Source: Sphingobium fluviale (GTDB lineage: Bacteria; Pseudomonadota; Alphaproteobacteria; Sphingomonadales; Sphingomonadaceae). From it: 64,000 nucleotides of DNA. The notes beneath the pieces were generated by a model. The model had not been told where the DNA came from and ran no database searches. It saw only the letters and a program-made list of their open reading frames with translations. The first letter of the stretch is position 1, and each line of letters opens with the position of its first letter. Below, one piece after another: positions 1-64,000 of the stretch. Where the stretch lies: positions 62,001 to 126,000 of the forward strand of contig NZ_SBKP01000003.1 in assembly GCF_004122115.1 (NCBI RefSeq), written 5' to 3'. Both the position numbers and the translations under genes were made by a program.

Positions 1-609
1 GGTGGTGATTGGGCCGGGGCGCAGCAGGCGGATATGGTCTGCCGCAGGGCTGGCTATGGTCGATTCAATTCCGCGTGCGGTCTGCCCGCCATCGAGCACC
101 AGCGGGATGCGCCCGCCAAGGCTGCGCAGCACATGCTCCGCGCGCGTCGGGCTGATCGCGCCGGAGCGGTTGGCGGAAGGGGCGGCAAGCGGCGCGCCGC
201 TCGCCTCTATCAAAGCCCGCATCGCCGGGTGTGCGGCGCAGCGGATCGCAACCGTGGGCAGGCCCGCCATCACCAGCGGCGAGAGGCCAGCTTCTGCGCG
301 CACCGGCAGCACGAGGGTCAACGGCCCCGGCCAGAAGGCCTTGGCGAGCCGCTCCGCCATATCGTTCATCTCCGCGAGTTTCGCCGCCATCGGCACATCC
401 GCTACATGCACGATCAGCGGGTTGAAGCTGGGGCGTCCCTTGGCGGCATAGATGCGCGCCACCGCGTCGCTGTTGCGCGCGTCCGCCGCGAGGCCATAGA
501 CCGTCTCGGTCGGCACCGCGACGGTCTGGCCCGCGCGGATCAGCTCCGCCGCATAGGCAATAGCGCACTCGTCGCAGTGGCGCAGTTCGGTGGAGACATC
601 AGGTTGCAC
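1..609 (-). CDS. tsaC: Threonylcarbamoyl-AMP synthase, Sua5/YrdC/TsaC family (3' end cut by window edge)
   Basis: Makes threonylcarbamoyl-AMP from threonine, bicarbonate and ATP, the first step of t6A37 modification in ANN-decoding tRNAs. The reverse-strand frame reads through to base 1 without a stop, so the C-terminus lies outside the window. Visible YrdC-domain motifs are VPTETVYGLAADA near the N-terminus, a KGRPxxNPLIVHV block, FWPGPLTLVL, and the SAN and GGxxxxGIESTI motifs. No ATG precedes the domain. The GTG at 609 is chosen because it leaves about 14 residues before the first helix; a GTG at 633 is the alternative, and a TGA closes the frame near 695. It is divergent from the DUF815 ATPase gene. 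Confidence 0.9.
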   Translation of the reverse strand, partial: MQPDVSTELRHCDECAIAYAAELIRAGQTVAVPTETVYGLAADARNSDAVARIYAAKGRPSFNPLIVHVADVPMAAKLAEMNDMAERLAKAFWPGPLTLVLPVRAEAGLSPLVMAGLPTVAIRCAAHPAMRALIEASGAPLAAPSANRSGAISPTRAEHVLRSLGGRIPLVLDGGQTARGIESTIASPAADHIRLLRPGPITT

Positions 610-692
610 GCGCGCGGCTATAGGGATTTGCACGGGCGGGGGGAAGGGCCAAGGCTTGCCGCCGCGCCACCCGCCCGATAGAGCGTGCCGTC

Positions 693-1532
693 ATGACCGA
701 AGATCTGTTCTCCCGCATCGCCACCGCGCTGGAACGCCTCGCGCCCGCCGCCCCGCCGCAGCCGGACCTCGCTGCGCATCCCGCCTATGTGTGGAATGGC
801 CGCATCGCGCAGGTGGTGGATGCCTTCGCCCCGGCGGATTATGCGCTGCTCACCGGCATAGACGAGCAGAAGGGCCGCCTGCTGGAAAACACGCGCCGCC
901 ATGCCGCCGGGCTGCCCGCTCACGATGCGCTGCTCTGGGGATCGCGCGGCACCGGCAAGTCCGCCAGCGTCGGCGCGGTCATCGGGGCTTTGCAGGGCGA
1001 AGGGGCAGACATCGCGCTGATGCAATGCACTGCCGATCACCTCGAATCGCTGCCCGATCTGTTCGCCCTGCTGCGCGGAGTGGCGCGGCCCTTCATCGTC
1101 TTCATAGACGATCTGGGCTTCGATGAGGGCAGCAGCGGCACCGATGCGCGGGTATTGCGCTCCTTGCTCGATGGCGGGGCCAGCGCGCGCCCGGCCAATG
1201 TGCGGCTCTATGTCACGTCGAATCGGCGCCACATCTTGCCGCGCCAGATGTCGGAGCAGGACGACCCGATCAATGCGCGCGATGTGGTGGATGACAAGAT
1301 GGCGCTGTCAGACCGGTTCGGCCTGTCGCTCGGCTTTCACGCGATGGATCAGGACACCTATCTCGCGATTGTCGAGGGCTATGCCCGGCACTTCGGACTG
1401 CCCTTCGATGGCGCGGATGCGGTGCAATGGGCGACGCGGCGCGGCAGCCGGTCTGGCCGGGTGGCGTGGCAATATGTGACCGAGCTTGCCGGGCGCGAGG
1501 GCAAGCGGCTTGGGCGCGCTATTTCTTTATAA
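693..1532 (+). CDS. DUF815 family AAA+ type ATPase
   Basis: A 279-residue P-loop ATPase of the DUF815 family, common in alphaproteobacteria and without an established role. The Walker A motif GSRGTGKS lies near residue 90 and a hydrophobic strand ending in FIDDLGF serves as Walker B. Further on come the sensor-like VRLYVTSNRRHILP and the family-typical block SDRFGLSLGFHAMDQDTYL. Length fits the family. Its 3' end overlaps the convergent dehydrogenase gene by 14 bp. The specific function is unknown; a chaperone-like or regulatory ATPase is the safest description. Confidence 0.88.
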   Translation: MTEDLFSRIATALERLAPAAPPQPDLAAHPAYVWNGRIAQVVDAFAPADYALLTGIDEQKGRLLENTRRHAAGLPAHDALLWGSRGTGKSASVGAVIGALQGEGADIALMQCTADHLESLPDLFALLRGVARPFIVFIDDLGFDEGSSGTDARVLRSLLDGGASARPANVRLYVTSNRRHILPRQMSEQDDPINARDVVDDKMALSDRFGLSLGFHAMDQDTYLAIVEGYARHFGLPFDGADAVQWATRRGSRSGRVAWQYVTELAGREGKRLGRAISL

Positions 1533-2853
1533 CCCGCCAGATCACCCCGCCCACATCGTCGCTCACCAGCAGCGCGCCGTCCTGCGCCACCAGCACATCG
1601 ACCGGGCGGCCGCGCGCCTCCTCGGTATCTGCGGAGAGGAAACCGCCCAGCACATCTATCGGCTTGCCGTTTTGCGAGGCGCGGCCATCCTTCTCGAACG
1701 GCACGAACACCACCTTGTAACCCGCCTTGGGCTTGCGGTTCCAGCTGCCATGCAGCCCCACGAACGCGCCGCGCTCATAGGGCGCGCCCAGCTTTGCCCC
1801 GGTAGCAAATGTCAGGCCCAGCGGCGCGGTGTGGTTGCCCAGCGCGAAGTCCGGCCGCTTGGTATATTCGCGGATTTCCGGCCTGCCGGGCTGCACCCGC
1901 CGGTCCTCATAGCCGCCCCAGTAATTCCACGGCCAGCCATAAAAGCCGCCGAATTCCACGCGCGTGAGGTAATCGGGCACAAGATCGGAACCCAGCATGT
2001 CCCGCTCGTTCACCACCGTCCACAGCGCGCCCGAAACAGGCTCCCACGCCATGCCGATGGGGTTGCGCAGGCCACTGGCATAGATGCGATTGTCGCCGGT
2101 CTTCGGGTCCAGCTCGATGATCGCGGCGCGGTTGGTCTCAGTCTCAAGCCCATTTTCGCCGATGTTGGAGTTGGAGCCGATCCCGATGTAGAGCAACTTG
2201 CCGTCCGGGCTGGCGAGCAGGCTGCGCGTCCAGTGCGGATTGGGTGCGCCGTGCGGCAAAGAGACGATCTTGCGGCCTTTGGCGGTGATGCGGGTTTCCC
2301 CCTCCTTGTAGGGGAAGGCCAGCACCGCGTCGGTATTGGCGACATAGAGCGTATCGCCCACCAGCGCCATGCCATAAGGGGAGTTGAGGCCGGTGAGGAG
2401 AGCGGTTTTCAACTCCGCCCTGCCATCGCCATCGGCATCGCGCAGCAGGGTGATCCGGTTGGCGGGGGCGCCGCCCGCGCCTGCCTTGCCGATGAAATAT
2501 GCGGTAATCCTGCCGACAATCCCCTCCGGTTCGCGCTTGGGCCCGCCTGTCTCCGCTACCAAAATATCGCCATTGGGCAGCTTCAGCATAGAGCGCGGGT
2601 GCGCCAGCCCTTCGGCAAAGCGCGCCACGCCCAGCCCCTGCGCCGGGGTCGGCGTCTCGCCCGCTTTCCAGCCCACGGCTTCGGCAATATTGGGCACGGG
2701 GATCCATTGCGAGCGCGGGCTGGTGATCTGCGGCACACGGCCCATGTCCGCCCCATCGGCGAGGCGCGCCTCATCCGGCCGGGTGATGTAAAACAGCGCA
2801 CCGAGAATGACGACCAGGAAAATCAGGCCAAGGGCAAGGATATGCTTCATCAT
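1519..2853 (-). CDS. L-sorbosone / PQQ-type sugar dehydrogenase-like protein
   Basis: About 444 residues starting with an uncleaved signal or anchor helix (MMKHILALGLIFLVVILGALFYI), then a six-bladed beta-propeller of the glucose/sorbosone dehydrogenase type. Propeller motifs include HPRSMLKLPNGDILVAE, RDADGDGRAE, NSPYGMALVGDTLYVANTD, SGLRNPIGMAWEP and GLHGSWNRK. Family members oxidise sugars or aldehydes with PQQ in the periplasm; the substrate cannot be told from sequence. The ATG at 2853 is chosen because the anchor helix begins there and the upstream small gene ends only 4 nt before it, which suggests translational coupling. An in-frame extension upstream lacks coding character. Confidence 0.85.
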   Translation of the reverse strand: MMKHILALGLIFLVVILGALFYITRPDEARLADGADMGRVPQITSPRSQWIPVPNIAEAVGWKAGETPTPAQGLGVARFAEGLAHPRSMLKLPNGDILVAETGGPKREPEGIVGRITAYFIGKAGAGGAPANRITLLRDADGDGRAELKTALLTGLNSPYGMALVGDTLYVANTDAVLAFPYKEGETRITAKGRKIVSLPHGAPNPHWTRSLLASPDGKLLYIGIGSNSNIGENGLETETNRAAIIELDPKTGDNRIYASGLRNPIGMAWEPVSGALWTVVNERDMLGSDLVPDYLTRVEFGGFYGWPWNYWGGYEDRRVQPGRPEIREYTKRPDFALGNHTAPLGLTFATGAKLGAPYERGAFVGLHGSWNRKPKAGYKVVFVPFEKDGRASQNGKPIDVLGGFLSADTEEARGRPVDVLVAQDGALLVSDDVGGVIWRVIKK

Positions 2854-2857
2854 GATA

Positions 2858-3037
2858 TTACCGCTTTCTCTCGCGCAGCCAGATCGCAATCGCAATGGCA
2901 ATCCCCAGCCCCAATCCGCTGAGCATGCCAATGCTCGGCTGACCCAGCAGCCCGCCGATCACCGCACCGGCAGGCACCAGCCCCGCGATGAAGCATCCAC
3001 CCGCGCTGCTCGCCTTGCTGTTTCCCGGCCCGTTCAT
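2858..3037 (-). CDS. Small glycine/alanine-rich membrane protein (59 aa), unknown function
   Basis: A short reading frame from ATG 3037 to TAA 2858 directly before the sorbosone dehydrogenase-like gene, 4 nt apart. It encodes about 59 residues: a polar start (MNGPGNSKASSAGG), a small-residue hydrophobic stretch (residues 15-31), a second hydrophobic helix rich in Gly, Ile and Ala (residues 36-53), and a basic end, WLRERKR. This is a typical inner-membrane mini-protein with two helices or a hairpin, cytoplasmic end positively charged. I do not recognise a family. Support is positional coupling and codon-level plausibility only. Confidence 0.55.
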   Translation of the reverse strand: MNGPGNSKASSAGGCFIAGLVPAGAVIGGLLGQPSIGMLSGLGLGIAIAIAIWLRERKR

Positions 3038-3238
3038 GCTCTTGCCCGTTGCGCTGTTTTCGTCATCCCCGCCTCATATCGGGACATGGCCTGTCCTGCC
3101 AGAGAACATTTGTCCCGATTTGGCATTTGCCTAACCGGGCGTTGACGTTCGTACCCCGTGCAAATGCGTGGCCGCGCGATACTGGCACGGGGCTTGGACC
3201 ATGAATGCCATATAAGGTCGCAAAACACGCGGGGTATC

Positions 3239-3448
3239 ATGCAAGTTCCAATACTGGGGGATCGCCAGAGTTTCGAAGATGCTTCGGAGCTGATGAAGGC
3301 TTTTGGCGCGCAAGCGGGGCGGGAAGCTGCATCGCGCGCAGACAAGAGCCGTGACCTGGGCAACCACATCCGCTTCTGCCACTGGCGGCAGATCGAGCGG
3401 ATGATCTTTCTGCTGTCGATCGAGCAGCCGGTGGGCACGATCCACTAG
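3239..3448 (+). CDS. Short conserved hypothetical protein, sphingomonad type (69 aa)
   Basis: Encodes about 69 residues beginning MQVPILGDRQSFEDASELM and ending HWRQIERMIFLLSIEQPVGTIH. The sequence looks like a small soluble protein recurrent in sphingomonads, with conserved RDLGNHIRFCHWRQIERM and GTIH motifs, but I know no function. The internal ATG at 3239 is preferred over an in-frame start 81 nt upstream, whose extra residues look noncoding. The stop codon TAG (3446-3448) is part of the CTAG that begins the palindromic element downstream. Confidence 0.65.
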   Translation: MQVPILGDRQSFEDASELMKAFGAQAGREAASRADKSRDLGNHIRFCHWRQIERMIFLLSIEQPVGTIH

Positions 3449-3638
3449 GGGCTGTGGGGATTCAGCCCATATGGGCCTGCAAAGTGCTATTTTCTGCGCT
3501 TCGGTGCTCACGTACCTTAAAGTACGCTGCGTTGAATCGAGTCACGTGCCTCGATTCAAGATGCTCGAAAATCCCCCTTTTGCCCTGCGGTCGCCTGCGG
3601 CCCCGGCTCCATCTGAACTGAATCCCCACAACCCCTAG
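3445..3638. repeat. Palindromic MITE-like element with CTAG ends, 194 bp (type 1)
   Basis: Bounded by a 21-bp terminal inverted repeat with one mismatch: CTAGGGGCTGTGGGGATTC plus AG on the left, and its complement ending ACCCCTAG on the right. The interior carries GGTGCTCACGTACCTTAAAG followed by TACGCTGCG, a block also found in opposite orientation in the element at 56718-56865. No reading frame of note lies inside. It fits a non-autonomous mobile element; YTAR-type target sites are known for IS5-family elements, but parentage here is inference. Confidence 0.75.
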
Positions 3639-3742
3639 AGCATCGTGCCAAAAAAGTGGGAACCGGTTTTTGGCAAAAAACGATGCGACAACAAAAAGTT
3701 AGAGCGCGCATCTTGCGTCAGATTTAACGCAGCGCGCTCTAG
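3635..3742. repeat. Palindromic repeat element, 108 bp (type 2, copy 1)
   Basis: Shares its first CTAG with the end of the preceding element and closes with TCTAG. It contains GCATCG...CGATGC around GTGGGAACCGGTTTTTGGC, then an inverted AGAGCGCG...CGCGCTCT pair around GATTTAACGCAG. A second copy of identical length lies at 23168-23275 and matches along most of its length. Together with the preceding element it fills the whole 300-bp gap between the hypothetical gene and argC; I see no gene here. Confidence 0.8.
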
Positions 3743-3748
3743 CTGGAT

Positions 3749-4678
3749 TTACAGCTTCAATCCCGCCGCCTCGTCCAGCCCGCACAGCAGGTTAAGGTTC
3801 TGCACCGCCGCGCCGGACGCGCCCTTGCCGAGATTGTCGAACGCGGCGACGAGGCGCACCTGCGCGCCATCGGGCGAGGCGAAGACGAACAGATCCATGC
3901 CGTCTGTCCCCGCCAGCCGCTCGATCGGCATGCTCGCGCCGTCATAGGTCTCAATAAACCGCACGATGCGCGAACCCGCATAGGCCTTGCCCAGCACCTC
4001 TCGCACCGCATCCGGCGAGGGCGCGCCCGGCAGCGCCGAAAGATGCACAGGCACCTCGACGATCATGCCGCGCAGCGTATCCGCGACGGACGGCGCGAAG
4101 ATCGGCGGCAGGGAAAGCCCCGCATGCCGCGTCATCTCCGGCACATGCTTGTGCGCGAGGGTAAGGCCATAGCCATACCACGCCGCCGGGCGGCCGCTCG
4201 TGCTCTCGAAATCCGCGATCATGCTCTTGCCGCCGCCGGAATAGCCGGAGACGGCGTTGACGCTCAGCGGCGTGCTGGCGGGGACGACCCCGGCGCGCAC
4301 AAGCGGCGCGACCAGCGCGAGAAAGCCGGTGGGATAGCAGCCGGGGTTGCTGATCCGCTTCGATCCCGCCACGGCCTCGTGCCCCACCAGCTCAGGGAAG
4401 CCATAGGTCCAGCCCGGCGCCACGCGGTGCGCGGTCGAGGCGTCGATCACCTTGGTGCGATCATTGGCGATGAGCGAAACGGCCTCGCGCGCCGCATCGT
4501 CCGGCAGGCAGAGGATCACCACGTCTGCGTCGTTGATCGCTTGGCGCCGCGCGGATGCGTCCTTGCGCTGCGCGTCATCGAGCAGGATCAGCGCAAACTC
4601 GCTCCGCCCCGCCAACCGCTCGCGGATCTCCAGCCCGGTCGTGCCCGCCGCGCCGTCTATGAAAATTTTATGCGTCAT
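3749..4678 (-). CDS. argC: N-acetyl-gamma-glutamyl-phosphate reductase, type 2
   Basis: NADPH-dependent reduction of N-acetylglutamyl phosphate to the semialdehyde in arginine synthesis, cytoplasmic. The 309-residue product is the short type 2 form. It opens with the nucleotide-binding motif IFIDGAAGTTGLEIRERL; the catalytic Cys114 lies in SNPGCYPTG, followed by NAVSGYSGGGKSM and HKHVPEM. Its ATG overlaps the stop of the NlpC/P60 gene by 4 bp (ATGA), so it is the last gene of a leftward operon that also contains the M17 aminopeptidase and rimO genes. Confidence 0.95.
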   Translation of the reverse strand: MTHKIFIDGAAGTTGLEIRERLAGRSEFALILLDDAQRKDASARRQAINDADVVILCLPDDAAREAVSLIANDRTKVIDASTAHRVAPGWTYGFPELVGHEAVAGSKRISNPGCYPTGFLALVAPLVRAGVVPASTPLSVNAVSGYSGGGKSMIADFESTSGRPAAWYGYGLTLAHKHVPEMTRHAGLSLPPIFAPSVADTLRGMIVEVPVHLSALPGAPSPDAVREVLGKAYAGSRIVRFIETYDGASMPIERLAGTDGMDLFVFASPDGAQVRLVAAFDNLGKGASGAAVQNLNLLCGLDEAAGLKL

Positions 4679-5586
4679 AGCGATACCCTCTGGCGGGTGA
4701 GGACCGGCTGGTCATGATCGGGCTTCAGCCGCGCGATCACATCATCGAGCGGCTCGATCAGCGTGGTCATCCAGTACGCATTGGCATGGAGCATATTCAC
4801 CGCATCGACCATGATGCCGACATGGCCGGGGAAGAAAATCACGTCGCCGCGCTGGAGCGGCGCGTCATCCTCAAGCGCATCGCCGATGCTTTCCCGTTGC
4901 AAATCGCTGTCGCGCGGCACCTTGACGCCCGCTTGCCCCAGCGCGAGCTGAACCAGGCCGGAGCAATCGATGCCGCCCGCGCCGCGCCCGCCCCAGACAT
5001 AGGGCTGGCCGATCTGCCGCTCCGCCGCCGCCACCCAGTCCTCCTCAAACGCGCCGAGGGGCAGAACATGGCGCACATGCACCGCGCCCGCTTCGGTGAG
5101 GATGAAATTGCCTTCCGCCGTACCCGCGATGCGCGCGCCCGTGGGCAGCGAACCCACCACTGGCGATTTGATGTCGGCTTCCGCAAACACCGGCGCGCTG
5201 CGCGCCGTCACATGATGCGTCGGGCCAAGCGCGCCCACGCCCAGCGCCATCCGCTCCACATAGCCGACATAGCCGTCATGATCGCAAAAGCCCCAGGCCC
5301 AGCCGCCGGTCACATCGAGCAGATGAAAGGTCTCGCCCGGCAGCAGCTGCGACGCCGCGCGGGCATCTGCCGCGCCCGCCTCCCGCACAAATGCGGCGGC
5401 GCTCAGGCAGTGCATCGGCTCCGCCTTCGCGTAATGCGGCGCAAACAACACCCCCGCGAGGCTGAAATCCGCCAGATCGCCACGCACCGCGTTCACCCGC
5501 CGGTCCAGCTTCACCGAGCGGCCATCGAGGTGAAAACGGGTGCGGTTCGGCGCGATAGTCTTGGTCATGTTCTGGTCGGCGTTCAT
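4675..5586 (-). CDS. NlpC/P60 (C40) cell-wall hydrolase with SH3-like N-terminal region
   Basis: About 303 residues. The first half carries two SH3-like segments (one around GYVERMALGVGALGPTHHVT), as in dipeptidyl-peptidase VI-like enzymes that bind or trim peptidoglycan peptides. The C-terminal NlpC/P60 domain shows QPYVWGGRGAGGIDCSGLV with the catalytic Cys, then GDVIFFPGHVGIMVD with the catalytic His. The ATG at 5586 is chosen because AGGGGGC lies 6 nt upstream; an in-frame start at 5643 overlaps the preceding gene. No signal peptide is visible, which suggests a cytoplasmic role in recycling murein peptides. The stop overlaps argC. Confidence 0.88.
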   Translation of the reverse strand: MNADQNMTKTIAPNRTRFHLDGRSVKLDRRVNAVRGDLADFSLAGVLFAPHYAKAEPMHCLSAAAFVREAGAADARAASQLLPGETFHLLDVTGGWAWGFCDHDGYVGYVERMALGVGALGPTHHVTARSAPVFAEADIKSPVVGSLPTGARIAGTAEGNFILTEAGAVHVRHVLPLGAFEEDWVAAAERQIGQPYVWGGRGAGGIDCSGLVQLALGQAGVKVPRDSDLQRESIGDALEDDAPLQRGDVIFFPGHVGIMVDAVNMLHANAYWMTTLIEPLDDVIARLKPDHDQPVLTRQRVSL

Positions 5587-5635
5587 CGGCTGCCCCCTGC
5601 GATGAATGAACTGGTGCGTCAAGACCTTGTCTAGC

Positions 5636-7038
<1,403 letters not shown>

Positions 7039-7042
<4 letters not shown>

Positions 7043-8415
7043 GCGCCCTTGTGTAGGGGATCAACCGGCACGCCGTAAAGATCATGCTCGTCTGCATCTT
7101 CGATTGTCACATCGATGATGTCTCCGGGGGCGAGGGCGGGGTGTGCCGCCTGCACATCGCGCAGGAACACATTGCCGTCGATCTCTGGCGCATCGGCCTC
7201 GGACCGCGCGGTGGCGCCGATGCTCCCGTCTTCATCCGCCTCGCCCACCTCGTCGATGATGACGGGTAGGGTGCGGCCGATCTTCGCCTGCAGCTTGGCG
7301 GCGGAAATGCGCGCGGTAGCCTCCATGATGCGCGCATAGCGCTCTTCCTTGACTTCTTCGGGTACGGCATTGGGCAGGGCGTTGGCCGCCGCGCCTTCGA
7401 CCGGCTCGAACCGGAACGCGCCGACCCGGTCGAGCTGCGCTTCCTCCAGCCAATCGAGCAGATACTGGAAGTCCGCCTCCGTCTCGCCGGGAAAGCCGAC
7501 GACGAAGGTGGAGCGGATCGCGATATCCGGGCAGATCGCGCGCCAGCTCCTGATGCGCTCCAGCACCTTGGCCTCGTTCGCCGGGCGCTTCATGGCTTTC
7601 AACACCGATGGCGCTGCATGCTGAAACGGGATGTCGAGATAGGGCGTCAACTTGCCCTCGGCCATCAGTGGGATGACCTGATCGACATGGGGGTAGGGGT
7701 AGACATAATGCAGGCGCGTCCAGACGCCCAGCTCGCCCAGCGCCTCGGCCAGATCGGTCATGTGTGCGCGCACCTGCCGCCCGCGCCATTCCCGCGTCTC
7801 GTGGCGGGTGTCCACGCCATAAGCCGAGGTGTCCTGGCTGATGACGAGCAGTTCCTTCGTCCCAGCCTGCACCAGCTTCTCCGCCTCGCGCAGCACCGCA
7901 TCGACCCGGCGGCTGACCAGATCGCCACGCAAGCTCGGGATGATGCAGAAGGCGCAGCGATGGTTGCAACCCTCGGAAATCTTGAGGTAACTGTAATGCC
8001 GAGGCGTTAGTTTCAGGCCGCCTTCGGGCACCAGATCGACAAAGGCATTGGGCACGGGCGGCGCGGCCTCGTGCACCGCGTTCACGACCGCCTCATATTG
8101 ATGCGCGCCGGTGACGGCCAATACATCCGGGAAGCGGGCGCGGATCAGCTCCGCCTCGTTGCCCATGCAGCCGGTGACGATCACGCGGCCATTCTCGGCA
8201 ATCGCCTCGCCGATCGCCTCAAGCGATTCTTCCTTCGCGCTATCGAGGAAGCCGCAGGTGTTGACCAGCACCACATCCGCCCCGGCATAATCGGGCGACA
8301 TGGCATAGCCATCCGCGCGCAGCTTGGTGAGGATGCGCTCGCTGTCCACCAGCGCCTTGGGGCAGCCAAGCGACACCATGCCGACTTTCGGGGCGGGGGG
8401 AAATTTCGTTGCCAT
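7039..8415 (-). CDS. rimO: Ribosomal protein S12 methylthiotransferase RimO
   Basis: A radical-SAM enzyme that methylthiolates Asp89 of ribosomal protein S12. Domain order is complete: N-terminal UPF0004 domain ([16 protein letters not shown]; further Cys in [13 protein letters not shown] and GCMGNEAE), radical-SAM core with the CxxxCxxC cluster motif in [17 protein letters not shown], and a C-terminal TRAM domain ending in [10 protein letters not shown]. The [10 protein letters not shown] signature separates RimO from MiaB. ATG 8415 gives the usual short N-terminus; an upstream in-frame ATG at 8466 would add 17 residues without family support. Confidence 0.95.
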
Positions 8416-8533
8416 GATCGCGCGGCGCATAGCCGCTTGCGCCGATAAAGTCACGTGCTCGTGCATATCGGATAACGCCTTGTCAACATTATGGGATTAT
8501 TGGGTACGGAACATCCCGTAAAAGGGTCGCTTG

Positions 8534-9025
8534 ATGTTCAAAGCCCGTGAGCCGAGAGAGCCAGTGATACTGCCGGTCCGCATCCGCATGGATTCGGGCT
8601 GGGTCGATGCGACCATTCGCAACATCTCCACCAAGGGCATGAAGCTGCATATGCCCTCGCCTCCGCCGCGGGGCAGCTTCATAGAAATACGCCGGGGCAG
8701 CGCTGTCGTCGTCGGGCAGGTGCGCTGGGTCGATGAAGGCTGCTGCGGCCTTCTGGCGCAGGGGCGGGTGCCAGTCGCGCAGTTCAAGGGCGCGCCTGCA
8801 CCCGGCGCAGTTCCGCGCTTCGGCGAGTGCGGCACCGAGGTGGAGCGCCGCACCAGCGCGCGCATCTTGACGCCAGAGGAGGTCGCCGAGCGCAGCCGCC
8901 TCAAGGCCATGCTGATGCAGAAGGTGATCATCGCGGCAGCGGGCATTGCCGGTGCGGGGTTCATTGGCTCGTTGATGTATGGCGCGCTCGAAAAGCCGAT
9001 GGCTGCGATCAGCAATCGCTTGTAA
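8534..9025 (+). CDS. PilZ-domain protein with C-terminal membrane helix
   Basis: About 163 residues. A PilZ-like domain occupies the first 90 residues, with the NISTKG motif (NxSxxG) of c-di-GMP binders, but the preceding arginine motif is AREPREP rather than clean RxxxR, so binding is uncertain. A charged linker leads to a C-terminal hydrophobic helix (KVIIAAAGIAGAGFIGSLMYGAL), anchoring it in the inner membrane. The start is ATG 8534, preceded by an in-frame TTG. It ends one base before the convergent surE stop. Possible reader of c-di-GMP made by the GGDEF-EAL protein encoded at 49 kb. Confidence 0.8.
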   Translation: MFKAREPREPVILPVRIRMDSGWVDATIRNISTKGMKLHMPSPPPRGSFIEIRRGSAVVVGQVRWVDEGCCGLLAQGRVPVAQFKGAPAPGAVPRFGECGTEVERRTSARILTPEEVAERSRLKAMLMQKVIIAAAGIAGAGFIGSLMYGALEKPMAAISNRL

Positions 9026-9787
9026 TTACTTGAACAATTCCGTCAGTCCCGCCATCGATCCGTCATGCGTCAGGTCATAATGCAGCGGGGTCACGCTGAT
9101 ATACCCGGCGTTGATCGCCTCAAGGTCCGTGCCCGGCTGCTCCGCCTCGCTGGTGTCCAGCCCGAACCAGTAATAGCGGTATCCGCGCGGGTCCTTGCCC
9201 TCGATCACGTGCGCGAGGCCCATATCGTGAAAGCCCTGCCGCGCCACGCGGATGCCCTGCACCTCTGAGGGTTCGATCGCGGGGAAGTTGACGTTGACGA
9301 GCATCTGTTCGCCCTCAGGCGCCTTGAGCAGCGCGCGTACCACGCGCTCGCCCCAGACTGCGGCGCACCCGAACGGCACCTCGTCGCCCATGCCTTCCTT
9401 GCGGTAGACCTGAGACAGCGCAATCGAGCGGATGCCGGAAATCGCGCCCTCCATCGCGGCGGAAACGGTGCCGGAATAGGTGACATGCTCACCCAAATTC
9501 GCGCCGCGGTTGACGCCGGAGAGCACGAGGTCCGGCTTGCAGTCCTTCATCAGGTGGCTCACCGCCATCATCACCGCGTCGGTCGGTGTGCCGGTGACGC
9601 TGAAATGCTGATGCCCATGCTTGCGGATGCGCAGGGGCCGGGTGAGGGTGAGGCTGTGACCGGTGCCCGATTGCTCCTCGGACGGCGCGACGATCCAGAT
9701 ATCGTCCGAAATCGCCCGCGCGATCTTGAGCAGCACTTCAAGGCCGGGGGCGTGAACGCCATCGTCGTTGGTAAGCAGGATGCGCAT
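9026..9787 (-). CDS. surE: 5'/3'-nucleotidase SurE
   Basis: Metal-dependent nucleoside-monophosphate phosphatase, cytoplasmic, associated with stationary-phase survival. The 253-residue product begins MRILLTNDDGVHAPGLE with the metal-binding DD pair, and continues with VAPSEEQSGTGHSLT and LSGVNRGANLGEHVTYSGTV. ATG 9787 is chosen because AAGGAA lies upstream at good spacing and the family always begins at this strand; 11 extra in-frame residues upstream belong to spacer. It lies downstream of serS on the same strand with a REP-like hairpin between them, and may be co-transcribed. Confidence 0.95.
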   Translation of the reverse strand: MRILLTNDDGVHAPGLEVLLKIARAISDDIWIVAPSEEQSGTGHSLTLTRPLRIRKHGHQHFSVTGTPTDAVMMAVSHLMKDCKPDLVLSGVNRGANLGEHVTYSGTVSAAMEGAISGIRSIALSQVYRKEGMGDEVPFGCAAVWGERVVRALLKAPEGEQMLVNVNFPAIEPSEVQGIRVARQGFHDMGLAHVIEGKDPRGYRYYWFGLDTSEAEQPGTDLEAINAGYISVTPLHYDLTHDGSMAGLTELFK

Positions 9788-9814
9788 GGTAGGGAGTTCC
9801 TTAATCCTCAATCG

Positions 9815-9870
9815 CGTCATGCTGAACTTGTTTCAGCATCCATGGACCCTGAAACAAGTTCAGGGTGACG
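9815..9870. repeat. REP-like hairpin between serS and surE
   Basis: A perfect 15-bp inverted repeat, CTGAACTTGTTTCAG at 9822-9836 and its complement at 9849-9863, with GTCATG and GTGACG as outer flanks and a 12-nt loop. The wording matches a palindrome scattered through many sphingomonad genomes. In the serS-surE mRNA it would fold into a strong stem and could protect or attenuate the transcript. Confidence 0.8.
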
Positions 9871-9876
9871 AGAAAT

Positions 9877-11301
9877 TTATCTCGGCGTCAGTTGCTTGAT
9901 CCCGCCCATATAAGGCGCGAGGATTTCCGGCACGATGACGCTGCCGTCCGCCTGCTGATAATTCTCCAGCACCGCCACCAATGTGCGCCCCACTGCAAGG
10001 CCGGAGCCGTTCAAAGTGTGGAGGAAGCGGGTGCCTTTCTCGCCCTCTGGCCGATAGCGAGCGTTCATCCGCCGCGCCTGAAACTCGCCACAGTTGGAGA
10101 CAGAGCTGATCTCGCGATAGCAGTTCTGGCTGGGCAGCCAGACTTCGAGGTCATATGTCTTGGCGGCGGAAAAGCCCATGTCGCCGGTGCAGAGCAGCAT
10201 CTTGCGATAGGGCAGGCCGAGCGCCTGCAATATGCCCTCCGCCGAGGTTAGCATATGCTCATGCTCCGCCGCGCTGTCTTCCGGGCGGCAGATGGAAACC
10301 AGCTCCACCTTCTCGAACTGATGCTGGCGGATGAACCCGCGCGTATCGCGCCCGGCGCTGCCCGCTTCGGAGCGGAAGCAGGGGGTGAGCGCGGTGAATC
10401 GCAGGGGCAGGGTTGCGTCCGCCACGATCTGCTCTCGCACCAGATTGGTGAGCGAGACTTCGGCGGTGGGGATGAGCCAAAGACGGTCGATAGGATCAGG
10501 TATTTCTTTAAATGTCTCTTCTGCTTGGTCTTTGAAGAAGTTACGCATCTTCTCCATGTCCCAGCCTTCACCGACCTTGCGGACGAAATCGCTGTAAAAC
10601 TTATCGGCAAGTTCTGATTTGGAGAATCGTTTTGTGGTCCAAAACAAATCATCTTCAAACTTCGGCAACTGCCCGGTGCCATAGAGCGTGGCGTCGCGCA
10701 CCAGCAGCGGCGGGTTTACCTCCTCATAGCCGTTCTGCCCGGTCTGGGTATCGAGCATGAACTGCGCTAAAGCTCTGTGCAGCCGCGCCATGCCGCCGCG
10801 CAGCGCCGCGAAGCGTGCGCCAGACATCGCGGCCGCGCTCTCGAAGTCCAGCCCCAGCGCCGGGCCGAAATCGGCATGATCCTGCGGGGCGAAGTCGAAG
10901 TTGCGCGGGGTGCCCCAGCGGCTCACCTCGACATTGGCATGCTCATCGGCTCCCTCCGGCACATCGGCGGCGGGAAGGTTGGGGATGGCGGCCAGCAGGT
11001 CTTCTAGGTCTTGATGCGCCTCTAGGCGGCTTTCGACATCCGAAAGTTTCTGTGCAACGTCTACCGATGCTGTTTTGAAAGAGAGCGCCTCTTCAGTATG
11101 CCCTTGGCCTTGTCCAGCTAGCTGGCCAAAACAGGCTGAGAGGCGCTTCCTTTCGGCCCTCAGGCTTTCCGCTTCCGTTTGAAGTTCCCGCTTCTGCTTA
11201 TCGAGATCCAGTATCTGCGCGCTCATGCCGTCCAGCCCGCGCCGGGCGAGCGCGGCGTCGAAGGCTTGCGGATTGTCGCGGATGGAGCGGATATCGTGCA
11301 T
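9877..11301 (-). CDS. serS: Seryl-tRNA synthetase
   Basis: Class II aminoacyl-tRNA synthetase charging tRNA-Ser and tRNA-Sec. The 474-residue protein has the N-terminal antiparallel coiled coil (about residues 25-105, LDKQKRELQTEAESLRAERK region), then the catalytic domain with motif 2 (TPCFRSEAGSAGRDTRGFIRQ) and motif 3 (LNGSGLAVGRTLVAVLENYQ). ATG 11301 is the conserved family start, MHDIRSIRDNPQAFD; the upstream open extension to 11406 is spacer. Part of the coiled coil (about 10500-10660 and 11040-11110) is coded by DNA that is less GC-rich at third positions than its neighbours. Confidence 0.97.
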   Translation of the reverse strand: MHDIRSIRDNPQAFDAALARRGLDGMSAQILDLDKQKRELQTEAESLRAERKRLSACFGQLAGQGQGHTEEALSFKTASVDVAQKLSDVESRLEAHQDLEDLLAAIPNLPAADVPEGADEHANVEVSRWGTPRNFDFAPQDHADFGPALGLDFESAAAMSGARFAALRGGMARLHRALAQFMLDTQTGQNGYEEVNPPLLVRDATLYGTGQLPKFEDDLFWTTKRFSKSELADKFYSDFVRKVGEGWDMEKMRNFFKDQAEETFKEIPDPIDRLWLIPTAEVSLTNLVREQIVADATLPLRFTALTPCFRSEAGSAGRDTRGFIRQHQFEKVELVSICRPEDSAAEHEHMLTSAEGILQALGLPYRKMLLCTGDMGFSAAKTYDLEVWLPSQNCYREISSVSNCGEFQARRMNARYRPEGEKGTRFLHTLNGSGLAVGRTLVAVLENYQQADGSVIVPEILAPYMGGIKQLTPR

Positions 11302-11373
11302 GGGCTTTGGCGTCCGGTATGCGGGGAATGTCCCGCGCCCTATGCCCTCGCGCGTCTGCGCGCGCAAGCATAA

Positions 11374-11410
11374 GAAAAGGGGTGACGCGGAAGCCCTCCA
11401 CGCCACCCCC
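11374..11410 (-). terminator. Rho-independent terminator after the repeat-rich surface protein gene
   Basis: On the minus strand GGGGTGGCGTGG pairs imperfectly with CCGCGTCACCCC around a 7-nt loop, followed by TTTTCTT. It lies just after the leftward gene at 11433-12440 and before the serS start. Confidence 0.6.
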
Positions 11411-11432
11411 AGGGTCGCCTCGTTCAGGCCGC

Positions 11433-12440
11433 TCAGGCCTGTATGTCGTCGCTCTCTGCGTCTGCGCGCTTGGCGAAGCGTTGCCGCGCCACCAGCGCCG
11501 CCGCCGCCGCGCCGAACAGCAATATCATCGGCGGAGCGGGCACATCGGTGCCGCCGCTGCTCGATGAGGTTGAGCTGCTGCTGGAGGAAGACGTGCTGGA
11601 CGAAGTGGAGGAGGAGGTCGATGTCGATGTCGACGTGCTGGTCGATCCACCGAAGCTCGATGAGCTGACGTTGCCGGACGATGTGCTCGATGAGGTGGAG
11701 GACGAGGTCGAAACATTGCCGGACGAGGTGGAAACGCCGCTGGACGTGGAGACGCCCCCGGTAGACGTGCTGACGCCACCAGTTGAAGTCGAAACGCCGC
11801 CCGTCGAAGTGCTCACCCCGCCGCTGGTGGAGCTGGAGGTTGAGGTGGACGAAATCCCGCCGCTAGAGGTGGATGACCCGCCGGTTGAGGTAGACGATCC
11901 GCCAGTCGAGGTGGACGTGCTTCCTCCGGTTGAGGTGAGGCCGCCCGTGGAGGTCGAGGTGCTGCCTCCGGTCGAGGTCAGGCCGCCGGTAGACGTGCTG
12001 GTCGATCCGCCGCTGGTGGTGGACGAGATGGTAACGACCACGCTGCCGCCGCCCCCGCCGCTGCCGCCGAAGAATCCGCCGAAAAACCCGCCGCCGCCAA
12101 AGCCGCCGCCCCAGCCACCGCCGCCGCCGCCGTATACGACCGGCGTGCCGCCGCTGGTGCTCGTGCCGGTCGCCACCTCAGGCAGCGGCGCAGGCAGAGG
12201 CGCTGGCGCCGGCAACGGGATTGGCGCGGGCTGGACGATTACCGGTAGCGCCTTTTCAACCTGCTTGCGCTTGATCGGCTTGCGCTGGACAACCTTAACA
12301 GGTTTGGCCTGCTTGGCGCTTTTGGTGGAATGAACGACTGCCGGCCGCGGGCGCTCGGCATAGTGCACCGCGCCGCCGCCCAGCACTGCCCCGCCCGCCG
12401 CGCAGGCGCATAATTTTGCTACAGCCGTCTTAACCGACAT
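11433..12440 (-). CDS. Ser/Thr/Gly-repeat surface protein with PEP-CTERM-like C-terminus
   Basis: A 335-residue low-complexity protein, unknown function. The N-terminus (MSVKTAVAKLCACAAGGAVL) resembles a signal peptide. A basic segment (KPVKVVQRKPIKRKQ) and Pro/Ala linker follow, then a glycine-rich patch near residues 110-135, then about 165 residues of Ser, Thr and Gly with short units such as STSTGG and VSTSTGG. It ends with VPAPPMILLFGAAAAALVAR and a basic RQRFAKR tail, a three-part layout like PEP-CTERM exosortase substrates. The opposite strand is also open but lacks these features. Likely exported and possibly sorted to the envelope. Confidence 0.7.
   Translation of the reverse strand: MSVKTAVAKLCACAAGGAVLGGGAVHYAERPRPAVVHSTKSAKQAKPVKVVQRKPIKRKQVEKALPVIVQPAPIPLPAPAPLPAPLPEVATGTSTSGGTPVVYGGGGGGWGGGFGGGGFFGGFFGGSGGGGGSVVVTISSTTSGGSTSTSTGGLTSTGGSTSTSTGGLTSTGGSTSTSTGGSSTSTGGSSTSSGGISSTSTSSSTSGGVSTSTGGVSTSTGGVSTSTGGVSTSSGVSTSSGNVSTSSSTSSSTSSGNVSSSSFGGSTSTSTSTSTSSSTSSSTSSSSSSSTSSSSGGTDVPAPPMILLFGAAAAALVARQRFAKRADAESDDIQA
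11535..12035. repeat. Low-complexity tandem codon repeats within the surface protein gene
   Basis: Degenerate short repeats encoding STSTGG, GLTSTGG and VSTSTGG units on the minus strand. The VSTSTGG unit occurs about four times in a row and a 14-residue unit occurs twice plus a partial copy. Such tracts can expand or contract by slippage or recombination. Confidence 0.75.
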
Positions 12441-12751
12441 ATCTTTTTCTCACATCATCGCATGTCACACGGGGCAGATATCCCCGTCACGCATTGGCGG
12501 TCCTAATACCCACAAACGCAAAATAGACCGTTAACTGCAAGCCAATTAACCCCGTTTACCGCATCATGAAGCGATAATTTACAAGCCTAATATGAAGCCG
12601 CGTCCTTAATGTCCTGTATTGGCACGGTTTGCGCTGGCGCAGGTCTGTTCGGCTTTTTCCGCTGCATGCCATGCGGTGCCTTGTCTGGCGGCGGCAGCAT
12701 GGCTTGCGCACGCAGCCTCTGTGGGCTGCACCGCGCGATCGGGAGAGAAAG
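12441..12751. promoter_or_regulatory. Divergent intergenic region between the surface protein gene and dksA
   Basis: About 310 bases with no convincing gene. The part next to the surface protein gene is AT-richer and contains TTAAC-like words at 12531 and 12545 that are 11 nt apart, not the 7 nt expected of a full CtrA site. Promoters for both divergent genes should lie here, but I cannot place them with confidence. Confidence 0.4.
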
Positions 12752-13207
12752 ATGGCGAGCAGCACTGTTACCCCCGGCGATCACGGAAAGGCGGTCGTGG
12801 CCCTGCCCGACGGATACAAGCCATCCGCAGACGAAGAGTTCATGAACCCGCTGCAGCTCGAATATTTCAGGTTGAGGCTGCTCGACTGGAAAAAGCAGAT
12901 ACTGGCAGAGGCAGAGGGCACGCTTGCGGTGCTCCAGAGCGAGCCTCTGCGCGAGCCGGACATGAACGACCGCGCATCGAGCGAGACGGACTGGTCGATC
13001 GAGCTGCGCACGCGGGATCGCCAGCGCAAGCTTATCTCCAAGATCGATGCGGCGCTGCGTCGCATCGACGAGGGCGAATATGGCTATTGCGAGGTAACGG
13101 GCGAGCCGATCTCGCTGGGGCGGCTGGAAGCGCGGCCTATCGCCACAATGACGCTGGAAGCGCAGGAACGCCACGAGCGACAGGAGAAGGTCTCTCGCGA
13201 CGATTGA
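12752..13207 (+). CDS. dksA: RNA polymerase-binding transcription factor DksA (single-cysteine type)
   Basis: Binds the RNA polymerase secondary channel and with ppGpp resets transcription in the stringent response. The 151-residue protein has the N-terminal coiled coil with the acidic tip region (RASSETDWSIELRTRDRQRKLISKID) and the RIDEGEYGYCEVTGEPI block of the globular domain. Of the four zinc cysteines in E. coli DksA only Cys113 remains; the other positions are Thr116, Thr134 and Ala137. Alphaproteobacterial DksA proteins with one cysteine are known and work without structural zinc. ATG 12752 follows GGGAGAGAAAG. Confidence 0.93.
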   Translation: MASSTVTPGDHGKAVVALPDGYKPSADEEFMNPLQLEYFRLRLLDWKKQILAEAEGTLAVLQSEPLREPDMNDRASSETDWSIELRTRDRQRKLISKIDAALRRIDEGEYGYCEVTGEPISLGRLEARPIATMTLEAQERHERQEKVSRDD

Positions 13208-13318
13208 TGATCCGCAGCGTTGTTTTGGATTTATTGATAAATTACTTATAGGGGGGTGTTCCGCAAGGCCGAAAAACGGTCTGTGGAGCAGGTTGAAAAA
13301 AATAATACGGGTTGCAAA

Positions 13319-13657
13319 ATGTCATATAATGAAGGGGATTCTCCCCGATCAGGTGGGCGGGACAGCATGTTCCTGCTTGCCATATTGCGTGATGTTCAGG
13401 GCAAGGAACTGGGCAAGGCGATTGTCAGAAACCTGTCTGCTACAGGTATGTTGGCCGAAGGTTCGTTTGATTTGAAACGCGGCGATATCGTGCGGTTCGC
13501 GCTGGGGCAGGCGGGCGAACTGAGCGGCGAGGTGATGCGTGTGGAGGAGGGCCGGTGCGGCATCCAGTTCCACCGCGAGATCGACCCGGCGGCAGCGCGC
13601 AGGCGAATCGGCAGCCGGGCACCGTCTGCGGCCTCTCCGCAAACGCTCAAGAAATAG
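13319..13657 (+). CDS. PilZ-domain protein
   Basis: About 112 residues, essentially a stand-alone PilZ domain. It has both c-di-GMP binding motifs: RSGGR (RxxxR) near residue 11 and NLSATG (NxSxxG) near residue 43, followed by a GDIVRFAL strand and a GRCGIQFH strand. This makes it the better c-di-GMP receptor candidate of the two PilZ proteins here. The start is ATG 13319; a GTG at 13256 in the same frame would add 21 charged residues, and a GGGGGG run sits too close before it to be a good ribosome site. Confidence 0.8.
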   Translation: MSYNEGDSPRSGGRDSMFLLAILRDVQGKELGKAIVRNLSATGMLAEGSFDLKRGDIVRFALGQAGELSGEVMRVEEGRCGIQFHREIDPAAARRRIGSRAPSAASPQTLKK

Positions 13658-13667
13658 AGTTTTGAAT

Positions 13668-13696
13668 TGAGCGCGTCCGTTTCGGACAGGCGCTCA
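13668..13696. terminator. Hairpin between convergent PilZ and DUF465 genes
   Basis: TGAGCGC and GTCCG pair with CGGAC and GCGCTCA around a short TTT loop. It lies between two convergent genes and overlaps the DUF465 stop, as a shared terminator would, although no long T run follows on either side. Confidence 0.45.
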
Positions 13697-13849
13697 GGCG
13701 CCGCGCAGCTCTTCCTTCAGCCGCAAATTGCGCTTTTTGAGGTCAGCCAGCAATAGCGCGTCTGGCAGGGGGCGGCTCATCTCCAGGCGAATCTTGGCCT
13801 TAAGCGCATCGCGCTTGGCCTGTAGGGCAGACATGTGGCTGTGTTCCAT
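13694..13849 (-). CDS. YdcH-like DUF465 protein (51 aa)
   Basis: A very short helical protein of the DUF465/YdcH family: MEHSHMSALQAKRDALKAK then LPDALLLADLKKRNLRLKEEL. The L-x-x-LKKRxLxLKEE core is the family signature. No function is established. The ATG at 13849 is chosen because GGAGA lies 6 nt before it, while the ATG at 13855 directly abuts that site. A second DUF465 gene lies just upstream on the other strand. Confidence 0.78.
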   Translation of the reverse strand: MEHSHMSALQAKRDALKAKIRLEMSRPLPDALLLADLKKRNLRLKEELRGA

Positions 13850-14008
13850 AGACATTCTCCGAAAATGAATGTGTTGGATGTATGAGTAGATCATGATTCG
13901 CGCCCAGAGTCTCGTGCGATTTTTATGTCATCGCCATGATGCGCCGTTGCTGCGCCGAACTGTGTAGCCTCTGGACCATATCATAGGATGTGCGCTATCC
14001 TGCCGCGC

Positions 14009-14206
14009 ATGAGCCCAGAGGAAATCATGCGCCGGATCGAGCTGTTGCGGCAAGAGCACCGCGATCTCGACACAGCAATCATGGCGCTGATCGAGAGTGG
14101 CGCGCGCGATCAGTTGCAGCTCGCCCGGCTCAAGAAGCGCAAGCTGATGCTGCGTGATGAAATTGCCATGCTCGAAGATCAGTTGATCCCCGATATTATC
14201 GCCTGA
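14009..14206 (+). CDS. YdcH-like DUF465 protein (65 aa)
   Basis: Second member of the DUF465 family, divergent from the one at 13694-13849. It reads MSPEEIMRRIELLRQEHRD then a coiled-coil LQLARLKKRKLMLRDEIAMLEDQLIPDIIA. The LARLKKRKLxLRDEI core and PDIIA end are typical of alphaproteobacterial members. The ATG at 14009 fits family starts; ATG 13988 would add 7 residues. Function unknown; small coiled-coil proteins of this kind probably pair with other proteins or themselves. Confidence 0.82.
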   Translation: MSPEEIMRRIELLRQEHRDLDTAIMALIESGARDQLQLARLKKRKLMLRDEIAMLEDQLIPDIIA

Positions 14207-14284
14207 AGCATTTCCGTGCCCATACGGGACATTCATCATGTATTGCGCTGTTTACCACGTACCTGTGCTGACAAAGGCGGCAGT

Positions 14285-14800
14285 ATGTGTCAGGCACCCT
14301 TCATGCACACCGCCGAGTCTCTGCACCCCGCTCTGTTCTCGCGTCTGATCGAGGGCCTCTATATCGAGGCGCTGGTGATGGCGGACGAGGCGCGCGCCTA
14401 TTTCGACCGGCAGGGCACGGGGGATAAAGCGCGCTATGACACGATGACGCGCCTGTCGTTCACCTGCGAATCGCTGAAGGTGACGACGCGGCTGATGCAT
14501 GTCATCGCGTGGCTGATGACGCAGAAAGCATGGCAGCGCGGCGAGATCGCGACGGATGCGCTGGGCGATCCCAAATATCGGCTCGGCCCGGCGGCGGAGA
14601 CGGACATGGCGGTCATGGCGGTCATGCCCGGCGGCGCACGGCAACTGGTCGAGGGCAGCCAATCGCTTTACGAGCGCGTCCTGCGCCTTCAGGGCAGGAT
14701 GGAAGCGGCGCTCAGCAGGCCGCGGGCAGAGCAGGAGCAGGCGCCCGCCTCGGTCAGCCCGGCGCTGGAGCTGATCGGAAGGCTCGAAAAGAGCTTTTAG
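14285..14800 (+). CDS. DUF1465 family protein
   Basis: A 171-residue alphaproteobacterial protein of the DUF1465 family. The signature runs LYIEALVMADEARAYFDRQG then RLSFTCESLKVTTRLMHVIAWLMTQKAW; the rest is mostly helical and ends with a Pro/Ala linker and a short helix. No role is established. ATG 14285 is preceded by AAAGGCGG at proper spacing; an upstream in-frame ATG at 14216 would add 23 residues without family support. It follows the DUF465 gene by about 80 nt and could share its transcript. Confidence 0.85.
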   Translation: MCQAPFMHTAESLHPALFSRLIEGLYIEALVMADEARAYFDRQGTGDKARYDTMTRLSFTCESLKVTTRLMHVIAWLMTQKAWQRGEIATDALGDPKYRLGPAAETDMAVMAVMPGGARQLVEGSQSLYERVLRLQGRMEAALSRPRAEQEQAPASVSPALELIGRLEKSF

Positions 14801-14917
14801 CCGCGCGCTATTTCGCCATAGCGCATTGCGGCGGCACGGGTGCTTGACTAGGGTTCCCCTGCCGCGCGTCTGCCTGAATGTCAGGAACATAGTGCGCGGC
14901 CAGAGGTTGAGCATAGA

Positions 14918-17026
14918 GTGACGGCACAACAAGCGGATTGGCGATACGGGGCATGGGTGGCCATGGCGATTGCGCTGGCCGTGCCGCCGCAGGCCGCTGT
15001 CGCGCAGGCCAGCGTCTCTCCACCAGCCGAGGTTCCCTCCCAAAACGACGCCGACGCTTTCTCCCTAGATATAGATAGCAGCCTCGATGTGGGGGTCGAT
15101 TGGCCAGACCTTGAGGCGAAACTGCCTGAGGAGATGGCGACTATCGCGCCAGACGCGCCCACAGAGGTTAGCACCCCTTCCTCTCCTCCACTCATTGTTG
15201 ACGACATGGCCGAGAGCGAGGACGATAAGGCGTCGCCCGTGCGCGGAGCAGGCGAGCAGCCAGCCGTTGCCGACGATGGCGCAGAGCATCGTTATGCCAT
15301 TCTCCTCACCGGTCTGGAGGGCATATCGGACCCTGTGTTCCGTTCGCGTTTCAGTTCTCTCTCCGTATTGCAGGAGGGGCGAGGCAAGGTCGCCAACCTT
15401 GCCCAGATCAACCGGCGGATGCGGCTGGATGCGGAGCTGCTCGATCGTCTTTTGCGGGCAAAGGGCTATTATGACGCGATGGTTCGCCCTGCCGTGCGCG
15501 CAGCCGAGGAGGCTGGCGCCAGCCATCGGTTGCGGGTGATTTTCGATGTTCGCCCCGGCGAGCGCTATGCCCTGTCGCGTGTGGCCTTGCCGGGCCTGTC
15601 GGTGGCGGCAGAGCGGGTGCCGCTGTTGCGGTCTGCCTTCCCGATTGCTGTGGGCCAGCCAGTCGATGCCGACCTGATTTTCGCCGGGCGTGATGCGCTG
15701 AGCCTGGCGCTGAGCGAAAATGGCTTTCCCTTTGCGGTGGTGGAAGAGCCGGTCATCACAATCGATCATGAAACGCGCAAGGGCGATCTGGAGATGATCG
15801 TGCGCGCGGGTGGCTGGCGCAAATTCGGCGCAATCGTGGTGGAAGATACGCCACGGCGGCTGTTTTCGCCGCGTCACCTTTCGCGCATTGCCCGCTTTGA
15901 CCCCGGCGATGTCTATAATGCCAGCGATGTGGAGGATCTGCGCCGTGCCCTCATCGCTACCAGTCTTGCCTCCAGCGTTACCGTGAAGCCGCGCGACAGC
16001 GGCGATGGCGAGCATGTGGATATCGCCGTCTCCGCCATCCCCGGCCCGATGCGCAGCGTAACGGGCGAGGTGGGTTATGGCACTGGCGAGGGCTTCCGGC
16101 TTCAGGCGAGCTGGCAGCACCGCAACTTCTTCCCGCCCGAAGGCGCGATCACGGTCAGCGGCCTGCTTGGCACCAAAGAGCAGGCAGCGGGGCTTACCTT
16201 TCGCCGGGGCAATTTCCTGAAGCGGGATCATGTGCTGTCCGCCGGGCTTAACGCGCGGCATCAGAATGTGGATGCGTTCGAGGCAAAGACCTTCGCCCTC
16301 ACCTCCAGTTTCGAGCGCCAGACCAATATCCTCTATCAAAAGAAGTGGGTGTGGAGCATTGGCGGGGAGCTGAGCTTTTCCCAGGAACGCGACGTGTTTG
16401 CCGGGTCCGACGCCAAGACCAGGCGCAGTTACTATATCGCCGCGCTGCCTGTTTCGCTGAGCTATGACGCGAGCGATGATCTGCTCGATCCTCACAGGGG
16501 CTTTCGCCTTGGCGCGCGGATCAGCCCGGAACTGGTGAACCAGAACGGCGCGTTCAGCTATGCGCGGGCGCAGGTCGATGGCAGTGTCTATGTGCCCGTG
16601 GGGGAGAAGGTGGTGGTAGCCTCGCGGGTGCGGCTGGGCTCTATCCTGGGCAGTGTGACCGCAGACCGGATCGCGCCTTCGCGGCGCTTTTATGCGGGGG
16701 GTGGGGCATCGGTGCGCGGCTATGGCTATCAGGCCATCGGCCCGCGCGACACCAACAACGATCCCGTAGGCGGAAAGAGCCTCGCGGAATTTTCGCTGGA
16801 GGCGCGGGTGCGCTTTGGCGTGTTCGGCGTGGTGCCTTTTATCGATGCGGGTAATATTTCGACCGGATTTTTGCCGAAATTGTCGCAAGTGCGCTACGGT
16901 GCGGGCGTTGGAGTGCGATATTATTCCAATTTCGGGCCGATCCGCATCGATATCGGCACACCGCTGAACCCCCAGAAGGGTGACGGGCGCATTGCCGTTT
17001 CCGTGTCGCTGGGGCAGGCGTTCTGA
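14918..17026 (+). CDS. tamA: Outer-membrane translocation and assembly protein TamA (BamA/Omp85 family)
   Basis: The outer-membrane half of the TAM system, which helps insert certain beta-barrel proteins and supports envelope lipid homeostasis. The 702-residue protein starts at GTG 14918 with a signal peptide (YGAWVAMAIALAVPPQAAVAQA), an acidic linker of about 80 residues, POTRA-like domains to about residue 370, and a 16-strand barrel domain with the VRGYGYQAIGP lid-lock motif and a C-terminal Phe (VSVSLGQAF). Pairing with tamB downstream, with TGATG stop/start overlap, is why I call TamA and not BamA. Confidence 0.92.
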   Translation: MTAQQADWRYGAWVAMAIALAVPPQAAVAQASVSPPAEVPSQNDADAFSLDIDSSLDVGVDWPDLEAKLPEEMATIAPDAPTEVSTPSSPPLIVDDMAESEDDKASPVRGAGEQPAVADDGAEHRYAILLTGLEGISDPVFRSRFSSLSVLQEGRGKVANLAQINRRMRLDAELLDRLLRAKGYYDAMVRPAVRAAEEAGASHRLRVIFDVRPGERYALSRVALPGLSVAAERVPLLRSAFPIAVGQPVDADLIFAGRDALSLALSENGFPFAVVEEPVITIDHETRKGDLEMIVRAGGWRKFGAIVVEDTPRRLFSPRHLSRIARFDPGDVYNASDVEDLRRALIATSLASSVTVKPRDSGDGEHVDIAVSAIPGPMRSVTGEVGYGTGEGFRLQASWQHRNFFPPEGAITVSGLLGTKEQAAGLTFRRGNFLKRDHVLSAGLNARHQNVDAFEAKTFALTSSFERQTNILYQKKWVWSIGGELSFSQERDVFAGSDAKTRRSYYIAALPVSLSYDASDDLLDPHRGFRLGARISPELVNQNGAFSYARAQVDGSVYVPVGEKVVVASRVRLGSILGSVTADRIAPSRRFYAGGGASVRGYGYQAIGPRDTNNDPVGGKSLAEFSLEARVRFGVFGVVPFIDAGNISTGFLPKLSQVRYGAGVGVRYYSNFGPIRIDIGTPLNPQKGDGRIAVSVSLGQAF

Positions 17027-20000
17027 TGGCGGAGACGGCAGAAGACGCGTCGGGCAGAGAGGGCGCGCAGGATCGGGCGGCTGGCGCGTCGCGCCTGTGG
17101 CGGGCGGTGCGGGTGTCGCGCCGTGTCGTGACGGTGGCCGTGCTCGTGCTGCTCTTGGCAGGCATGAGCGGGCTGGCGTGGCTCGATAGCGCACCGGGCC
17201 ATCGTTTCGTCACGCGGCAGATCGCGGCATGGGCGCCGCAATCGGGCCTGCGGGTTTCCGTCGGGCGGATCGAGGGCAGCCTCTATAAGGATGCGTTGCT
17301 GCGGGATGTGCGCGTTTCGGACCCGCGCGGCGTCTTTCTGGAGGCGCAGGCCGTGCGGCTGGATTGGTGGCCGCTCGGCTGGCTTTCCAACCGGCTGGAG
17401 ATCGATACGCTGCATATTCCGCGCGCGAAGCTCCATCGCCTGCCTAAGCTGCGCCCCGGCAAGACGGGCAAGATACTGCCCGATTTTGACATTAGAATCA
17501 TGCGGTTAGCGGTCGATCGGCTAGAGATGGGCAAGGGCGTTACCGGCCATGCCGATGTGCTGAGCCTGTTGGGAGACGCGGACATTCGCGGAGGGCAGGC
17601 GCTGTTGGATATGCGACTCTCCTCGGTTTCCGGGCGCGACAGCCTGGTCCTGCTGTTGGATAGCCGGCCTGACGAAAACCGTTTCAACGTGGAAATAGCC
17701 ATAGACGCGCCCGCCCGCGGCCTGCTCGCCACGATGGCCGGATTGAAGCAGGACGCCAATCTGCGCCTCGAAGGAAAAGGCGACTGGGCAGCGTGGGATG
17801 GCCGCCTCGTCGCCACGCTGGATCGCAAGTCTGCCGCCGGGCTGGACATTCAACTGCGCAAGGGCGCGTTCCAGATCGAGGGGGCCGTGTCGGGTGCCGC
17901 GATCGCCACGCGCGGCGTGCTGGCGCGTCTCGCCTCGCCGCAAATGCAGGTTCGCGCAGAAGGGCGCTATGCCGATAAGCTGCTTTCGGGCACATTTTCC
18001 GCACAATCTGATGCGCTGGCGATCAGCCTCAAGGGCGGGCTGCATCTCAATGGCTGGGGCTATGACAACCTCTTGATAGATGTCGGTCTGCGCAAGCCCG
18101 GCGCTCTGCTGCGCAATTTCGATGCGCGTTCCCTCGTCGCGCGATTGCGGCTCAACGGGCCGCTTGATGAGGCACGGTTCGATTATCTGTTGAAAGCCGA
18201 TCAACTGCGTTTCGGCAAGACAGTATTGCATGGCGTGCGCGCCACGGGCGATGGCCGGGTTGGTGCGGGTGGCAGGCAGACGGTCATCCCGCTCTCCCTG
18301 TCTGCCGAGCGGATCGATGGGCAGGGGGATATCCTTGCCTCGGTGCTGCGGCGGATCAGCGTCACGGGGCTGTTGCAGAAGAACGGGGCTGTGATCACGT
18401 CAACACCGCTCAAACTAAGATCTGATCGGCTGAATGGCGAACTCGTGGCGCTGTTCGACCTCAGGTCCGGCCGTTATGATCTGGCGCTGACGGGCAACGT
18501 GCGTGGCGTGGAAATACGCGGGCTAGGCCTTGTCGATATACAGTCGCGCCTGCATGCCGCCCCCGGCGCACAAGGTGCGTTCAGCGTTTCAGGCACGGTA
18601 AGCGGTGTAGTGCGCCGGCTGGATAACAGCTTTCTGCGTACGCTGGGCGGTGGATTGCCAAGGGTGCAGACCAATATATCGTTGTCGCGTGACGGGCGTT
18701 TGCAGCTGGAGCGGCTTGCCCTTCGCGCGCCCCAGCTGATGCTCAATGGCTCTGGCGTGCGCAATCCCGATGGCACAGTACAGATCGCCGCAGCGGGGAA
18801 CCACGCGCGCTATGGCCCGGTGCAGATTATGCTTAGCGGAAAGCTGGACCGGCCCGCCGTGAAGGCGCTGCTTGCGCGGCCCATGAACGGCGTTGCGGGG
18901 CTGGCGGATGTGCGACTGGTGCTCGATCCTGATCCCGCAGGCTATATGTATGAAGCGCGTGGTCAATCGGCACTGGGGCCATTTGAGAGTACTGGCGCGA
19001 TTGAGCTGCCGCCTGGGGGGGGACAAAGTGCCATCCGCATCGGCAGCGTCCATGTCAGCGGATCTGAGGGGCAAGGCCGCTTGCTGATCGTTCCCGGTGG
19101 ATTGGCCGGGCGACTGTTGTTTGCGGGTCCGGTGCACGGTGTGGTGGACCTCATGGTAGAAAGCGGCGTTCAGAAGGCTTCGGCCTCGCTGCGTATCGAC
19201 AATGCCCATTTCGATGGCGTTGTGCCGGTGGATTTGCTGCGTGGGCGCCTCAAGGCCGAGCTGAGCCTGAACCCTGAAGGCGCGAATCTGGACGCCACAC
19301 TCTCAGGCAGCGCGGCGCAGATCGGTGGCTTTCGTATCAACCGCTTCGGGGCTGATGCGCATATGATAGACGGCGTGGGCAAGGTGCGCGCGACCATCCT
19401 CGGCCAGCGCGGGCGGCAATTTAATCTCCAGTTTGATGCCGATGTCGAACGGGATGAAATCGGTCTTGCGCTCTCCGGTACGCTGGACGGGAGAGGTATA
19501 TCTCTCGACAGGCGCGCGCAACTGCGGCGGATCGAAGGCGGCTGGGCGCTTGATCCTGTTACGTTGCGCTATGGCGGTGGCGCCGCACAGATCAAGAGCG
19601 CGCATTTCGGCAATGAGACGCGGTTTGATCTCGGATTATTGCATATGCCTCTTTCGTTGCTGGACCTGTCAAACAGCGACATGGGGCTGGCGGGGCTGGC
19701 GAGTGGAACCCTGAACTATGCGCATCCGCGCGGCGGCTTGCCGACGGGCAGTGCCCGCCTCACCGTTCGCGGCCTGAGCCGTTCGGGCCTTACGCGCACA
19801 TCTACGCCGGTTGATCTTGGCCTCAACGCTGATCTCGGCACGAACCGGCTTGCGATGCGCGCGGTGGTGACGCGGTCTGGCGTTTTGATAGGCCGAGCGC
19901 AGGCACTGATTACGCCGCTTGCGGGATCTGGCAGCATCATCGAACGGCTGCGGGCCGCGCCTGTTAAAGCGCAGTTGCGCTATGTAGGGCCCGCAGAAGC

Positions 20001-21243
20001 AGTGTGGCGCATGACGCGCATAGAGATTATTGATATTACGGGGCAGGCCTCCTTGCGTGCCGATATTAGCGGGACGGGCGCAAATCCGGTTATCTCAGGC
20101 GCATTGTTAACTCAGGATGCTGCACTGGAAAGCCCCGTGACTGGCATGCGGCTCTCGAAACTGCGCACTATCGCGCGGTTCGATGGGTCCAGGCTCGTGT
20201 TCTCCCAGATTGAAGGCGCTGTGCGCAACGGTGGATCGGTCAGCGGGCAGGGCAGTTTCGATTTTTCGCTGGGACAAGGTATCGGCATAGATATGGCGCT
20301 TCAGGCCAATAATGCCGAGCTGCTGAATCGGGATGACATCGGCGCAACCGTCAGTGGGCCTATCACTATCAGATCGGATGGCCGTGGCGGCGTCATCAGC
20401 GGCAATTTTGATGTAATACGTAGCCGTTTCATGCTCGGCCGCGCCGCTGCGGTGGCGCAAATTCCTGAATTGCAGATCATTGAGCGCAATGGCCGGCAGG
20501 GAGACTTTACACCTGTTGATCGTGGTGCTGCATGGAATGTCGATATTGAGGCGCGCGCGCGCAATCGCCTTATGGTAAGCGGGATGGGGCTGGCCAGCGA
20601 ATGGCGCATGAATCTTGCAATTGGCGGTAGCGTTACCAATCCCACGCTGGTCGGAAATGCTGAGATGGTGCGCGGTACTTATGATTTCGCAGGCCGTCGT
20701 TTCGATCTGACTTCCGGCAAGCTGCGTTTCGATGGCAGCGTACCCGCCAATCCAGAGTTGGATATTACGGCTGAAGCAGCGCTCAGCGGCCTCAACGCGA
20801 CTATCCATATCAGCGGCAGCAGCGCGGCGCCGATCATATCTTTCACCAGTGTTCCTGCCATGCCGCAGGATGAAGTGCTGTCTCGTCTGCTCTTCGGCTC
20901 CGGTATCACCCAACTTTCTGCGCCAGAGGCGTTGCAGCTTGCCTCTGCTGTCACCTCATTGCGGGGCGGCAAGGGAGGGCTGGATCCGATTAATGCGGTA
21001 CGTAAGGCGGCTGGGCTGGATCGGCTGCGTATTCTTCCCGCAGACCAGACAAGCGGGCAGGGCACTGCAATCGGCGCGGGAAAATATATTACCCGTCGCA
21101 TTTATGTTGAGCTTATCAGTGATGGGCAGGGCTATTCCGCTACGCGGCTGGAATATCAGGTTACACGCTGGCTTTCGCTGCTTTCCAGTATTTCTACACT
21201 AGGGCGCCAAAGTATTACCGCAAGAATTTCAAAGGATTATTAG
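17026..21243 (+). CDS. tamB: Translocation and assembly module protein TamB
   Basis: Large periplasm-spanning partner of TamA, 1405 residues. One N-terminal anchor helix (VVTVAVLVLLLAGMSGLAWL, residues about 28-50) is followed by a long beta-helical groove of AsmA/TamB type and the conserved C-terminal DUF490 domain, in which ELDITAEAALSGLNATIHISG and MPQDEVLSRLLFG are recognisable. Family proteins bridge inner and outer membranes and move lipids or assist barrel folding. It shares one base of its start with the tamA stop, so the two are translated together. Confidence 0.93.
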   Translation: MAETAEDASGREGAQDRAAGASRLWRAVRVSRRVVTVAVLVLLLAGMSGLAWLDSAPGHRFVTRQIAAWAPQSGLRVSVGRIEGSLYKDALLRDVRVSDPRGVFLEAQAVRLDWWPLGWLSNRLEIDTLHIPRAKLHRLPKLRPGKTGKILPDFDIRIMRLAVDRLEMGKGVTGHADVLSLLGDADIRGGQALLDMRLSSVSGRDSLVLLLDSRPDENRFNVEIAIDAPARGLLATMAGLKQDANLRLEGKGDWAAWDGRLVATLDRKSAAGLDIQLRKGAFQIEGAVSGAAIATRGVLARLASPQMQVRAEGRYADKLLSGTFSAQSDALAISLKGGLHLNGWGYDNLLIDVGLRKPGALLRNFDARSLVARLRLNGPLDEARFDYLLKADQLRFGKTVLHGVRATGDGRVGAGGRQTVIPLSLSAERIDGQGDILASVLRRISVTGLLQKNGAVITSTPLKLRSDRLNGELVALFDLRSGRYDLALTGNVRGVEIRGLGLVDIQSRLHAAPGAQGAFSVSGTVSGVVRRLDNSFLRTLGGGLPRVQTNISLSRDGRLQLERLALRAPQLMLNGSGVRNPDGTVQIAAAGNHARYGPVQIMLSGKLDRPAVKALLARPMNGVAGLADVRLVLDPDPAGYMYEARGQSALGPFESTGAIELPPGGGQSAIRIGSVHVSGSEGQGRLLIVPGGLAGRLLFAGPVHGVVDLMVESGVQKASASLRIDNAHFDGVVPVDLLRGRLKAELSLNPEGANLDATLSGSAAQIGGFRINRFGADAHMIDGVGKVRATILGQRGRQFNLQFDADVERDEIGLALSGTLDGRGISLDRRAQLRRIEGGWALDPVTLRYGGGAAQIKSAHFGNETRFDLGLLHMPLSLLDLSNSDMGLAGLASGTLNYAHPRGGLPTGSARLTVRGLSRSGLTRTSTPVDLGLNADLGTNRLAMRAVVTRSGVLIGRAQALITPLAGSGSIIERLRAAPVKAQLRYVGPAEAVWRMTRIEIIDITGQASLRADISGTGANPVISGALLTQDAALESPVTGMRLSKLRTIARFDGSRLVFSQIEGAVRNGGSVSGQGSFDFSLGQGIGIDMALQANNAELLNRDDIGATVSGPITIRSDGRGGVISGNFDVIRSRFMLGRAAAVAQIPELQIIERNGRQGDFTPVDRGAAWNVDIEARARNRLMVSGMGLASEWRMNLAIGGSVTNPTLVGNAEMVRGTYDFAGRRFDLTSGKLRFDGSVPANPELDITAEAALSGLNATIHISGSSAAPIISFTSVPAMPQDEVLSRLLFGSGITQLSAPEALQLASAVTSLRGGKGGLDPINAVRKAAGLDRLRILPADQTSGQGTAIGAGKYITRRIYVELISDGQGYSATRLEYQVTRWLSLLSSISTLGRQSITARISKDY

Positions 21244-21319
21244 CTTGTTAACCTTGCCGGTGTATTGCGCCCATAACAAAAGATAAAAGATGAGTGTGGG
21301 TGCGCGAGAGAGGATGCAC

Positions 21320-23092
21320 ATGACCATCAGAGCACTTGTTTCATATGCCACCGCAATATTTCTTGTACTCATGCTTGCTGCCATTGGCATAGGCGGCATG
21401 AGGATCAATGATATTCGCATGGGCGGCCCCATTCAGACGAACACGCAGCATGCGTCTGACCTCATAGCCGATATTTTGCCACCGCCCGAATATGTGATCG
21501 AACCTTACCTAGAAGCGTCTTTGCTTGCGCGCGATCCATCCAGCTATTCATTGCGGGCGCAGCGGCTGCAGAAGCTGCGCGCTGATTATGATGCGCGCCA
21601 CAGCTATTGGCTTGAGACGCATTTTGATCCGACACTGCAAAAGCACATTACACAGGATACGCACGAACCAGCCATGAAATTTTGGTCGGTGCTCGATTCG
21701 GAATTCCTGCCTGCCGTTCAGGCGGGGGATCAGGCGAGTATTGATCTTGCCTTTGCCGATCTGGCGGCTGCGTATGAAATACATCGCGGCAAGGTGGACC
21801 AGACTGTCCAGATGGCGCTCGACTATCAGCAGAAGCTCAAGAATGATGCTCAGAACCAGCTGGCAACGACCCTGACATTGCTTTTTGTGCTGGCAGGAGC
21901 GATGGTGGCCTTGTTTCTTCTTTTTTCCGGTTTCATCCAAGGCCGTGTGATCCGTCCTATCCGCCGTCTTGGGCAGCAGATGCGTGCTATGGCGCAGGGT
22001 GATCTGGTAGATATTAGCCGCGATGCCGGCCGTCAGGACGAGATTGGCGAGGCCGCGCGTGCGCTGGATGATATCGTTGTGTCAGTCGCTGAAAAGGCCG
22101 CCAAGGAAAGCCGCGAAAAGGCCGAGACACAGGGCATGATCGTGGAGGCTCTTGGCATTGCGCTGGAAAAGCTGCGCGCTGGCGTGCTGCATCATCGCAT
22201 CTCGGCGTCTTTCCCGGCGGAATATGTCAGCCTGCGTGACAATTATAACAAGGCTGCAGATTCAATGCGGCAGGCCATCGAAGAAGTCACTACTTCAGTC
22301 CATATGCTCAATAGCAGTGCCTCAGAGATAGATAGCGCAACGCAGGACCTCTCGCAGCGCACCGAGCATCAGGCGGCAAATCTTGAGGAAACTGCCGCCG
22401 CAATGCAGCAGCTTACCGGCCGCGTGGCAGAGGCTGCCTCAGCCTCTCGCACCGCTCATGGCACCGTGATCGATGTCCGCCAGCGAGCAGATGAAAATGG
22501 CGAGACGGTCAAGCGCGCCATTGAAGCTATGAGTGGCATCGAGGAGAGCGCTCATGCTATCGCGCAGATCACCAATGTTATTGATGGCATTGCATTTCAG
22601 ACCAATCTGCTTGCGCTAAACGCGGGGGTCGAGGCTGCACGGGCCGGGGATGCGGGCAAGGGCTTTGCCGTAGTGGCGAACGAGGTGCGCGCATTGGCTC
22701 AGCGTTGTTCGGATGCGGCGCGCGACATCAAGGCGCTGATTCAAGACAGCAATACGCATATTGATGGCGGCGTGGCTCTGGTGCGTGAGTCGGGCGAGGC
22801 CTTGCAACAGATCATGGACCGGGTAGGCAATATTTCCGGTTTGATCGAGATGATTGCCGACTCCGCCAACAGCCAGGCTGAGGGTGTGCAGCAGATCAAT
22901 GTAACGATTGGCAGCATAGACCGTATGACCCAGCAAAACGCAGCGATGGGCGAAGAGTGCAACGCGGCCGCGCGCATTTTGAAAAACGAGTCAGACAGAT
23001 TGCGCGATATGGTCGGCCGGTTCGACATTGGCTCCGGGCATATCGCTCATGGGTCTGATGCAACGAGGGTTAAGACGCGCCGCGCCGCCTGA
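21320..23092 (+). CDS. Methyl-accepting chemotaxis protein
   Basis: Inner-membrane receptor that controls CheA activity. About 590 residues: TM1 at residues 5-25, a periplasmic helical domain of roughly 160 residues, TM2 (TLTLLFVLAGAMVALFLLFSGF), a HAMP domain starting RPIRRLGQQM, and the cytoplasmic signalling domain with the hairpin tip GIAFQTNLLALNAGVEAARAG. ATG 21320 has GAGAGAGG 6 nt upstream; ATG 21290 in the same frame is possible. No che genes lie nearby and no CheB/R-binding NWETF-like tail is seen; it ends in a basic KTRRAA. The ligand is unknown. Confidence 0.9.
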   Translation: MTIRALVSYATAIFLVLMLAAIGIGGMRINDIRMGGPIQTNTQHASDLIADILPPPEYVIEPYLEASLLARDPSSYSLRAQRLQKLRADYDARHSYWLETHFDPTLQKHITQDTHEPAMKFWSVLDSEFLPAVQAGDQASIDLAFADLAAAYEIHRGKVDQTVQMALDYQQKLKNDAQNQLATTLTLLFVLAGAMVALFLLFSGFIQGRVIRPIRRLGQQMRAMAQGDLVDISRDAGRQDEIGEAARALDDIVVSVAEKAAKESREKAETQGMIVEALGIALEKLRAGVLHHRISASFPAEYVSLRDNYNKAADSMRQAIEEVTTSVHMLNSSASEIDSATQDLSQRTEHQAANLEETAAAMQQLTGRVAEAASASRTAHGTVIDVRQRADENGETVKRAIEAMSGIEESAHAIAQITNVIDGIAFQTNLLALNAGVEAARAGDAGKGFAVVANEVRALAQRCSDAARDIKALIQDSNTHIDGGVALVRESGEALQQIMDRVGNISGLIEMIADSANSQAEGVQQINVTIGSIDRMTQQNAAMGEECNAAARILKNESDRLRDMVGRFDIGSGHIAHGSDATRVKTRRAA

Positions 23093-23118
23093 TTCCCCGA
23101 CATTACCTGCCCCACTGA

Positions 23119-23158
23119 AAAGGCCCGGCGGCATTGCTGCCTCCGGGCCTTCTTTTTT
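23119..23158. terminator. Bidirectional rho-independent terminator between MCP gene and glnA
   Basis: AAGGCCCGG at 23120-23128 pairs with CCGGGCCTT at 23143-23151, followed by a T-rich run (TCTTTTTTCT). It ends the rightward MCP transcript; the A run on its left side could also serve leftward glnA transcripts. Confidence 0.85.
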
Positions 23159-23167
23159 CTATACAGG

Positions 23168-23275
23168 CTAGAGCATCGCACGCAAAAGTGGGAACCGGTT
23201 TTGCGCCAAAACGATACGACAACACAGAAACTTAGAGCGCGCTGACTGATCCAGATTTAATGCAGCGCGCTCTAG
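23168..23275. repeat. Palindromic repeat element, 108 bp (type 2, copy 2)
   Basis: Same length and layout as the element at 3635-3742: CTAGAGCATCG start, GTGGGAACCGGTTTTGCGCC core, then AGAGCGCG paired with CGCGCTCT and a closing CTAG. Differences between the copies are scattered, some compensating within the stems. It lies between convergent genes next to a terminator. Confidence 0.8.
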
Positions 23276-23281
23276 GCTGAA

Positions 23282-24694
23282 TCAGCCGCTGTAGTACATG
23301 TCGAACTCGACCGGGCTGGGCGTCATTTCCCAGACGGCTACATCTTCGCGCTTCAGGTCGATATAGGCCTCGATCTGATCCTTGGTGAACACGTCGCCCT
23401 TCAGCAGGAAGTCCATATCGGCTTCCAGGCTGTCCAGCGCCTCGCGGAGCGAACCGCAGACGGTCGGAACCAGCGATAGTTCTTCCGGCGGAAGGTCATA
23501 CAGGTTCTTGTCCATCGGATCGCCGGGGTGGATCTTGTTCTGGATGCCGTCCAGACCCGCCATCAGCAGCGCTGCATAGCAGAGATAGGGGTTGGCGAGG
23601 GCATCCGGGAAGCGGAACTCCACGCGCTTGGCCTTCGAGCCGCTGCCATAAGGAATACGGCAGGAGGCGGAACGGTTGCGGCTGGAGTAAGCGAGCAGCA
23701 CAGGCGCCTCATAGCCCGGCACCAGACGCTTGTAGCTGTTGGTGGTCGGGTTGGTGAAGGCGTTCAGTGCCTTGGCATGCTTGATGACGCCGCCGATGAA
23801 GTAGAGGCACATGTCGGACAGACCGGCATAGCCGTCGCCTGCGAACAGCGGCTTCTTGCCATCCCAGATCGACATATGGGTGTGCATGCCGGAGCCATTG
23901 TCGAGCTTGATCGGCTTGGGCATGAAGGTCGCGGTCTTGCCATAGGCCTGCGCAACCTGATGCACCACATACTTATAGATCTGCATGCGGTCTGCGGTCG
24001 TCACCAGCGTGCCGAAGGTCATGCCCAGCTCGTGCTGCGCGGCGGCGACTTCGTGGTGATGCTTGTCGCACGGCAGGCCCATTTCGAGCATGGTCGAAAC
24101 CATCTCGCCGCGGATGTCCATGCAGCTGTCGACCGGCGCTACCGGGAAATAGCCACCCTTGGCGCGCGGACGGTGGGCAAGGTTGCCACCCTCATATTCG
24201 CGGCCGGTGTTGGTGGGCAGTTCGATGTCGTCGATCTTGAAGAAGCTGCCATCGTAGCCGGTGGAGAACCGCACGTCATCGAACATGAAGAACTCAGCTT
24301 CGGGGCCGACATAGATGGTGTCGCCGATGCCGGTGGTCTTCAGGAATGCCTCTGCGCGCTTCGCGGTGCTGCGGGGATCGCGGGCATAGAGTTCGCCATT
24401 AGAAGGCTCGACGATGTCGCAGAACAGGATCATCATCGGGGTGGCGCTGAACGGGTCGATGTAAACAGCGTCCAGATCGGGCTTCAGGATCATGTCGGAT
24501 TCGTTGATGGCTTTCCAGCCCTCGATCGAGCTGCCGTCAAACATAAGGCCGTCGGCGAGTTCATCTTCACCCATCACGCCCGCGCACATGGTGAGGTGCT
24601 GCCACTTGCCCTTGGGATCAGTGAAGCGCAGATCGACCCATTCGATCTCCTTTTCTTCGATCATCTTGAGAATGTCTTTGGGCGAATTCGCCAT
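23282..24694 (-). CDS. glnA: Glutamine synthetase, type I
   Basis: ATP-dependent amidation of glutamate to glutamine; dodecameric cytosolic enzyme. The 470-residue protein has the GSI motifs [21 protein letters not shown], the metal and ATP block [25 protein letters not shown], and the adenylylation site [10 protein letters not shown] with Tyr at about 399. The matching adenylyltransferase gene glnE is at 57106, and PII is just upstream, so activity should be controlled by adenylylation. glnB and glnA are in the usual order with about 100 nt between them. Confidence 0.97.
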
Positions 24695-24794
24695 TTCTGC
24701 ATACCCTTTCTAAAGTTTCGACCGGACTTTCCCGGATCGGCAGTTCAAAAAATTTGTATTTGTTCAGGCTGGGACCAACCTGAAAAGAGACTGG

Positions 24795-25133
<339 letters not shown>

Positions 25134-25336
25134 TTAGCAAGCACCCCTTTTTCCTTCTGCGTCTCCGTATTGCGTCCCGACGTCATTCGCCTCACGGCTT
25201 ATGGATACAACGCGAACTCGCCCGATACGCGACTCGGAGAGGACTTTCCGCGATGCTGCGCGAAATGTCTATAATGCCCGTGATTCGAGCATGACAGTCC
25301 AGAAATGCCTGTTTTTTAGGCAGGTTGGTCAGGCGC

Positions 25337-26341
25337 CTATTCGCCCCTGATTTCCGTGAGTTTGCGTTCCCAGGCCAGAGCGTGGGCTATAATGGTGTCT
25401 AGATCGGCAAAGCGCGGTTTCCATGGAAAAGTCGCCATGATTGCGCTGTTGTCTGACACCAGAGAGGCTGGGTCGCCCGCCCTGCGGCCCTCGATATGCC
25501 GCTCAATCTTGAGGTTGGTCACGCGGTCGACTGCATCCAACACCTCCAGCACAGAAAAGCCCTTTCCATAGCCGCAGTTAAGGCGATGATTGCGCTGTGG
25601 TTCGTTGATCAGCGCCTCCAGCGCCAGCACATGCGCGGCGGCGAGGTCTGACACATGGATATAATCACGCACGCCGGTGCCGTCTTCTGTGTCGAAATCG
25701 GTGCCGAAAACGCCGACATGGCTGCGCTTGCCGAGAGCCGCCTCAACCGCGACCTTGATGAGATGGGTTGCGCCTGCCGTGGATTGGCCGGAGCGGGCCT
25801 GCGAGTCCGCGCCTGCCACGTTGAAGTAGCGCAGCGCGCAGTAATTCAGCGGATGCGCAGCCGAAACATCCGCCAGCATATACTCGGTCATCAGCTTGGA
25901 CATGCCATAGGGGTTGATCGGGCGCTGAGGGCAGCTTTCTGAAATCGGGCTTACGTCAGGCATGCCATAGGTTGCGGCGGTCGACGAGAAGATGAAATGC
26001 GGCACGCCGCATCGTACCGCGCTCTCAATCAATGTGCGGCTGTTCGCCGTGTTATTCTGATAATATTTGAGGGGGTTCTCAACCGACTCCGGCACGACGA
26101 TAGAGCCGGCGAAGTGCATGACCGCCCTCACATCATGCGCGCGCATCGCCGCCTCGACGGCAGCCTGATCCGCGATGTCAGCCTCAACCAGCGGCACGTC
26201 AGCCGGGATTGCGAAGCGGAAGCCGGTAGCGAGATTATCGACCACGACAACTGGCCAACCCGCATCGCGCAGTGCCAGCACGGCATGGCTGCCAATATAT
26301 CCGGCGCCGCCGGTGACGAGGACGGTTGGCTTGTTCGGCAT
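25337..26341 (-). CDS. galE: UDP-glucose 4-epimerase
   Basis: NAD-dependent interconversion of UDP-glucose and UDP-galactose, feeding polysaccharide synthesis. The 334-residue extended SDR shows VLVTGGAGYIGSH at the N-terminus, the catalytic Ser (FSSTAATYG) and YGMSK with the catalytic Tyr and Lys, and VRDYIHVSDLAAAHV. ATG 26341 is used because GGAG lies 9 nt upstream; an in-frame GTG at 26356 is less likely. About 200 nt with no visible gene separate it from glnB. Confidence 0.94.
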   Translation of the reverse strand: MPNKPTVLVTGGAGYIGSHAVLALRDAGWPVVVVDNLATGFRFAIPADVPLVEADIADQAAVEAAMRAHDVRAVMHFAGSIVVPESVENPLKYYQNNTANSRTLIESAVRCGVPHFIFSSTAATYGMPDVSPISESCPQRPINPYGMSKLMTEYMLADVSAAHPLNYCALRYFNVAGADSQARSGQSTAGATHLIKVAVEAALGKRSHVGVFGTDFDTEDGTGVRDYIHVSDLAAAHVLALEALINEPQRNHRLNCGYGKGFSVLEVLDAVDRVTNLKIERHIEGRRAGDPASLVSDNSAIMATFPWKPRFADLDTIIAHALAWERKLTEIRGE

Positions 26342-26427
26342 CACTTCATACTCCACAGCATCTGTCTGCTTCCCGGTTAGCGGGTAAGCGCCTGTGGATG
26401 CAATGCAGCAGAAATACGAAAAGCGCG

Positions 26428-28614
26428 TTAAGCCGCCGCTTTTTTCGCCGCGCTGTAAAAGCCTGTCCCATGTGCCGCCAGATCACGCAACTGCGCTGTG
26501 GGGGTGAAACGGTCGCCGTAATCGAGCACGAGCCTATCGAGCGTTTCAACTACTGCCTTAGTGCCTACCGTGTCCATATGGCTGAACGGTCCGCCAGTCC
26601 ACGGCGCGAAGCCCCAGCCGAAGATCGCGCCAATATCGCCGTCCTCAGGCGCCGTCAGCACACCTTCCTCATAGCATCGTGCGCATTCGATAAGCTGACG
26701 ATAGAGCAGGCGTTCCCGCACCTGCGCAGCCGACGGCTGTTGTGCGGCACGGGGAAAATGCTCTGAGAGGCCCGGCCAGAGGAATTTCGCGCTGCCATCT
26801 GCGGGATATTCATAATAGCCTTTGCCATTCTTCCGGCCCAGGCGGCCCAGCTCTACCACCATCTTCTCGATCACATTATCGGCAGCCGTCGCCTTATAGG
26901 CATCGCCCAGCGCTTTTTTGGTGGCGACCGTAATCTTGTGAGCAAGCTCGATCGACACCTCGTCTCCCACCGCCAGCGGGCCGACCGGCATGCCGAGCTG
27001 TTTGCCGACATTTTCGATCAGAGCGGGGTTCACGCCTTCCGCCACCATCTGTGCGCCTTCGCTTACATAGGTGGAGAAACAGCGCGAGGTGTAGAAGCCG
27101 CGGCTGTCGTTTACGACAATCGGTGTCTTCTTGATCTGTCGGACGAAATCGAGGGCTTTTGCTATGGCTGTAGCGCCCGTGTTTTCGCCTAGGATGATCT
27201 CCACCAGCGGCATTTTCTCGACCGGCGAGAAGAAGTGAACTCCTATGAAATTCTCCTGCTTGCTCCATGCTTTAGCCAGCCCGGTGATCGGCAATGTTGA
27301 GGTGTTGGAACCGAAGATCGTATCCGCGCCCAGCACCTTTTCCACACGCTGCGTTATTTCGGCTTTTACAGCAGGGTCCTCGAACACCGCCTCGATCACG
27401 AAATCGCATCCGGCAAGGTCCGCCGCATCGGTGACGGGCGTGACGCGGGCCAAGATTTCCGCCATCTTATCCGCCGTCATTTTGCCGCGAGAGACGCGCT
27501 TTTGCAGCTCCGCCTCGACATGGGCCTTGCCCTTCTCCGCAGAGGTCATATCCCGATCCAACAGGACCACCTCGATCCCTGCTTGCGCGGATACGGTGGC
27601 GATGCCCGCGCCCATCATCCCCGCGCCGAGCATCGCGAGCTTTTTGGTGGGGGAGGGCGCCACATCCGCAGGGCGGCGGGCGCCACGCTCTGCCGCCTGC
27701 TTGTTTACGAAGAGAGTACGGACCATGTTGCGCGATTGCGGCTGCGCGATCACTTTCGCGAAATATTTGCTCTCGATGCGGAGCGCCCGGTCCATCGGCA
27801 GTTGCAGGCCTTCATAGATGGCGGAGAGCAGGGCGATAGGCGCATTCATGTTGCGCTGGGCCTCTTTCTGCATCATGGGCACTGCGCCCATGAAGGTCTG
27901 GGCGAAGCCGGGGTGCATGGCAGAGCCGCCGCCGGGCACCTTATAGCCCTTGATATCCCATGGCTGGGCAAATGCGGCCGGATTGGCCTTAACCCATGTC
28001 TTGGCCGCTTCCAGCGCGGTTCCGGCTGGCACTACTTCGTCGATGAGCTTGAGGGCTGCACCCTCGGCAGGGGCGAATAGCTTGCCCTGAAGCATATACA
28101 TCAATGCGGTCTGCACGCCGGTGATGCGGGGCATGCGCTGGCTGCCGCCGCCGCCGGGGAAAAGCCCGACGAGGATCTCAGGCAGACCAAGCTGCGTCTT
28201 CGGATTATCACCGACAACCCGCCGGTGGCAGGCCAGCGCCAGCTCAAACCCGCCACCGACGCATATGCCCTCTATCGCGCAGGCGACCGGCTTGCCGCAG
28301 GTTTCAAGGCGGCGCAGCACGCGGTTGAGCTCAAACACGCGCGTGAACAGCGTAGCCATGTCGAGGCTTTTCCCCGGTGGGGGGAGGAGCATGCCCTCCA
28401 TTGCCTTCAAATCCATGCCGGCCATGAAGCCGCTGTCCTTGCCCGATGCAATCACCGCGCCCTTGATGGCGTCCTCGGCGGAAATCCGGTCTATCGCGGC
28501 CTCCAGATCGGCCAGAAACTGAGCGCCGATCACGTTCATGCTCTGGTCCGGGCAATCAATGGTGAGGGTGGCGATGCCGTCTGCATCGACATCGAAACGG
28601 ATGGTCTGTGTCAT
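26428..28614 (-). CDS. fadB: Fatty-acid oxidation multifunctional enzyme: enoyl-CoA hydratase / 3-hydroxyacyl-CoA dehydrogenase
   Basis: Carries out hydration and NAD-linked oxidation in beta-oxidation. The 728-residue protein begins with a crotonase domain ([18 protein letters not shown] oxyanion region; [18 protein letters not shown] with a catalytic Glu), then the 3-hydroxyacyl-CoA dehydrogenase NAD-binding motif [33 protein letters not shown], and two C-terminal dehydrogenase domains. ATG 28614 follows GGAGAGG; the frame stays open upstream through the thiolase gene but that part is noncoding in this frame. It is the second gene of a fadA-fadB operon, 26 nt after the thiolase stop. Confidence 0.94.
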
Positions 28615-28640
28615 GATATCAATCCTCTCCGTTGTGCTGT

Positions 28641-29849
28641 TCAGACGCGCTCGATAATCGTGCCGGTGCCCATGCCTGCGCCGACGCACAGGTTGATGAG
28701 GGCGGTTCCCTTGCCGGATCGCTCTAGCTCGTCGAGCGCGGTGCCGAGCACCATCGCACCGGTCGCGCCCAGCGGATGCCCCATCGCAATCGCGCCGCCA
28801 CAGACGTTGATCTGGCTGTGGTCGAGGTCCATCGCCTGCATATAGCGCAGGACAACGCTGGCGAAGGCCTCGTTCAGCTCCCACAGGTCGATGTCAGACT
28901 TGCTCATGCCGGATCGGTCGAGCAGCTTTTGCGCGATGCTCTCCGGCCCCGTGAGCATGATCATCGGCTCGCTGCCGATGGAGGCGGCGGCGCGGATGCG
29001 GGCGCGAGGTTTGAGGCCATATTTTTCGCCCATCGCCTTGCTGCCGATCAATACCGCCGCCGCGCCATCGACTATGCCGGAGCTGTTGCCGCCATGATGC
29101 ACATGGTCGATTTTCTCTACCTCCGGGTAACGCAGATAGGCCACCGCGTCGAAGCCCGGCATCTGTTCTCCCATAGCCGCAAAGCTGGGCTTGAGCGCGC
29201 CGAGCGACTGCATGTTGGTGCCAGGGCGCATATGCTCGTCATGATCGAGGATCACTTCGCCGATCACATCACGGATGGGGAGGATAGATCGGGCGAAGCG
29301 GCCTTCATCCCATGCTTGTTTCGCGCGGCGCTGGCTTTCGACAGCATACGCATCCACATCCGCGCGGGAAAAGCCGAACATCGTGGCAATTAGGTCTGCG
29401 CCGATGCCCTGTGGCGCGAAATAGGTTTTGTAGGCCACGGCAGGGTCGGTCGCCCATGCGCCGCCATCCGATGCCATGGGGACGCGGCTCATGCTCTCTA
29501 CGCCGCCACCGATAGCAAACTGCGCCTCGCCCGATGCAACCTTCGCTGCCGCCATGTTGACGGCCTCCAGCCCGGACGCGCAAAAGCGGTTGATCTGGAC
29601 GCCCGGTACGCGCTCGTCATAGTCAGCGCTCAGCACCGCAACGCGCGCGATATCTGCGCCTTGCTCGCCCACAGGAGCGACGCAGCCGAGGATCACATCA
29701 TCCACATCGGCCGTATCAATATGTGTGCGGTCTGGGATGGCGCGCAGCACCTGGGAAGCCAGCGCAACAGGCGTGATTTCATGAAGGGAGCCATCAGGCC
29801 TTCCCTTTCCGCGTGGGCTGCGCACCGCATCATAGATATAGGCTTCCAT
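28641..29849 (-). CDS. fadA: Acetyl-CoA C-acyltransferase (thiolase)
   Basis: Thiolytic cleavage of 3-ketoacyl-CoA, the last beta-oxidation step. The 402-residue product has the nucleophile Cys in [14 protein letters not shown], the [15 protein letters not shown] block, [16 protein letters not shown] with the catalytic His, and the C-terminal Cys in [15 protein letters not shown] 29849 has GGAGAGAG 6 nt upstream; an adjacent GTG is less likely. First gene of the operon with fadB. Assignment as FadA and not a biosynthetic thiolase rests on this neighbour. Confidence 0.92.
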
Positions 29850-30135
29850 CACGCTCTCTCCTGCTGGGTGTGGCTATTGTTGCCTGATGCCTAATGTGCG
29901 CCGAATTTCAGCAAGTGCAAGGGGTCTCGGCCGGTATGCTGCCCGTTGCATTATGGCTATCACCCGCGAACAGGGGGTGACGTAGCGTCCTTTTGACACA
30001 TATTCTTATATCATTTTTCTGCCGGTTACATGATTTATAGTCCAAGAATATCCATAGCGAGAGCATAAGGACTGGCTTTTTCCGAATCGTTGCACATATG
30101 GCTGCAAGCTGGGCCAGCATGTTACGGGGAACGCA
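29850..30135. promoter_or_regulatory. Divergent intergenic region between fadA and folE
   Basis: About 286 bases with no convincing gene. It should hold the leftward fadA-fadB promoter and the rightward folE promoter. An AT-rich segment around 29995-30060 is the likeliest promoter area; I see no clear operator. Confidence 0.4.
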
Positions 30136-30744
30136 ATGAACCATCCGGCAAGTGAGGAGCGCACGTTGGAGTTGGAGAAAATCGCAGTTCCTGCCCACGT
30201 GGAAGAGGCTATACGCACGCTCATCCGCTGGTCTGGAGATGACCCGGAGCGCGAAGGCCTGTTCGACACTCCAAAGCGCGTAGCGCGGGCCTGGAAGGAA
30301 TATTGCGAGGGCTATGCCGAAGACCCGGCCTATCATCTTTCCCGCATTTTTCATGAAGTTGGCGGCTATGACGAGATTGTACTGCTGAAAGGCATCCCGT
30401 TCCAGTCTCATTGCGAGCATCATATGGCGCCGATCACTGGCGTTGCGCATATTGGCTATCTGCCCGGTGATTATGTGGTGGGCATATCCAAGCTCGCGCG
30501 GGTGCTGCACGGCTTTGCCCGGCGCTTGCAGGTGCAGGAGCGGCTGACTGCGGAAGTGGCTGACTGCATATGGGATAATCTTCACCCGCGCGGTGTCGCG
30601 GTGGTGATCGAAGCGACACATGGATGCATGACGGGGCGTGGAGTGCGCACGCCCGACGTGGTGATGAAAACAAGCCGTATGATGGGCGTCTTTCGAGACG
30701 ATGAAAAGAGCCGCAAGGAAGTCTTGCGCCTGATGGGATTGTAA
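30136..30744 (+). CDS. folE: GTP cyclohydrolase I
   Basis: Converts GTP to 7,8-dihydroneopterin triphosphate, the entry to folate and pterin synthesis. The 202-residue cytosolic enzyme shows DTPKRVARAWKEY, the zinc and catalytic motif PFQSHCEHHMAPITG, GISKLARVLHGFARRLQVQERLT, and the second zinc ligand in THGCMTGRGV. All known metal ligands of type IA are present. An SDR gene follows 2 nt later with a pteridine-reductase-like motif, which supports a shared pterin role. Confidence 0.97.
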   Translation: MNHPASEERTLELEKIAVPAHVEEAIRTLIRWSGDDPEREGLFDTPKRVARAWKEYCEGYAEDPAYHLSRIFHEVGGYDEIVLLKGIPFQSHCEHHMAPITGVAHIGYLPGDYVVGISKLARVLHGFARRLQVQERLTAEVADCIWDNLHPRGVAVVIEATHGCMTGRGVRTPDVVMKTSRMMGVFRDDEKSRKEVLRLMGL

Positions 30745-30746
30745 GC

Positions 30747-31514
30747 GTGTCTTTGGTCGATACGCCGGTCGCTCTGATAACGGGCGGCCATCGGCGACTA
30801 GGTGGTCATATTGCACTAGCATTGGGAAAGGCGGGCTATCGGCTGGCATTGCATGGCAGCCATGATTGTGCGCTGGAGGGCTGGCTGGCCGACGCTTTTG
30901 CTGCGGCAGATGTGAAATGGGCAGGCTTTGTCGCTGATTTTTCCCAGCCAGAGCGCGCAACCGCATTGATGCGTGAGGTGACGGCGCACTTTGGCCATGC
31001 GCCTGATGTGCTGGTGAACAGCGCGGCATTGTTTGGGCAGGATCGGCTGGAGGATGTAACAGCCGATGATTTGATGCGCCATTACGCGGTGAACGCTGCG
31101 GCTCCCGTGTTGCTGGCCCAAGCCTTTGCCGCCACGCAAAGCCCAGCCAACGGGCGCTGCATAGTGAATATCCTCGACCAGAGGCTCAATCATCCCCACG
31201 GCGATCAACTCGCCTACACCCTTTCCAAGCAGGCGCTTGCCGGTTTTACGCAGATCGCAGCACGGGAAATGGCGCGGCAAGGGATTCGCGTCAACGCGGT
31301 TGCGCCAGGGCTGACGCTGGCGACAGATGCGTATGACGCGGAGCGTATGGAGCGTCTGGAGAATATGATGCCTCTGCGGCGGCTGCCACAGCCGGAGGAT
31401 ATCGCAGAGGCGGTTTTATATCTTGCCCGTGCGCGTTCCGTCACGGGTCAGGTGATCGCGGTGGATGGCGGCGCGCAGCTACGAAGCTATGCACGGGATT
31501 TCATGCACCTGTAG
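30747..31514 (+). CDS. Short-chain dehydrogenase, pteridine reductase (FolM-like) candidate
   Basis: A 255-residue SDR starting at GTG 30747. The cofactor loop reads ITGGHRRLGGHIA, where Arg-Arg-x-Gly resembles the NADPH-binding loop TGxxRRxG of pteridine reductases and FolM more than the usual TGxxxGxG. The catalytic YxxxK is YTLSKQAL, and the C-terminus has RSVTGQVIAVDGG. It is nearly fused to folE, so reduction of dihydrobiopterin- or monapterin-like pterins, or dihydrofolate, is a reasonable inference. A general SDR of other specificity cannot be excluded. Confidence 0.8.
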   Translation: MSLVDTPVALITGGHRRLGGHIALALGKAGYRLALHGSHDCALEGWLADAFAAADVKWAGFVADFSQPERATALMREVTAHFGHAPDVLVNSAALFGQDRLEDVTADDLMRHYAVNAAAPVLLAQAFAATQSPANGRCIVNILDQRLNHPHGDQLAYTLSKQALAGFTQIAAREMARQGIRVNAVAPGLTLATDAYDAERMERLENMMPLRRLPQPEDIAEAVLYLARARSVTGQVIAVDGGAQLRSYARDFMHL

Positions 31515-31523
31515 GGTGGCTCA

Positions 31524-31560
31524 GCAAAAAACCCGCCGGATTGCTCCAGCGGGCTTTTTC
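31524..31560. terminator. Bidirectional rho-independent terminator between SDR gene and rplI
   Basis: CCCGCCGGA at 31532-31540 pairs with TCCAGCGGG at 31545-31553 with one mismatch and a 4-nt loop, flanked by AAAAAA on the left and TTTTT on the right. It can end both the folE transcript and the leftward ribosomal operon. Confidence 0.85.
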
Positions 31561-31583
31561 TATGTCTTCGTGATGACGGAAGA

Positions 31584-32195
31584 TCAGGCTTCCGTTTCAC
31601 CCTCGGCCGTATCGGCGGCGTCATCAACCTCGCGGGCGATTTCGCCCGGCTCGGCATTGGGATCATAGTCTTCCGTGAAGCCAGCCTCGTCCTTTTCGAA
31701 CATGCTGGCCATCACATCGACGCCATCCTTCTGAAGATCGGCTTCTTCCGGCGAGCGGGCGACGTTCACCGTGATGGTGACGGCCACTTCCGGGTGCAGC
31801 GCGACCTTGACCTCGAAGACGCCCAAAGTCTTGATCGGGCGTTCGAGCACGATCATCGCCTTGGTGACGATCTTGTGGCCATCGGTATGCAGCGCATCCA
31901 CGATGTCACGCACCGCGACCGAGCCATAGAGATGGCCGGCGTTCGACGCCTGACGGATCAGCACGATCTGATGACCGTCAACCGATCCGGCCTCGGCCTC
32001 GGCAGTAGCGCGGCGTGCGGCATTGTCTGCCTCGATGCGTGCGCGGTTAGCCTCGAAGACCTTGCGGTTCGATGCATTGGACCGCAGCGCCTTCTTGTTG
32101 GGCAGCAAATAGTTGCGGGCGTAGCCATCCTTGACGGTGACGACATCACCGATGGCGCCCAGCTTCTCGATCCGTTCGAGCAGAATGATTTCCAT
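31584..32195 (-). CDS. rplI: 50S ribosomal protein L9
   Basis: Binds 23S rRNA near the L1 stalk base. The N-terminal domain is canonical (MEIILLERIEKLGAIGDVVTVKDGYARNYLLP) and the middle helix and C-terminal domain follow. At 203 residues it is about 50 longer than E. coli L9 because of an acidic tail rich in Asp, Glu and Ala after about residue 150, a feature common in alphaproteobacterial L9. It is the last gene of rpsF-rpsR-rplI. Confidence 0.97.
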   Translation of the reverse strand: MEIILLERIEKLGAIGDVVTVKDGYARNYLLPNKKALRSNASNRKVFEANRARIEADNAARRATAEAEAGSVDGHQIVLIRQASNAGHLYGSVAVRDIVDALHTDGHKIVTKAMIVLERPIKTLGVFEVKVALHPEVAVTITVNVARSPEEADLQKDGVDVMASMFEKDEAGFTEDYDPNAEPGEIAREVDDAADTAEGETEA

Positions 32196-32206
32196 GTCTT
32201 AGCTCC

Positions 32207-32431
32207 TCACTTCACGATGTAGGGAAGCAGGCCCAGATGGCGGGCGCGCTTGATTGCCTGAGCCAGCTCGCGCTGCTTCTTGGCGGATACCGCGGTGATG
32301 CGGCTGGGGACGATCTTGCCACGCTCGGATACGAAACCCTGAAGCAGACGAACATCCTTGTAATCGATCTTCGGTGCGTCTTTGGCGGCGAAGGGGCAGC
32401 TCTTGCGGCGGCGGAAAAATGGGCGTGCCAT
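32207..32431 (-). CDS. rpsR: 30S ribosomal protein S18
   Basis: A 74-residue small-subunit protein that pairs with S6 on the platform. The sequence has the family blocks [47 protein letters not shown] and the C-terminal [13 protein letters not shown]. Middle gene of the S6-S18-L9 operon, 11 nt from rplI and 14 nt from rpsF. Confidence 0.98.
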
Positions 32432-32445
32432 GTCTCTATATCTCC

Positions 32446-32874
32446 TTATTCGCCGTCAAAATCAGCGCGGTCGCGGCGCGGGCCACGGTCCGGGCGATCA
32501 CCACGATCGGGGCGGTCGCCATCACGGCCACCACGGCGTTCCCGCTCGCGGTCGCCCTTGCGCATCATGACGGAGGGGCCGGCTTCCAGCTCGTCAACGC
32601 GGACAGTCATATAGCGGATGACGTCTTCGTTGATCTGGGTCTGGCGCTCCAACTCTGCGACGACGCCAGCGGGCGCGTCGATGTTGAGCATGACATAATG
32701 CGCCTTGCGGTTCTTGGCGATCTTGTAAGCCAGCGAACGTAGGCCCCAGGTCTCGACCTTGGTGACTTTGCCCTGATTCGATTCGATAATGGCTGTGGCG
32801 TTTTCCGCCAGCGCGTCTACCTGGGCCTGGGCCAGATCCTGACGCGCAAGGAATACATGCTCGTAAAGCGGCAT
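32446..32874 (-). CDS. rpsF: 30S ribosomal protein S6
   Basis: First gene of the S6-S18-L9 operon. The 142-residue protein begins [14 protein letters not shown], with the family block [22 protein letters not shown]. After residue about 115 it carries a tail of Arg, Asp, Gly and Pro ([16 protein letters not shown]), a charged low-complexity extension seen in many alphaproteobacterial S6 proteins. ATG 32874 is the family start; the 17 in-frame codons before it are spacer. Divergent from fabD. Confidence 0.97.
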
Positions 32875-33079
32875 GACAGCTTGCTTTCTTCGTTGGCCGA
32901 TTGCTGACGGGCGCACCATGCGCACCGCCCCTCCGGCTGTCGTCTTAAGTCATCTTCCGCGCGGCCTTCCGGCTTTGCGAAGGCGGGCCTATGGCGGAAA
33001 TGCGCGGGAAATGCAAGGGGCTTCCATGCGCCGCGCAAATCGTTATGGAGCGGGTCACTATCTTATCTAGGGGACCATG

Positions 33080-34015
33080 ATGCGCGCATTCATCTTTCCG
33101 GGGCAGGGCAGCCAGCAGGTTGGCATGGGCAAGGCACTTGCCGAGGCCAGCACGGTCGCTCGCGAGGTGTTTCAGGAAGTGGACGAGGCACTGGGGCAGC
33201 ATCTGTTCCGCATCATGTGCGATGGGCCGGAGAGTGACCTGACGCTGACCGAGAATGCGCAGCCCGCTATCATGGCGAACGCCATCGCCACGCTGCGGGT
33301 GCTGGAGAAAGAAGGCGGACTAAAGCTCTCCGAGAAGGGCGATTATGTCGCCGGACATTCGCTTGGCGAATATACCGCGCTGTGCGCCGCGCAGGCCTTT
33401 GATCTGCCCACTACGGCGCGGCTGCTGAAGCTGCGCGGGCGAGCGATGCAGGCCGCCGTGCCGGTGGGCGAGGGAGCCATGGCCGCGCTGCTGGGTGCCG
33501 ATATCGAGAAGGCGCAGGCGCTGGCCGATGCAGCGGCAGAAGGAGAGGTCTGCACCGTCGCTAATGACAATGACCCGACACAGGTGGTTATCTCCGGTCA
33601 TCGCGGCGCGGTTGAACGCGCGGTCGCGCTCGTGAAGGAGCATAATATCAAGCGCGGCGTGCTTCTTCCTGTCTCCGCCCCGTTCCACTGCCCTCTGATG
33701 CAACCCGCCGCTGATGCGATGGCCGAGGCGCTTGCCCAAGCGAGCATCAATGCGCCGCTGCTGCCGGTCTATGCCAATGTGCTCGCCGCGCCGATCGCGT
33801 CGCCAGACGATATTCGCGCGCGCTTGGTCGAACAGGTAACGGGCCGCGTCCGCTGGAGAGAGAGCGTGGCGGCGATGTGGGACGCGGGCGTAACGGATTT
33901 CGTGGAGCTGGGCGGCAAGGTGCTGGGACCCATGGTCAAGCGCATCGCGCCGGATGCGAATGTCACCAGCGTTGTCACGATGGATGATATCGAGGCGCTG
34001 CTGGCGGGGCTCTGA
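33080..34015 (+). CDS. fabD: Malonyl-CoA:ACP transacylase
   Basis: Transfers malonyl from CoA to ACP to supply fatty-acid elongation. The 311-residue enzyme has FIFPGQGSQQVGMG, the nucleophile motif VAGHSLGEYTAL, and the active-site His in VSAPFHCPLM. Two ATGs stand side by side at 33077 and 33080; the second has the better spacing from AGGGGA. First gene of fabD-fabG-acpP-fabF-mltG. Confidence 0.96.
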   Translation: MRAFIFPGQGSQQVGMGKALAEASTVAREVFQEVDEALGQHLFRIMCDGPESDLTLTENAQPAIMANAIATLRVLEKEGGLKLSEKGDYVAGHSLGEYTALCAAQAFDLPTTARLLKLRGRAMQAAVPVGEGAMAALLGADIEKAQALADAAAEGEVCTVANDNDPTQVVISGHRGAVERAVALVKEHNIKRGVLLPVSAPFHCPLMQPAADAMAEALAQASINAPLLPVYANVLAAPIASPDDIRARLVEQVTGRVRWRESVAAMWDAGVTDFVELGGKVLGPMVKRIAPDANVTSVVTMDDIEALLAGL

Positions 34016-34031
34016 ATATAAGGGAGAGACT

Positions 34032-34772
34032 ATGTTCAATCTTACAGGAATGACGGCGCTGGTAACCGGCGCGAGCGGCGGCATCGGGTCTGCCATTGCC
34101 AAGGGGCTGGCGGCACAGGGGGCGCGATTGGCGCTGTCGGGTAGCAATATCGATAAGCTCAATGCCTTCGCAGCTGAACTGGGCGGCGATCATGTCTGCT
34201 TGCCGTGCAATCTGTCTGACGCCGCTGCAGTCGATGCGCTGGTGCCGCAGGCGGTTGAGGCGCTGGGCGGCAAGCTGGATATTCTGCTCAACAATGCGGG
34301 CGTGACGCGCGACAACCTCATCCTGCGGATGAAGGACGAAGAGTGGCAGGATGTCATCCGCATCAATCTTGAGGCGGCCTTCCGCCTGATGCGCGCCGCC
34401 GCCAAGCCGATGATGAAGGCGCGCTTTGGCCGCATCATCTCGATCACCTCCGTGGTGGGCGTTACCGGCAATCCGGGGCAGGCGAACTATGCGGCCTCAA
34501 AGGCTGGCCTGATTGGCATGTCCAAGGCGCTGGCTCAGGAACTGGCGAGCCGGAACGTGACCGTAAACTGCATCGCGCCCGGCTTCATCCGTTCGGCGAT
34601 GACGGATGCGCTCACCGATGCGCAGAAGGAAGCCATTTTGGCGAAAATCCCGGCGGGTGCGCTGGGCGAGGGGGATGACATCGCCGCCGCTGCTGCCTAT
34701 CTTGCCTCGCGTCAGGCCGGGTATGTCACCGGGCAGACGCTCCACGTCAATGGCGGGATGGCGATGATTTGA
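34032..34772 (+). CDS. fabG: 3-oxoacyl-ACP reductase
   Basis: NADPH-dependent reduction of 3-ketoacyl-ACP in type II fatty-acid synthesis. The 246-residue SDR has TGASGGIGSAIA, LNNAGVTRD, the catalytic Ser (SITSVVG) and YAASKAG, and the C-terminal YVTGQTLHVNGGMAMI. ATG 34032 is preceded by AGGGAGAG; the open frame upstream overlaps fabD in another frame and is not coding. Lies 16 nt after fabD. Its 3-hydroxyacyl-ACP products are also the substrates expected for an RpfF-type enzyme. Confidence 0.96.
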   Translation: MFNLTGMTALVTGASGGIGSAIAKGLAAQGARLALSGSNIDKLNAFAAELGGDHVCLPCNLSDAAAVDALVPQAVEALGGKLDILLNNAGVTRDNLILRMKDEEWQDVIRINLEAAFRLMRAAAKPMMKARFGRIISITSVVGVTGNPGQANYAASKAGLIGMSKALAQELASRNVTVNCIAPGFIRSAMTDALTDAQKEAILAKIPAGALGEGDDIAAAAAYLASRQAGYVTGQTLHVNGGMAMI

Positions 34773-34869
34773 CCACTTGGGTCTTGCAACACTGCGTCCG
34801 GGGTTCTAGGGCATGGGCGCAGCAACGGGTTAACATTCGTTCAAATCGGACACTACAAAGGGACCACTC

Positions 34870-35103
34870 ATGAGTGAGACTGCGGATCGCGTAAAGAAAA
34901 TCGTCATCGAGCATCTGGGCGTCGAGGCGGACAAGGTGACCGAGGACGCCAGCTTCATCGACGATCTTGGTGCGGACAGCCTTGACATCGTCGAGCTGGT
35001 TATGGCGTTCGAGGAAGAGTTTGGCGTCGAGATCCCTGACGATGCAGCTGAGAAGATCGGCACCGTCAAGGATGCGATCGACTATATCGACAGCAAGCAA
35101 TAA
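34870..35103 (+). CDS. acpP: Acyl carrier protein
   Basis: Carries growing acyl chains on a 4'-phosphopantetheine arm. The 77-residue acidic four-helix protein has the attachment site [12 protein letters not shown] with Ser37. A strong upstream site (AAAGGGACC) suits high expression. The 97-nt gap after fabG could hold an extra promoter, for example around TTGCAA at 34783, but the -10 match is poor and I do not list it. Confidence 0.98.
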
Positions 35104-35162
35104 GCGCGCTGTGTTCGCGGCTGGGCGGGTTCCGTCGGGTCGTGCGCGCAGACGGAATATGC

Positions 35163-35210
35163 AATGGCGGCTTTCCGGCGCGGCTTGGCCCGTGTAAGGA
35201 AGCCGCCATT
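35163..35210 (+). terminator. Hairpin between acpP and fabF, probable attenuator
   Basis: AATGGCGGCTT at 35163-35173 pairs perfectly with its complement at 35200-35210, followed by TCGGTTTG. The weak T run suggests partial termination, which would give more acpP mRNA than fabF mRNA. Confidence 0.6.
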
Positions 35211-35274
35211 TCGGTTTGACGATGGGCGCCCGGCGCTGTCTGGGCCGCCCGCAGGATTGGGTTAGGAGCTGGGT

Positions 35275-36531
35275 ATGCGTCGTGTGGTCGTAACAGGCCT
35301 TGGCATAGTTTCACCGCTGGGAGCGGACATTGAGACTGTGTGGAAAAACATCCTCGCCTCGAAAAGCGGTGCGGGCAAGATCACGCGGTTCGACGCTTCC
35401 GACCAGAAATGCCAGATCGCCTGTGAAGTGAAACCCGCCGATCACGAATATGGCTTTGATCCCAACAAGCGCGTCGATCACAAGATCCAGCGCCAGGTCG
35501 ATCCGTTCATCATCTATGGCATTGATGCCGCCGGGCAGGCGCTGGAAGATGCAGGCCTTACCGAGATGGACGACGCGACCAAGCTGCGCGCCGGGTGCTC
35601 CATAGGATCCGGCATCGGCGGCCTTCCGGGTATAGAAAGCGAATCGCTCATCCTCGCGGAAAAGGGGCCGAGCCGGGTGTCGCCGCACTTCGTTCACGGC
35701 CGCCTCATCAACCTGATTTCGGGGCAAGTCTCGATCAAATATGGTCTCAGGGGCCCGAACCACGCGGTCGTTACCGCCTGCTCGACCGGCGCGCACTCGA
35801 TTGGCGATGCTGCGCGGATGATCAGGGACGACGATGCGGACATCATGCTGGCGGGCGGTGCGGAAAGCACCATCTGCCCGATCGGCATCGCTGGCTTTGC
35901 ACAGGCGCGGGCGCTGAACAGCAGCTTTAACGACCGCCCCGAACAGGCGAGCCGCCCCTATGACAAGGATCGTGACGGCTTTGTGATGGGCGAGGGCGCG
36001 GGCGTCGTGGTGCTGGAGGAATATGAGCACGCCAAGGCGCGCGGCGCGAAGATTTATGCCGAGGTCGTGGGCTATGGCCTTTCCGGCGATGCCTATCATG
36101 TTACCGCGCCAGACCCGCAGATGGACGGCGCCTTCCGCTCCATGTCCGCAGCGCTCAAGAAGGCGGGCATGACCCCGGCAGACATTGATTATATTAACGC
36201 GCATGGCACCTCGACCATGGCGGACACGATAGAGCTGGGCGCGGTACGCCGCCTGTTTGGTGACGCGATCTCGAATGTATCGATGAGCTCTACCAAGTCC
36301 GCCATTGGCCATCTTTTGGGTGGCGCCGGCGCGGTGGAGGCAATTTTCTGCATCCTCAGCATACGGGATCAGATCGTGCCGCCCACGCTCAACCTCGACA
36401 ATCCTGATGAGGGCACCGAGGGTGTGGACCTTGTGCCGCATGTTCCGCGCAAGCGGCAGGTGCGGGCGGTGCTGAACAACAGCTTCGGCTTTGGCGGCAC
36501 CAACGCCAGCCTCATCATGAAAGCACTCTGA
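35275..36531 (+). CDS. fabF: 3-oxoacyl-ACP synthase II
   Basis: Condenses malonyl-ACP with acyl-ACP in chain elongation. The 418-residue thiolase-fold enzyme has the triad motifs TACSTGAHS (Cys), NAHGTSTMADTIE (His) and STKSAIGHLLGGAGAVE (His), and the C-terminal NNSFGFGGTNASLIM. GTG and ATG alternatives are absent near the start; MRRVVVTGLGIVSPLG is the standard N-terminus. Confidence 0.97.
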   Translation: MRRVVVTGLGIVSPLGADIETVWKNILASKSGAGKITRFDASDQKCQIACEVKPADHEYGFDPNKRVDHKIQRQVDPFIIYGIDAAGQALEDAGLTEMDDATKLRAGCSIGSGIGGLPGIESESLILAEKGPSRVSPHFVHGRLINLISGQVSIKYGLRGPNHAVVTACSTGAHSIGDAARMIRDDDADIMLAGGAESTICPIGIAGFAQARALNSSFNDRPEQASRPYDKDRDGFVMGEGAGVVVLEEYEHAKARGAKIYAEVVGYGLSGDAYHVTAPDPQMDGAFRSMSAALKKAGMTPADIDYINAHGTSTMADTIELGAVRRLFGDAISNVSMSSTKSAIGHLLGGAGAVEAIFCILSIRDQIVPPTLNLDNPDEGTEGVDLVPHVPRKRQVRAVLNNSFGFGGTNASLIMKAL

Positions 36532-36539
36532 CGCACCCC

Positions 36540-37508
36540 ATGCGCCGCACTATTCTGATCCTGCTGGGGGTAATGCTGGCGGGCGTGATGATCGCCGGAG
36601 CGGTGTTCGTTCATGGCTGGAGTGCCAGCGGCCCGGCGAGGGAGGATACGCCGTTCGTTGTGGCAGAGGGCGATACCCTCAAGAGTGCCTCGAGCGCGCT
36701 GGAGGAAGCCGGTCTGGTCAGCTCTGCGGATGGATTCTATTTCCGCGCCCGCCTCTTAGGCGGCTCAACGGGCATCAAGGTGGGTGAATATAGTATTCCC
36801 AAGGGTGCTAGCGCGAAGCATATCCTCGCCATTCTCACCGGCGGTGTCGGCGTCAGCCGTTTCGTCACTATCCCCGAAGGCATGCCGTCCATCCTCGTTT
36901 ACGAGCGGCTGATGGCGGCGGAACAGTTGACCGGCACAATCGATTTGCCCGCAGAGGGCAGTGTGCTGCCCGATACCTATGCCTATGACAAGGGTGAGAC
37001 GCGTGCTGCTGTGCTTGCCCGGATGCAAGGGGCGATGGCGCAGGTGCTGGACGAGGCGTGGGCCAATCGCTCGGCTGACACGGTTGTCAAGTCCAAGGCC
37101 GAGGCGCTCACTCTTGCCAGCATTGTGGAGAAGGAGACATCTGTTCCAGCGGAGCGGCCAACCGTGGCAGGTGTCTATTCCAACCGGCTGCGCATTGGCA
37201 TGCGCCTTCAGGCGGACCCGACGATCATTTATCCCATCACCAAGGGTAAGCCGCTGGGGCGGCGGATCAAACGGTCAGAGATTCAGGCTGTGAACGGCTA
37301 TAATACATATTCGATGGCCGGGCTGCCCAAAGGGCCGATCGCCAATCCCGGCAAAGACTCGATCATCGCCGTGCTCAACCCCGCGAAGACCAAGGCGCTG
37401 TATTTCGTGGCAGACGGCGAAGGTGGGCATGTGTTTGCCGAGACACTGGAGCAGCATGAGGCCAATGTCCGCAAATGGTTCGCGATCAGGAAAGAACGCG
37501 GCATTTGA
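36540..37508 (+). CDS. mltG: Endolytic murein transglycosylase MltG
   Basis: Inner-membrane lytic transglycosylase that releases nascent glycan strands. The 322-residue protein has an N-terminal membrane helix (residues 4-24), a LysM-like segment, and the YceG domain with the catalytic-Glu block TLASIVEKET, then GVYSNRLRIGMRLQADPTIIY and YNTYSMAGLPKGPIANPG. It follows fabF by 8 nt; mltG near fab genes is a common arrangement in Proteobacteria. Confidence 0.95.
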   Translation: MRRTILILLGVMLAGVMIAGAVFVHGWSASGPAREDTPFVVAEGDTLKSASSALEEAGLVSSADGFYFRARLLGGSTGIKVGEYSIPKGASAKHILAILTGGVGVSRFVTIPEGMPSILVYERLMAAEQLTGTIDLPAEGSVLPDTYAYDKGETRAAVLARMQGAMAQVLDEAWANRSADTVVKSKAEALTLASIVEKETSVPAERPTVAGVYSNRLRIGMRLQADPTIIYPITKGKPLGRRIKRSEIQAVNGYNTYSMAGLPKGPIANPGKDSIIAVLNPAKTKALYFVADGEGGHVFAETLEQHEANVRKWFAIRKERGI

Positions 37509-37568
37509 GGGTGGGTGCGGGTAGTTTGCACTTGTGATTGATCTGTGCCCGGTCTTATGATGCGTCCT

Positions 37569-37775
37569 ATGACGACAGATAGTACAAAGCCCGCCGCGCC
37601 TGCCACCGCAGATGAGCCTGATGTCGCATCTGGCTGGACCAAGCCCGCACTCATCGGCTTGGGTGGGGCAGTGGCTTCCGCGGCGATCGCGGCGGCGGTG
37701 ATCTATGCAGGGCGGTCGAAGCGCAAGAAGGTGGACAAGCTGGCCGCCGCCGAGAAGACTCCGCCTACCGACTAA
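37569..37775 (+). CDS. Small single-helix membrane protein, unknown function
   Basis: About 68 residues: a Pro/Ala-rich polar start (MTTDSTKPAAPATADEPD), one hydrophobic helix (ALIGLGGAVASAAIAAAVIY), then a strongly basic stretch GRSKRKKVDKL. Topology should be N-out, C-in. No family recognised. In-frame ATGs at 37557 and 37560 and a GTG at 37545 make the start uncertain; no clear ribosome site decides it. Its end overlaps the convergent DUF418 gene by 11 bp. Confidence 0.55.
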   Translation: MTTDSTKPAAPATADEPDVASGWTKPALIGLGGAVASAAIAAAVIYAGRSKRKKVDKLAAAEKTPPTD

Positions 37776-38952
37776 GTTTCTGTGGCTTACCAAGCGTCAG
37801 GCCGCGCCATAGCCATTCGGCGGGGCCTTGGGCAAAGCGGCTGAGCCAGAGCGGGGACCAGACCAGCATCAGCGCCCATAGCGGCAGAACAAACAGATAG
37901 ACCTGCGCGCGGGGAACGGAGGCGAATAGGCCCATCCCCCAGCCATAGAACAGCGCGGTCATCGCCACGCTGCAGAGCAGATAATTGCTGAGCGCCATCC
38001 GCCCAGCCGCCTCTACCCTGCTCAGTAATGCGCCGCGTCCGGCGGCAACAAACGCCAGGATCAGCGCGGCGTAGCCGACCGTTAGTGGGATGCGGAAGGG
38101 CAAGGACCAGGTCACCACCACGGCAAACGTGGTGGCCGGATCAAACCCGCTGGCCCATACCCAGATGCCGAGTGCCATCATTGGCGGCAGGCCGATCAGG
38201 AAGCAATGGCGGGCGGTGCCGAGATAATGCTCTCGCGCCCATTTGCCACTGAGGAATCCGCCCTTCAGCATCGCCATGCCGAGCAGCATGAAGCCCAGCG
38301 TATCCAAGCTCATGTAGAGCAGCCCGGCAAATCCCCAATCCCAGATATCCGCGAGTTTATGAGCGAAGATGCCGGCCCAGCTTCCTTTGTAGAGGGCTAT
38401 TTCCATGTGGATTGCGGCTTTGTCGATCAGTAGGGGGTAGTATGATACCCCCAGCTGTTGGATTCCAACAGTGAGAACGATGAGCAGCGCCAGCTGAGCC
38501 GCGAAGGTGAGGAAGGCGAGCTTTACCAGCTCCAGCGGCGCTCGGCCCGCGAAGCGCATCGCGACAAGGCCGATCAGGGCATAAAGCGTCAGGATATCGC
38601 CCCACCATAGCAGCAAATAGTGCGCGATTCCGAACACAAACAGCCAGAAACTGCGCACGACCATATAGGTTTGCCCATTTTTCCCGGCCATTTCCGCGCG
38701 GTCCATCAGCAGGATCATCGACGCGCCATAGAGCAGCGAGAACAGACCGCGCATCTTGCCATCCACCGCGACAAACGACACCAGCCACGCCAGCCTGTCC
38801 GCCAAGCTTGTCCCGCCCCAGGCATTGGGGTTGATATAGGCCGCCTCGGGCATCGAAAAGGCGATGATGTTCATCAGCAAAATGCCCATCACCGCGAAGC
38901 CGCGGGTGATGTCGATCATCGGCAGGCGGTGTTCCTCGTGCGCGGGGGCCAT
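37765..38952 (-). CDS. DUF418 / YeiB family multi-pass membrane protein
   Basis: A 395-residue inner-membrane protein with about nine to ten helices. The N-terminal signature IDITRGFAVMGILLMNIIAF and the C-terminal DUF418 domain (GRMALSNYLLCSVAMTALFYGWG) are typical. Family members are suspected transporters or acyl-modifying membrane proteins but are unproven. Start is ATG 38952. Divergent from the BioC-like gene. Confidence 0.85.
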   Translation of the reverse strand: MAPAHEEHRLPMIDITRGFAVMGILLMNIIAFSMPEAAYINPNAWGGTSLADRLAWLVSFVAVDGKMRGLFSLLYGASMILLMDRAEMAGKNGQTYMVVRSFWLFVFGIAHYLLLWWGDILTLYALIGLVAMRFAGRAPLELVKLAFLTFAAQLALLIVLTVGIQQLGVSYYPLLIDKAAIHMEIALYKGSWAGIFAHKLADIWDWGFAGLLYMSLDTLGFMLLGMAMLKGGFLSGKWAREHYLGTARHCFLIGLPPMMALGIWVWASGFDPATTFAVVVTWSLPFRIPLTVGYAALILAFVAAGRGALLSRVEAAGRMALSNYLLCSVAMTALFYGWGMGLFASVPRAQVYLFVLPLWALMLVWSPLWLSRFAQGPAEWLWRGLTLGKPQKLSR

Positions 38953-38997
38953 GTTGGTCCTTCACCTTGGCAAAAAATACGAATAGGGCGCTTTGTC

Positions 38998-39792
38998 ATG
39001 ATCGAGCAGCGCGCGCAACGGATTGGCAGAGCTTTTGGCGCGGCCGCCCCGCATTATGACGCGCACGCGGGCATCCAGCGCGTGGTCGCGGCGACGCTGG
39101 CGCAGCTGTTGCGGCTTCAGCCGGTCAAGCCCGCGCCCAATGGCGGCAGGCTGCGCATCCTCGAAATCGGCTGTGGCACTGGGCTGTTGACGCGCCATTT
39201 GCGCGGTCTGTTCCCGGATGCCGAGATCGTCGCGACAGACATATCGGCGGAGATGATCGCGCAAGCCGAGCGGGGCGGCGATCTGGCGGCGCGCTTCCTC
39301 GTGATGGATGGCGAGGCCCCCGCGTTTGACGGCGCGCATTTCGACCTCATCGCCTCAAGCCTGACCTTTCAATGGTTTGCCAACCTGCCGAGCGCGCTCG
39401 ACCGGCTGACGGCGCTGTTGCGGCCCGGCGGCAGCCTGATGTTCGCGACGATGGCGGAGCGCAGCTTTCACGAATGGCGCGCGGCGCATGACGTTTATGG
39501 ACTACAGGCGGGGACGCCGCGCTACCCCGATGCCGACAGTTTGCGCGCGATGCTCGCCCGCCATGCCGATGCCTTCCTGTTCGAGGAGGAGTATGCGCAT
39601 GATTTTGGAGGGTCGAGGGGGCTGCTCGCGCATCTGAAAGGCATCGGCGCGACGGTGCCGGTCGAGGGACGCGAGCCGCTGGTGGCCGGGCAGATGCGCA
39701 AGGTCATGCGCGCGTTCGACAAGGCGGGCGGGGTATGCACCTATCATGTGGCCTATTGCCGGGTGACGCGGTTGGCGGAGCATCGGGCATGA
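38998..39792 (+). CDS. BioC-like SAM-dependent methyltransferase
   Basis: A 264-residue class I methyltransferase. The SAM-binding glycine motif is ILEIGCGTGLLTRHL, followed by VATDISAEMIAQA and the catalytic region DLIASSLTFQWFANLP. The layout (RAFGAAAPHYDAHAGIQ at the N-terminus, QWF motif) matches malonyl-ACP O-methyltransferase BioC, which primes pimelate synthesis for biotin. No other biotin gene is adjacent, so the assignment is by resemblance. ATG 38998; the gene overlaps the following GNAT gene by 4 bp. Confidence 0.78.
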   Translation: MIEQRAQRIGRAFGAAAPHYDAHAGIQRVVAATLAQLLRLQPVKPAPNGGRLRILEIGCGTGLLTRHLRGLFPDAEIVATDISAEMIAQAERGGDLAARFLVMDGEAPAFDGAHFDLIASSLTFQWFANLPSALDRLTALLRPGGSLMFATMAERSFHEWRAAHDVYGLQAGTPRYPDADSLRAMLARHADAFLFEEEYAHDFGGSRGLLAHLKGIGATVPVEGREPLVAGQMRKVMRAFDKAGGVCTYHVAYCRVTRLAEHRA

Positions 39793-40325
39793 CCGACGGC
39801 TACACGATACGCCGCGCTGTGCCCGCCGACGCCGCCGCGCTGGCGGTGCTCAAAAGGCGCACGTTTCGCGAGACATTCGTGGATGGCCCCGTGCCCATCG
39901 AGTATAGCGCCGGAAATCTGGCCGTGTTCGAGCGGGAGTCCTACGGCGAAGACGTGGTGGCGGCGCAATTGCATGACGTGCGCCGGGCGCATTGGGTTGC
40001 GCAGGCGAGCGATGGTAGTCTCGTCGGCTATGCCCATGTCGGCCCGTGCAAGCTTCCGCATGCGGAGGCGCGGCCAGAGCAGGGCGAGCTGTATCAACTC
40101 TATGTGATCGGACAATGCCAGGGCACAGGGCTGGGCAGGGCGTTGCTGGACCATGCACTTGACTGGCTTGCCGAACATATGCCGGGGCCGGTATGGCTCG
40201 GCGTGTTTTCAGGCAACCACCGGGCTCAGGCTGTGTACGCCGCACGCGGTTTCACGAAAGTCGGGGAATATCAGTTCAAGGTGGGCGATCATCGCGACCA
40301 TGAATTTATATTCCGTAGAGACTAG
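39789..40325 (+). CDS. GNAT family N-acetyltransferase
   Basis: A 178-residue acetyltransferase of the GCN5 fold. Motif A reads [25 protein letters not shown] with the acetyl-CoA pyrophosphate loop QGTGLG, and motif B is [28 protein letters not shown]. The substrate is unknown. ATG 39789 overlaps the methyltransferase stop (ATGA), so the two are co-translated. It converges on purL with a 4-bp overlap. Confidence 0.88.
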
Positions 40326-42547
40326 CCATCCATCAGCTTCGGGAAAAAGCCCTCATGCGCGGTGCGCAGGTCGGTGAGGGAGACGGCGTGGTCGCTGTCG
40401 GCCAGTTCGAAGATCAGGCGGTTGGCGACGGTGCGGCCGATGGGTTGCACCGGCACGCCCGCGGCCTCGCCCGCGGCGAGGAAATCCGCAAGCGCGGCGT
40501 CGCTCAATGTGACGATGTAGACGCCCTGATCTTCGGCGAAGAAGGCGCGGGGGTCGTCAAAAGCGTGGTTGGCCTCGTGGCTCTGGATCATCGCGCCGAT
40601 GCCGCCGCTGAGCGCCATTTCCGCGACCGTGACGGCGATGCCGCCGTCTGACACATCATGGCAGGCGTTGATCGCGCCAGATGCGATATGCGCGCGGATG
40701 AAGTCTCCGGTCTTGCGCTCTGCGGCGAGATCGACCGGCGGGGGCGGGCCGTCTTCGCGGCCATGACATTCGCGCAGCCAGATTGATTGCCCCAGATGGC
40801 CTTGCCAGTGGCCGACGGCGAGGATGATATCGCCCACGCCCTTGAAGGCGATGGTCGCGTTTTTGGTCCAGTCCTTCAGCAGGCCGATGGCGCCGATGGC
40901 AGGCGTGGGGAGAATGGCGGAGCCGCCGCCGGTCGCCTTGCTCTCGTTATAGAGGCTGACATTGCCCGAAACGATCGGGAAATCGAGCGCACGGCAGGCA
41001 TCGCCCATGCCTTCGAGGCAGCCGACAAATTGCCCCATGATCTCCGGCCGCTGCGGATTGGCGAAGTTGAGGCAATTGGTGACGGCGAGCGGGGTTGCGC
41101 CCACGGCGGTGATATTGCGCCAACATTCGGCGATGGCCTGTTTGCCGCCCTCGACCGGGTCGGCGAAGCAATAGCGCGGGGTGCAATCGGTGCTGATCGC
41201 GATGGCCTTGTCTGTGCCGTGGACGCGCACCAGCGCCGCGTCTCCGCCCGGCGCCTGCACCGTGTCTCCACCGACCTTGTTGTCATACTGCTCCCAGATC
41301 CAGCGGCGCGAGGCGATGTCCGGGCTGCCCATCATCTTGAGTAGGTCCGCGCCCATGTCTGCGCAGGCGGGAATGTCGGTCAGCGGCGGGCGCTTGGGCG
41401 TGGGGACATGGGGCCGGTCATAGAGGGGTGCGTCGTCCGCCAGCGGGGCGAGGGGGATGTCGCACACCGTCTCGCCATGATGGACGAGGACCATGCGGCC
41501 GGTGTCCGTCACCTCGCCGATCACCGCGAAGTCCAGCTCCCACTTGTGGAAGATCGCTTCGGCGAAGGCTTCCTTGCCGGGCTTCAGCACCATCAGCATG
41601 CGCTCCTGACTTTCGGAGAGCATCATCTCGTAAGCGGTCATGCCGGTTTCGCGCTGGGGCACCTTGTCCATATCGAGCCGGATGCCGACGCCGCCCTTGG
41701 ACGCCATCTCGACGCTGGAGGAGGTGAGGCCCGCCGCGCCCATGTCCTGTATCGCGACGATCGCGTCTGACGCCATCAGCTCAAGGCATGCCTCGATCAG
41801 CAGCTTTTCGGTGAACGGATCGCCGACCTGAACGGTGGGGCGCTTTTCCTCGCTGTCTTCGCCGAAGTCCGCGCTCGCCATCGTTGCGCCGTGGATGCCG
41901 TCACGCCCGGTCTTGGAGCCGACATAGACGATGGGGTTGCCGACGCCGCTCGCCGCCGAATAAAAGATCTTGTCCTGATCGGCGACGCCGACGGTCATGG
42001 CGTTGACTAGGATGTTGCCGTCATAGGCCGGGTGGAAGTTCACCTCGCCGCCCACGGTGGGCACGCCGACGCAATTGCCATAGCCGCCGATGCCGCGCAC
42101 GACGCCGCTGATCAGGTGGCGCATCTTGGGGTGATCGGGCCTGCCAAAGCGCAGCGCGTTCATGTTGGCGATGGGGCGCGCGCCCATGGTGAACACATCG
42201 CGCAATATGCCGCCAACGCCGGTCGCCGCGCCCTGATAGGGTTCGATGTAGGACGGGTGGTTGTGGCTCTCCATCTTGAAGATGGCCGCCTGTCCGTCGC
42301 CAATGTCAACCACGCCCGCATTTTCGCCGGGGCCGCAGATGACCTGCGGGCCTTCTGTGGGGAGTTTCTTCAGATGGATGCGGCTGGATTTGTAGGAGCA
42401 ATGCTCTGACCACATTACCGAGAAGATGCCGAGCTCGGTCAGGTTCGGCTCGCGTCCCAGCGCGTTCAGCACGCGGGCATATTCTTCGGGGCTGAGGCCG
42501 TGTTCGGCGACGATTTCGGGCGTGATGGCGCTGGCTGTCTCGGTCAT
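40322..42547 (-). CDS. purL: Phosphoribosylformylglycinamidine synthase subunit PurL
   Basis: ATP-dependent conversion of FGAR to FGAM in purine synthesis. At 741 residues this is the small bacterial type that needs PurS and PurQ as partners; neither is in the window. Motifs include [28 protein letters not shown] with [24 protein letters not shown], the GATMASADF block and the repeated ATP-binding half after residue 420. No neighbour on the same strand. Confidence 0.97.
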
Positions 42548-42602
42548 GCCAGCCCCTTAGTCAAAGCACGGCCACGTGAAAACCGCTTTTGCGCATATGA
42601 GG

Positions 42603-42640
42603 CCAAGAAAATGGGCCGGATGTTTGCACACCCGGCCCTC
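42603..42640 (-). terminator. Rho-independent terminator for the lipoprotein gene
   Basis: GGGCCGG at 42613-42619 pairs with CCGGCCC at 42632-42638; on the minus strand the stem is followed by ATTTTCTT. It lies downstream of the leftward lipoprotein gene, beyond the type 3 palindromic element. Confidence 0.6.
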
Positions 42641-42648
42641 ATATTTGT

Positions 42649-42756
42649 CCGAAATTTGCCGCTGCGCTGAAATTTCGGGTTTCGGTGCCAGCCCGCCCCC
42701 CCCTCCCAACCGCCCGATAGGGCATCCTGTGGGCGGTTGGGAGGGGGAGCGGGCTG
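42649..42756. repeat. Two-hairpin palindromic element (type 3, copy 1)
   Basis: A small hairpin (CCGAAATTT with AAATTTCGG) is followed by a long one whose arms are CCAGCCCGCCCCCCCCTCC plus CAACCGCCC and a near-complement, with a loop holding GGCATCCTG. The same pair of hairpins occurs at 45078-45190. It sits just downstream of the lipoprotein gene. Confidence 0.8.
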
Positions 42757-42772
42757 GCGCCGCTCTAAAACT

Positions 42773-43150
42773 TTACGCCTTGCAGCTCTGCGAGGCCTTG
42801 CCCGGTACTTCGGCGGTGACGGCATCGCCATTGCCGGTGAGCGAATAGCCCTCGGCGGTGAAGGGCTTGCCTGGCTCTGCCATCATCAGCTTGGTGGCGG
42901 CACCTTCCTTCTCGGTCTTGACCATTACGGTCTTGTCGTCAGACATGAAATCCGCAAACAGCAGCGAGCCATCGGCGCAACGATAGGATTTGCTGACCTT
43001 GACGCTCGGCGGCAGTTCCACAGGAGCAGCGTTGTTGAGCTGATCGCCCAGCGGGTCCGGCGGTCCGCGATCGATCACTTCCGGTTCATTGTTGCAGGCG
43101 GCAAGCGCAAGCATGGACGAGAGGGCAACGAGAGCGAAGGTCTTTTTCAT
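42773..43150 (-). CDS. Small lipoprotein, MliC-like
   Basis: A 125-residue lipoprotein: signal peptide MKKTFALVALSSMLALAAC ending in a lipobox (LALAAC), a Pro-rich linker, and a domain beginning YRCADGSLLFADF with later TKLMMAEPGKPFTAEGYSLTG and a second Cys at the end (SQSCKA). The pattern Y-x-C...sG.xYs resembles MliC/PliC inhibitors of C-type lysozyme, with the two Cys possibly bridged. The match is by pattern only, so the inhibitor role is a suggestion. Confidence 0.72.
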   Translation of the reverse strand: MKKTFALVALSSMLALAACNNEPEVIDRGPPDPLGDQLNNAAPVELPPSVKVSKSYRCADGSLLFADFMSDDKTVMVKTEKEGAATKLMMAEPGKPFTAEGYSLTGNGDAVTAEVPGKASQSCKA

Positions 43151-43359
43151 GAGGAGCTTTCCAAAAATTATATGCGACAGGCTTGTGGTAAGCGACTGGA
43201 GCCTATGTGCAGGTGCAGCAATGCCGTCAATGGTTAACGGCTCTTGGACTGGAATTTTTACAGAAATTTTGCGCTTACCGCACTTTTTTCAGCGGATGAA
43301 CAGCGGGCAGCGGTCACGCGGCGCTTGACCGGGGGCGAGGGGGACGCCAAAGCTGCGCC

Positions 43360-43629
43360 ATGGCACAGGATAATCCGTCATCGCCTTCGCCCGCTTCTCA
43401 GCCGGATGCGCCTTCGTTCGAGGAGGCGCTGCGTGAGCTGGAGAGCATCGTGCAGAAGCTGGAACGGGGCGATGTCGCGCTCGATGAATCGATTGCGCTC
43501 TATGCGCGCGGAGAGGCACTGCGCGCGCAATGCCAGCAGCGGCTGGCCGATGCTGAAGCGCGGATCGAGAAGCTTGCCATCGGTGCGGGCGGCGCTCCTG
43601 TCGGCGCGCAAGCCTTTCATGCGGACTGA
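43360..43629 (+). CDS. xseB: Exodeoxyribonuclease VII small subunit
   Basis: Small subunit of the ssDNA exonuclease that trims DNA into oligonucleotides. The 89-residue helical protein has the family core SFEEALRELESIVQKLERGDVALDESIALYARGEALRAQC. The large subunit gene xseA is not in the window. It precedes ispA by one base, the usual xseB-ispA pair. Confidence 0.93.
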   Translation: MAQDNPSSPSPASQPDAPSFEEALRELESIVQKLERGDVALDESIALYARGEALRAQCQQRLADAEARIEKLAIGAGGAPVGAQAFHAD

Positions 43630-43630
43630 G

Positions 43631-44548
43631 ATGGCTGCGCCGGGCGAACCGCCGAGCGGAAGAGCATTGCTGCGCAGCGCGTTGCAGGAAATTAGCGCCG
43701 ATGTGGACCGCGCCTTTGATACACTGCTCGACATTCCCGATGATCCGCGCCGCCCGCTGATCGAGGCGATGCGCCATGCGGCGATTGGCGGGGGCAAGCG
43801 GATGCGCCCCCTTCTGGTGAAGGCGGCGGGTGCGCTGTTCTCACTCGACCCCGGCCATCTGCTGCGCGCGGGCCTCGCGGCGGAATGTATCCATGTCTAC
43901 AGCCTGGTGCATGACGATCTGCCCGCGATGGACAATGACGATATGCGCCGGGGCAAACCCACCGTGCATAAGGCGTTCGACGATGCGACGGCGATCCTTG
44001 CGGGAGACAGCCTGCATGACCTCGCCTTCGAGATATTGGCGGGGGAGGAGACCCATCCCGATCCATTCGTGCGCATCAACCTCGTACGTGCGCTGGCCAA
44101 GGCCAGCGGAACCGGAGGCATGGCGGGCGGGCAGATGATGGACATCGCGGCCGAAAGCGCGGTGTTCGATCTGCCGACCATCACCCGGCTGCAGCAATTG
44201 AAGACCGGCGCGCTGATCGGCTTTTGCATCGAGGCGGCGGCGATTATGGCGCATTTGCCATCGGAAGCGCGTGTGGGCCTCCATGGCTATGCGCATGACA
44301 TTGGCCTCGCCTTCCAGATCGCGGATGATCTGCTCGACATCGAGGGTGATGCGGCGGTGACGGGCAAGGCAGTGGGCAAGGATGCGCAGGCGGGCAAGCA
44401 GACCTTCGTCTCGCTGCTGGGGCCAGAGCGCGCGCGCGAACAGGCGCGCATGCTCGTGGAACAGGCGAAGGCGCACCTGCACGGTTTTGACGAGCGGGCA
44501 GGCCTGCTGCGCGCGATTGCCGATTATGTGATCGAAAGGGACCGCTGA
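43631..44548 (+). CDS. ispA: Polyprenyl synthetase, geranyl/farnesyl diphosphate synthase type
   Basis: Condenses isopentenyl diphosphate with allylic diphosphates to make farnesyl diphosphate. The 305-residue enzyme has GGGKRMRPLLV, the first Asp-rich motif VHDDLPAMDNDDMRRG, GGMAGGQMMDI, and the second Asp-rich motif IADDLLDIEGD. ATG 43631 comes directly after the xseB stop; another ATG at 43619 overlaps xseB. The usual next gene, dxs, is absent and coaD follows 1 nt later instead. Confidence 0.93.
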   Translation: MAAPGEPPSGRALLRSALQEISADVDRAFDTLLDIPDDPRRPLIEAMRHAAIGGGKRMRPLLVKAAGALFSLDPGHLLRAGLAAECIHVYSLVHDDLPAMDNDDMRRGKPTVHKAFDDATAILAGDSLHDLAFEILAGEETHPDPFVRINLVRALAKASGTGGMAGGQMMDIAAESAVFDLPTITRLQQLKTGALIGFCIEAAAIMAHLPSEARVGLHGYAHDIGLAFQIADDLLDIEGDAAVTGKAVGKDAQAGKQTFVSLLGPERAREQARMLVEQAKAHLHGFDERAGLLRAIADYVIERDR

Positions 44549-44549
44549 T

Positions 44550-45068
44550 ATGGGGGATACTGCCGGAACACGGATCGGGGTCTATCCCGGCACATTCGAT
44601 CCCATCACGCTGGGGCATATGGACATCATCCGCCGGGGCGCGAAGCTGGTGGACAAGCTCATCATCGGCGTAACCACCAACCCCAGCAAATCGCCGATGT
44701 TCTCGGTCGAGGAGCGGCTGGAGATGGTGCGCAGAGAATGTGCCGGGCTGGATGCCGAGGTGGAGGTAGTCGGGTTTGACGCGCTGCTGATGGATTTTGC
44801 CTCCGCGCAGGGCGCGGGCGTCATCATCCGGGGACTGCGCGCCGTCGCGGACTTTGAATATGAATATCAGATGGCGGGCATGAACCAGCAGATCAACGAT
44901 ACGGTCGAGACCGTGTTCCTGATGGCGGACGTCTCGCTCCAGCCGATCGCATCGCGGCTGGTCAAGGAAATCGCGCTCTATGGTGGGCCGATCCACCGTT
45001 TCGTGAGCCCTAAGGTGCGCGACGAAGTGGCGGCGCGGGTAGAGCAAATGGGGCGCAAGGGCGCTTGA
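44550..45068 (+). CDS. coaD: Phosphopantetheine adenylyltransferase
   Basis: Penultimate step of coenzyme A synthesis, joining 4'-phosphopantetheine and ATP. The 172-residue nucleotidyltransferase has GVYPGTFDPITLGHMDII with the (T/H)xGH motif, VIIRGLRAVADFEYEYQMAGMN and SRLVKEIALYGG. It completes a set xseB-ispA-coaD on one strand. Confidence 0.96.
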   Translation: MGDTAGTRIGVYPGTFDPITLGHMDIIRRGAKLVDKLIIGVTTNPSKSPMFSVEERLEMVRRECAGLDAEVEVVGFDALLMDFASAQGAGVIIRGLRAVADFEYEYQMAGMNQQINDTVETVFLMADVSLQPIASRLVKEIALYGGPIHRFVSPKVRDEVAARVEQMGRKGA

Positions 45069-45077
45069 TGCTGGCTT

Positions 45078-45190
45078 CCGAAATGCGCCGCTGCGCAGGC
45101 ATTTCGGGTTCCGGCACCAGCCCGCTCCCCCTCCCAACCGCCCGATATGGTATCCTGTCGGGCGGTTGGGAGGGGGAGCGGGCTGGTGCC
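45078..45190. repeat. Two-hairpin palindromic element (type 3, copy 2) with perfect 33-bp arms
   Basis: CCGAAATGC at 45078-45086 pairs with GCATTTCGG at 45099-45107. Then 45113-45145 (starting GGCACCAGCCCGCTCC) is the exact complement of 45158-45190, with a 12-nt loop TATGGTATCCTG. Copy 1 is at 42649-42756. Confidence 0.85.
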
Positions 45191-45194
45191 GCCC

Positions 45195-45222
45195 TTAAAA
45201 TTCGCTTATCCGCGAATTTTAA
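45195..45222. repeat. AT-rich hairpin before the cyclophilin gene
   Basis: TTAAAATTCG and CGAATTTTAA form a perfect 10-bp stem with an 8-nt loop, immediately after the type 3 element and about 85 nt before the next start codon. It may be part of that element's tail or a regulatory hairpin. Confidence 0.5.
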
Positions 45223-45308
45223 ATCATAGGCTGATGCTCATTTTTGGTTCATCCCCATCCCATTATCGCGCATATGGTGCACAGAATCGCTATCGGAGAG
45301 GCTATTTA

Positions 45309-45980
45309 ATGAAGCCCAACAAGTTTGTTCGTCTGGCCCTCGCGGCACTGATGGCCTTTGGCGCCATTGGCACCGGCACCGCCTATGCACAGAACAAGGC
45401 GCAGGCCGAGGAAATGGAGAAGGCCGAACGTTCCGCCAAGGCCGCGCGCCAGGCGGAGGCGCTGCGCAAGGGGCCGAAGATGGCATTGCCGCCCGCCAGC
45501 ATCCCACTCGATTCCTCGAATGTCTGGGTGCTCCAGCTTTCCAACGGCGGCACGGTGCGCATCCAGCTCCGCCCCGATGTTGCGCCCAACCATGTTGCGC
45601 GCATCAAGGAGCTGACCGGGCGGGGTTTCTACAACGGGCTGGCGTTCCATCGCGTGATCGAAGGGTTCATGGCGCAGGGCGGAGACCCGAAGGGCGATGG
45701 CACCGGCGGGTCCGAGCTGCCAGATCTCAAGGCGGAGTTCAGCTATCTGCCGCATGTGCGCGGCGTCGTCTCGATGGCGCGCTCTCAGTCCGAAGACAGT
45801 GCCAACAGCCAGTTCTTCATTATGCTGTTCCCCCGCATGCAGCTTGACCGCAAATATACCGTGGTGGGCCGCGTGATCGAGGGCATGGCGGCGGCGGATG
45901 CTATTGCTACGGGCGAGCCTCCCGAAAACCCGACCAAGATCGTCACCGCGCGGATGGAAGCGGCAGCGCCCGCAAGCTGA
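45309..45980 (+). CDS. Periplasmic cyclophilin-type peptidyl-prolyl isomerase
   Basis: A 223-residue proline isomerase with a signal peptide ([22 protein letters not shown]), an Ala/Lys/Glu helical linker, and a cyclophilin domain: [67 protein letters not shown]. The catalytic Arg in FHRV and the QFF motif are intact. ATG 45309 has GGAGAGG upstream at good spacing; the open frame before it crosses the hairpin region and is not coding. Helps fold exported proteins. Confidence 0.92.
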
Positions 45981-46011
45981 ACCAGCGGGCGCGGGTCGAT
46001 CCGCTGAGACT

Positions 46012-47040
46012 ATGGACGTAAGCCTTTTCGATTTCGTGCTGCCGCAGGAGCGCATCGCCCTGCGCCCCGCCGAGCCGCGCGACGCCGCGCGCATGCTGGT
46101 GATGGAGGGCGGGGGGGAGCTACGCGACGCGTCTGTGCGTGATCTGCCCGACCTGTTGCGCGCGGGCGATTGCCTGGTGTTCAACGACACCCGCGTGATC
46201 CCGGCCCAGCTTGAGGGAACGCGCGGAGAAGCGCGGATCGGCGCAACGCTGCACAAGCGCATCGACCTGCGGCGTTGGCAGGCGTTTGTCCGCAACGCCA
46301 AGCGGCTGCGCGCGGGCGACCGCATTGACTTCGGCGCAGGTGTTACCGCCATCGCCGAGGAGCGGGATGACGAGGGCGGCTTCACGCTATGCTTCGAGGG
46401 TGACGAGCCGGTAGAGCTGCTGCTGGAGCGGGCGGGGCGCATGCCGCTGCCCCCCTATATTGCGGGCAAGCGCGCGGCGGACGAGCGCGACAAGGCGGAT
46501 TATCAGACGATGTTCGCGCAAAAGGATGGCGCGGTCGCCGCGCCCACCGCTGCACTGCATTTCACGCCCGGCCTTGTGGCGGCGCTGGAACAGGCGGGCA
46601 TAGGCACGGAGCAGGTGACGCTGCATGTCGGCGCGGGCACGTTCCTGCCCGTCAAGGCGGAGGATACCGCCGACCACAAAATGCACGCCGAGTGGGGGAC
46701 TTTAAGCGCAGAGGTGGCGGAGCGGCTCAATGCGGTGCGGGCGCGCGGCGGGCGGGTGATCGCGGTCGGCACCACCAGCTTGCGCGTGCTGGAAAGCGCG
46801 GCGGATGACGCGGGGCTGCTGCATGGCTGGACTGGTGAGACGCGCATCTTCATCACGCCCGGATACCGCTTTCGCGCCATTGACGGCCTGATGACCAACT
46901 TCCACCTTCCGCGCTCGACGCTTTTTATGCTCGTTTCGGCGCTTATGGGGCTGGAGCGGATGCAGGCGACCTATGCCCATGCAATCGCGCAATACTATCG
47001 GTTCTATAGTTATGGAGACGCGAGTCTGCTCATCCCTTGA
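46012..47040 (+). CDS. queA: S-adenosylmethionine:tRNA ribosyltransferase-isomerase QueA
   Basis: Adds the epoxycyclopentane ring during queuosine synthesis in tRNA. The 342-residue enzyme begins [29 protein letters not shown] and has [44 protein letters not shown] and the C-terminal [17 protein letters not shown]. The tgt gene for the preceding step is at 52738, so the two are not adjacent. It follows the cyclophilin gene by about 30 nt. Confidence 0.96.
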
Positions 47041-47126
47041 TCGGCTCCCTCTCTGGGCTTCGGGGGAACCATCGGCCATGCCAACAATTGTAACCGGCAA
47101 GGCAAACATTCTAAAAGGAGCAGCCA

Positions 47127-47375
47127 ATGGCATTGTTGAAATTAGCATTCGCATCGGCGCTGGGCTATGGCCTGTATCGATATTGGAAGAAAAGCCCGCA
47201 GGGCGTGTCGCGCGCGGCGTTTGCCACCGGCGAATCTACGCCCGGCGCGGTCGACGTCCGCAACGCCGGGCAGGAAGCCATGGCGAGCGACATCAAGGAT
47301 TGGGATGAGCTTGATCAGGCGAGCGATGAGAGCTTTCCGGCGAGCGATCCGCCATCGAGCAATCGTTTCACCTGA
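47127..47375 (+). CDS. Small protein with SDESFPASDPPS motif
   Basis: An 82-residue protein starting MALLKLAFASALGYGLYRYW, a short N-terminal hydrophobic helix, and ending with DELDQASDESFPASDPPSSNRFT. The acidic SDESFPASDPPS tail motif recurs in small alphaproteobacterial proteins, some linked with stress responses, but has no known function. AAAAGGAG precedes the ATG. I looked for a GGAAC-N16/17-GTT promoter before it; GGAAC occurs at 47069 but the -10 part does not match. Confidence 0.75.
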   Translation: MALLKLAFASALGYGLYRYWKKSPQGVSRAAFATGESTPGAVDVRNAGQEAMASDIKDWDELDQASDESFPASDPPSSNRFT

Positions 47376-47383
47376 TAGCCGCG

Positions 47384-48406
47384 TTACCCGAACGCCATTC
47401 GAGAGAGGTCGCCCAGCTCGGCAAAGAGCGCGGCGGCCTTTTTCGTGAGATCTGGCTCGATTTGTGGCGCGGCGCGCTCCGGCATGGCGCGGATTTCCTG
47501 CAAGGGCTTGGCAGCGATACCGAGGCGGGCGGCGAGGGCGGGCCAGAGCGCCGGATCGCCCGCCAGCCCGTCCGAAGGGACGATCAGCACATTGTCGTGC
47601 GCACGCGCGGCCTCGATCAGCGCCCGGTGTGCCGAGATCCAGCGGGCGAGCCAATAGTCCGGCGTTGCGGGATCTCCCGAAATCTCCTCGCTCCCCCAAG
47701 CGAACGGCCTATGTGTAGCGCCGAACTCGTGATGGCCGAGCCACTGCATATACTTCTGCGTAAATGCATCCGCATCGGCGAAGCGGCGATGCTGCGCGAG
47801 CAGGCTCATTGCGTGGCTGGCGGGATCGCGCACCGGCACGATGAAAGTCGAGTCCGGCATTGCTTTGGCCAGCGCGGGCAGGCGCAGGATCATGTTGTTG
47901 TTCTTTGAGAGATAGCGCGTCTTGCCGGTGCGCAGCAGCACAAGGCGGATGAGATCGCAATAGCCGGCGATCTGCTCCCTGTCGGGCTTGTGCGGCGTCA
48001 GCCGATCCTTGCGGATATAATCCTTGCCCGCGAACACGCGCCAATAGACCTCGTCCAGCGCCTCCGGGCTGTGCTGATCGACCGCGATGCCGTCGCCATG
48101 CGCGCGCTCTTTCTTCTCGCCAGCCTGCGCGCCGCGCGCCGAGACTTTCTTCCACAGATTGGGAGCCAGCACGAACGGCATGTCTGCATAGGTGAGCGAA
48201 CCGAACGCGCCGGAGCCGTGGATCTCGCGCATCAGGATGGTCGTACCCGCCCGTGCGAGGCCGCAAACGAAGACATGGCGGCCCTCATCGGGCGGGGCAG
48301 CCTTGAGGAACATGCCTTTTTCTATGTCGTGGATCATCTCCCCGCGCATGGCGGAGCCGAGCGCCAGATGATGCAGCAGCTTTTCCAGCGCGCTGTAATC
48401 AGCCAC
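47384..48406 (-). CDS. Sulfotransferase family protein
   Basis: About 340 residues with a PAPS-binding layout: the 5'-phosphosulfate loop VFVCGLARAGTTILMREI near residue 45 and a 3'-phosphate region VPVRDPASHAMSLLAQH. The acceptor is unknown; surface glycans or small molecules are possible. GTG 48406 is chosen because AAGGTG lies 5 nt upstream and it overlaps the previous membrane-protein gene by 8 bp. Third gene of a leftward set with two small membrane proteins. Confidence 0.8.
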   Translation of the reverse strand: MADYSALEKLLHHLALGSAMRGEMIHDIEKGMFLKAAPPDEGRHVFVCGLARAGTTILMREIHGSGAFGSLTYADMPFVLAPNLWKKVSARGAQAGEKKERAHGDGIAVDQHSPEALDEVYWRVFAGKDYIRKDRLTPHKPDREQIAGYCDLIRLVLLRTGKTRYLSKNNNMILRLPALAKAMPDSTFIVPVRDPASHAMSLLAQHRRFADADAFTQKYMQWLGHHEFGATHRPFAWGSEEISGDPATPDYWLARWISAHRALIEAARAHDNVLIVPSDGLAGDPALWPALAARLGIAAKPLQEIRAMPERAAPQIEPDLTKKAAALFAELGDLSRMAFG

Positions 48407-48779
48407 GCAGCACCTTGATGCGCAGCACGATATAGGCAATCGACACCGCGCAGAGCAGGGCAATTGCGGCGGGCTGCATCAGCAGCTCCAGCCAGCGCGC
48501 CTCGCCACCGGGCGCGGCAAGGCCGATCAGCCCGACAGGCGCCATCGCGCAACACAGCAGCAGGAAAAACAGCACGGAACAGCGCGCCATGCGCACCGAG
48601 TAGACCGGGAGGATCCGTTCTTTCCAGTGATCCGAAATGCGTTTGCTGGCGATGGTGGCGGCGGATTTGCGCGCAACCTCACCCAGGCCGTGCGCCTGAC
48701 GCAGCACCGGCAGCCGCAGCAGCAGCTCGCTGGCGAGGATGGCCGCCAGGCTGAGCAACAGGATTTCTGGCACGCTCAT
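48399..48779 (-). CDS. Small multi-pass membrane protein linked to the sulfotransferase gene
   Basis: A 126-residue protein with three hydrophobic segments: residues 5-26, 68-90 and 97-121, separated by a basic loop (RISDHWKERILPVYSVRMARC). I do not recognise a family. Its 3' end overlaps the sulfotransferase start and it follows the YIGPG protein gene closely, so the three are probably one operon. Confidence 0.65.
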   Translation of the reverse strand: MSVPEILLLSLAAILASELLLRLPVLRQAHGLGEVARKSAATIASKRISDHWKERILPVYSVRMARCSVLFFLLLCCAMAPVGLIGLAAPGGEARWLELLMQPAAIALLCAVSIAYIVLRIKVLRG

Positions 48780-48792
48780 CGGGGAAATGGCC

Positions 48793-49035
48793 TTATTCGC
48801 CTGCCGCGCCGTCGTCGTTGCCCTTCTTGCGCCGCTTCATCATGCGCTTGATCGGATACCAGAGGATTGCGAACAGGCCGAGGAAGATCGAGCCGATCAC
48901 GCCCAGCACCGCGCCGATTGCGCCCGCGCCCACGCCGGGGCCGATATAGGCCAATGCAGGATTGGGCAGCAGAAGCACAGCAAATGCCGCGCTGAGGGCT
49001 ATTGCGGGCATTCGGTTCATCATGTCGTGACGCAT
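48793..49035 (-). CDS. Small exported or membrane protein with AYIGPG motif
   Basis: About 80 residues: a signal peptide (MPAIALSAAFAVLLLPNPALA) followed directly by AYIGPGVGAGAIGAVLGVIGSIFLGLFAILWYPI and a basic tail KRMMKRRKKGNDD. The AYIGPGxGxG sequence after signal cleavage is seen in small bacterial membrane proteins, often near sugar or sulfate-handling genes; function unknown. The second of two adjacent ATGs (49035) has GGGGA 6 nt upstream. First gene of the sulfotransferase set. Confidence 0.7.
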   Translation of the reverse strand: MRHDMMNRMPAIALSAAFAVLLLPNPALAYIGPGVGAGAIGAVLGVIGSIFLGLFAILWYPIKRMMKRRKKGNDDGAAGE

Positions 49036-49145
49036 CATATTTCCCCGGAAATCAGCTTCACCCTGCCTTATGCGGCATGGCGCGGCGGTTGTCACGGCTA
49101 TCAACCATGAATTTGTTGCAGAAGCGAAGGCGATATGCGTCTGTC

Positions 49146-51263
49146 ATGATTGTGCCATTGTGGGACGATTGCCGATATGCGGTTAACGATTTGTCAATTC
49201 CGCGGCGGCATAGCGAAGGCTGGGACGTGGAGAAGCCTTTGCGCAGACTGGGCACACAATTGCTGACTCTCCTCGCGCGGGCGAGGGCGAACGAGGCCGA
49301 TATCAGGCGGCCGCTCGTGGAGAGCCTGTATGCCTCGCCGACATCGCTTGGCATCGGCGCGCTCTCTGGTTTCCTCCTCAGCATCGCGATAGCGCACATC
49401 TCGCATGATCCGGTGATGACCGGATGCGCCGTGATTATCTCCTTGATCGCGGTAGCGCGCAGTATTTCGGCCATTTTCTATTACCGCAAGCTCAAGAGCG
49501 GCGTGGCGCGGGCCTACCGGCGCTGGGAGCTGGCCTATGAACTGGGCGCCTGGAGCTATGCGGCTATGCTGGGTGTACTGGCGCTGGTGACTTTGGTGCG
49601 CACCGACGATTCGGCGATCCATATGCTCTCGGTGTCATTGGCGACCGGCTATGGCGCGGGGATCGCCGGGCGCAACGCCGGCCGGGTCAAGATTGCGCTG
49701 GGGCAGACGAGCCTCGCTCTGCTACCCACGGTCGTGGGGCTGTGGTTGAGCGGCGATTTCGGGTATCGTACGCTCGCGATTGTGCTGTTCGTCATGATAT
49801 TCGCTATGCGCGACATTACGCGCACGACGCACCGCATCGTGGTGGAGGCACTGCGCGGCAAGCAGGAAAAATCCTTGCTCGCCGCCAAGTTTGAGCGGCT
49901 GGCGCGCTATGACAGCCTTACCGGCCTTGAAAACCGTATGGCGATGCAGATGCGCCTGCGCGACCTGTTTGCTCAGAATCGCCGCAGCCATGATGCACTC
50001 TCGATCCTGTGGATGGACCTCGACAAGTTCAAAGAGGTGAACGATTCGCTGGGTCATCAGGTGGGCGATGGCCTGTTGCGTGCCGTGGCGGAGCGGCTCA
50101 CCCAGGCATTGGGCGAGCGTGGCCACATAGCGCGCTTTGGCGGCGATGAGTTCGTTATCCTCTGCCCCGGCGCCAATCGTACCGAGGCGCAGGAGCTGGC
50201 CGCCGACATGCTCGATGCACTGCACAAAGGCCTGCGCGTGGGCGAGCATTTCCTCGTCAATACCGCCTCTATCGGCATCGCGGTCGGCCCGCAGGACGGG
50301 CGAGACGCCGAGGAGCTGATGCAGCATGCAGATCTCGCGCTTTATGAGGCCAAGAACAAGGGCCGTAACCGTGTGGTCAGCTTTGCGTGGTCGATGAAGG
50401 AGCGGTTCCACCGCATCCACGAAATCGAGACAGGTCTGCGCCGTGCGGTCGCGAATGACGAACTGGTGCTGAAATTTCAGCCGATCTTCGAGGTGAAAAG
50501 CGGACGGATCGTGATCTGTGAGGCGCTCTTGCGCTGGAACCACCCGACACTGGGCCAGATTTCACCCGTCGAATTCATTCCACTGGCGGAGAGCACAGGG
50601 ACAATCGAGGAAATCACCCACTGGACCATTGATCGTGCTTGTGAGGCAGCGGCCCATTGGCCGGAGGACGTGCGCCTCGCGATCAATATCTCGCTCGCTG
50701 TGCTGAATTCCGGCGCACTGCCAACCGCGGTGATCGAGGCGCTGGTCAAGACTGGCCTTTCCGCGCGCAGGCTGGAGCTGGAGATGACGGAGTCCGTCTT
50801 TCTTGATGACGACAGCCACACCCAGCATATGTTGAAGGCGCTGCAACAGATAGGCTTGCGCATGGTGCTCGATGATTTCGGCACCGGCTATTCGTCGCTG
50901 AGCTATCTGCGGTCCTATCGCTTCGACAGCATCAAGATCGATCGCAGTTTTATGACCGGCATCGCCACCAGCCGCGAGGATCAGGCGATCGTGCGCGCGG
51001 TGACGCTGATGGCAGAGGCGCTGGACATGGAGATTGTGGCCGAGGGGATCGAGACGCACGAGCAGCTCGATTATGCGCGCGATGCAGGCATCCACAATGT
51101 GCAGGGCTTCCTGATGAGCGAACCGCAATCGGTGGCCGTGATGACCGATATGGTGCTGCGCAATGTGACTATCCCGGCCGCCATCGCCGCCAAATCTGCG
51201 CGCAACGGCCGCGTCAGAGCAGCGGTGACGTCCTCCAAAGAACGCCGCCGCGCGAACGGATAA
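49146..51263 (+). CDS. Membrane GGDEF-EAL protein (c-di-GMP synthase/phosphodiesterase)
   Basis: About 705 residues. Six hydrophobic helices between residues 65 and 222 form a membrane sensor region, then a GGDEF domain with intact GGDEF at 332-336 and an EAL domain with intact EALLRW near 459, DDFGTGYSSLSYL and KIDRSF. Both active sites look complete, so the net direction cannot be told. No RxxD product-inhibition site is found five residues before GGDEF. ATG 49146 is used, but a GTG at 49226 after GAAGG is a real alternative. Ends 17 nt from the convergent RpfF-like gene. Confidence 0.9.
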   Translation: MIVPLWDDCRYAVNDLSIPRRHSEGWDVEKPLRRLGTQLLTLLARARANEADIRRPLVESLYASPTSLGIGALSGFLLSIAIAHISHDPVMTGCAVIISLIAVARSISAIFYYRKLKSGVARAYRRWELAYELGAWSYAAMLGVLALVTLVRTDDSAIHMLSVSLATGYGAGIAGRNAGRVKIALGQTSLALLPTVVGLWLSGDFGYRTLAIVLFVMIFAMRDITRTTHRIVVEALRGKQEKSLLAAKFERLARYDSLTGLENRMAMQMRLRDLFAQNRRSHDALSILWMDLDKFKEVNDSLGHQVGDGLLRAVAERLTQALGERGHIARFGGDEFVILCPGANRTEAQELAADMLDALHKGLRVGEHFLVNTASIGIAVGPQDGRDAEELMQHADLALYEAKNKGRNRVVSFAWSMKERFHRIHEIETGLRRAVANDELVLKFQPIFEVKSGRIVICEALLRWNHPTLGQISPVEFIPLAESTGTIEEITHWTIDRACEAAAHWPEDVRLAINISLAVLNSGALPTAVIEALVKTGLSARRLELEMTESVFLDDDSHTQHMLKALQQIGLRMVLDDFGTGYSSLSYLRSYRFDSIKIDRSFMTGIATSREDQAIVRAVTLMAEALDMEIVAEGIETHEQLDYARDAGIHNVQGFLMSEPQSVAVMTDMVLRNVTIPAAIAAKSARNGRVRAAVTSSKERRRANG

Positions 51264-51280
51264 ATATTCGTCTGGGTTCG

Positions 51281-52270
51281 TTAGCGCCGGTGCAGCCGTG
51301 TCTGTGCGTTTGCCAGCCGTCGCATCATCTTGAGGTCACGCTCGGTCAGTTTCATCGCGGTATCGACCCAGCCATCGACAATGTCTCGCAGCTCCGCCAG
51401 TTCCAGCGGCATCACGCGCCGCCCGGCGCGGAAGACCCCAAGCTGCCCGGCATGCCGATCCCGGTTGGTGGCGATATATTCGCGCGCGACCTCCTCGCCT
51501 TTGCCGGGGTCTGCCAACACCGAGATGATCCCCATCTCGTGCATTTCCTCTGCGGTATAGACCTTGCCAGAGAGGATCATACGTTCTGCCACGGCATGGC
51601 CAAGCCTGCGCGCGAGGATAGAATAGGCGCCCATGCCGGGAAACAGGCCAAACAGCACTTCGGGCAGGCCGAAGCGCGCCTGTCGCTCGGCAATGATGAC
51701 ATCGAAGCACATCAGCGCCTCGAACCCGCCGCCTAGTGCATCGCCCTGCGCCAGCCCGATGTTGATCACCGGCATGTCGTTGCAGTGCCATACGCGGTCA
51801 ACGATATCGACGCACAGATGGCTATATTGCCTCAAAGTCTCCCGATCCTGATTTTCAATGCAGCGCGCGAACATCTCCAGATCGCCGCCGAGGTTGAAGA
51901 CGCCGGGAAAGCGCGAACCGAGCACCATATAACGCAGCGCATCCGGCTCGGCGGCGAAGACCTTCTTCGCCTCCATCTGCCATGTCATCGTATCGCGCAG
52001 CAGGCCGAGATTATAGTTAGGCCGGTCAAGCGGGGTGATGAACGCCCAGAGCGTGTTCAGCTCCGGCTCCCATTGCACATCTATCTGGCCGAGGTCGAAC
52101 AGCTTGGACTGGCCGGGGAGGTCAAAGGCGAGAGCCGTCGCCTCCGCTTGATCAACCGGACTAGCCGCGCTGTCAGGCGAGGCTAAAGCCGGTGCAAAAG
52201 CCACCTCAGTCGCTGAAACAGAATCATCGGCAACCGCGATGTCCATAGGGCCTATCCGTATTTCGTCCAT
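51281..52270 (-). CDS. RpfF-like crotonase, candidate DSF (cis-2-unsaturated fatty acid) synthase
   Basis: A 329-residue crotonase with strong resemblance to RpfF of Xanthomonas, which makes the diffusible signal factor from 3-hydroxyacyl-ACP. Shared blocks include VFNLGGDLEMF, AQGDALGGGFEAL, GLPEVLFGLFPGMGAYS and WVDTAMKL near the end. The two catalytic glutamates of RpfF (141 and 161) correspond to Glu184 and Glu204, 20 apart as in RpfF. An Ala-rich extension of about 50 residues precedes the domain. ATG 52270 follows GAGGGGA. No rpfC, rpfG or rpfB lies nearby. A different crotonase activity cannot be excluded. Confidence 0.82.
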   Translation of the reverse strand: MDEIRIGPMDIAVADDSVSATEVAFAPALASPDSAASPVDQAEATALAFDLPGQSKLFDLGQIDVQWEPELNTLWAFITPLDRPNYNLGLLRDTMTWQMEAKKVFAAEPDALRYMVLGSRFPGVFNLGGDLEMFARCIENQDRETLRQYSHLCVDIVDRVWHCNDMPVINIGLAQGDALGGGFEALMCFDVIIAERQARFGLPEVLFGLFPGMGAYSILARRLGHAVAERMILSGKVYTAEEMHEMGIISVLADPGKGEEVAREYIATNRDRHAGQLGVFRAGRRVMPLELAELRDIVDGWVDTAMKLTERDLKMMRRLANAQTRLHRR

Positions 52271-53874
<1,604 letters not shown>

Positions 53875-53884
53875 GCAAGCACGG

Positions 53885-54757
53885 TCAAACTATTACCGGT
53901 ATGACCACGCCATAGCGCCCAGTTTCCGCATTGTGATTAAGCGAGGTGCGCAGCTGCCGCGCAAGGCCTTCCAGCACGCGGGCGCACAGCTCCGCGCTGC
54001 GCAGCGACGCAATACTGCTCGCGCGCAGCAACGGGGACTCCAGAATGAGGCAGGCTTTCCCAGGCTGATCGTCCATGAATTTCAGGCTGATATGCAGCAT
54101 CCCCGCCATATCCTGCGAAATGGCGAGGTCTGCCAGTTCCGCCGTCATGAATGCCACCGGCGCCGCGACATCCAGATGAAGGCATATATCGTCGCACTCC
54201 ACATTGATATCGAGCGCGCGCGCGTTCTGGATCTGCGCCGATGTTCTGAGGCTGGCGACGATTTCATTGATGACGGCGCGGGCGCTGACGCCTTTCTGCT
54301 CCTCCAACTCCGCATAATGGTTGCGCTGGACGACCGCGAGCGCATCGACCCGCCGCTGGATCGAAAGATAGGCCGAAGCCGTGCCGGGGTCTTCCGTCGC
54401 GCGCCAATGCAGGCTGATGAGGCTGGAGATGATTTGCAGGTTGTTCTTGACCCTGTGGTGCACCTCGCGCGTCAGCCGGGTCTGATCGGCGAGGGCGCGC
54501 TGCATTTCCTGTTCGTGCCGGGCGACATCGCGGCTGAGGGCGTGAAAGGCTTCGCTCAGTTCCGCGATTTCCTGCGCCGCGCTCATCGTTGTTGCAGGCG
54601 GACTCAGGATTTTTCCGGGCCGGTATGTTGCCACTTCGCGCCGCAGCGCCACCAACGGGCGCACAAGCAGCCTGCGCGCGATATGCCAGCCAATTATCGC
54701 TGCCAATGCCACAGCCGCTATCGAAAACAGGGGCATAAGCACGGTGTTATAGTCCAA
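53885..54757 (-). CDS. HisKA_2 histidine-kinase-like protein with degenerate ATPase domain (PhyP candidate)
   Basis: About 290 residues: one N-terminal membrane helix, a short HAMP-like linker, then a HisKA_2 dimerisation domain with REVHHRVKNNLQIISSLISL (His100/101). The C-terminal ATP-binding region has lost key motifs: the N-box position reads FMTAELADLA without Asn, and no DxGxG glycine box follows. Such a protein should not autophosphorylate but could dephosphorylate PhyR, as reported for PhyP of Sphingomonas. The gene lies 8 nt after nepR. Start TTG 54757 or ATG 54736 is undecided. Confidence 0.8.
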   Translation of the reverse strand: MDYNTVLMPLFSIAAVALAAIIGWHIARRLLVRPLVALRREVATYRPGKILSPPATTMSAAQEIAELSEAFHALSRDVARHEQEMQRALADQTRLTREVHHRVKNNLQIISSLISLHWRATEDPGTASAYLSIQRRVDALAVVQRNHYAELEEQKGVSARAVINEIVASLRTSAQIQNARALDINVECDDICLHLDVAAPVAFMTAELADLAISQDMAGMLHISLKFMDDQPGKACLILESPLLRASSIASLRSAELCARVLEGLARQLRTSLNHNAETGRYGVVIPVIV

Positions 54758-54765
54758 GGTGGCCG

Positions 54766-54984
54766 TCAGCTAAGCCGTTTGAGAAGATCGAGCATTTCAT
54801 CGGGCACACGCTCCTCCACCGTCTGCTGGTAGATGGTGCGCAGCGCATTGCCCAATGTCGCATTTTCGTCAGCAATAGGGGCCAGAGGCGATCCATCAAT
54901 GCGATCCACTGCCGCTTTTCCGGGTTGGCCGGGGGCCGGGTAATTCAGCTGGCTCGCAATCCGATCCGGCTCAGTATTGGTCAT
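54766..54984 (-). CDS. nepR: Anti-sigma factor NepR
   Basis: A 72-residue anti-sigma factor that holds EcfG until phosphorylated PhyR sequesters it. A disordered Pro-rich N-terminus is followed by the core ATLGNALRTIYQQTVEERVPDEMLDLLKRL, the two-helix NepR signature. ATG 54984 has AAAGGGA upstream at proper spacing. An EcfG-type promoter lies about 130 nt upstream. Divergent from phyR, and co-transcribed with the kinase-like gene. Confidence 0.92.
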   Translation of the reverse strand: MTNTEPDRIASQLNYPAPGQPGKAAVDRIDGSPLAPIADENATLGNALRTIYQQTVEERVPDEMLDLLKRLS

Positions 54985-55110
54985 CCGTGCATCCCTTTGC
55001 GCCCCTGGTGACGAAATATGCTTCATTATGCAATCACGGCGGTTATGGTTCATAAGCGATTGAAGCCGCCCCGCCAAGCTTGCTGCCATCAACAAATATG
55101 ATGATCGTCA

Positions 55111-55138
55111 GGAAACTATTTTGCACTTGGTTGGTTCC
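55111..55138 (-). promoter_or_regulatory. EcfG-type promoter for nepR
   Basis: On the minus strand GGAAC (55138-55134) is separated by 17 nt from GTTTCC (55116-55111), matching the alphaproteobacterial EcfG consensus GGAAC-N16/17-GTT. The start site would fall near 55105, giving a leader of about 120 nt. It predicts autoregulation of nepR. Confidence 0.75.
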
Positions 55139-55200
55139 ATCGTTTTGGGGGCTGGAAAAAATTGTCTATGCCTCTGCGGCGAGAAGGGAGTGCATGCATT

Positions 55201-55998
55201 ATGTCATTGGGCCAACAACTATACCCTCATCTTCCGTTTTTGCGCCGTTATGCGCGCGCATTGACGGGAAGCCAGATGCGGGGAGACGCCTATGTGCGTG
55301 CCACGCTGGAGGTGATAGTCGAGGCGCCGGACGAGTTCCCTGCCGATATGGATCCCAGATTGGGACTATATCTTATGTTCAACCGGATCTGGACCTCATC
55401 CGATCTGGAAAGCACTGATTTTGGCGGGGCGAACGAGAACGAGCGGCAGGCGCTGGCACGTGCGCGGCTGGCAAGGATGACGCCGTTGCCCAGGCAGGCC
55501 CTGTTGCTGACGGCTATGGAAGGTTTCAGTGTGGCCGAAGCCGCTCTGTTGATGGGAGTAACCGCTGCAGAGGCGGAGTCGTTCGTTGGAGAGGCAATGA
55601 GCGAAATCGATCGGCAGACCCGCGCAACCGTACTCATTATCGAGGACGAACCGATCATCGCCATGGATATAGAGACGATCGTACGGGATATGGGGCATGA
55701 TGTGAGCGGTATCGCCGTTACGCGCGATGAAGCGGTGCAGATGGCCGTTGCACAACGGCCCGGCCTTGTGCTGGCCGACATTCAGCTTGCAGATGATTCC
55801 AGCGGCATAGATGCGGTGAAGGATATATTGGCCCAGTTTACGGTCCCGGTTATTTTCATCACGGCATTTCCTGAGCGGCTGCTGACGGGTGAACGCCCGG
55901 AACCCACATTTCTTATCACCAAGCCATTTCAGCGGCAGACCGTAAAGGCGGCTATCGCGCAGGCGCTGTTTTTTGACGAAGCGACCAGCCCCGCGTGA
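55201..55998 (+). CDS. phyR: General stress response regulator PhyR
   Basis: Partner-switch regulator, 265 residues. The N-terminal half (about 1-138) is a sigma-factor-like decoy with region 4-like PLPRQALLLTAMEGFSVAEAALLMGVT; the C-terminal half is a receiver domain (ATVLIIEDEP...) with phospho-acceptor Asp193 in VLADIQL and Lys241 in LITKPF. Phosphorylation frees the decoy to bind NepR and release EcfG. ATG 55201 follows AAGGGAG; upstream in-frame ATGs are spacer. Divergent from nepR, upstream of ecfG. Confidence 0.95.
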   Translation: MSLGQQLYPHLPFLRRYARALTGSQMRGDAYVRATLEVIVEAPDEFPADMDPRLGLYLMFNRIWTSSDLESTDFGGANENERQALARARLARMTPLPRQALLLTAMEGFSVAEAALLMGVTAAEAESFVGEAMSEIDRQTRATVLIIEDEPIIAMDIETIVRDMGHDVSGIAVTRDEAVQMAVAQRPGLVLADIQLADDSSGIDAVKDILAQFTVPVIFITAFPERLLTGERPEPTFLITKPFQRQTVKAAIAQALFFDEATSPA

Positions 55999-56003
55999 AC
56001 AGT

Positions 56004-56034
56004 GCCGGACGAAGGCATGGTGTTACCGTCCGGC
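56004..56034 (+). other. Hairpin between phyR and ecfG
   Basis: GCCGGACG at 56004-56011 and CGTCCGGC at 56027-56034 form a perfect 8-bp stem. No T run follows, so it may act as a processing site or weak attenuator between phyR and ecfG. Confidence 0.5.
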
Positions 56035-56090
56035 GGCTCCCCATATTATAACCATGCAGGCGGGGCAGTGCAGCGTTGCAAAGGATTGCC

Positions 56091-56705
56091 ATGAGTGACG
56101 GTACGAGTCAGTGCGAACAGCCTGAGCAGGCGCTGAACGACGATGCGTTCAAGCGGGAGCTGGCTGGGGTTATCCCGCATCTCCGCGCTTTCGGCAGATC
56201 ACTCTCCGGCTCGCGCGATCTGGCAGACGATCTTGTGCAGGAAACACTGATGAAGGCATGGGCTGCGCGCAGCCGCTTTCAGGCCGGCACCAATATGCGT
56301 GCCTGGACCTTCATCATATTGCGCAACCACTTCCTCTCGCAAAAGCGCCGCGCGCGCTTTACCGGCGAGTGGGACGATCTTGCTGCGGACCGGCTGCTTG
56401 CGGCTCCTGCCGGGCAGGACAAGCAGCTTGAGCTGGCGGATATGCAGCGCGCCTTGCTGCAATTGCCCGAAAGCCAGCGTGAAGCCTTGATTCTCGTTGG
56501 CGCAGGTGGATTCGCCTATGAGGAAGCAGCCGAAATCTGCGGCGTGGCGGTGGGTACGATCAAGAGCAGAGTGGCGAGGGCGCGCTCGGCAATAGAAAAT
56601 ATTCTGGAGACTGGCGCCCTGCCGCCCCGTGCCGATGGCGTACGCGATGGGGCTGGGCCGCTGGCGGAGATCATGGCGGATGTCGAAAGACTGAGCGGCG
56701 GGTAA
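56091..56705 (+). CDS. ecfG: ECF sigma factor EcfG, general stress response
   Basis: ECF15-type sigma factor of 204 residues that directs RNA polymerase to GGAAC-N16/17-GTT promoters. Region 2 is visible (HLRAFGRSLSGSRDLADDLVQETLMKAW; MRAWTFIILRNHFLSQKRR) and region 4 (LPESQREALILVGAGGFAYEEAAEICGVAVGTIKSRVARAR). ATG 56091 has AAGGA 6 nt upstream. It lies downstream of phyR and close to two nepR genes, the classic locus with one added anti-sigma gene. Confidence 0.94.
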   Translation: MSDGTSQCEQPEQALNDDAFKRELAGVIPHLRAFGRSLSGSRDLADDLVQETLMKAWAARSRFQAGTNMRAWTFIILRNHFLSQKRRARFTGEWDDLAADRLLAAPAGQDKQLELADMQRALLQLPESQREALILVGAGGFAYEEAAEICGVAVGTIKSRVARARSAIENILETGALPPRADGVRDGAGPLAEIMADVERLSGG

Positions 56706-56717
56706 TCGGTGCTGACC

Positions 56718-56865
56718 CTAGGGCCGATCGACATTCCGATGATGACGTGACGAAAATGGTGGTTTTGCGTGACCCGGAGCGCAGCGTACTACAGGTACGT
56801 GAGCACCGGAAGCACGGAAAATCGCCATTTGCAAGCCGTCAGGGCTGAATGTCGATCGGCCCTAA
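56718..56865. repeat. Palindromic MITE-like element with CTAG/CTAA ends, 148 bp (type 1 relative)
   Basis: Ends are CTAGGGCCGATCGACATTC and its near-complement GAATGTCGATCGGCCCTAA. The interior holds CGCAGCGTACTACAGGTACG then TGAGCACC, which is the reverse orientation of the block in the element at 3445-3638. It lies between convergent ecfG and the second nepR, and its right end contains that gene's TAG stop. Confidence 0.75.
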
Positions 56866-57038
56866 TGCTTGCGTCCCAGCTGATTGAGTAGGCTGATCAT
56901 CTCGGCCGGCAAATCTCGCTCCATTCCCACTGGGTAGGCGCTGACCAATGCACGGCCAATCGCCTCGCGGGTGATCGGCGGATCGCGCCTCCGATGGCCG
57001 CTATTATTATTGGGTGGGTGGCGGATAGAATCATTCAC
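56862..57038 (-). CDS. Second NepR-like anti-sigma protein (58 aa)
   Basis: A small frame whose C-terminal half reads TREAIGRALVSAYPVGMERDLPAEMISLLNQLGRKH, which aligns with the NepR core of the first copy (G..AL...Y....E..P.EM..LL..L). Upstream lies a basic, Asn-rich stretch (RHPPNNNSGHRRRD). The proposed start is GTG 57038; ATG 57107 in the same frame is possible but would overlap the glnE start on the other strand. A near-match EcfG promoter lies just before the GTG. Could be a second anti-sigma factor or a weak competitor; a decaying copy is also possible. Confidence 0.72.
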   Translation of the reverse strand: MNDSIRHPPNNNSGHRRRDPPITREAIGRALVSAYPVGMERDLPAEMISLLNQLGRKH

Positions 57039-57042
57039 ACTA

Positions 57043-57072
57043 GGAAAGACGCTGCGGCTGCGGCATGGTTCC
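57043..57072 (-). promoter_or_regulatory. Candidate EcfG-type promoter for the second nepR
   Basis: On the minus strand GGAAC (57072-57068) is followed after 17 nt by GTCTTTCC (57050-57043); the consensus -10 is GTT, so one base differs. The expected start site falls at or a few bases before GTG 57038, so the transcript may be nearly leaderless. Confidence 0.55.
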
Positions 57073-57105
57073 CCCGAAATCGACGAACCGTGAGCGACCG
57101 ACCCC

Positions 57106-59832
57106 ATGACGACAGCTTCGCCCATGCCATCCAGGCCGGATTGGGCCGCTGCTCTCCGCCGCGCCGGAGACCATTCTCCCTTTCTGGCGCAGCTTATCCG
57201 GCGGCATGAAAGCATTGCTTCCCTGTTGATGGATGGCGCGGACGAGCAGGCGCTGGCAGCGGCGTTCGAAGCAGATTCGGGGGCGGATGGCCCGGCGCAG
57301 GCGCTGCGATGGCGGCGGGGCGCGCTGGCGCTGGTGACGGGGGTGGCCGATCTTGCCGGGGCGTGGGATCTGGACCGTGTTACGCACACCCTGTCCGATT
57401 TCGCGGACAGCGCGGTGAAAGCCGCGCTTCAGGCGGCTTTTGCCGAGCGATATCCCGGCGAGGAGCCGCGCGGCTTTGCCGTCATTGCGCTGGGTAAGCA
57501 TGGCAGCCGCGAGCTAAACTACAGCTCAGACATCGACCCGATTCTGATCTTTGACCCGGCCACGTTGCCATGCCGCCCCCGCGAGGAGCCGGTCGAATCG
57601 GCTGTGCGGCTTGCAAAACGGATGGTCGAGCTGCTCTCCGCGCGCGACGGCGACGGCTATGTCTTCCGCGTCGATCTGCGCCTCCGGCCTTCGCCCGAAG
57701 CAACGCCGATCGCACTGCCGGTCGAGGCAGCGATCAGCTATTACGAGAGCATGGCGCTGGGCTGGGAGCAGGCGGCGTTTATCCGTGCGCGGGTGTGCGC
57801 GGGTGATCGGGAGTTAGGAGAGTATTTTTTACAAGCAATTCGTCCATTTATCTGGCGACGTTCGCTTGATTTTGGAGCGATCGACGCGATCCTCGACATC
57901 AGTCGCCGCATCCGCGATCATTATGCCAGCGGGCAGGCTTTCGGCCCCGGCTATGACCTGAAGCGCGGGCGCGGGGGCATCCGCGAGGTCGAGTTTTTCG
58001 CGCAGGTGCATCAGCTTATCCATGGCGGCCGCCAGCCCGCCCTGCGCGCCGGGGCAACACGCGATGCGGTGCGGCTGCTGGGGCAGTGGCGCGTGATAGA
58101 GCCGGACGTCGCCACCAGGCTGGACGCTGCCTATGTGTTGCTACGCACGATCGAGCATCGCTTGCAGATGGTGGACGACCGCCAGACGCATGAAGTTCCG
58201 GTCCATATGGATGCGCTGAACAATGTGGCGCGGCTGCATGGTCTGAGTGATGGACAGGATTTGCTCGCGCTGTTGCGCCCGCATATCGAGTGGGTAGGGG
58301 CCAATTATGACAGGCTCAGTCCGTTTCAGGCCGAGGAACGCCTCTCTCACGATGAGCGCCGCCTGCCGGATCAGATACGCAGCATGGGCTTTGCCGATGT
58401 CGTGCCGGTGTTGGACCGGCTGGTGCGCTGGCGCAATGCTTCGGCGCGGGCGCTGCGCAGCGCGGCGGCGATGGAGGCGCTGGAAAAGCTGCTGCCTGAT
58501 CTGCTGCGTGGCTTCGCCAAGGCGCCGGACCCTGTGCTGGCGCTCACCCGGTTTGAGCAACTTGTCGAGCGGCTGCCGACGGCGATCAACTTTTTCAAGC
58601 TGCTGGCCGCTAACAAGCCGATCGTGCAGATGCTCGTCGATGTGCTGAGCTATGCGCCGCCGCTGGCCGAGGCGCTGTCTTACCGGGTTGATCTGCTCGA
58701 TGGTCTGATCGGTGCTTCGGCGCTGGAGCCGCTGCCCAAGCTGGCCGGGCTGGAAGCGATGCTTGGTTTTGGCGAGCAGGGAGACGATTATCAGATGCTG
58801 CTCGACAGGGTGCGGCAGAAGGTAAGCGAACGGCGCTTTGCTCTTGGTGTGCAGGTGATCTGCGGCAAAGGCTCGGTGCTGGAAATCGGCGCAGGCTATG
58901 GGCGGCTGGCGGAGGCGGCGGTGCGCGTGCTCACCCGTGCCACGGTGGAGGAGTTTGAGCGCGCCCATGGGCGTGTGCCGGGCGGAGAGCTGGCGATCGT
59001 CGCGTTGGGGCGGCTTGGCGGAGGCGTGCTCACCTATGCCTCTGACCTGGATCTGATCTTTCTGTTCACCGGCGAATTCTCTGCTGAATCGGATGGGCCA
59101 AGGCCACTGGGCGCGACGCAATATTTCAATCGGCTCGCTCAACGCATCGGTAATGCCCTCAGCGTGCCGACCGCATCCGGCCCGCTCTATGAGATCGACA
59201 CCCGCTTGCGGCCCTTTGGTGCCCAAGGGCTGTTGGCGGCGAGTGTGGATAGCTTCTCCCGCTACCAGCGCGAGAATGCGTGGGTGTGGGAGCATCTGGC
59301 GCTGACACGGGCGCGGCCGATCTTCGGGTCTGATACTGCGACAGAGCAACTACAGAGCGCCATTCGCGATGTGCTGACGATGGAGCGCAAGGAGACGGCG
59401 CTGATCCGCGATGCGGTGAAGATGCGCGCGGAGATGGCCAAGCACAAGCCCGCCGCCGGGCCGCTCGATGTCAAGCTGGCGGATGGCGGTCTCGTCGATC
59501 TGGAGTTTCTGGTACAGGTGACGCAACTGCGCTACCATTTGGGGCTGTTGCCGGATTTGGGCGCATCGGTGCGGGCGCTGATAGCGGAGGGTGCGCTGCC
59601 GTCCACACTGGCCGATGCGCATGATCTGCTCACCCGCTATCTCATCGTCTCGCGTCTTGTTTCGCCAGCTTCCACCGAGCCCCCGGAAGCCGCGCGGGCG
59701 CTGGTGGCGCGGCGCTGCGGCGCGCGGAGCTGGGACGATCTGCTTGCGCGGCTGGAGAAGGCGCGGCAAGACGTGGCGCAAAGCTGGGGCGCGATTGTCG
59801 CCGCTGCCGCCACGCCCGATGAGGAGACATGA
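57106..59832 (+). CDS. glnE: Glutamine synthetase adenylyltransferase/deadenylase
   Basis: Bifunctional enzyme that adds and removes AMP on GlnA in response to PII. The 908-residue protein has two nucleotidyltransferase domains: the N-terminal with HGSRELNYSSDIDPILIFD near residue 130 and the C-terminal with GRLGGGVLTYASDLDLIFLF near residue 640, each with the GSx..SDxD metal motif, and helical regulatory segments after each. Both start choices, ATG 57106 and ATG 57124, are possible; the first lies opposite the second nepR upstream region. Last codons overlap bcp by 4 bp. Confidence 0.95.
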   Translation: MTTASPMPSRPDWAAALRRAGDHSPFLAQLIRRHESIASLLMDGADEQALAAAFEADSGADGPAQALRWRRGALALVTGVADLAGAWDLDRVTHTLSDFADSAVKAALQAAFAERYPGEEPRGFAVIALGKHGSRELNYSSDIDPILIFDPATLPCRPREEPVESAVRLAKRMVELLSARDGDGYVFRVDLRLRPSPEATPIALPVEAAISYYESMALGWEQAAFIRARVCAGDRELGEYFLQAIRPFIWRRSLDFGAIDAILDISRRIRDHYASGQAFGPGYDLKRGRGGIREVEFFAQVHQLIHGGRQPALRAGATRDAVRLLGQWRVIEPDVATRLDAAYVLLRTIEHRLQMVDDRQTHEVPVHMDALNNVARLHGLSDGQDLLALLRPHIEWVGANYDRLSPFQAEERLSHDERRLPDQIRSMGFADVVPVLDRLVRWRNASARALRSAAAMEALEKLLPDLLRGFAKAPDPVLALTRFEQLVERLPTAINFFKLLAANKPIVQMLVDVLSYAPPLAEALSYRVDLLDGLIGASALEPLPKLAGLEAMLGFGEQGDDYQMLLDRVRQKVSERRFALGVQVICGKGSVLEIGAGYGRLAEAAVRVLTRATVEEFERAHGRVPGGELAIVALGRLGGGVLTYASDLDLIFLFTGEFSAESDGPRPLGATQYFNRLAQRIGNALSVPTASGPLYEIDTRLRPFGAQGLLAASVDSFSRYQRENAWVWEHLALTRARPIFGSDTATEQLQSAIRDVLTMERKETALIRDAVKMRAEMAKHKPAAGPLDVKLADGGLVDLEFLVQVTQLRYHLGLLPDLGASVRALIAEGALPSTLADAHDLLTRYLIVSRLVSPASTEPPEAARALVARRCGARSWDDLLARLEKARQDVAQSWGAIVAAAATPDEET

Positions 59833-60299
59833 CGATGTTGCAAGCTGGAGATATGCTGCCCGATGCCCCGCTGCTGGACGCCGACGGCGCTCCGCTTTCG
59901 TTCGCAGCCTTTAAGGGCAAACCGCTGGTGATGTATTTCTATCCCAAGGCGGATACGCCCGGCTGCACCAGTGAGGCGAAGGATTTCACGGCATTGGCTG
60001 CCGGGTTCGCTGAGGCAGGCGTGCCAGTCATCGGGATATCGAAAGACAAGCCAGCCAAGCTTGCGAAGTTCCGGGATAAATATGGGCTTTCCGTCACGCT
60101 GGCGTCGGATGAGGCTGGCGGCGTATGCGAGGCCTTCGGCACATGGGTCGAGAAATCGATGTATGGCCGCAGCTATATGGGCATCGCCCGCGCGACATTC
60201 CTTGTCGGCGCGGATGGCGTGATCCTGCGCGTCTGGCCCGCCGTAAAGGTGAAGAGACATGCCGAGGAGGTGTTGCAGGCGGTGAGGGCGCTTGGCTGA
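59829..60299 (+). CDS. bcp: Thiol peroxidase of the BCP/PrxQ type
   Basis: Reduces hydroperoxides using thioredoxin. The 156-residue peroxiredoxin has the peroxidatic Cys46 in YPKADTPGCTSEAKDF; the resolving Cys found five residues later in E. coli BCP is Lys here, so it works as a 1-Cys type or uses Cys in GGVCEAFG. GISKDKPAKLAKFRDKYGL is typical. ATG 59829 overlaps the glnE stop. Confidence 0.93.
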   Translation: MTMLQAGDMLPDAPLLDADGAPLSFAAFKGKPLVMYFYPKADTPGCTSEAKDFTALAAGFAEAGVPVIGISKDKPAKLAKFRDKYGLSVTLASDEAGGVCEAFGTWVEKSMYGRSYMGIARATFLVGADGVILRVWPAVKVKRHAEEVLQAVRALG

Positions 60300-61101
60300 G
60301 GATATTGCGCCCCGTTCTGTTGGCGAGGCTTGCCGCGATGTACTGTTGAGCGCCGATCCGTTCGCCAAGCTGATGCGGGCGAGAGCGGTGGCGCGGGATT
60401 GGCGGCTGGGGCTGCTGGCGCATCGCTTTGACGCGGAGATGCCCTTACGCCCGGCACGGCCCGCTGCGCCGGAGCTGCTCCCGCCCAGCCAGATGCCCAA
60501 GCGCGGCAAGATGGGTTCCGAGCGGTCGCGCATCGCGATGCTCCATGCGCTGGCCCATATCGAGTTCGTGGCCATCGATCTGGCGTTCGATCTTGTCGGA
60601 CGGTTTGGTAGAGACTTTCCGCCAGAATTCGTAGGCGACTGGCTGAAGGTGGGGGCAGAGGAGGCGATGCACTTCGCGTTGCTTGACCGACGCCTGAAGC
60701 AGATGGGCAGCCACTATGGCGCGCTGCCCGCGCATGACGGCCTGTGGGAGGCGGCGGAGGAGACCGCGCATGACGCGCTGGCCCGCCTCGCCATAGTGCC
60801 GATGGTGCTGGAGGCCCGTGCGCTCGATATTACGCCGACAACGATCGAGCGGTTCACGCAGGCTGGCGATGGCGTGTCGGCCCGCGCTTTGACGCGAATC
60901 ATGGCGGACGAGATTCGGCATGTTTCGGCGGGGACGAAGTGGTTCAACCGGGCGACAAAACGACTGGGCGTTGATGCCCCAGAATATTACCAAATGCTTG
61001 TAAACCGCCATTTTCGGGGTGCGATCAAACCCCCGTTCAACGACTCAGCGCGTCGACAGGCCGGTTTAACGCGGGATTATTACATCCCTATTGCCTATTA
61101 A
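60292..61101 (+). CDS. DUF455 ferritin-like protein
   Basis: A 269-residue protein of the DUF455 ferritin-like family. The start TTG 60292 overlaps the bcp end. Metal-type carboxylates and His are visible in HALAHIEFVAIDLAFD, GAEEAMHFALLDRRLKQMG and MADEIRHVSAGTKWF, a four-helix di-iron pattern. The role is unproven; oxidative stress defence fits its neighbour bcp. TTG is a weak start, but the conserved N-terminal block RSVGEACRDVLLSADPFAKL requires a start this far upstream. Confidence 0.85.
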   Translation: MAEDIAPRSVGEACRDVLLSADPFAKLMRARAVARDWRLGLLAHRFDAEMPLRPARPAAPELLPPSQMPKRGKMGSERSRIAMLHALAHIEFVAIDLAFDLVGRFGRDFPPEFVGDWLKVGAEEAMHFALLDRRLKQMGSHYGALPAHDGLWEAAEETAHDALARLAIVPMVLEARALDITPTTIERFTQAGDGVSARALTRIMADEIRHVSAGTKWFNRATKRLGVDAPEYYQMLVNRHFRGAIKPPFNDSARRQAGLTRDYYIPIAY

Positions 61102-61198
61102 CGCGTCTCTGGCAGACATCGTTCCGGGGGCGGAAACACAACCGCTGCAAAGTTGAAATAAGGCGCCAGGCCAGTAAGTCTGACGGATAAAGGGTCGC

Positions 61199-61945
61199 AT
61201 GTCTGAACCAGTTTTGAAGACCATCGTAGAGAAGGCGCCGCCGCTTGGCCGCCTGGCACGATGGATGAAGGCGATGATGGCCCTCATGGCTTTCGGTATC
61301 TGCACTGCCGCCATGCCTGCACACGCCGATACCCTGACTGACGCCGACGACGACCCCTACAGCGATACCCTCTCCGCAGCGAACCAGAGCGCAGACGCCA
61401 CGTTCGCCAATCTTTTCTCAAGCTGGAAGCAGATGGACGACGCCGGGTCGTTCACTCCGCGTTCGGCGGTTTATGTGCCCACGGGTCGCCCAGTTGATGA
61501 TCTTGCGCTGACCAGCAATTATGGTGTGCGCTCTGATCCGTTCACTGGCCATGCGCGCATGCACAAGGGCATCGACATTCCCGGCCCGGTCGGCACCCCG
61601 ATCTACGCTACGGCGGACGGCATTGTGAGCCGCTCTGAGTGGATGAACGGCTATGGCAACCTCGTCGAGATTTCGCACGGCAACGATACCGAGACCCGTT
61701 ACGGCCACCTCTCCAAGTTGCTTGTGCAGCCGAATGAGCGCGTTCGCCGTGGTCAGCTTATCGGCTTGATGGGGTCTACTGGCCGTTCGACCGGCAGCCA
61801 TCTGCACTATGAAATCCGCGTAGCGGGCGAGGCGATCAACCCGCTGCCGTTCGTGACCGGGTCTGAGCGCGCGCTCGCTGTCAACAGCCGCCCCAGCGTG
61901 GCTCTGGGTGGCCCGACACCGCGCGACGAGAAGGCGGTCAAGTAA
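61199..61945 (+). CDS. M23 family metallopeptidase, exported
   Basis: A 248-residue peptidoglycan endopeptidase or regulator. An N-terminal signal or anchor (MKAMMALMAFGICTAAMPAHA) follows a 22-residue positively charged lead; then a helical linker and the LytM domain with zinc motifs MHKGIDIPGPVGTPIYATADG and TGSHLHYEIRVAG. HxxxD and HxH are intact, so it should be active and not a regulator like EnvC. Upstream lies an AT-richer 97-nt spacer. Confidence 0.9.
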   Translation: MSEPVLKTIVEKAPPLGRLARWMKAMMALMAFGICTAAMPAHADTLTDADDDPYSDTLSAANQSADATFANLFSSWKQMDDAGSFTPRSAVYVPTGRPVDDLALTSNYGVRSDPFTGHARMHKGIDIPGPVGTPIYATADGIVSRSEWMNGYGNLVEISHGNDTETRYGHLSKLLVQPNERVRRGQLIGLMGSTGRSTGSHLHYEIRVAGEAINPLPFVTGSERALAVNSRPSVALGGPTPRDEKAVK

Positions 61946-62009
61946 ACCCTTTGCCGCGATTGTGCGCGGCGCACTTGCCCTGCCCGTCACTGCGCCCTAT
62001 CTTGATGGC

Positions 62010-62336
62010 ATGACCGATATTATCCTGACCCCTTCGGCGGCAAAGCGCGTAGCCTTCATTGCCGAAAAGCAGGCCAAGCCCGCAATATTGCGGCTGGCGG
62101 TGGAAGGGGGCGGATGCTCCGGCTTTCAGTATCGCTTCGGTCTTGCGGATGTGGTCGACACCGATGATTGCGCAGTGGAGACAGACGGCGTCACGCTGGT
62201 GGTGGATCCGATGAGCCTTGATCTGGTGCGCGGCGCGGCGGTCGATTATGTCGAGGATCTGGGCGGGGCCGCCTTCAAGGTAACGAACCCCAATGCCACG
62301 GCAGGCTGCGGCTGCGGCTCAAGCTTTTCCGTTTAG
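62010..62336 (+). CDS. erpA: Iron-sulfur cluster insertion protein ErpA/IscA family
   Basis: A-type carrier delivering Fe-S clusters to apoproteins. The 108-residue protein begins MTDIILTPSAAKRVAFIAEKQ and has the three conserved cysteines: GGCSGFQYRF and C-terminal AGCGCGSSFSV. ATG 62010 is the family start; upstream in-frame residues are the end of the spacer. No other Fe-S genes lie beside it. Confidence 0.92.
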   Translation: MTDIILTPSAAKRVAFIAEKQAKPAILRLAVEGGGCSGFQYRFGLADVVDTDDCAVETDGVTLVVDPMSLDLVRGAAVDYVEDLGGAAFKVTNPNATAGCGCGSSFSV

Positions 62337-62357
62337 CGCCTCTTTCCTCTAGCCCCT

Positions 62358-63131
62358 GTGCGCATCGCGACCTTCAACATCAACGGCATCAAGGCCCGGC
62401 TACCGCGGCTGATCGAGTGGCTGGAGGAGACGCAGCCTGATGTTGCCTGCCTTCAGGAAATAAAGACATCGGACGAGACCTTCCCCGTGAAGGACATGGA
62501 GGCTGCGGGCTATGGCGCAATCTGGCATGGGCAAAAGGGGTTCAACGGCGTGGCTATCCTCGCGCGGGGCGAAACACCGGTAGAGGTGCGGCGCGGGCTC
62601 GATGGCGAGGCAGAGGACGAGCACAGCCGCTATATCGAGGCCGATGTGCGGGGTGTGCGCGTCGCGTCGATCTATCTGCCCAACGGCAACCCGGTGCCGG
62701 GACCGAAATTTGATTACAAGCTGCGCTGGATGCAGCGTCTGCGCGCCCGCGCTGCAGAGATATGGGCAGAGGAAGTGCCGGCCGTCCTCGCCGGCGATTA
62801 TAACGTGATTCCCTATGACCGCGATGTTTTCTCCGTGGCGGCAATGGCGGACGATGCACTGATGCAGCCTGAAAGCCGCACGGCCTATCGCGCGTTGACC
62901 GGCGATGGCTGGACAGATGCACTGGCCTCGCGTCATCCTGCGGGTGGAGTGTGGACATATTGGGATTATCAGGCCGCCGCATGGCCGCGCAATGCGGGCT
63001 TTCGTATCGATCATTTGCTGCTCTCGCCGGTGGCAGCGGACCGGCTTGTCGAAGCGCAAGTGGATAAAGAGACGCGAGGCCGGGAAAAGGCCAGCGATCA
63101 TGCACCAGTGTGGATCGAACTTGTAAATTAG
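62358..63131 (+). CDS. xthA: Exodeoxyribonuclease III (AP endonuclease)
   Basis: Base-excision repair enzyme cutting at abasic sites. The 257-residue protein starts at GTG 62358 with MRIATFNINGIKARL and has the motifs PDVACLQEIKTSDETFP, AGDYNVIPYDRDVF, NAGFRIDHLLLS and KASDHAPVWIEL. Catalytic Glu, Asp, Asn and His are all in place. It follows erpA by 21 nt. Confidence 0.95.
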   Translation: MRIATFNINGIKARLPRLIEWLEETQPDVACLQEIKTSDETFPVKDMEAAGYGAIWHGQKGFNGVAILARGETPVEVRRGLDGEAEDEHSRYIEADVRGVRVASIYLPNGNPVPGPKFDYKLRWMQRLRARAAEIWAEEVPAVLAGDYNVIPYDRDVFSVAAMADDALMQPESRTAYRALTGDGWTDALASRHPAGGVWTYWDYQAAAWPRNAGFRIDHLLLSPVAADRLVEAQVDKETRGREKASDHAPVWIELVN

Positions 63132-63209
63132 CGTCTAATAATGGTTATCGGGGATGCTTTGAGCGACGGTATTCGTTAGGGCCACGTGCATCGAGTTCTG
63201 GGCATACTG

Positions 63210-64000
63210 ATGGAAAAATTTCTCTTCTCCAAAATCGAGACATGGCTTGTTATCGCGCTGATGCTGGTCGGGGCTGTGTTCAGCATCGGTTTTGGATATC
63301 TGGTCCTGGATTCGGGACGAGATCCGGCAAATCATCCCCTTGCCTCCTCAGTTGCGCGCACCATTGCCGAGGTGCCTGATACCCTGCGCAGATTGGTGGG
63401 CAAGGATACGGTGCTCCTTACTCAGCCAGACCCAATACTGGACAGCAAGCCAACAGGCTGGAGCTTCCCCGCCGGTCGTTCTTCCGGGCCATCGGGCTAT
63501 CTGCTCCTCAGCCGCTATGATGGCACCGCGCGGCGCCACGCGATTGAGCTGGTGTCGCTGCCAGACATGAAGATGCAGCATCGCTGGATGCTCGATACCG
63601 ATACATTGCTGCGCGATGTGCGCCACGTCTCGCGCTTTTCAGACAGCCAGAACTGGAACAGAGCCCATTTCCGCCAGATCCATCCCTGGATGGCCGCCAA
63701 TGGCGACCTCGTCGTCAAGGATCATTATTCGCCGCTGGAACGGGTGGACGCTTGCGGCAAGCCAAGGTGGCTGATTGATTCGCACATCTTCCATCATTCC
63801 ACAGAGCGGGATGCTGATGGCAACCTCTGGATCCCCTCGCTGGCGGAGAAACACACTATTGCCAGGGTCAAGGACAGCTTCCGGGAGGACACGATCGCCA
63901 AGGTCTCGCCGGAGGGCAAAATCCTCTACACACATTCCGTCCCGCAGATTCTGATGCGCAATGGCTATACCAACTGGTTGTTCGCAACAGAGATGTACAG
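63210..64000 (+). CDS. Arylsulfotransferase (ASST)-like protein, 3' end outside the window
   Basis: Opens at ATG 63210 and runs to the right edge (263 codons). The N-terminus has a membrane anchor (LVIALMLVGAVFSIGFGYLVL), then a region recognisable by WLIDSHIFHHSTERDADGNLWIPS and later LYTHSVPQILMRNG. The HH-x-D-x-DGN-x-W pattern matches ASST-like beta-propellers, which move sulfate or are linked with surface polysaccharides. The family assignment is by motif only and the catalytic part may be beyond the edge. Confidence 0.65.
   Translation, partial: MEKFLFSKIETWLVIALMLVGAVFSIGFGYLVLDSGRDPANHPLASSVARTIAEVPDTLRRLVGKDTVLLTQPDPILDSKPTGWSFPAGRSSGPSGYLLLSRYDGTARRHAIELVSLPDMKMQHRWMLDTDTLLRDVRHVSRFSDSQNWNRAHFRQIHPWMAANGDLVVKDHYSPLERVDACGKPRWLIDSHIFHHSTERDADGNLWIPSLAEKHTIARVKDSFREDTIAKVSPEGKILYTHSVPQILMRNGYTNWLFATEMY

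Follow-up and report, generated by a model that had tools for sequence, protein, structure and literature searches.

Introduction

The enzyme RpfF is reported to dehydrate 3-hydroxydodecanoyl-ACP and to hydrolyse the thioester, thereby releasing a free cis-2 acid (PMC6361424). Signalling of this kind, hereafter abbreviated as DSF, is described as known mainly from work on xanthomonads, Burkholderia and certain enterobacteria; its perception is said to follow two core routes, RpfC/G and RpfR, besides which the kinases RpfS, BCAM0227 and PA1396 are named (PMC4504480). In Burkholderia, rpfF converges with rpfR, which encodes a PAS-GGDEF-EAL receptor; its PAS domain is said to bind the acid, thus activating the breakdown of c-di-GMP (PMC6361424; PMC4504480), and its FI domain to restrain RpfF (PMC6361424). 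DsfR (PMC12838280) and FadD1 (PMC12754631) have been reported as additional receptors of the DSF family, and candidates for rpfF, rpfC, rpfG and rpfR are mentioned for Leptospirillum (PMC8357829). Within open-licence PubMed Central, we found no literature on RpfF in Sphingobium, the matching text for RpfF with Novosphingobium concerns a hydrogenase alone, and the titles, abstract beginnings and review passages contain no membrane GGDEF-EAL partner of RpfF.

Here we describe a locus of Sphingobium fluviale lying in a stretch of 64,000 nucleotides (contig NZ_SBKP01000003.1, positions 62,001 to 126,000), hereafter called the window, to which all coordinates without a locus name refer. Its plan is that of Burkholderia rpfF/rpfR, with a membrane domain replacing FI-PAS.

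The Synthase Gene and Its Family

The RpfF-like reading frame proposed in the initial annotation is real: it runs on the minus strand at 51281..52270, with its ATG at 52270 and its stop codon ending at 51281, encodes 329 amino acids and has PDB sequence matches far beyond chance. The top four matches, 7zq7, 6dgn, 5fus and 3m6m (E 5.2e-46 to 1.7e-40), are DSF synthases according to their entry titles, the fifth being the ordinary hydratase 4fzw (E 2.6e-15). The three sequence blocks by which RpfF had been recognized, GVFNLGGDL, GDALGGGFEA and GLPEVLFGLFPGMGAYS, are all found in the translation, and the assignment to a sphingomonad-type genome agrees with the closest named synthase loci, which are those of Sphingobium among the best 80 of at least 567 relatives. 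Judged from its sequence, this RpfF-type crotonase is a probable DSF-family (cis-2-enoic acid) synthase.

Two glutamates of catalytic type, E184 (codon 51721-51719) and E204 (codon 51661-51659), show no variation among 41 aligned sequences, their role being taken from what is reported for RpfF (PMC4504480). The spacing of 20 residues between them, which had been presented as an RpfF hallmark, is equally found by gap-free alignment in 4fzw, a 2,3-dehydroadipyl-CoA hydratase. It is therefore no hallmark, the glutamate pair being necessary but not diagnostic, and we rejected the spacing as evidence for RpfF since ordinary hydratases have it in common.

The top NCBIfam model for the protein is NF006452 (PRK08788), which is passed with 351.1 bits against a cut-off of 177 and matches nearly the full length of the synthase, although the name of the model gives no specific function; the pairings described below suggest that this family holds DSF synthases. 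The RpfF equivalog NF053515 is not passed (185.7 bits vs 550 needed). Across the phylum, 3 of the 398 genomes surveyed reach its cut-off, and four RpfF proteins adjoining RpfR (L262-L265) likewise fall below it, with 179.6-187.7 bits. The synthase therefore lies outside the equivalog, not outside DSF synthases, and the cut-off was set aside as a general test for such enzymes.

Phylogeny and Predicted Structure of the Synthase

Phylogenetic trees group the synthase with RpfF rather than with ordinary enoyl-CoA hydratases. The first tree (68 rows, L095 left out) separates 7 ordinary hydratases from 61 RpfF-type rows and the second (65 rows) separates 4 from 61, in both cases with a support of 100/100, for rows that were picked by hand and include long branches flagged by the tree tool. 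The same relationship emerges from the AlphaFold model (mean pLDDT 86.3, with residues 1-46 below 50), for which solved RpfF structures are the best matches. The crotonase fold extends over residues 56-326 approximately (51293..52105, minus strand) by structural model and alignment. The first twelve Foldseek matches are RpfF chains with TM by target of 0.91-0.93, the best chains of ordinary hydratases having 0.83-0.85. In VIA-align, residues 55-325 superimpose on 5fus with Z 38.4 and rmsd 1.4, the C-terminal helices of the RpfF fold included, followed by 6dgn (Z 37.9), 3m6n (37.3), 3m6m (37.3) and 7zq7 (36.2); all five of these top-ranking structures are RpfF or DfsA proteins (Z 36.2-38.4, rmsd 1.4-1.7), compared with Z 29.3 and rmsd 2.4 for the best ordinary hydratase.

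Tree, predicted fold and motifs thus bear out the earlier proposal and support the identification of the window protein as an RpfF-type synthase; the gene very probably makes a fatty-acid signal of the DSF family acting from cell to cell. An ordinary enoyl-CoA hydratase of beta-oxidation, its neighbourhood inherited by chance, would be in keeping with the name of NF006452, which is just crotonase/enoyl-CoA hydratase family protein, and with the similar naming of plasmid-borne genes. We consider this extremely improbable, because it is rejected by the trees (100/100) and by the fold (Z 36-38 vs 29), and because the pairing documented below survives changes of distance, orientation and replicon; it is largely refuted, as far as sequence allows.

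A Membrane GGDEF-EAL Gene Converging with the Synthase

The initial annotation had noted that none of rpfC, rpfG and rpfB is nearby, so that the receptor would be unknown. The first statement stands in so far as the RpfC and RpfG types are absent, but a gene on the plus strand (49227..51263) converges with the synthase, as rpfR does with rpfF, across a gap of 17 bases between the two stop codons (51264..51280). By domain search and alignment it encodes a membrane GGDEF-EAL protein, which co-occurrence, proximity and the exclusion of the RpfC type together make a strong candidate for the receptor, with c-di-GMP output. Its frame is open from 49002, and the GTG at 49227 is the presumed start because relatives align from there. 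The GGDEF domain, with intact GGDEF motif, spans 49902..50372 and the EAL domain, with conserved signature residues, 50436..51125 (both plus strand); the signature residues of both are kept in an alignment of 78 sequences. These are the only Pfam domains in the window's partner, which is devoid of histidine kinase, REC, HPt, PAS or FI domains.

The N-terminal membrane domain of this protein (49224..49880, plus strand) was delimited by model and hydropathy scan; Pfam lists nothing that matches it, even with the threshold relaxed to E 10. Its model (pLDDT 92.2) consists of long bundled helices, about six of which are hydrophobic, and the hydropathy scan displays five hydrophobic peaks. Foldseek retrieves no match in the PDB at E<=0.001, although this does not establish that the fold is new. 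Descent from the input domain of RpfC was rejected, the probability of homology in hhalign being 1.5%; therefore, nothing in the sequence of the membrane domain says fatty acid.

Considering the two described routes, the locus resembles RpfF/RpfR (BDSF; Burkholderia and Cronobacter) in having a crotonase of the same fold (cf. 5fus and 6dgn above) and a convergent gene for a GGDEF-EAL protein, found also in L262-L265 with FI domain, GGDEF and EAL. It differs in that the partner sits in the membrane and has a hitherto undescribed domain at its N terminus, without FI and, in the window, without PAS, and in that the synthases belong to separate clades. With RpfF/RpfC/RpfG of xanthomonads it shares the synthase family, a membrane partner and c-di-GMP as the probable output, but histidine kinase, REC and HPt are missing from the partner, and the whole genome of the organism shows neither a match to the HD-GYP model PF13487, the one model used for the RpfG type, nor a match to the RpfC-type input domain in profile searches with an alignment of that domain. 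The best match to RpfR FI-PAS in this genome has E 0.17, which is chance level. A genome-wide search for receptors resembling RpfR, RpfC or RpfG, as advised in the annotation, thus returns none with these models, yet a GGDEF-EAL candidate adjoins the synthase; it is the one among the eight GGDEF domains of the genome that is accompanied by the partner's N-terminal domain.

Pairing within the Genus

Of the 36 genomes of the same genus, 33 contain the synthase, with an identity of at least 59%, and 33 contain the membrane domain of the partner. G028 and G033 are without both genes; G021 has the partner only, directly followed by a tgt-like gene, and G026 has the synthase only, in a genome that is 60% complete and with the gene at a contig end. 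The GGDEF-EAL gene converges with the synthase in 29 of 30 genus loci, the window's own counted, the thirtieth locus stopping at a contig end. A later draw from the genus added one genome with both genes (G892) and one with neither (G842).

The N-terminal tail of the synthase carries, as read by eye, a motif like MIDSGRFN in 28 of the 30 genus loci (L003-L030), a possible docking motif that is not found in the window's own synthase or in its nearest relative L002.

Co-occurrence in the Family

We then surveyed 199 genomes of the family with thresholds of E<=1e-35 for the synthase and E<=1e-8 for the partner's domain. The former is found in 74 and the latter in 82 genomes, such that 67 have both, 7 the synthase only, 15 GGDEF-EAL only and 110 neither. 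The two genes are adjacent in just 18 of the 67 genomes possessing both, lie at least 69 kb apart in 29 and are on different contigs in 20.

As a guard against shared descent, an rpoB tree was built for 120 of the 199 genomes, a non-random set comprising 65 of the 89 genomes with either gene and 55 of the 110 with neither, the latter hand-picked so as to include relatives from the same genera. Among 20 independent pairs on this tree differing in the synthase, GGDEF-EAL differs in the same way in 10.6, in the opposite way in 0.0 and not at all in 9.4 (median p 0.00098, range 0.00024-0.0039). With the partner as the first trait, the corresponding values for 15 pairs are 10.3, 0.1 and 4.6 (median p 0.002). 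When the rows with adjacent genes are removed, leaving 107, the figures become 6.5 same, 0.5 opposite and 8.0 without difference in 15 pairs (median p 0.039, range 0.0078-0.219), and with the traits swapped 6.2, 0.6 and 4.2 in 11 pairs (median p 0.070). The link therefore persists among unlinked genes, in weaker form. The occurrence of GGDEF-EAL without synthase in 15 of the 199 genomes, as in G021 of the genus, indicates that the protein either has some role apart from the synthase or listens to a signal made by others.

In three genomes inspected that have the two genes unlinked (L267, L268 and L270), the synthase adjoins a gene for an amidotransferase of asparagine-synthase type, together with an exosortase gene in L268, neighbours hinting at exopolysaccharide genes as targets.

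RpfC-Type Kinases in Place of the Partner

The genomes of the family that have the synthase only are G695, G756, G785, G789, G826, G850 and G833. In the first four of these, for which the surroundings were retrieved, the synthase is adjoined by a gene for a protein of 820-853 amino acids with HisKA, HATPase, REC and HPt, namely the architecture of RpfC. The five-helix input domain of RpfC type occurs in 7 of the 199 genomes: the same four, G826 and G850, in which the match lies no more than 2.5 kb from the synthase, and G541, where no synthase reaches E<=1e-35. The remaining genome with neither type of partner, G833, is 77% complete. Among synthase genomes of the family, the GGDEF-EAL and RpfC types are consequently mutually exclusive, since of 74 such genomes 67 possess the former, 6 the latter, one (incomplete) neither and none both. 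This replacement of partners constitutes a natural experiment on the change of receptor for a signal.

Phylogenetic analysis is consistent with this exclusion. In the 65-row tree, the synthases having a membrane GGDEF-EAL partner form a single clade (100/100) of 29 rows, of which 26 have the partner (located elsewhere in the genome for L108, L119 and L268) and 3 have it unseen or cut. This clade is nested in a broader alphaproteobacterial clade (99/99), the other rows of which are adjoined by RpfC-type or kinase/receiver genes, except one without visible partner, and the four RpfR-associated rows form a clade of their own (100/100). The alphaproteobacterial synthases having kinases of RpfC type (L272-L275 of the same family and L277-L278 of the order) resemble that of the window in belonging to the 99/99 clade and in being adjoined by their partner gene; they differ in having a kinase in place of GGDEF-EAL and, for L277 and L278, in the synthase being a fusion. 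The simplest history would be that a kinase partner was replaced once by GGDEF-EAL, with rearrangement afterwards.

The fusions just mentioned (L277:3860-5926 and L278:3092-4984, from two other families of the order) join the RpfF-type domain to Haem_oxygenas_2, a domain of iron-containing redox enzymes, and adjoin two histidine kinase genes.

The same distribution bears on the possibility that the enzyme is a DSF synthase whose signal is received by some other protein, either a transcriptional regulator or a ligase of the FadD type, the GGDEF-EAL protein binding and restraining the synthase or setting c-di-GMP for the same traits. Restraint of RpfF by the FI domain of RpfR has been reported (PMC6361424), as have the receptors DsfR (PMC12838280) and FadD1 (PMC12754631), and co-occurrence would suit any tight functional link. 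We nevertheless consider this arrangement rather unlikely, given that GGDEF-EAL stands in the family exactly where RpfC-type kinases are missing, and that the conserved membrane domain of the partner occupies the input position.

Wider Distribution and Plasmids

In a scan of named genomes, the best 80 of at least 567 confirmed synthase relatives were taken as loci. A protein with the partner's N-terminal domain, GGDEF and EAL is encoded within 5 kb of the synthase in 77 of these 80, all 77 standing at E<=1e-20; in the others, the GGDEF-EAL gene is cut by the contig end (L335) or none is present (L339, in which a contig end is close to the synthase, and L366). The 77 pairs comprise 65 that are convergent, 62 according to script and 3 as read from coordinates, and 12 that are divergent, the latter belonging to Pseudolabrys, other Hyphomicrobiales and Rhizobiales, and two labelled only Proteobacteria; Hyphomicrobiales have pairs of both kinds among these loci. 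Partners scanned from the named loci contain PAS_7 between the membrane domain and GGDEF in five cases out of six, the scanned Sphingomonas partner lacking it like that of the window.

Conserved synteny was considered as a cause of the pairing. Against it stand the change of orientation and the absence of other shared gene families, for among 1427 other ORFs of the 80 loci (at least 150 amino acids, frames sharing more than 100 bases with the pair left out) relatives never extend to more than two of five groups, and reach two for 7 ORFs.

In L331, L333, L334, L338, L343 and L360 (Parasphingopyxis and relatives), the partner gene stands in tandem with another GGDEF-EAL gene behind it, that of L334 having PAS_4, GGDEF and EAL.

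The pair is borne on plasmids in Methylobacterium radiotolerans (pMRAD01 of strain JCM 2831), M. oryzae and Sphingomonas parapaucimobilis, with the partner domain at E 1.4e-53 or better and the two genes annotated merely as crotonase and EAL protein. Plasmid relatives of the synthase in Bosea and Methylorubrum, at about 40% identity, are without the partner. On the megaplasmid of Methylorubrum extorquens AM1 (L379:5813-7768), a synthase with 40% identity converges with a different GGDEF-EAL protein, which has a PAS domain, no FI match and not the partner's membrane domain. On a plasmid of E. coli that came from a healthy individual, a crotonase (L380:3815-4648) with 36% identity across 65% of the query lies near ABC transporter genes, in a stretch where no receptor-type gene was found.

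The pairing is not general. None of the 22 other alphaproteobacterial loci in the class draw has the partner within 1.5 kb of its NF006452 gene, and the synthase family is patchily distributed, with 19 of 289 alphaproteobacteria above the cut-off. Kinase or receiver genes adjoin the synthase in 28 of 30 loci of the phylum and in 13 of the 22 other class loci, the nine class loci without them including three that are not RpfF-type and some that are cut by contig ends. These data weigh against another interpretation, namely that the enzyme is an acyl-ACP thioesterase/dehydratase for membrane lipid balance, with the GGDEF-EAL protein reading the state of the membrane and no signal being exported. 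The membrane-type N-terminal domain of the partner would fit such a role; the solved near relatives, however, are DSF/BDSF synthases, the RpfF-type genes elsewhere in the phylum adjoin kinase/receiver genes as just stated, and the patchy spread is unsuited to a housekeeping function, so that we regard this interpretation as distinctly improbable.

A Possible Route of DSF Perception

We consider it fairly probable that the locus encodes a DSF-family system whose RpfC position has been taken by a c-di-GMP enzyme of the membrane, the GGDEF-EAL protein being the receptor. In such a system, the synthase would dehydrate a 3-hydroxyacyl-ACP to cis-2-enoyl-ACP and then free a cis-2-unsaturated fatty acid, as RpfF does, and the converging gene would encode the membrane receptor of this signal. 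Its multi-helix N-terminal domain may sense either the fatty acid itself or what state the synthase is in; sensing would change the output of GGDEF and EAL, by which cell density could be turned into a level of c-di-GMP without a kinase or RpfG. The membrane GGDEF-EAL protein would have taken over from an RpfC-type kinase in this alphaproteobacterial clade. Family membership, predicted fold, pairing, co-occurrence and the mutual exclusion with the RpfC type are results of the analysis; for this scheme we infer the product, the ligand and its direct sensing by the membrane domain, which would bind the acid, as well as the direction of the enzymatic response and of the resulting change in c-di-GMP.

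A more specific version, to which we would give slightly less than an even chance, is that this constitutes a third core route of DSF perception: an undescribed membrane domain that binds cis-2-enoic acid directly and drives GGDEF-EAL within one protein, that arose, in the tree obtained here, by a single replacement of an RpfC-type partner and that serves several genera, also from plasmids. These would be Sphingobium, Sphingomonas, Parasphingopyxis, Pseudolabrys, Methylobacterium and relatives, and the 15 family genomes with the receptor alone would then be listeners. If direct sensing were shown, DSF-family signals would have a third core type of receptor. A one-protein membrane receptor with c-di-GMP output across Sphingomonadales and Hyphomicrobiales would, if true, widen the range of the DSF language; it would also define a new membrane sensor domain and allow genes annotated merely as crotonase and EAL protein to be named.

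Elsewhere in the window, beside tgt, the region 53885-56705 contains a HisKA_2 kinase, NepR, PhyR and a sigma factor of ECF type, and has the appearance of a gene cluster for the general stress response.
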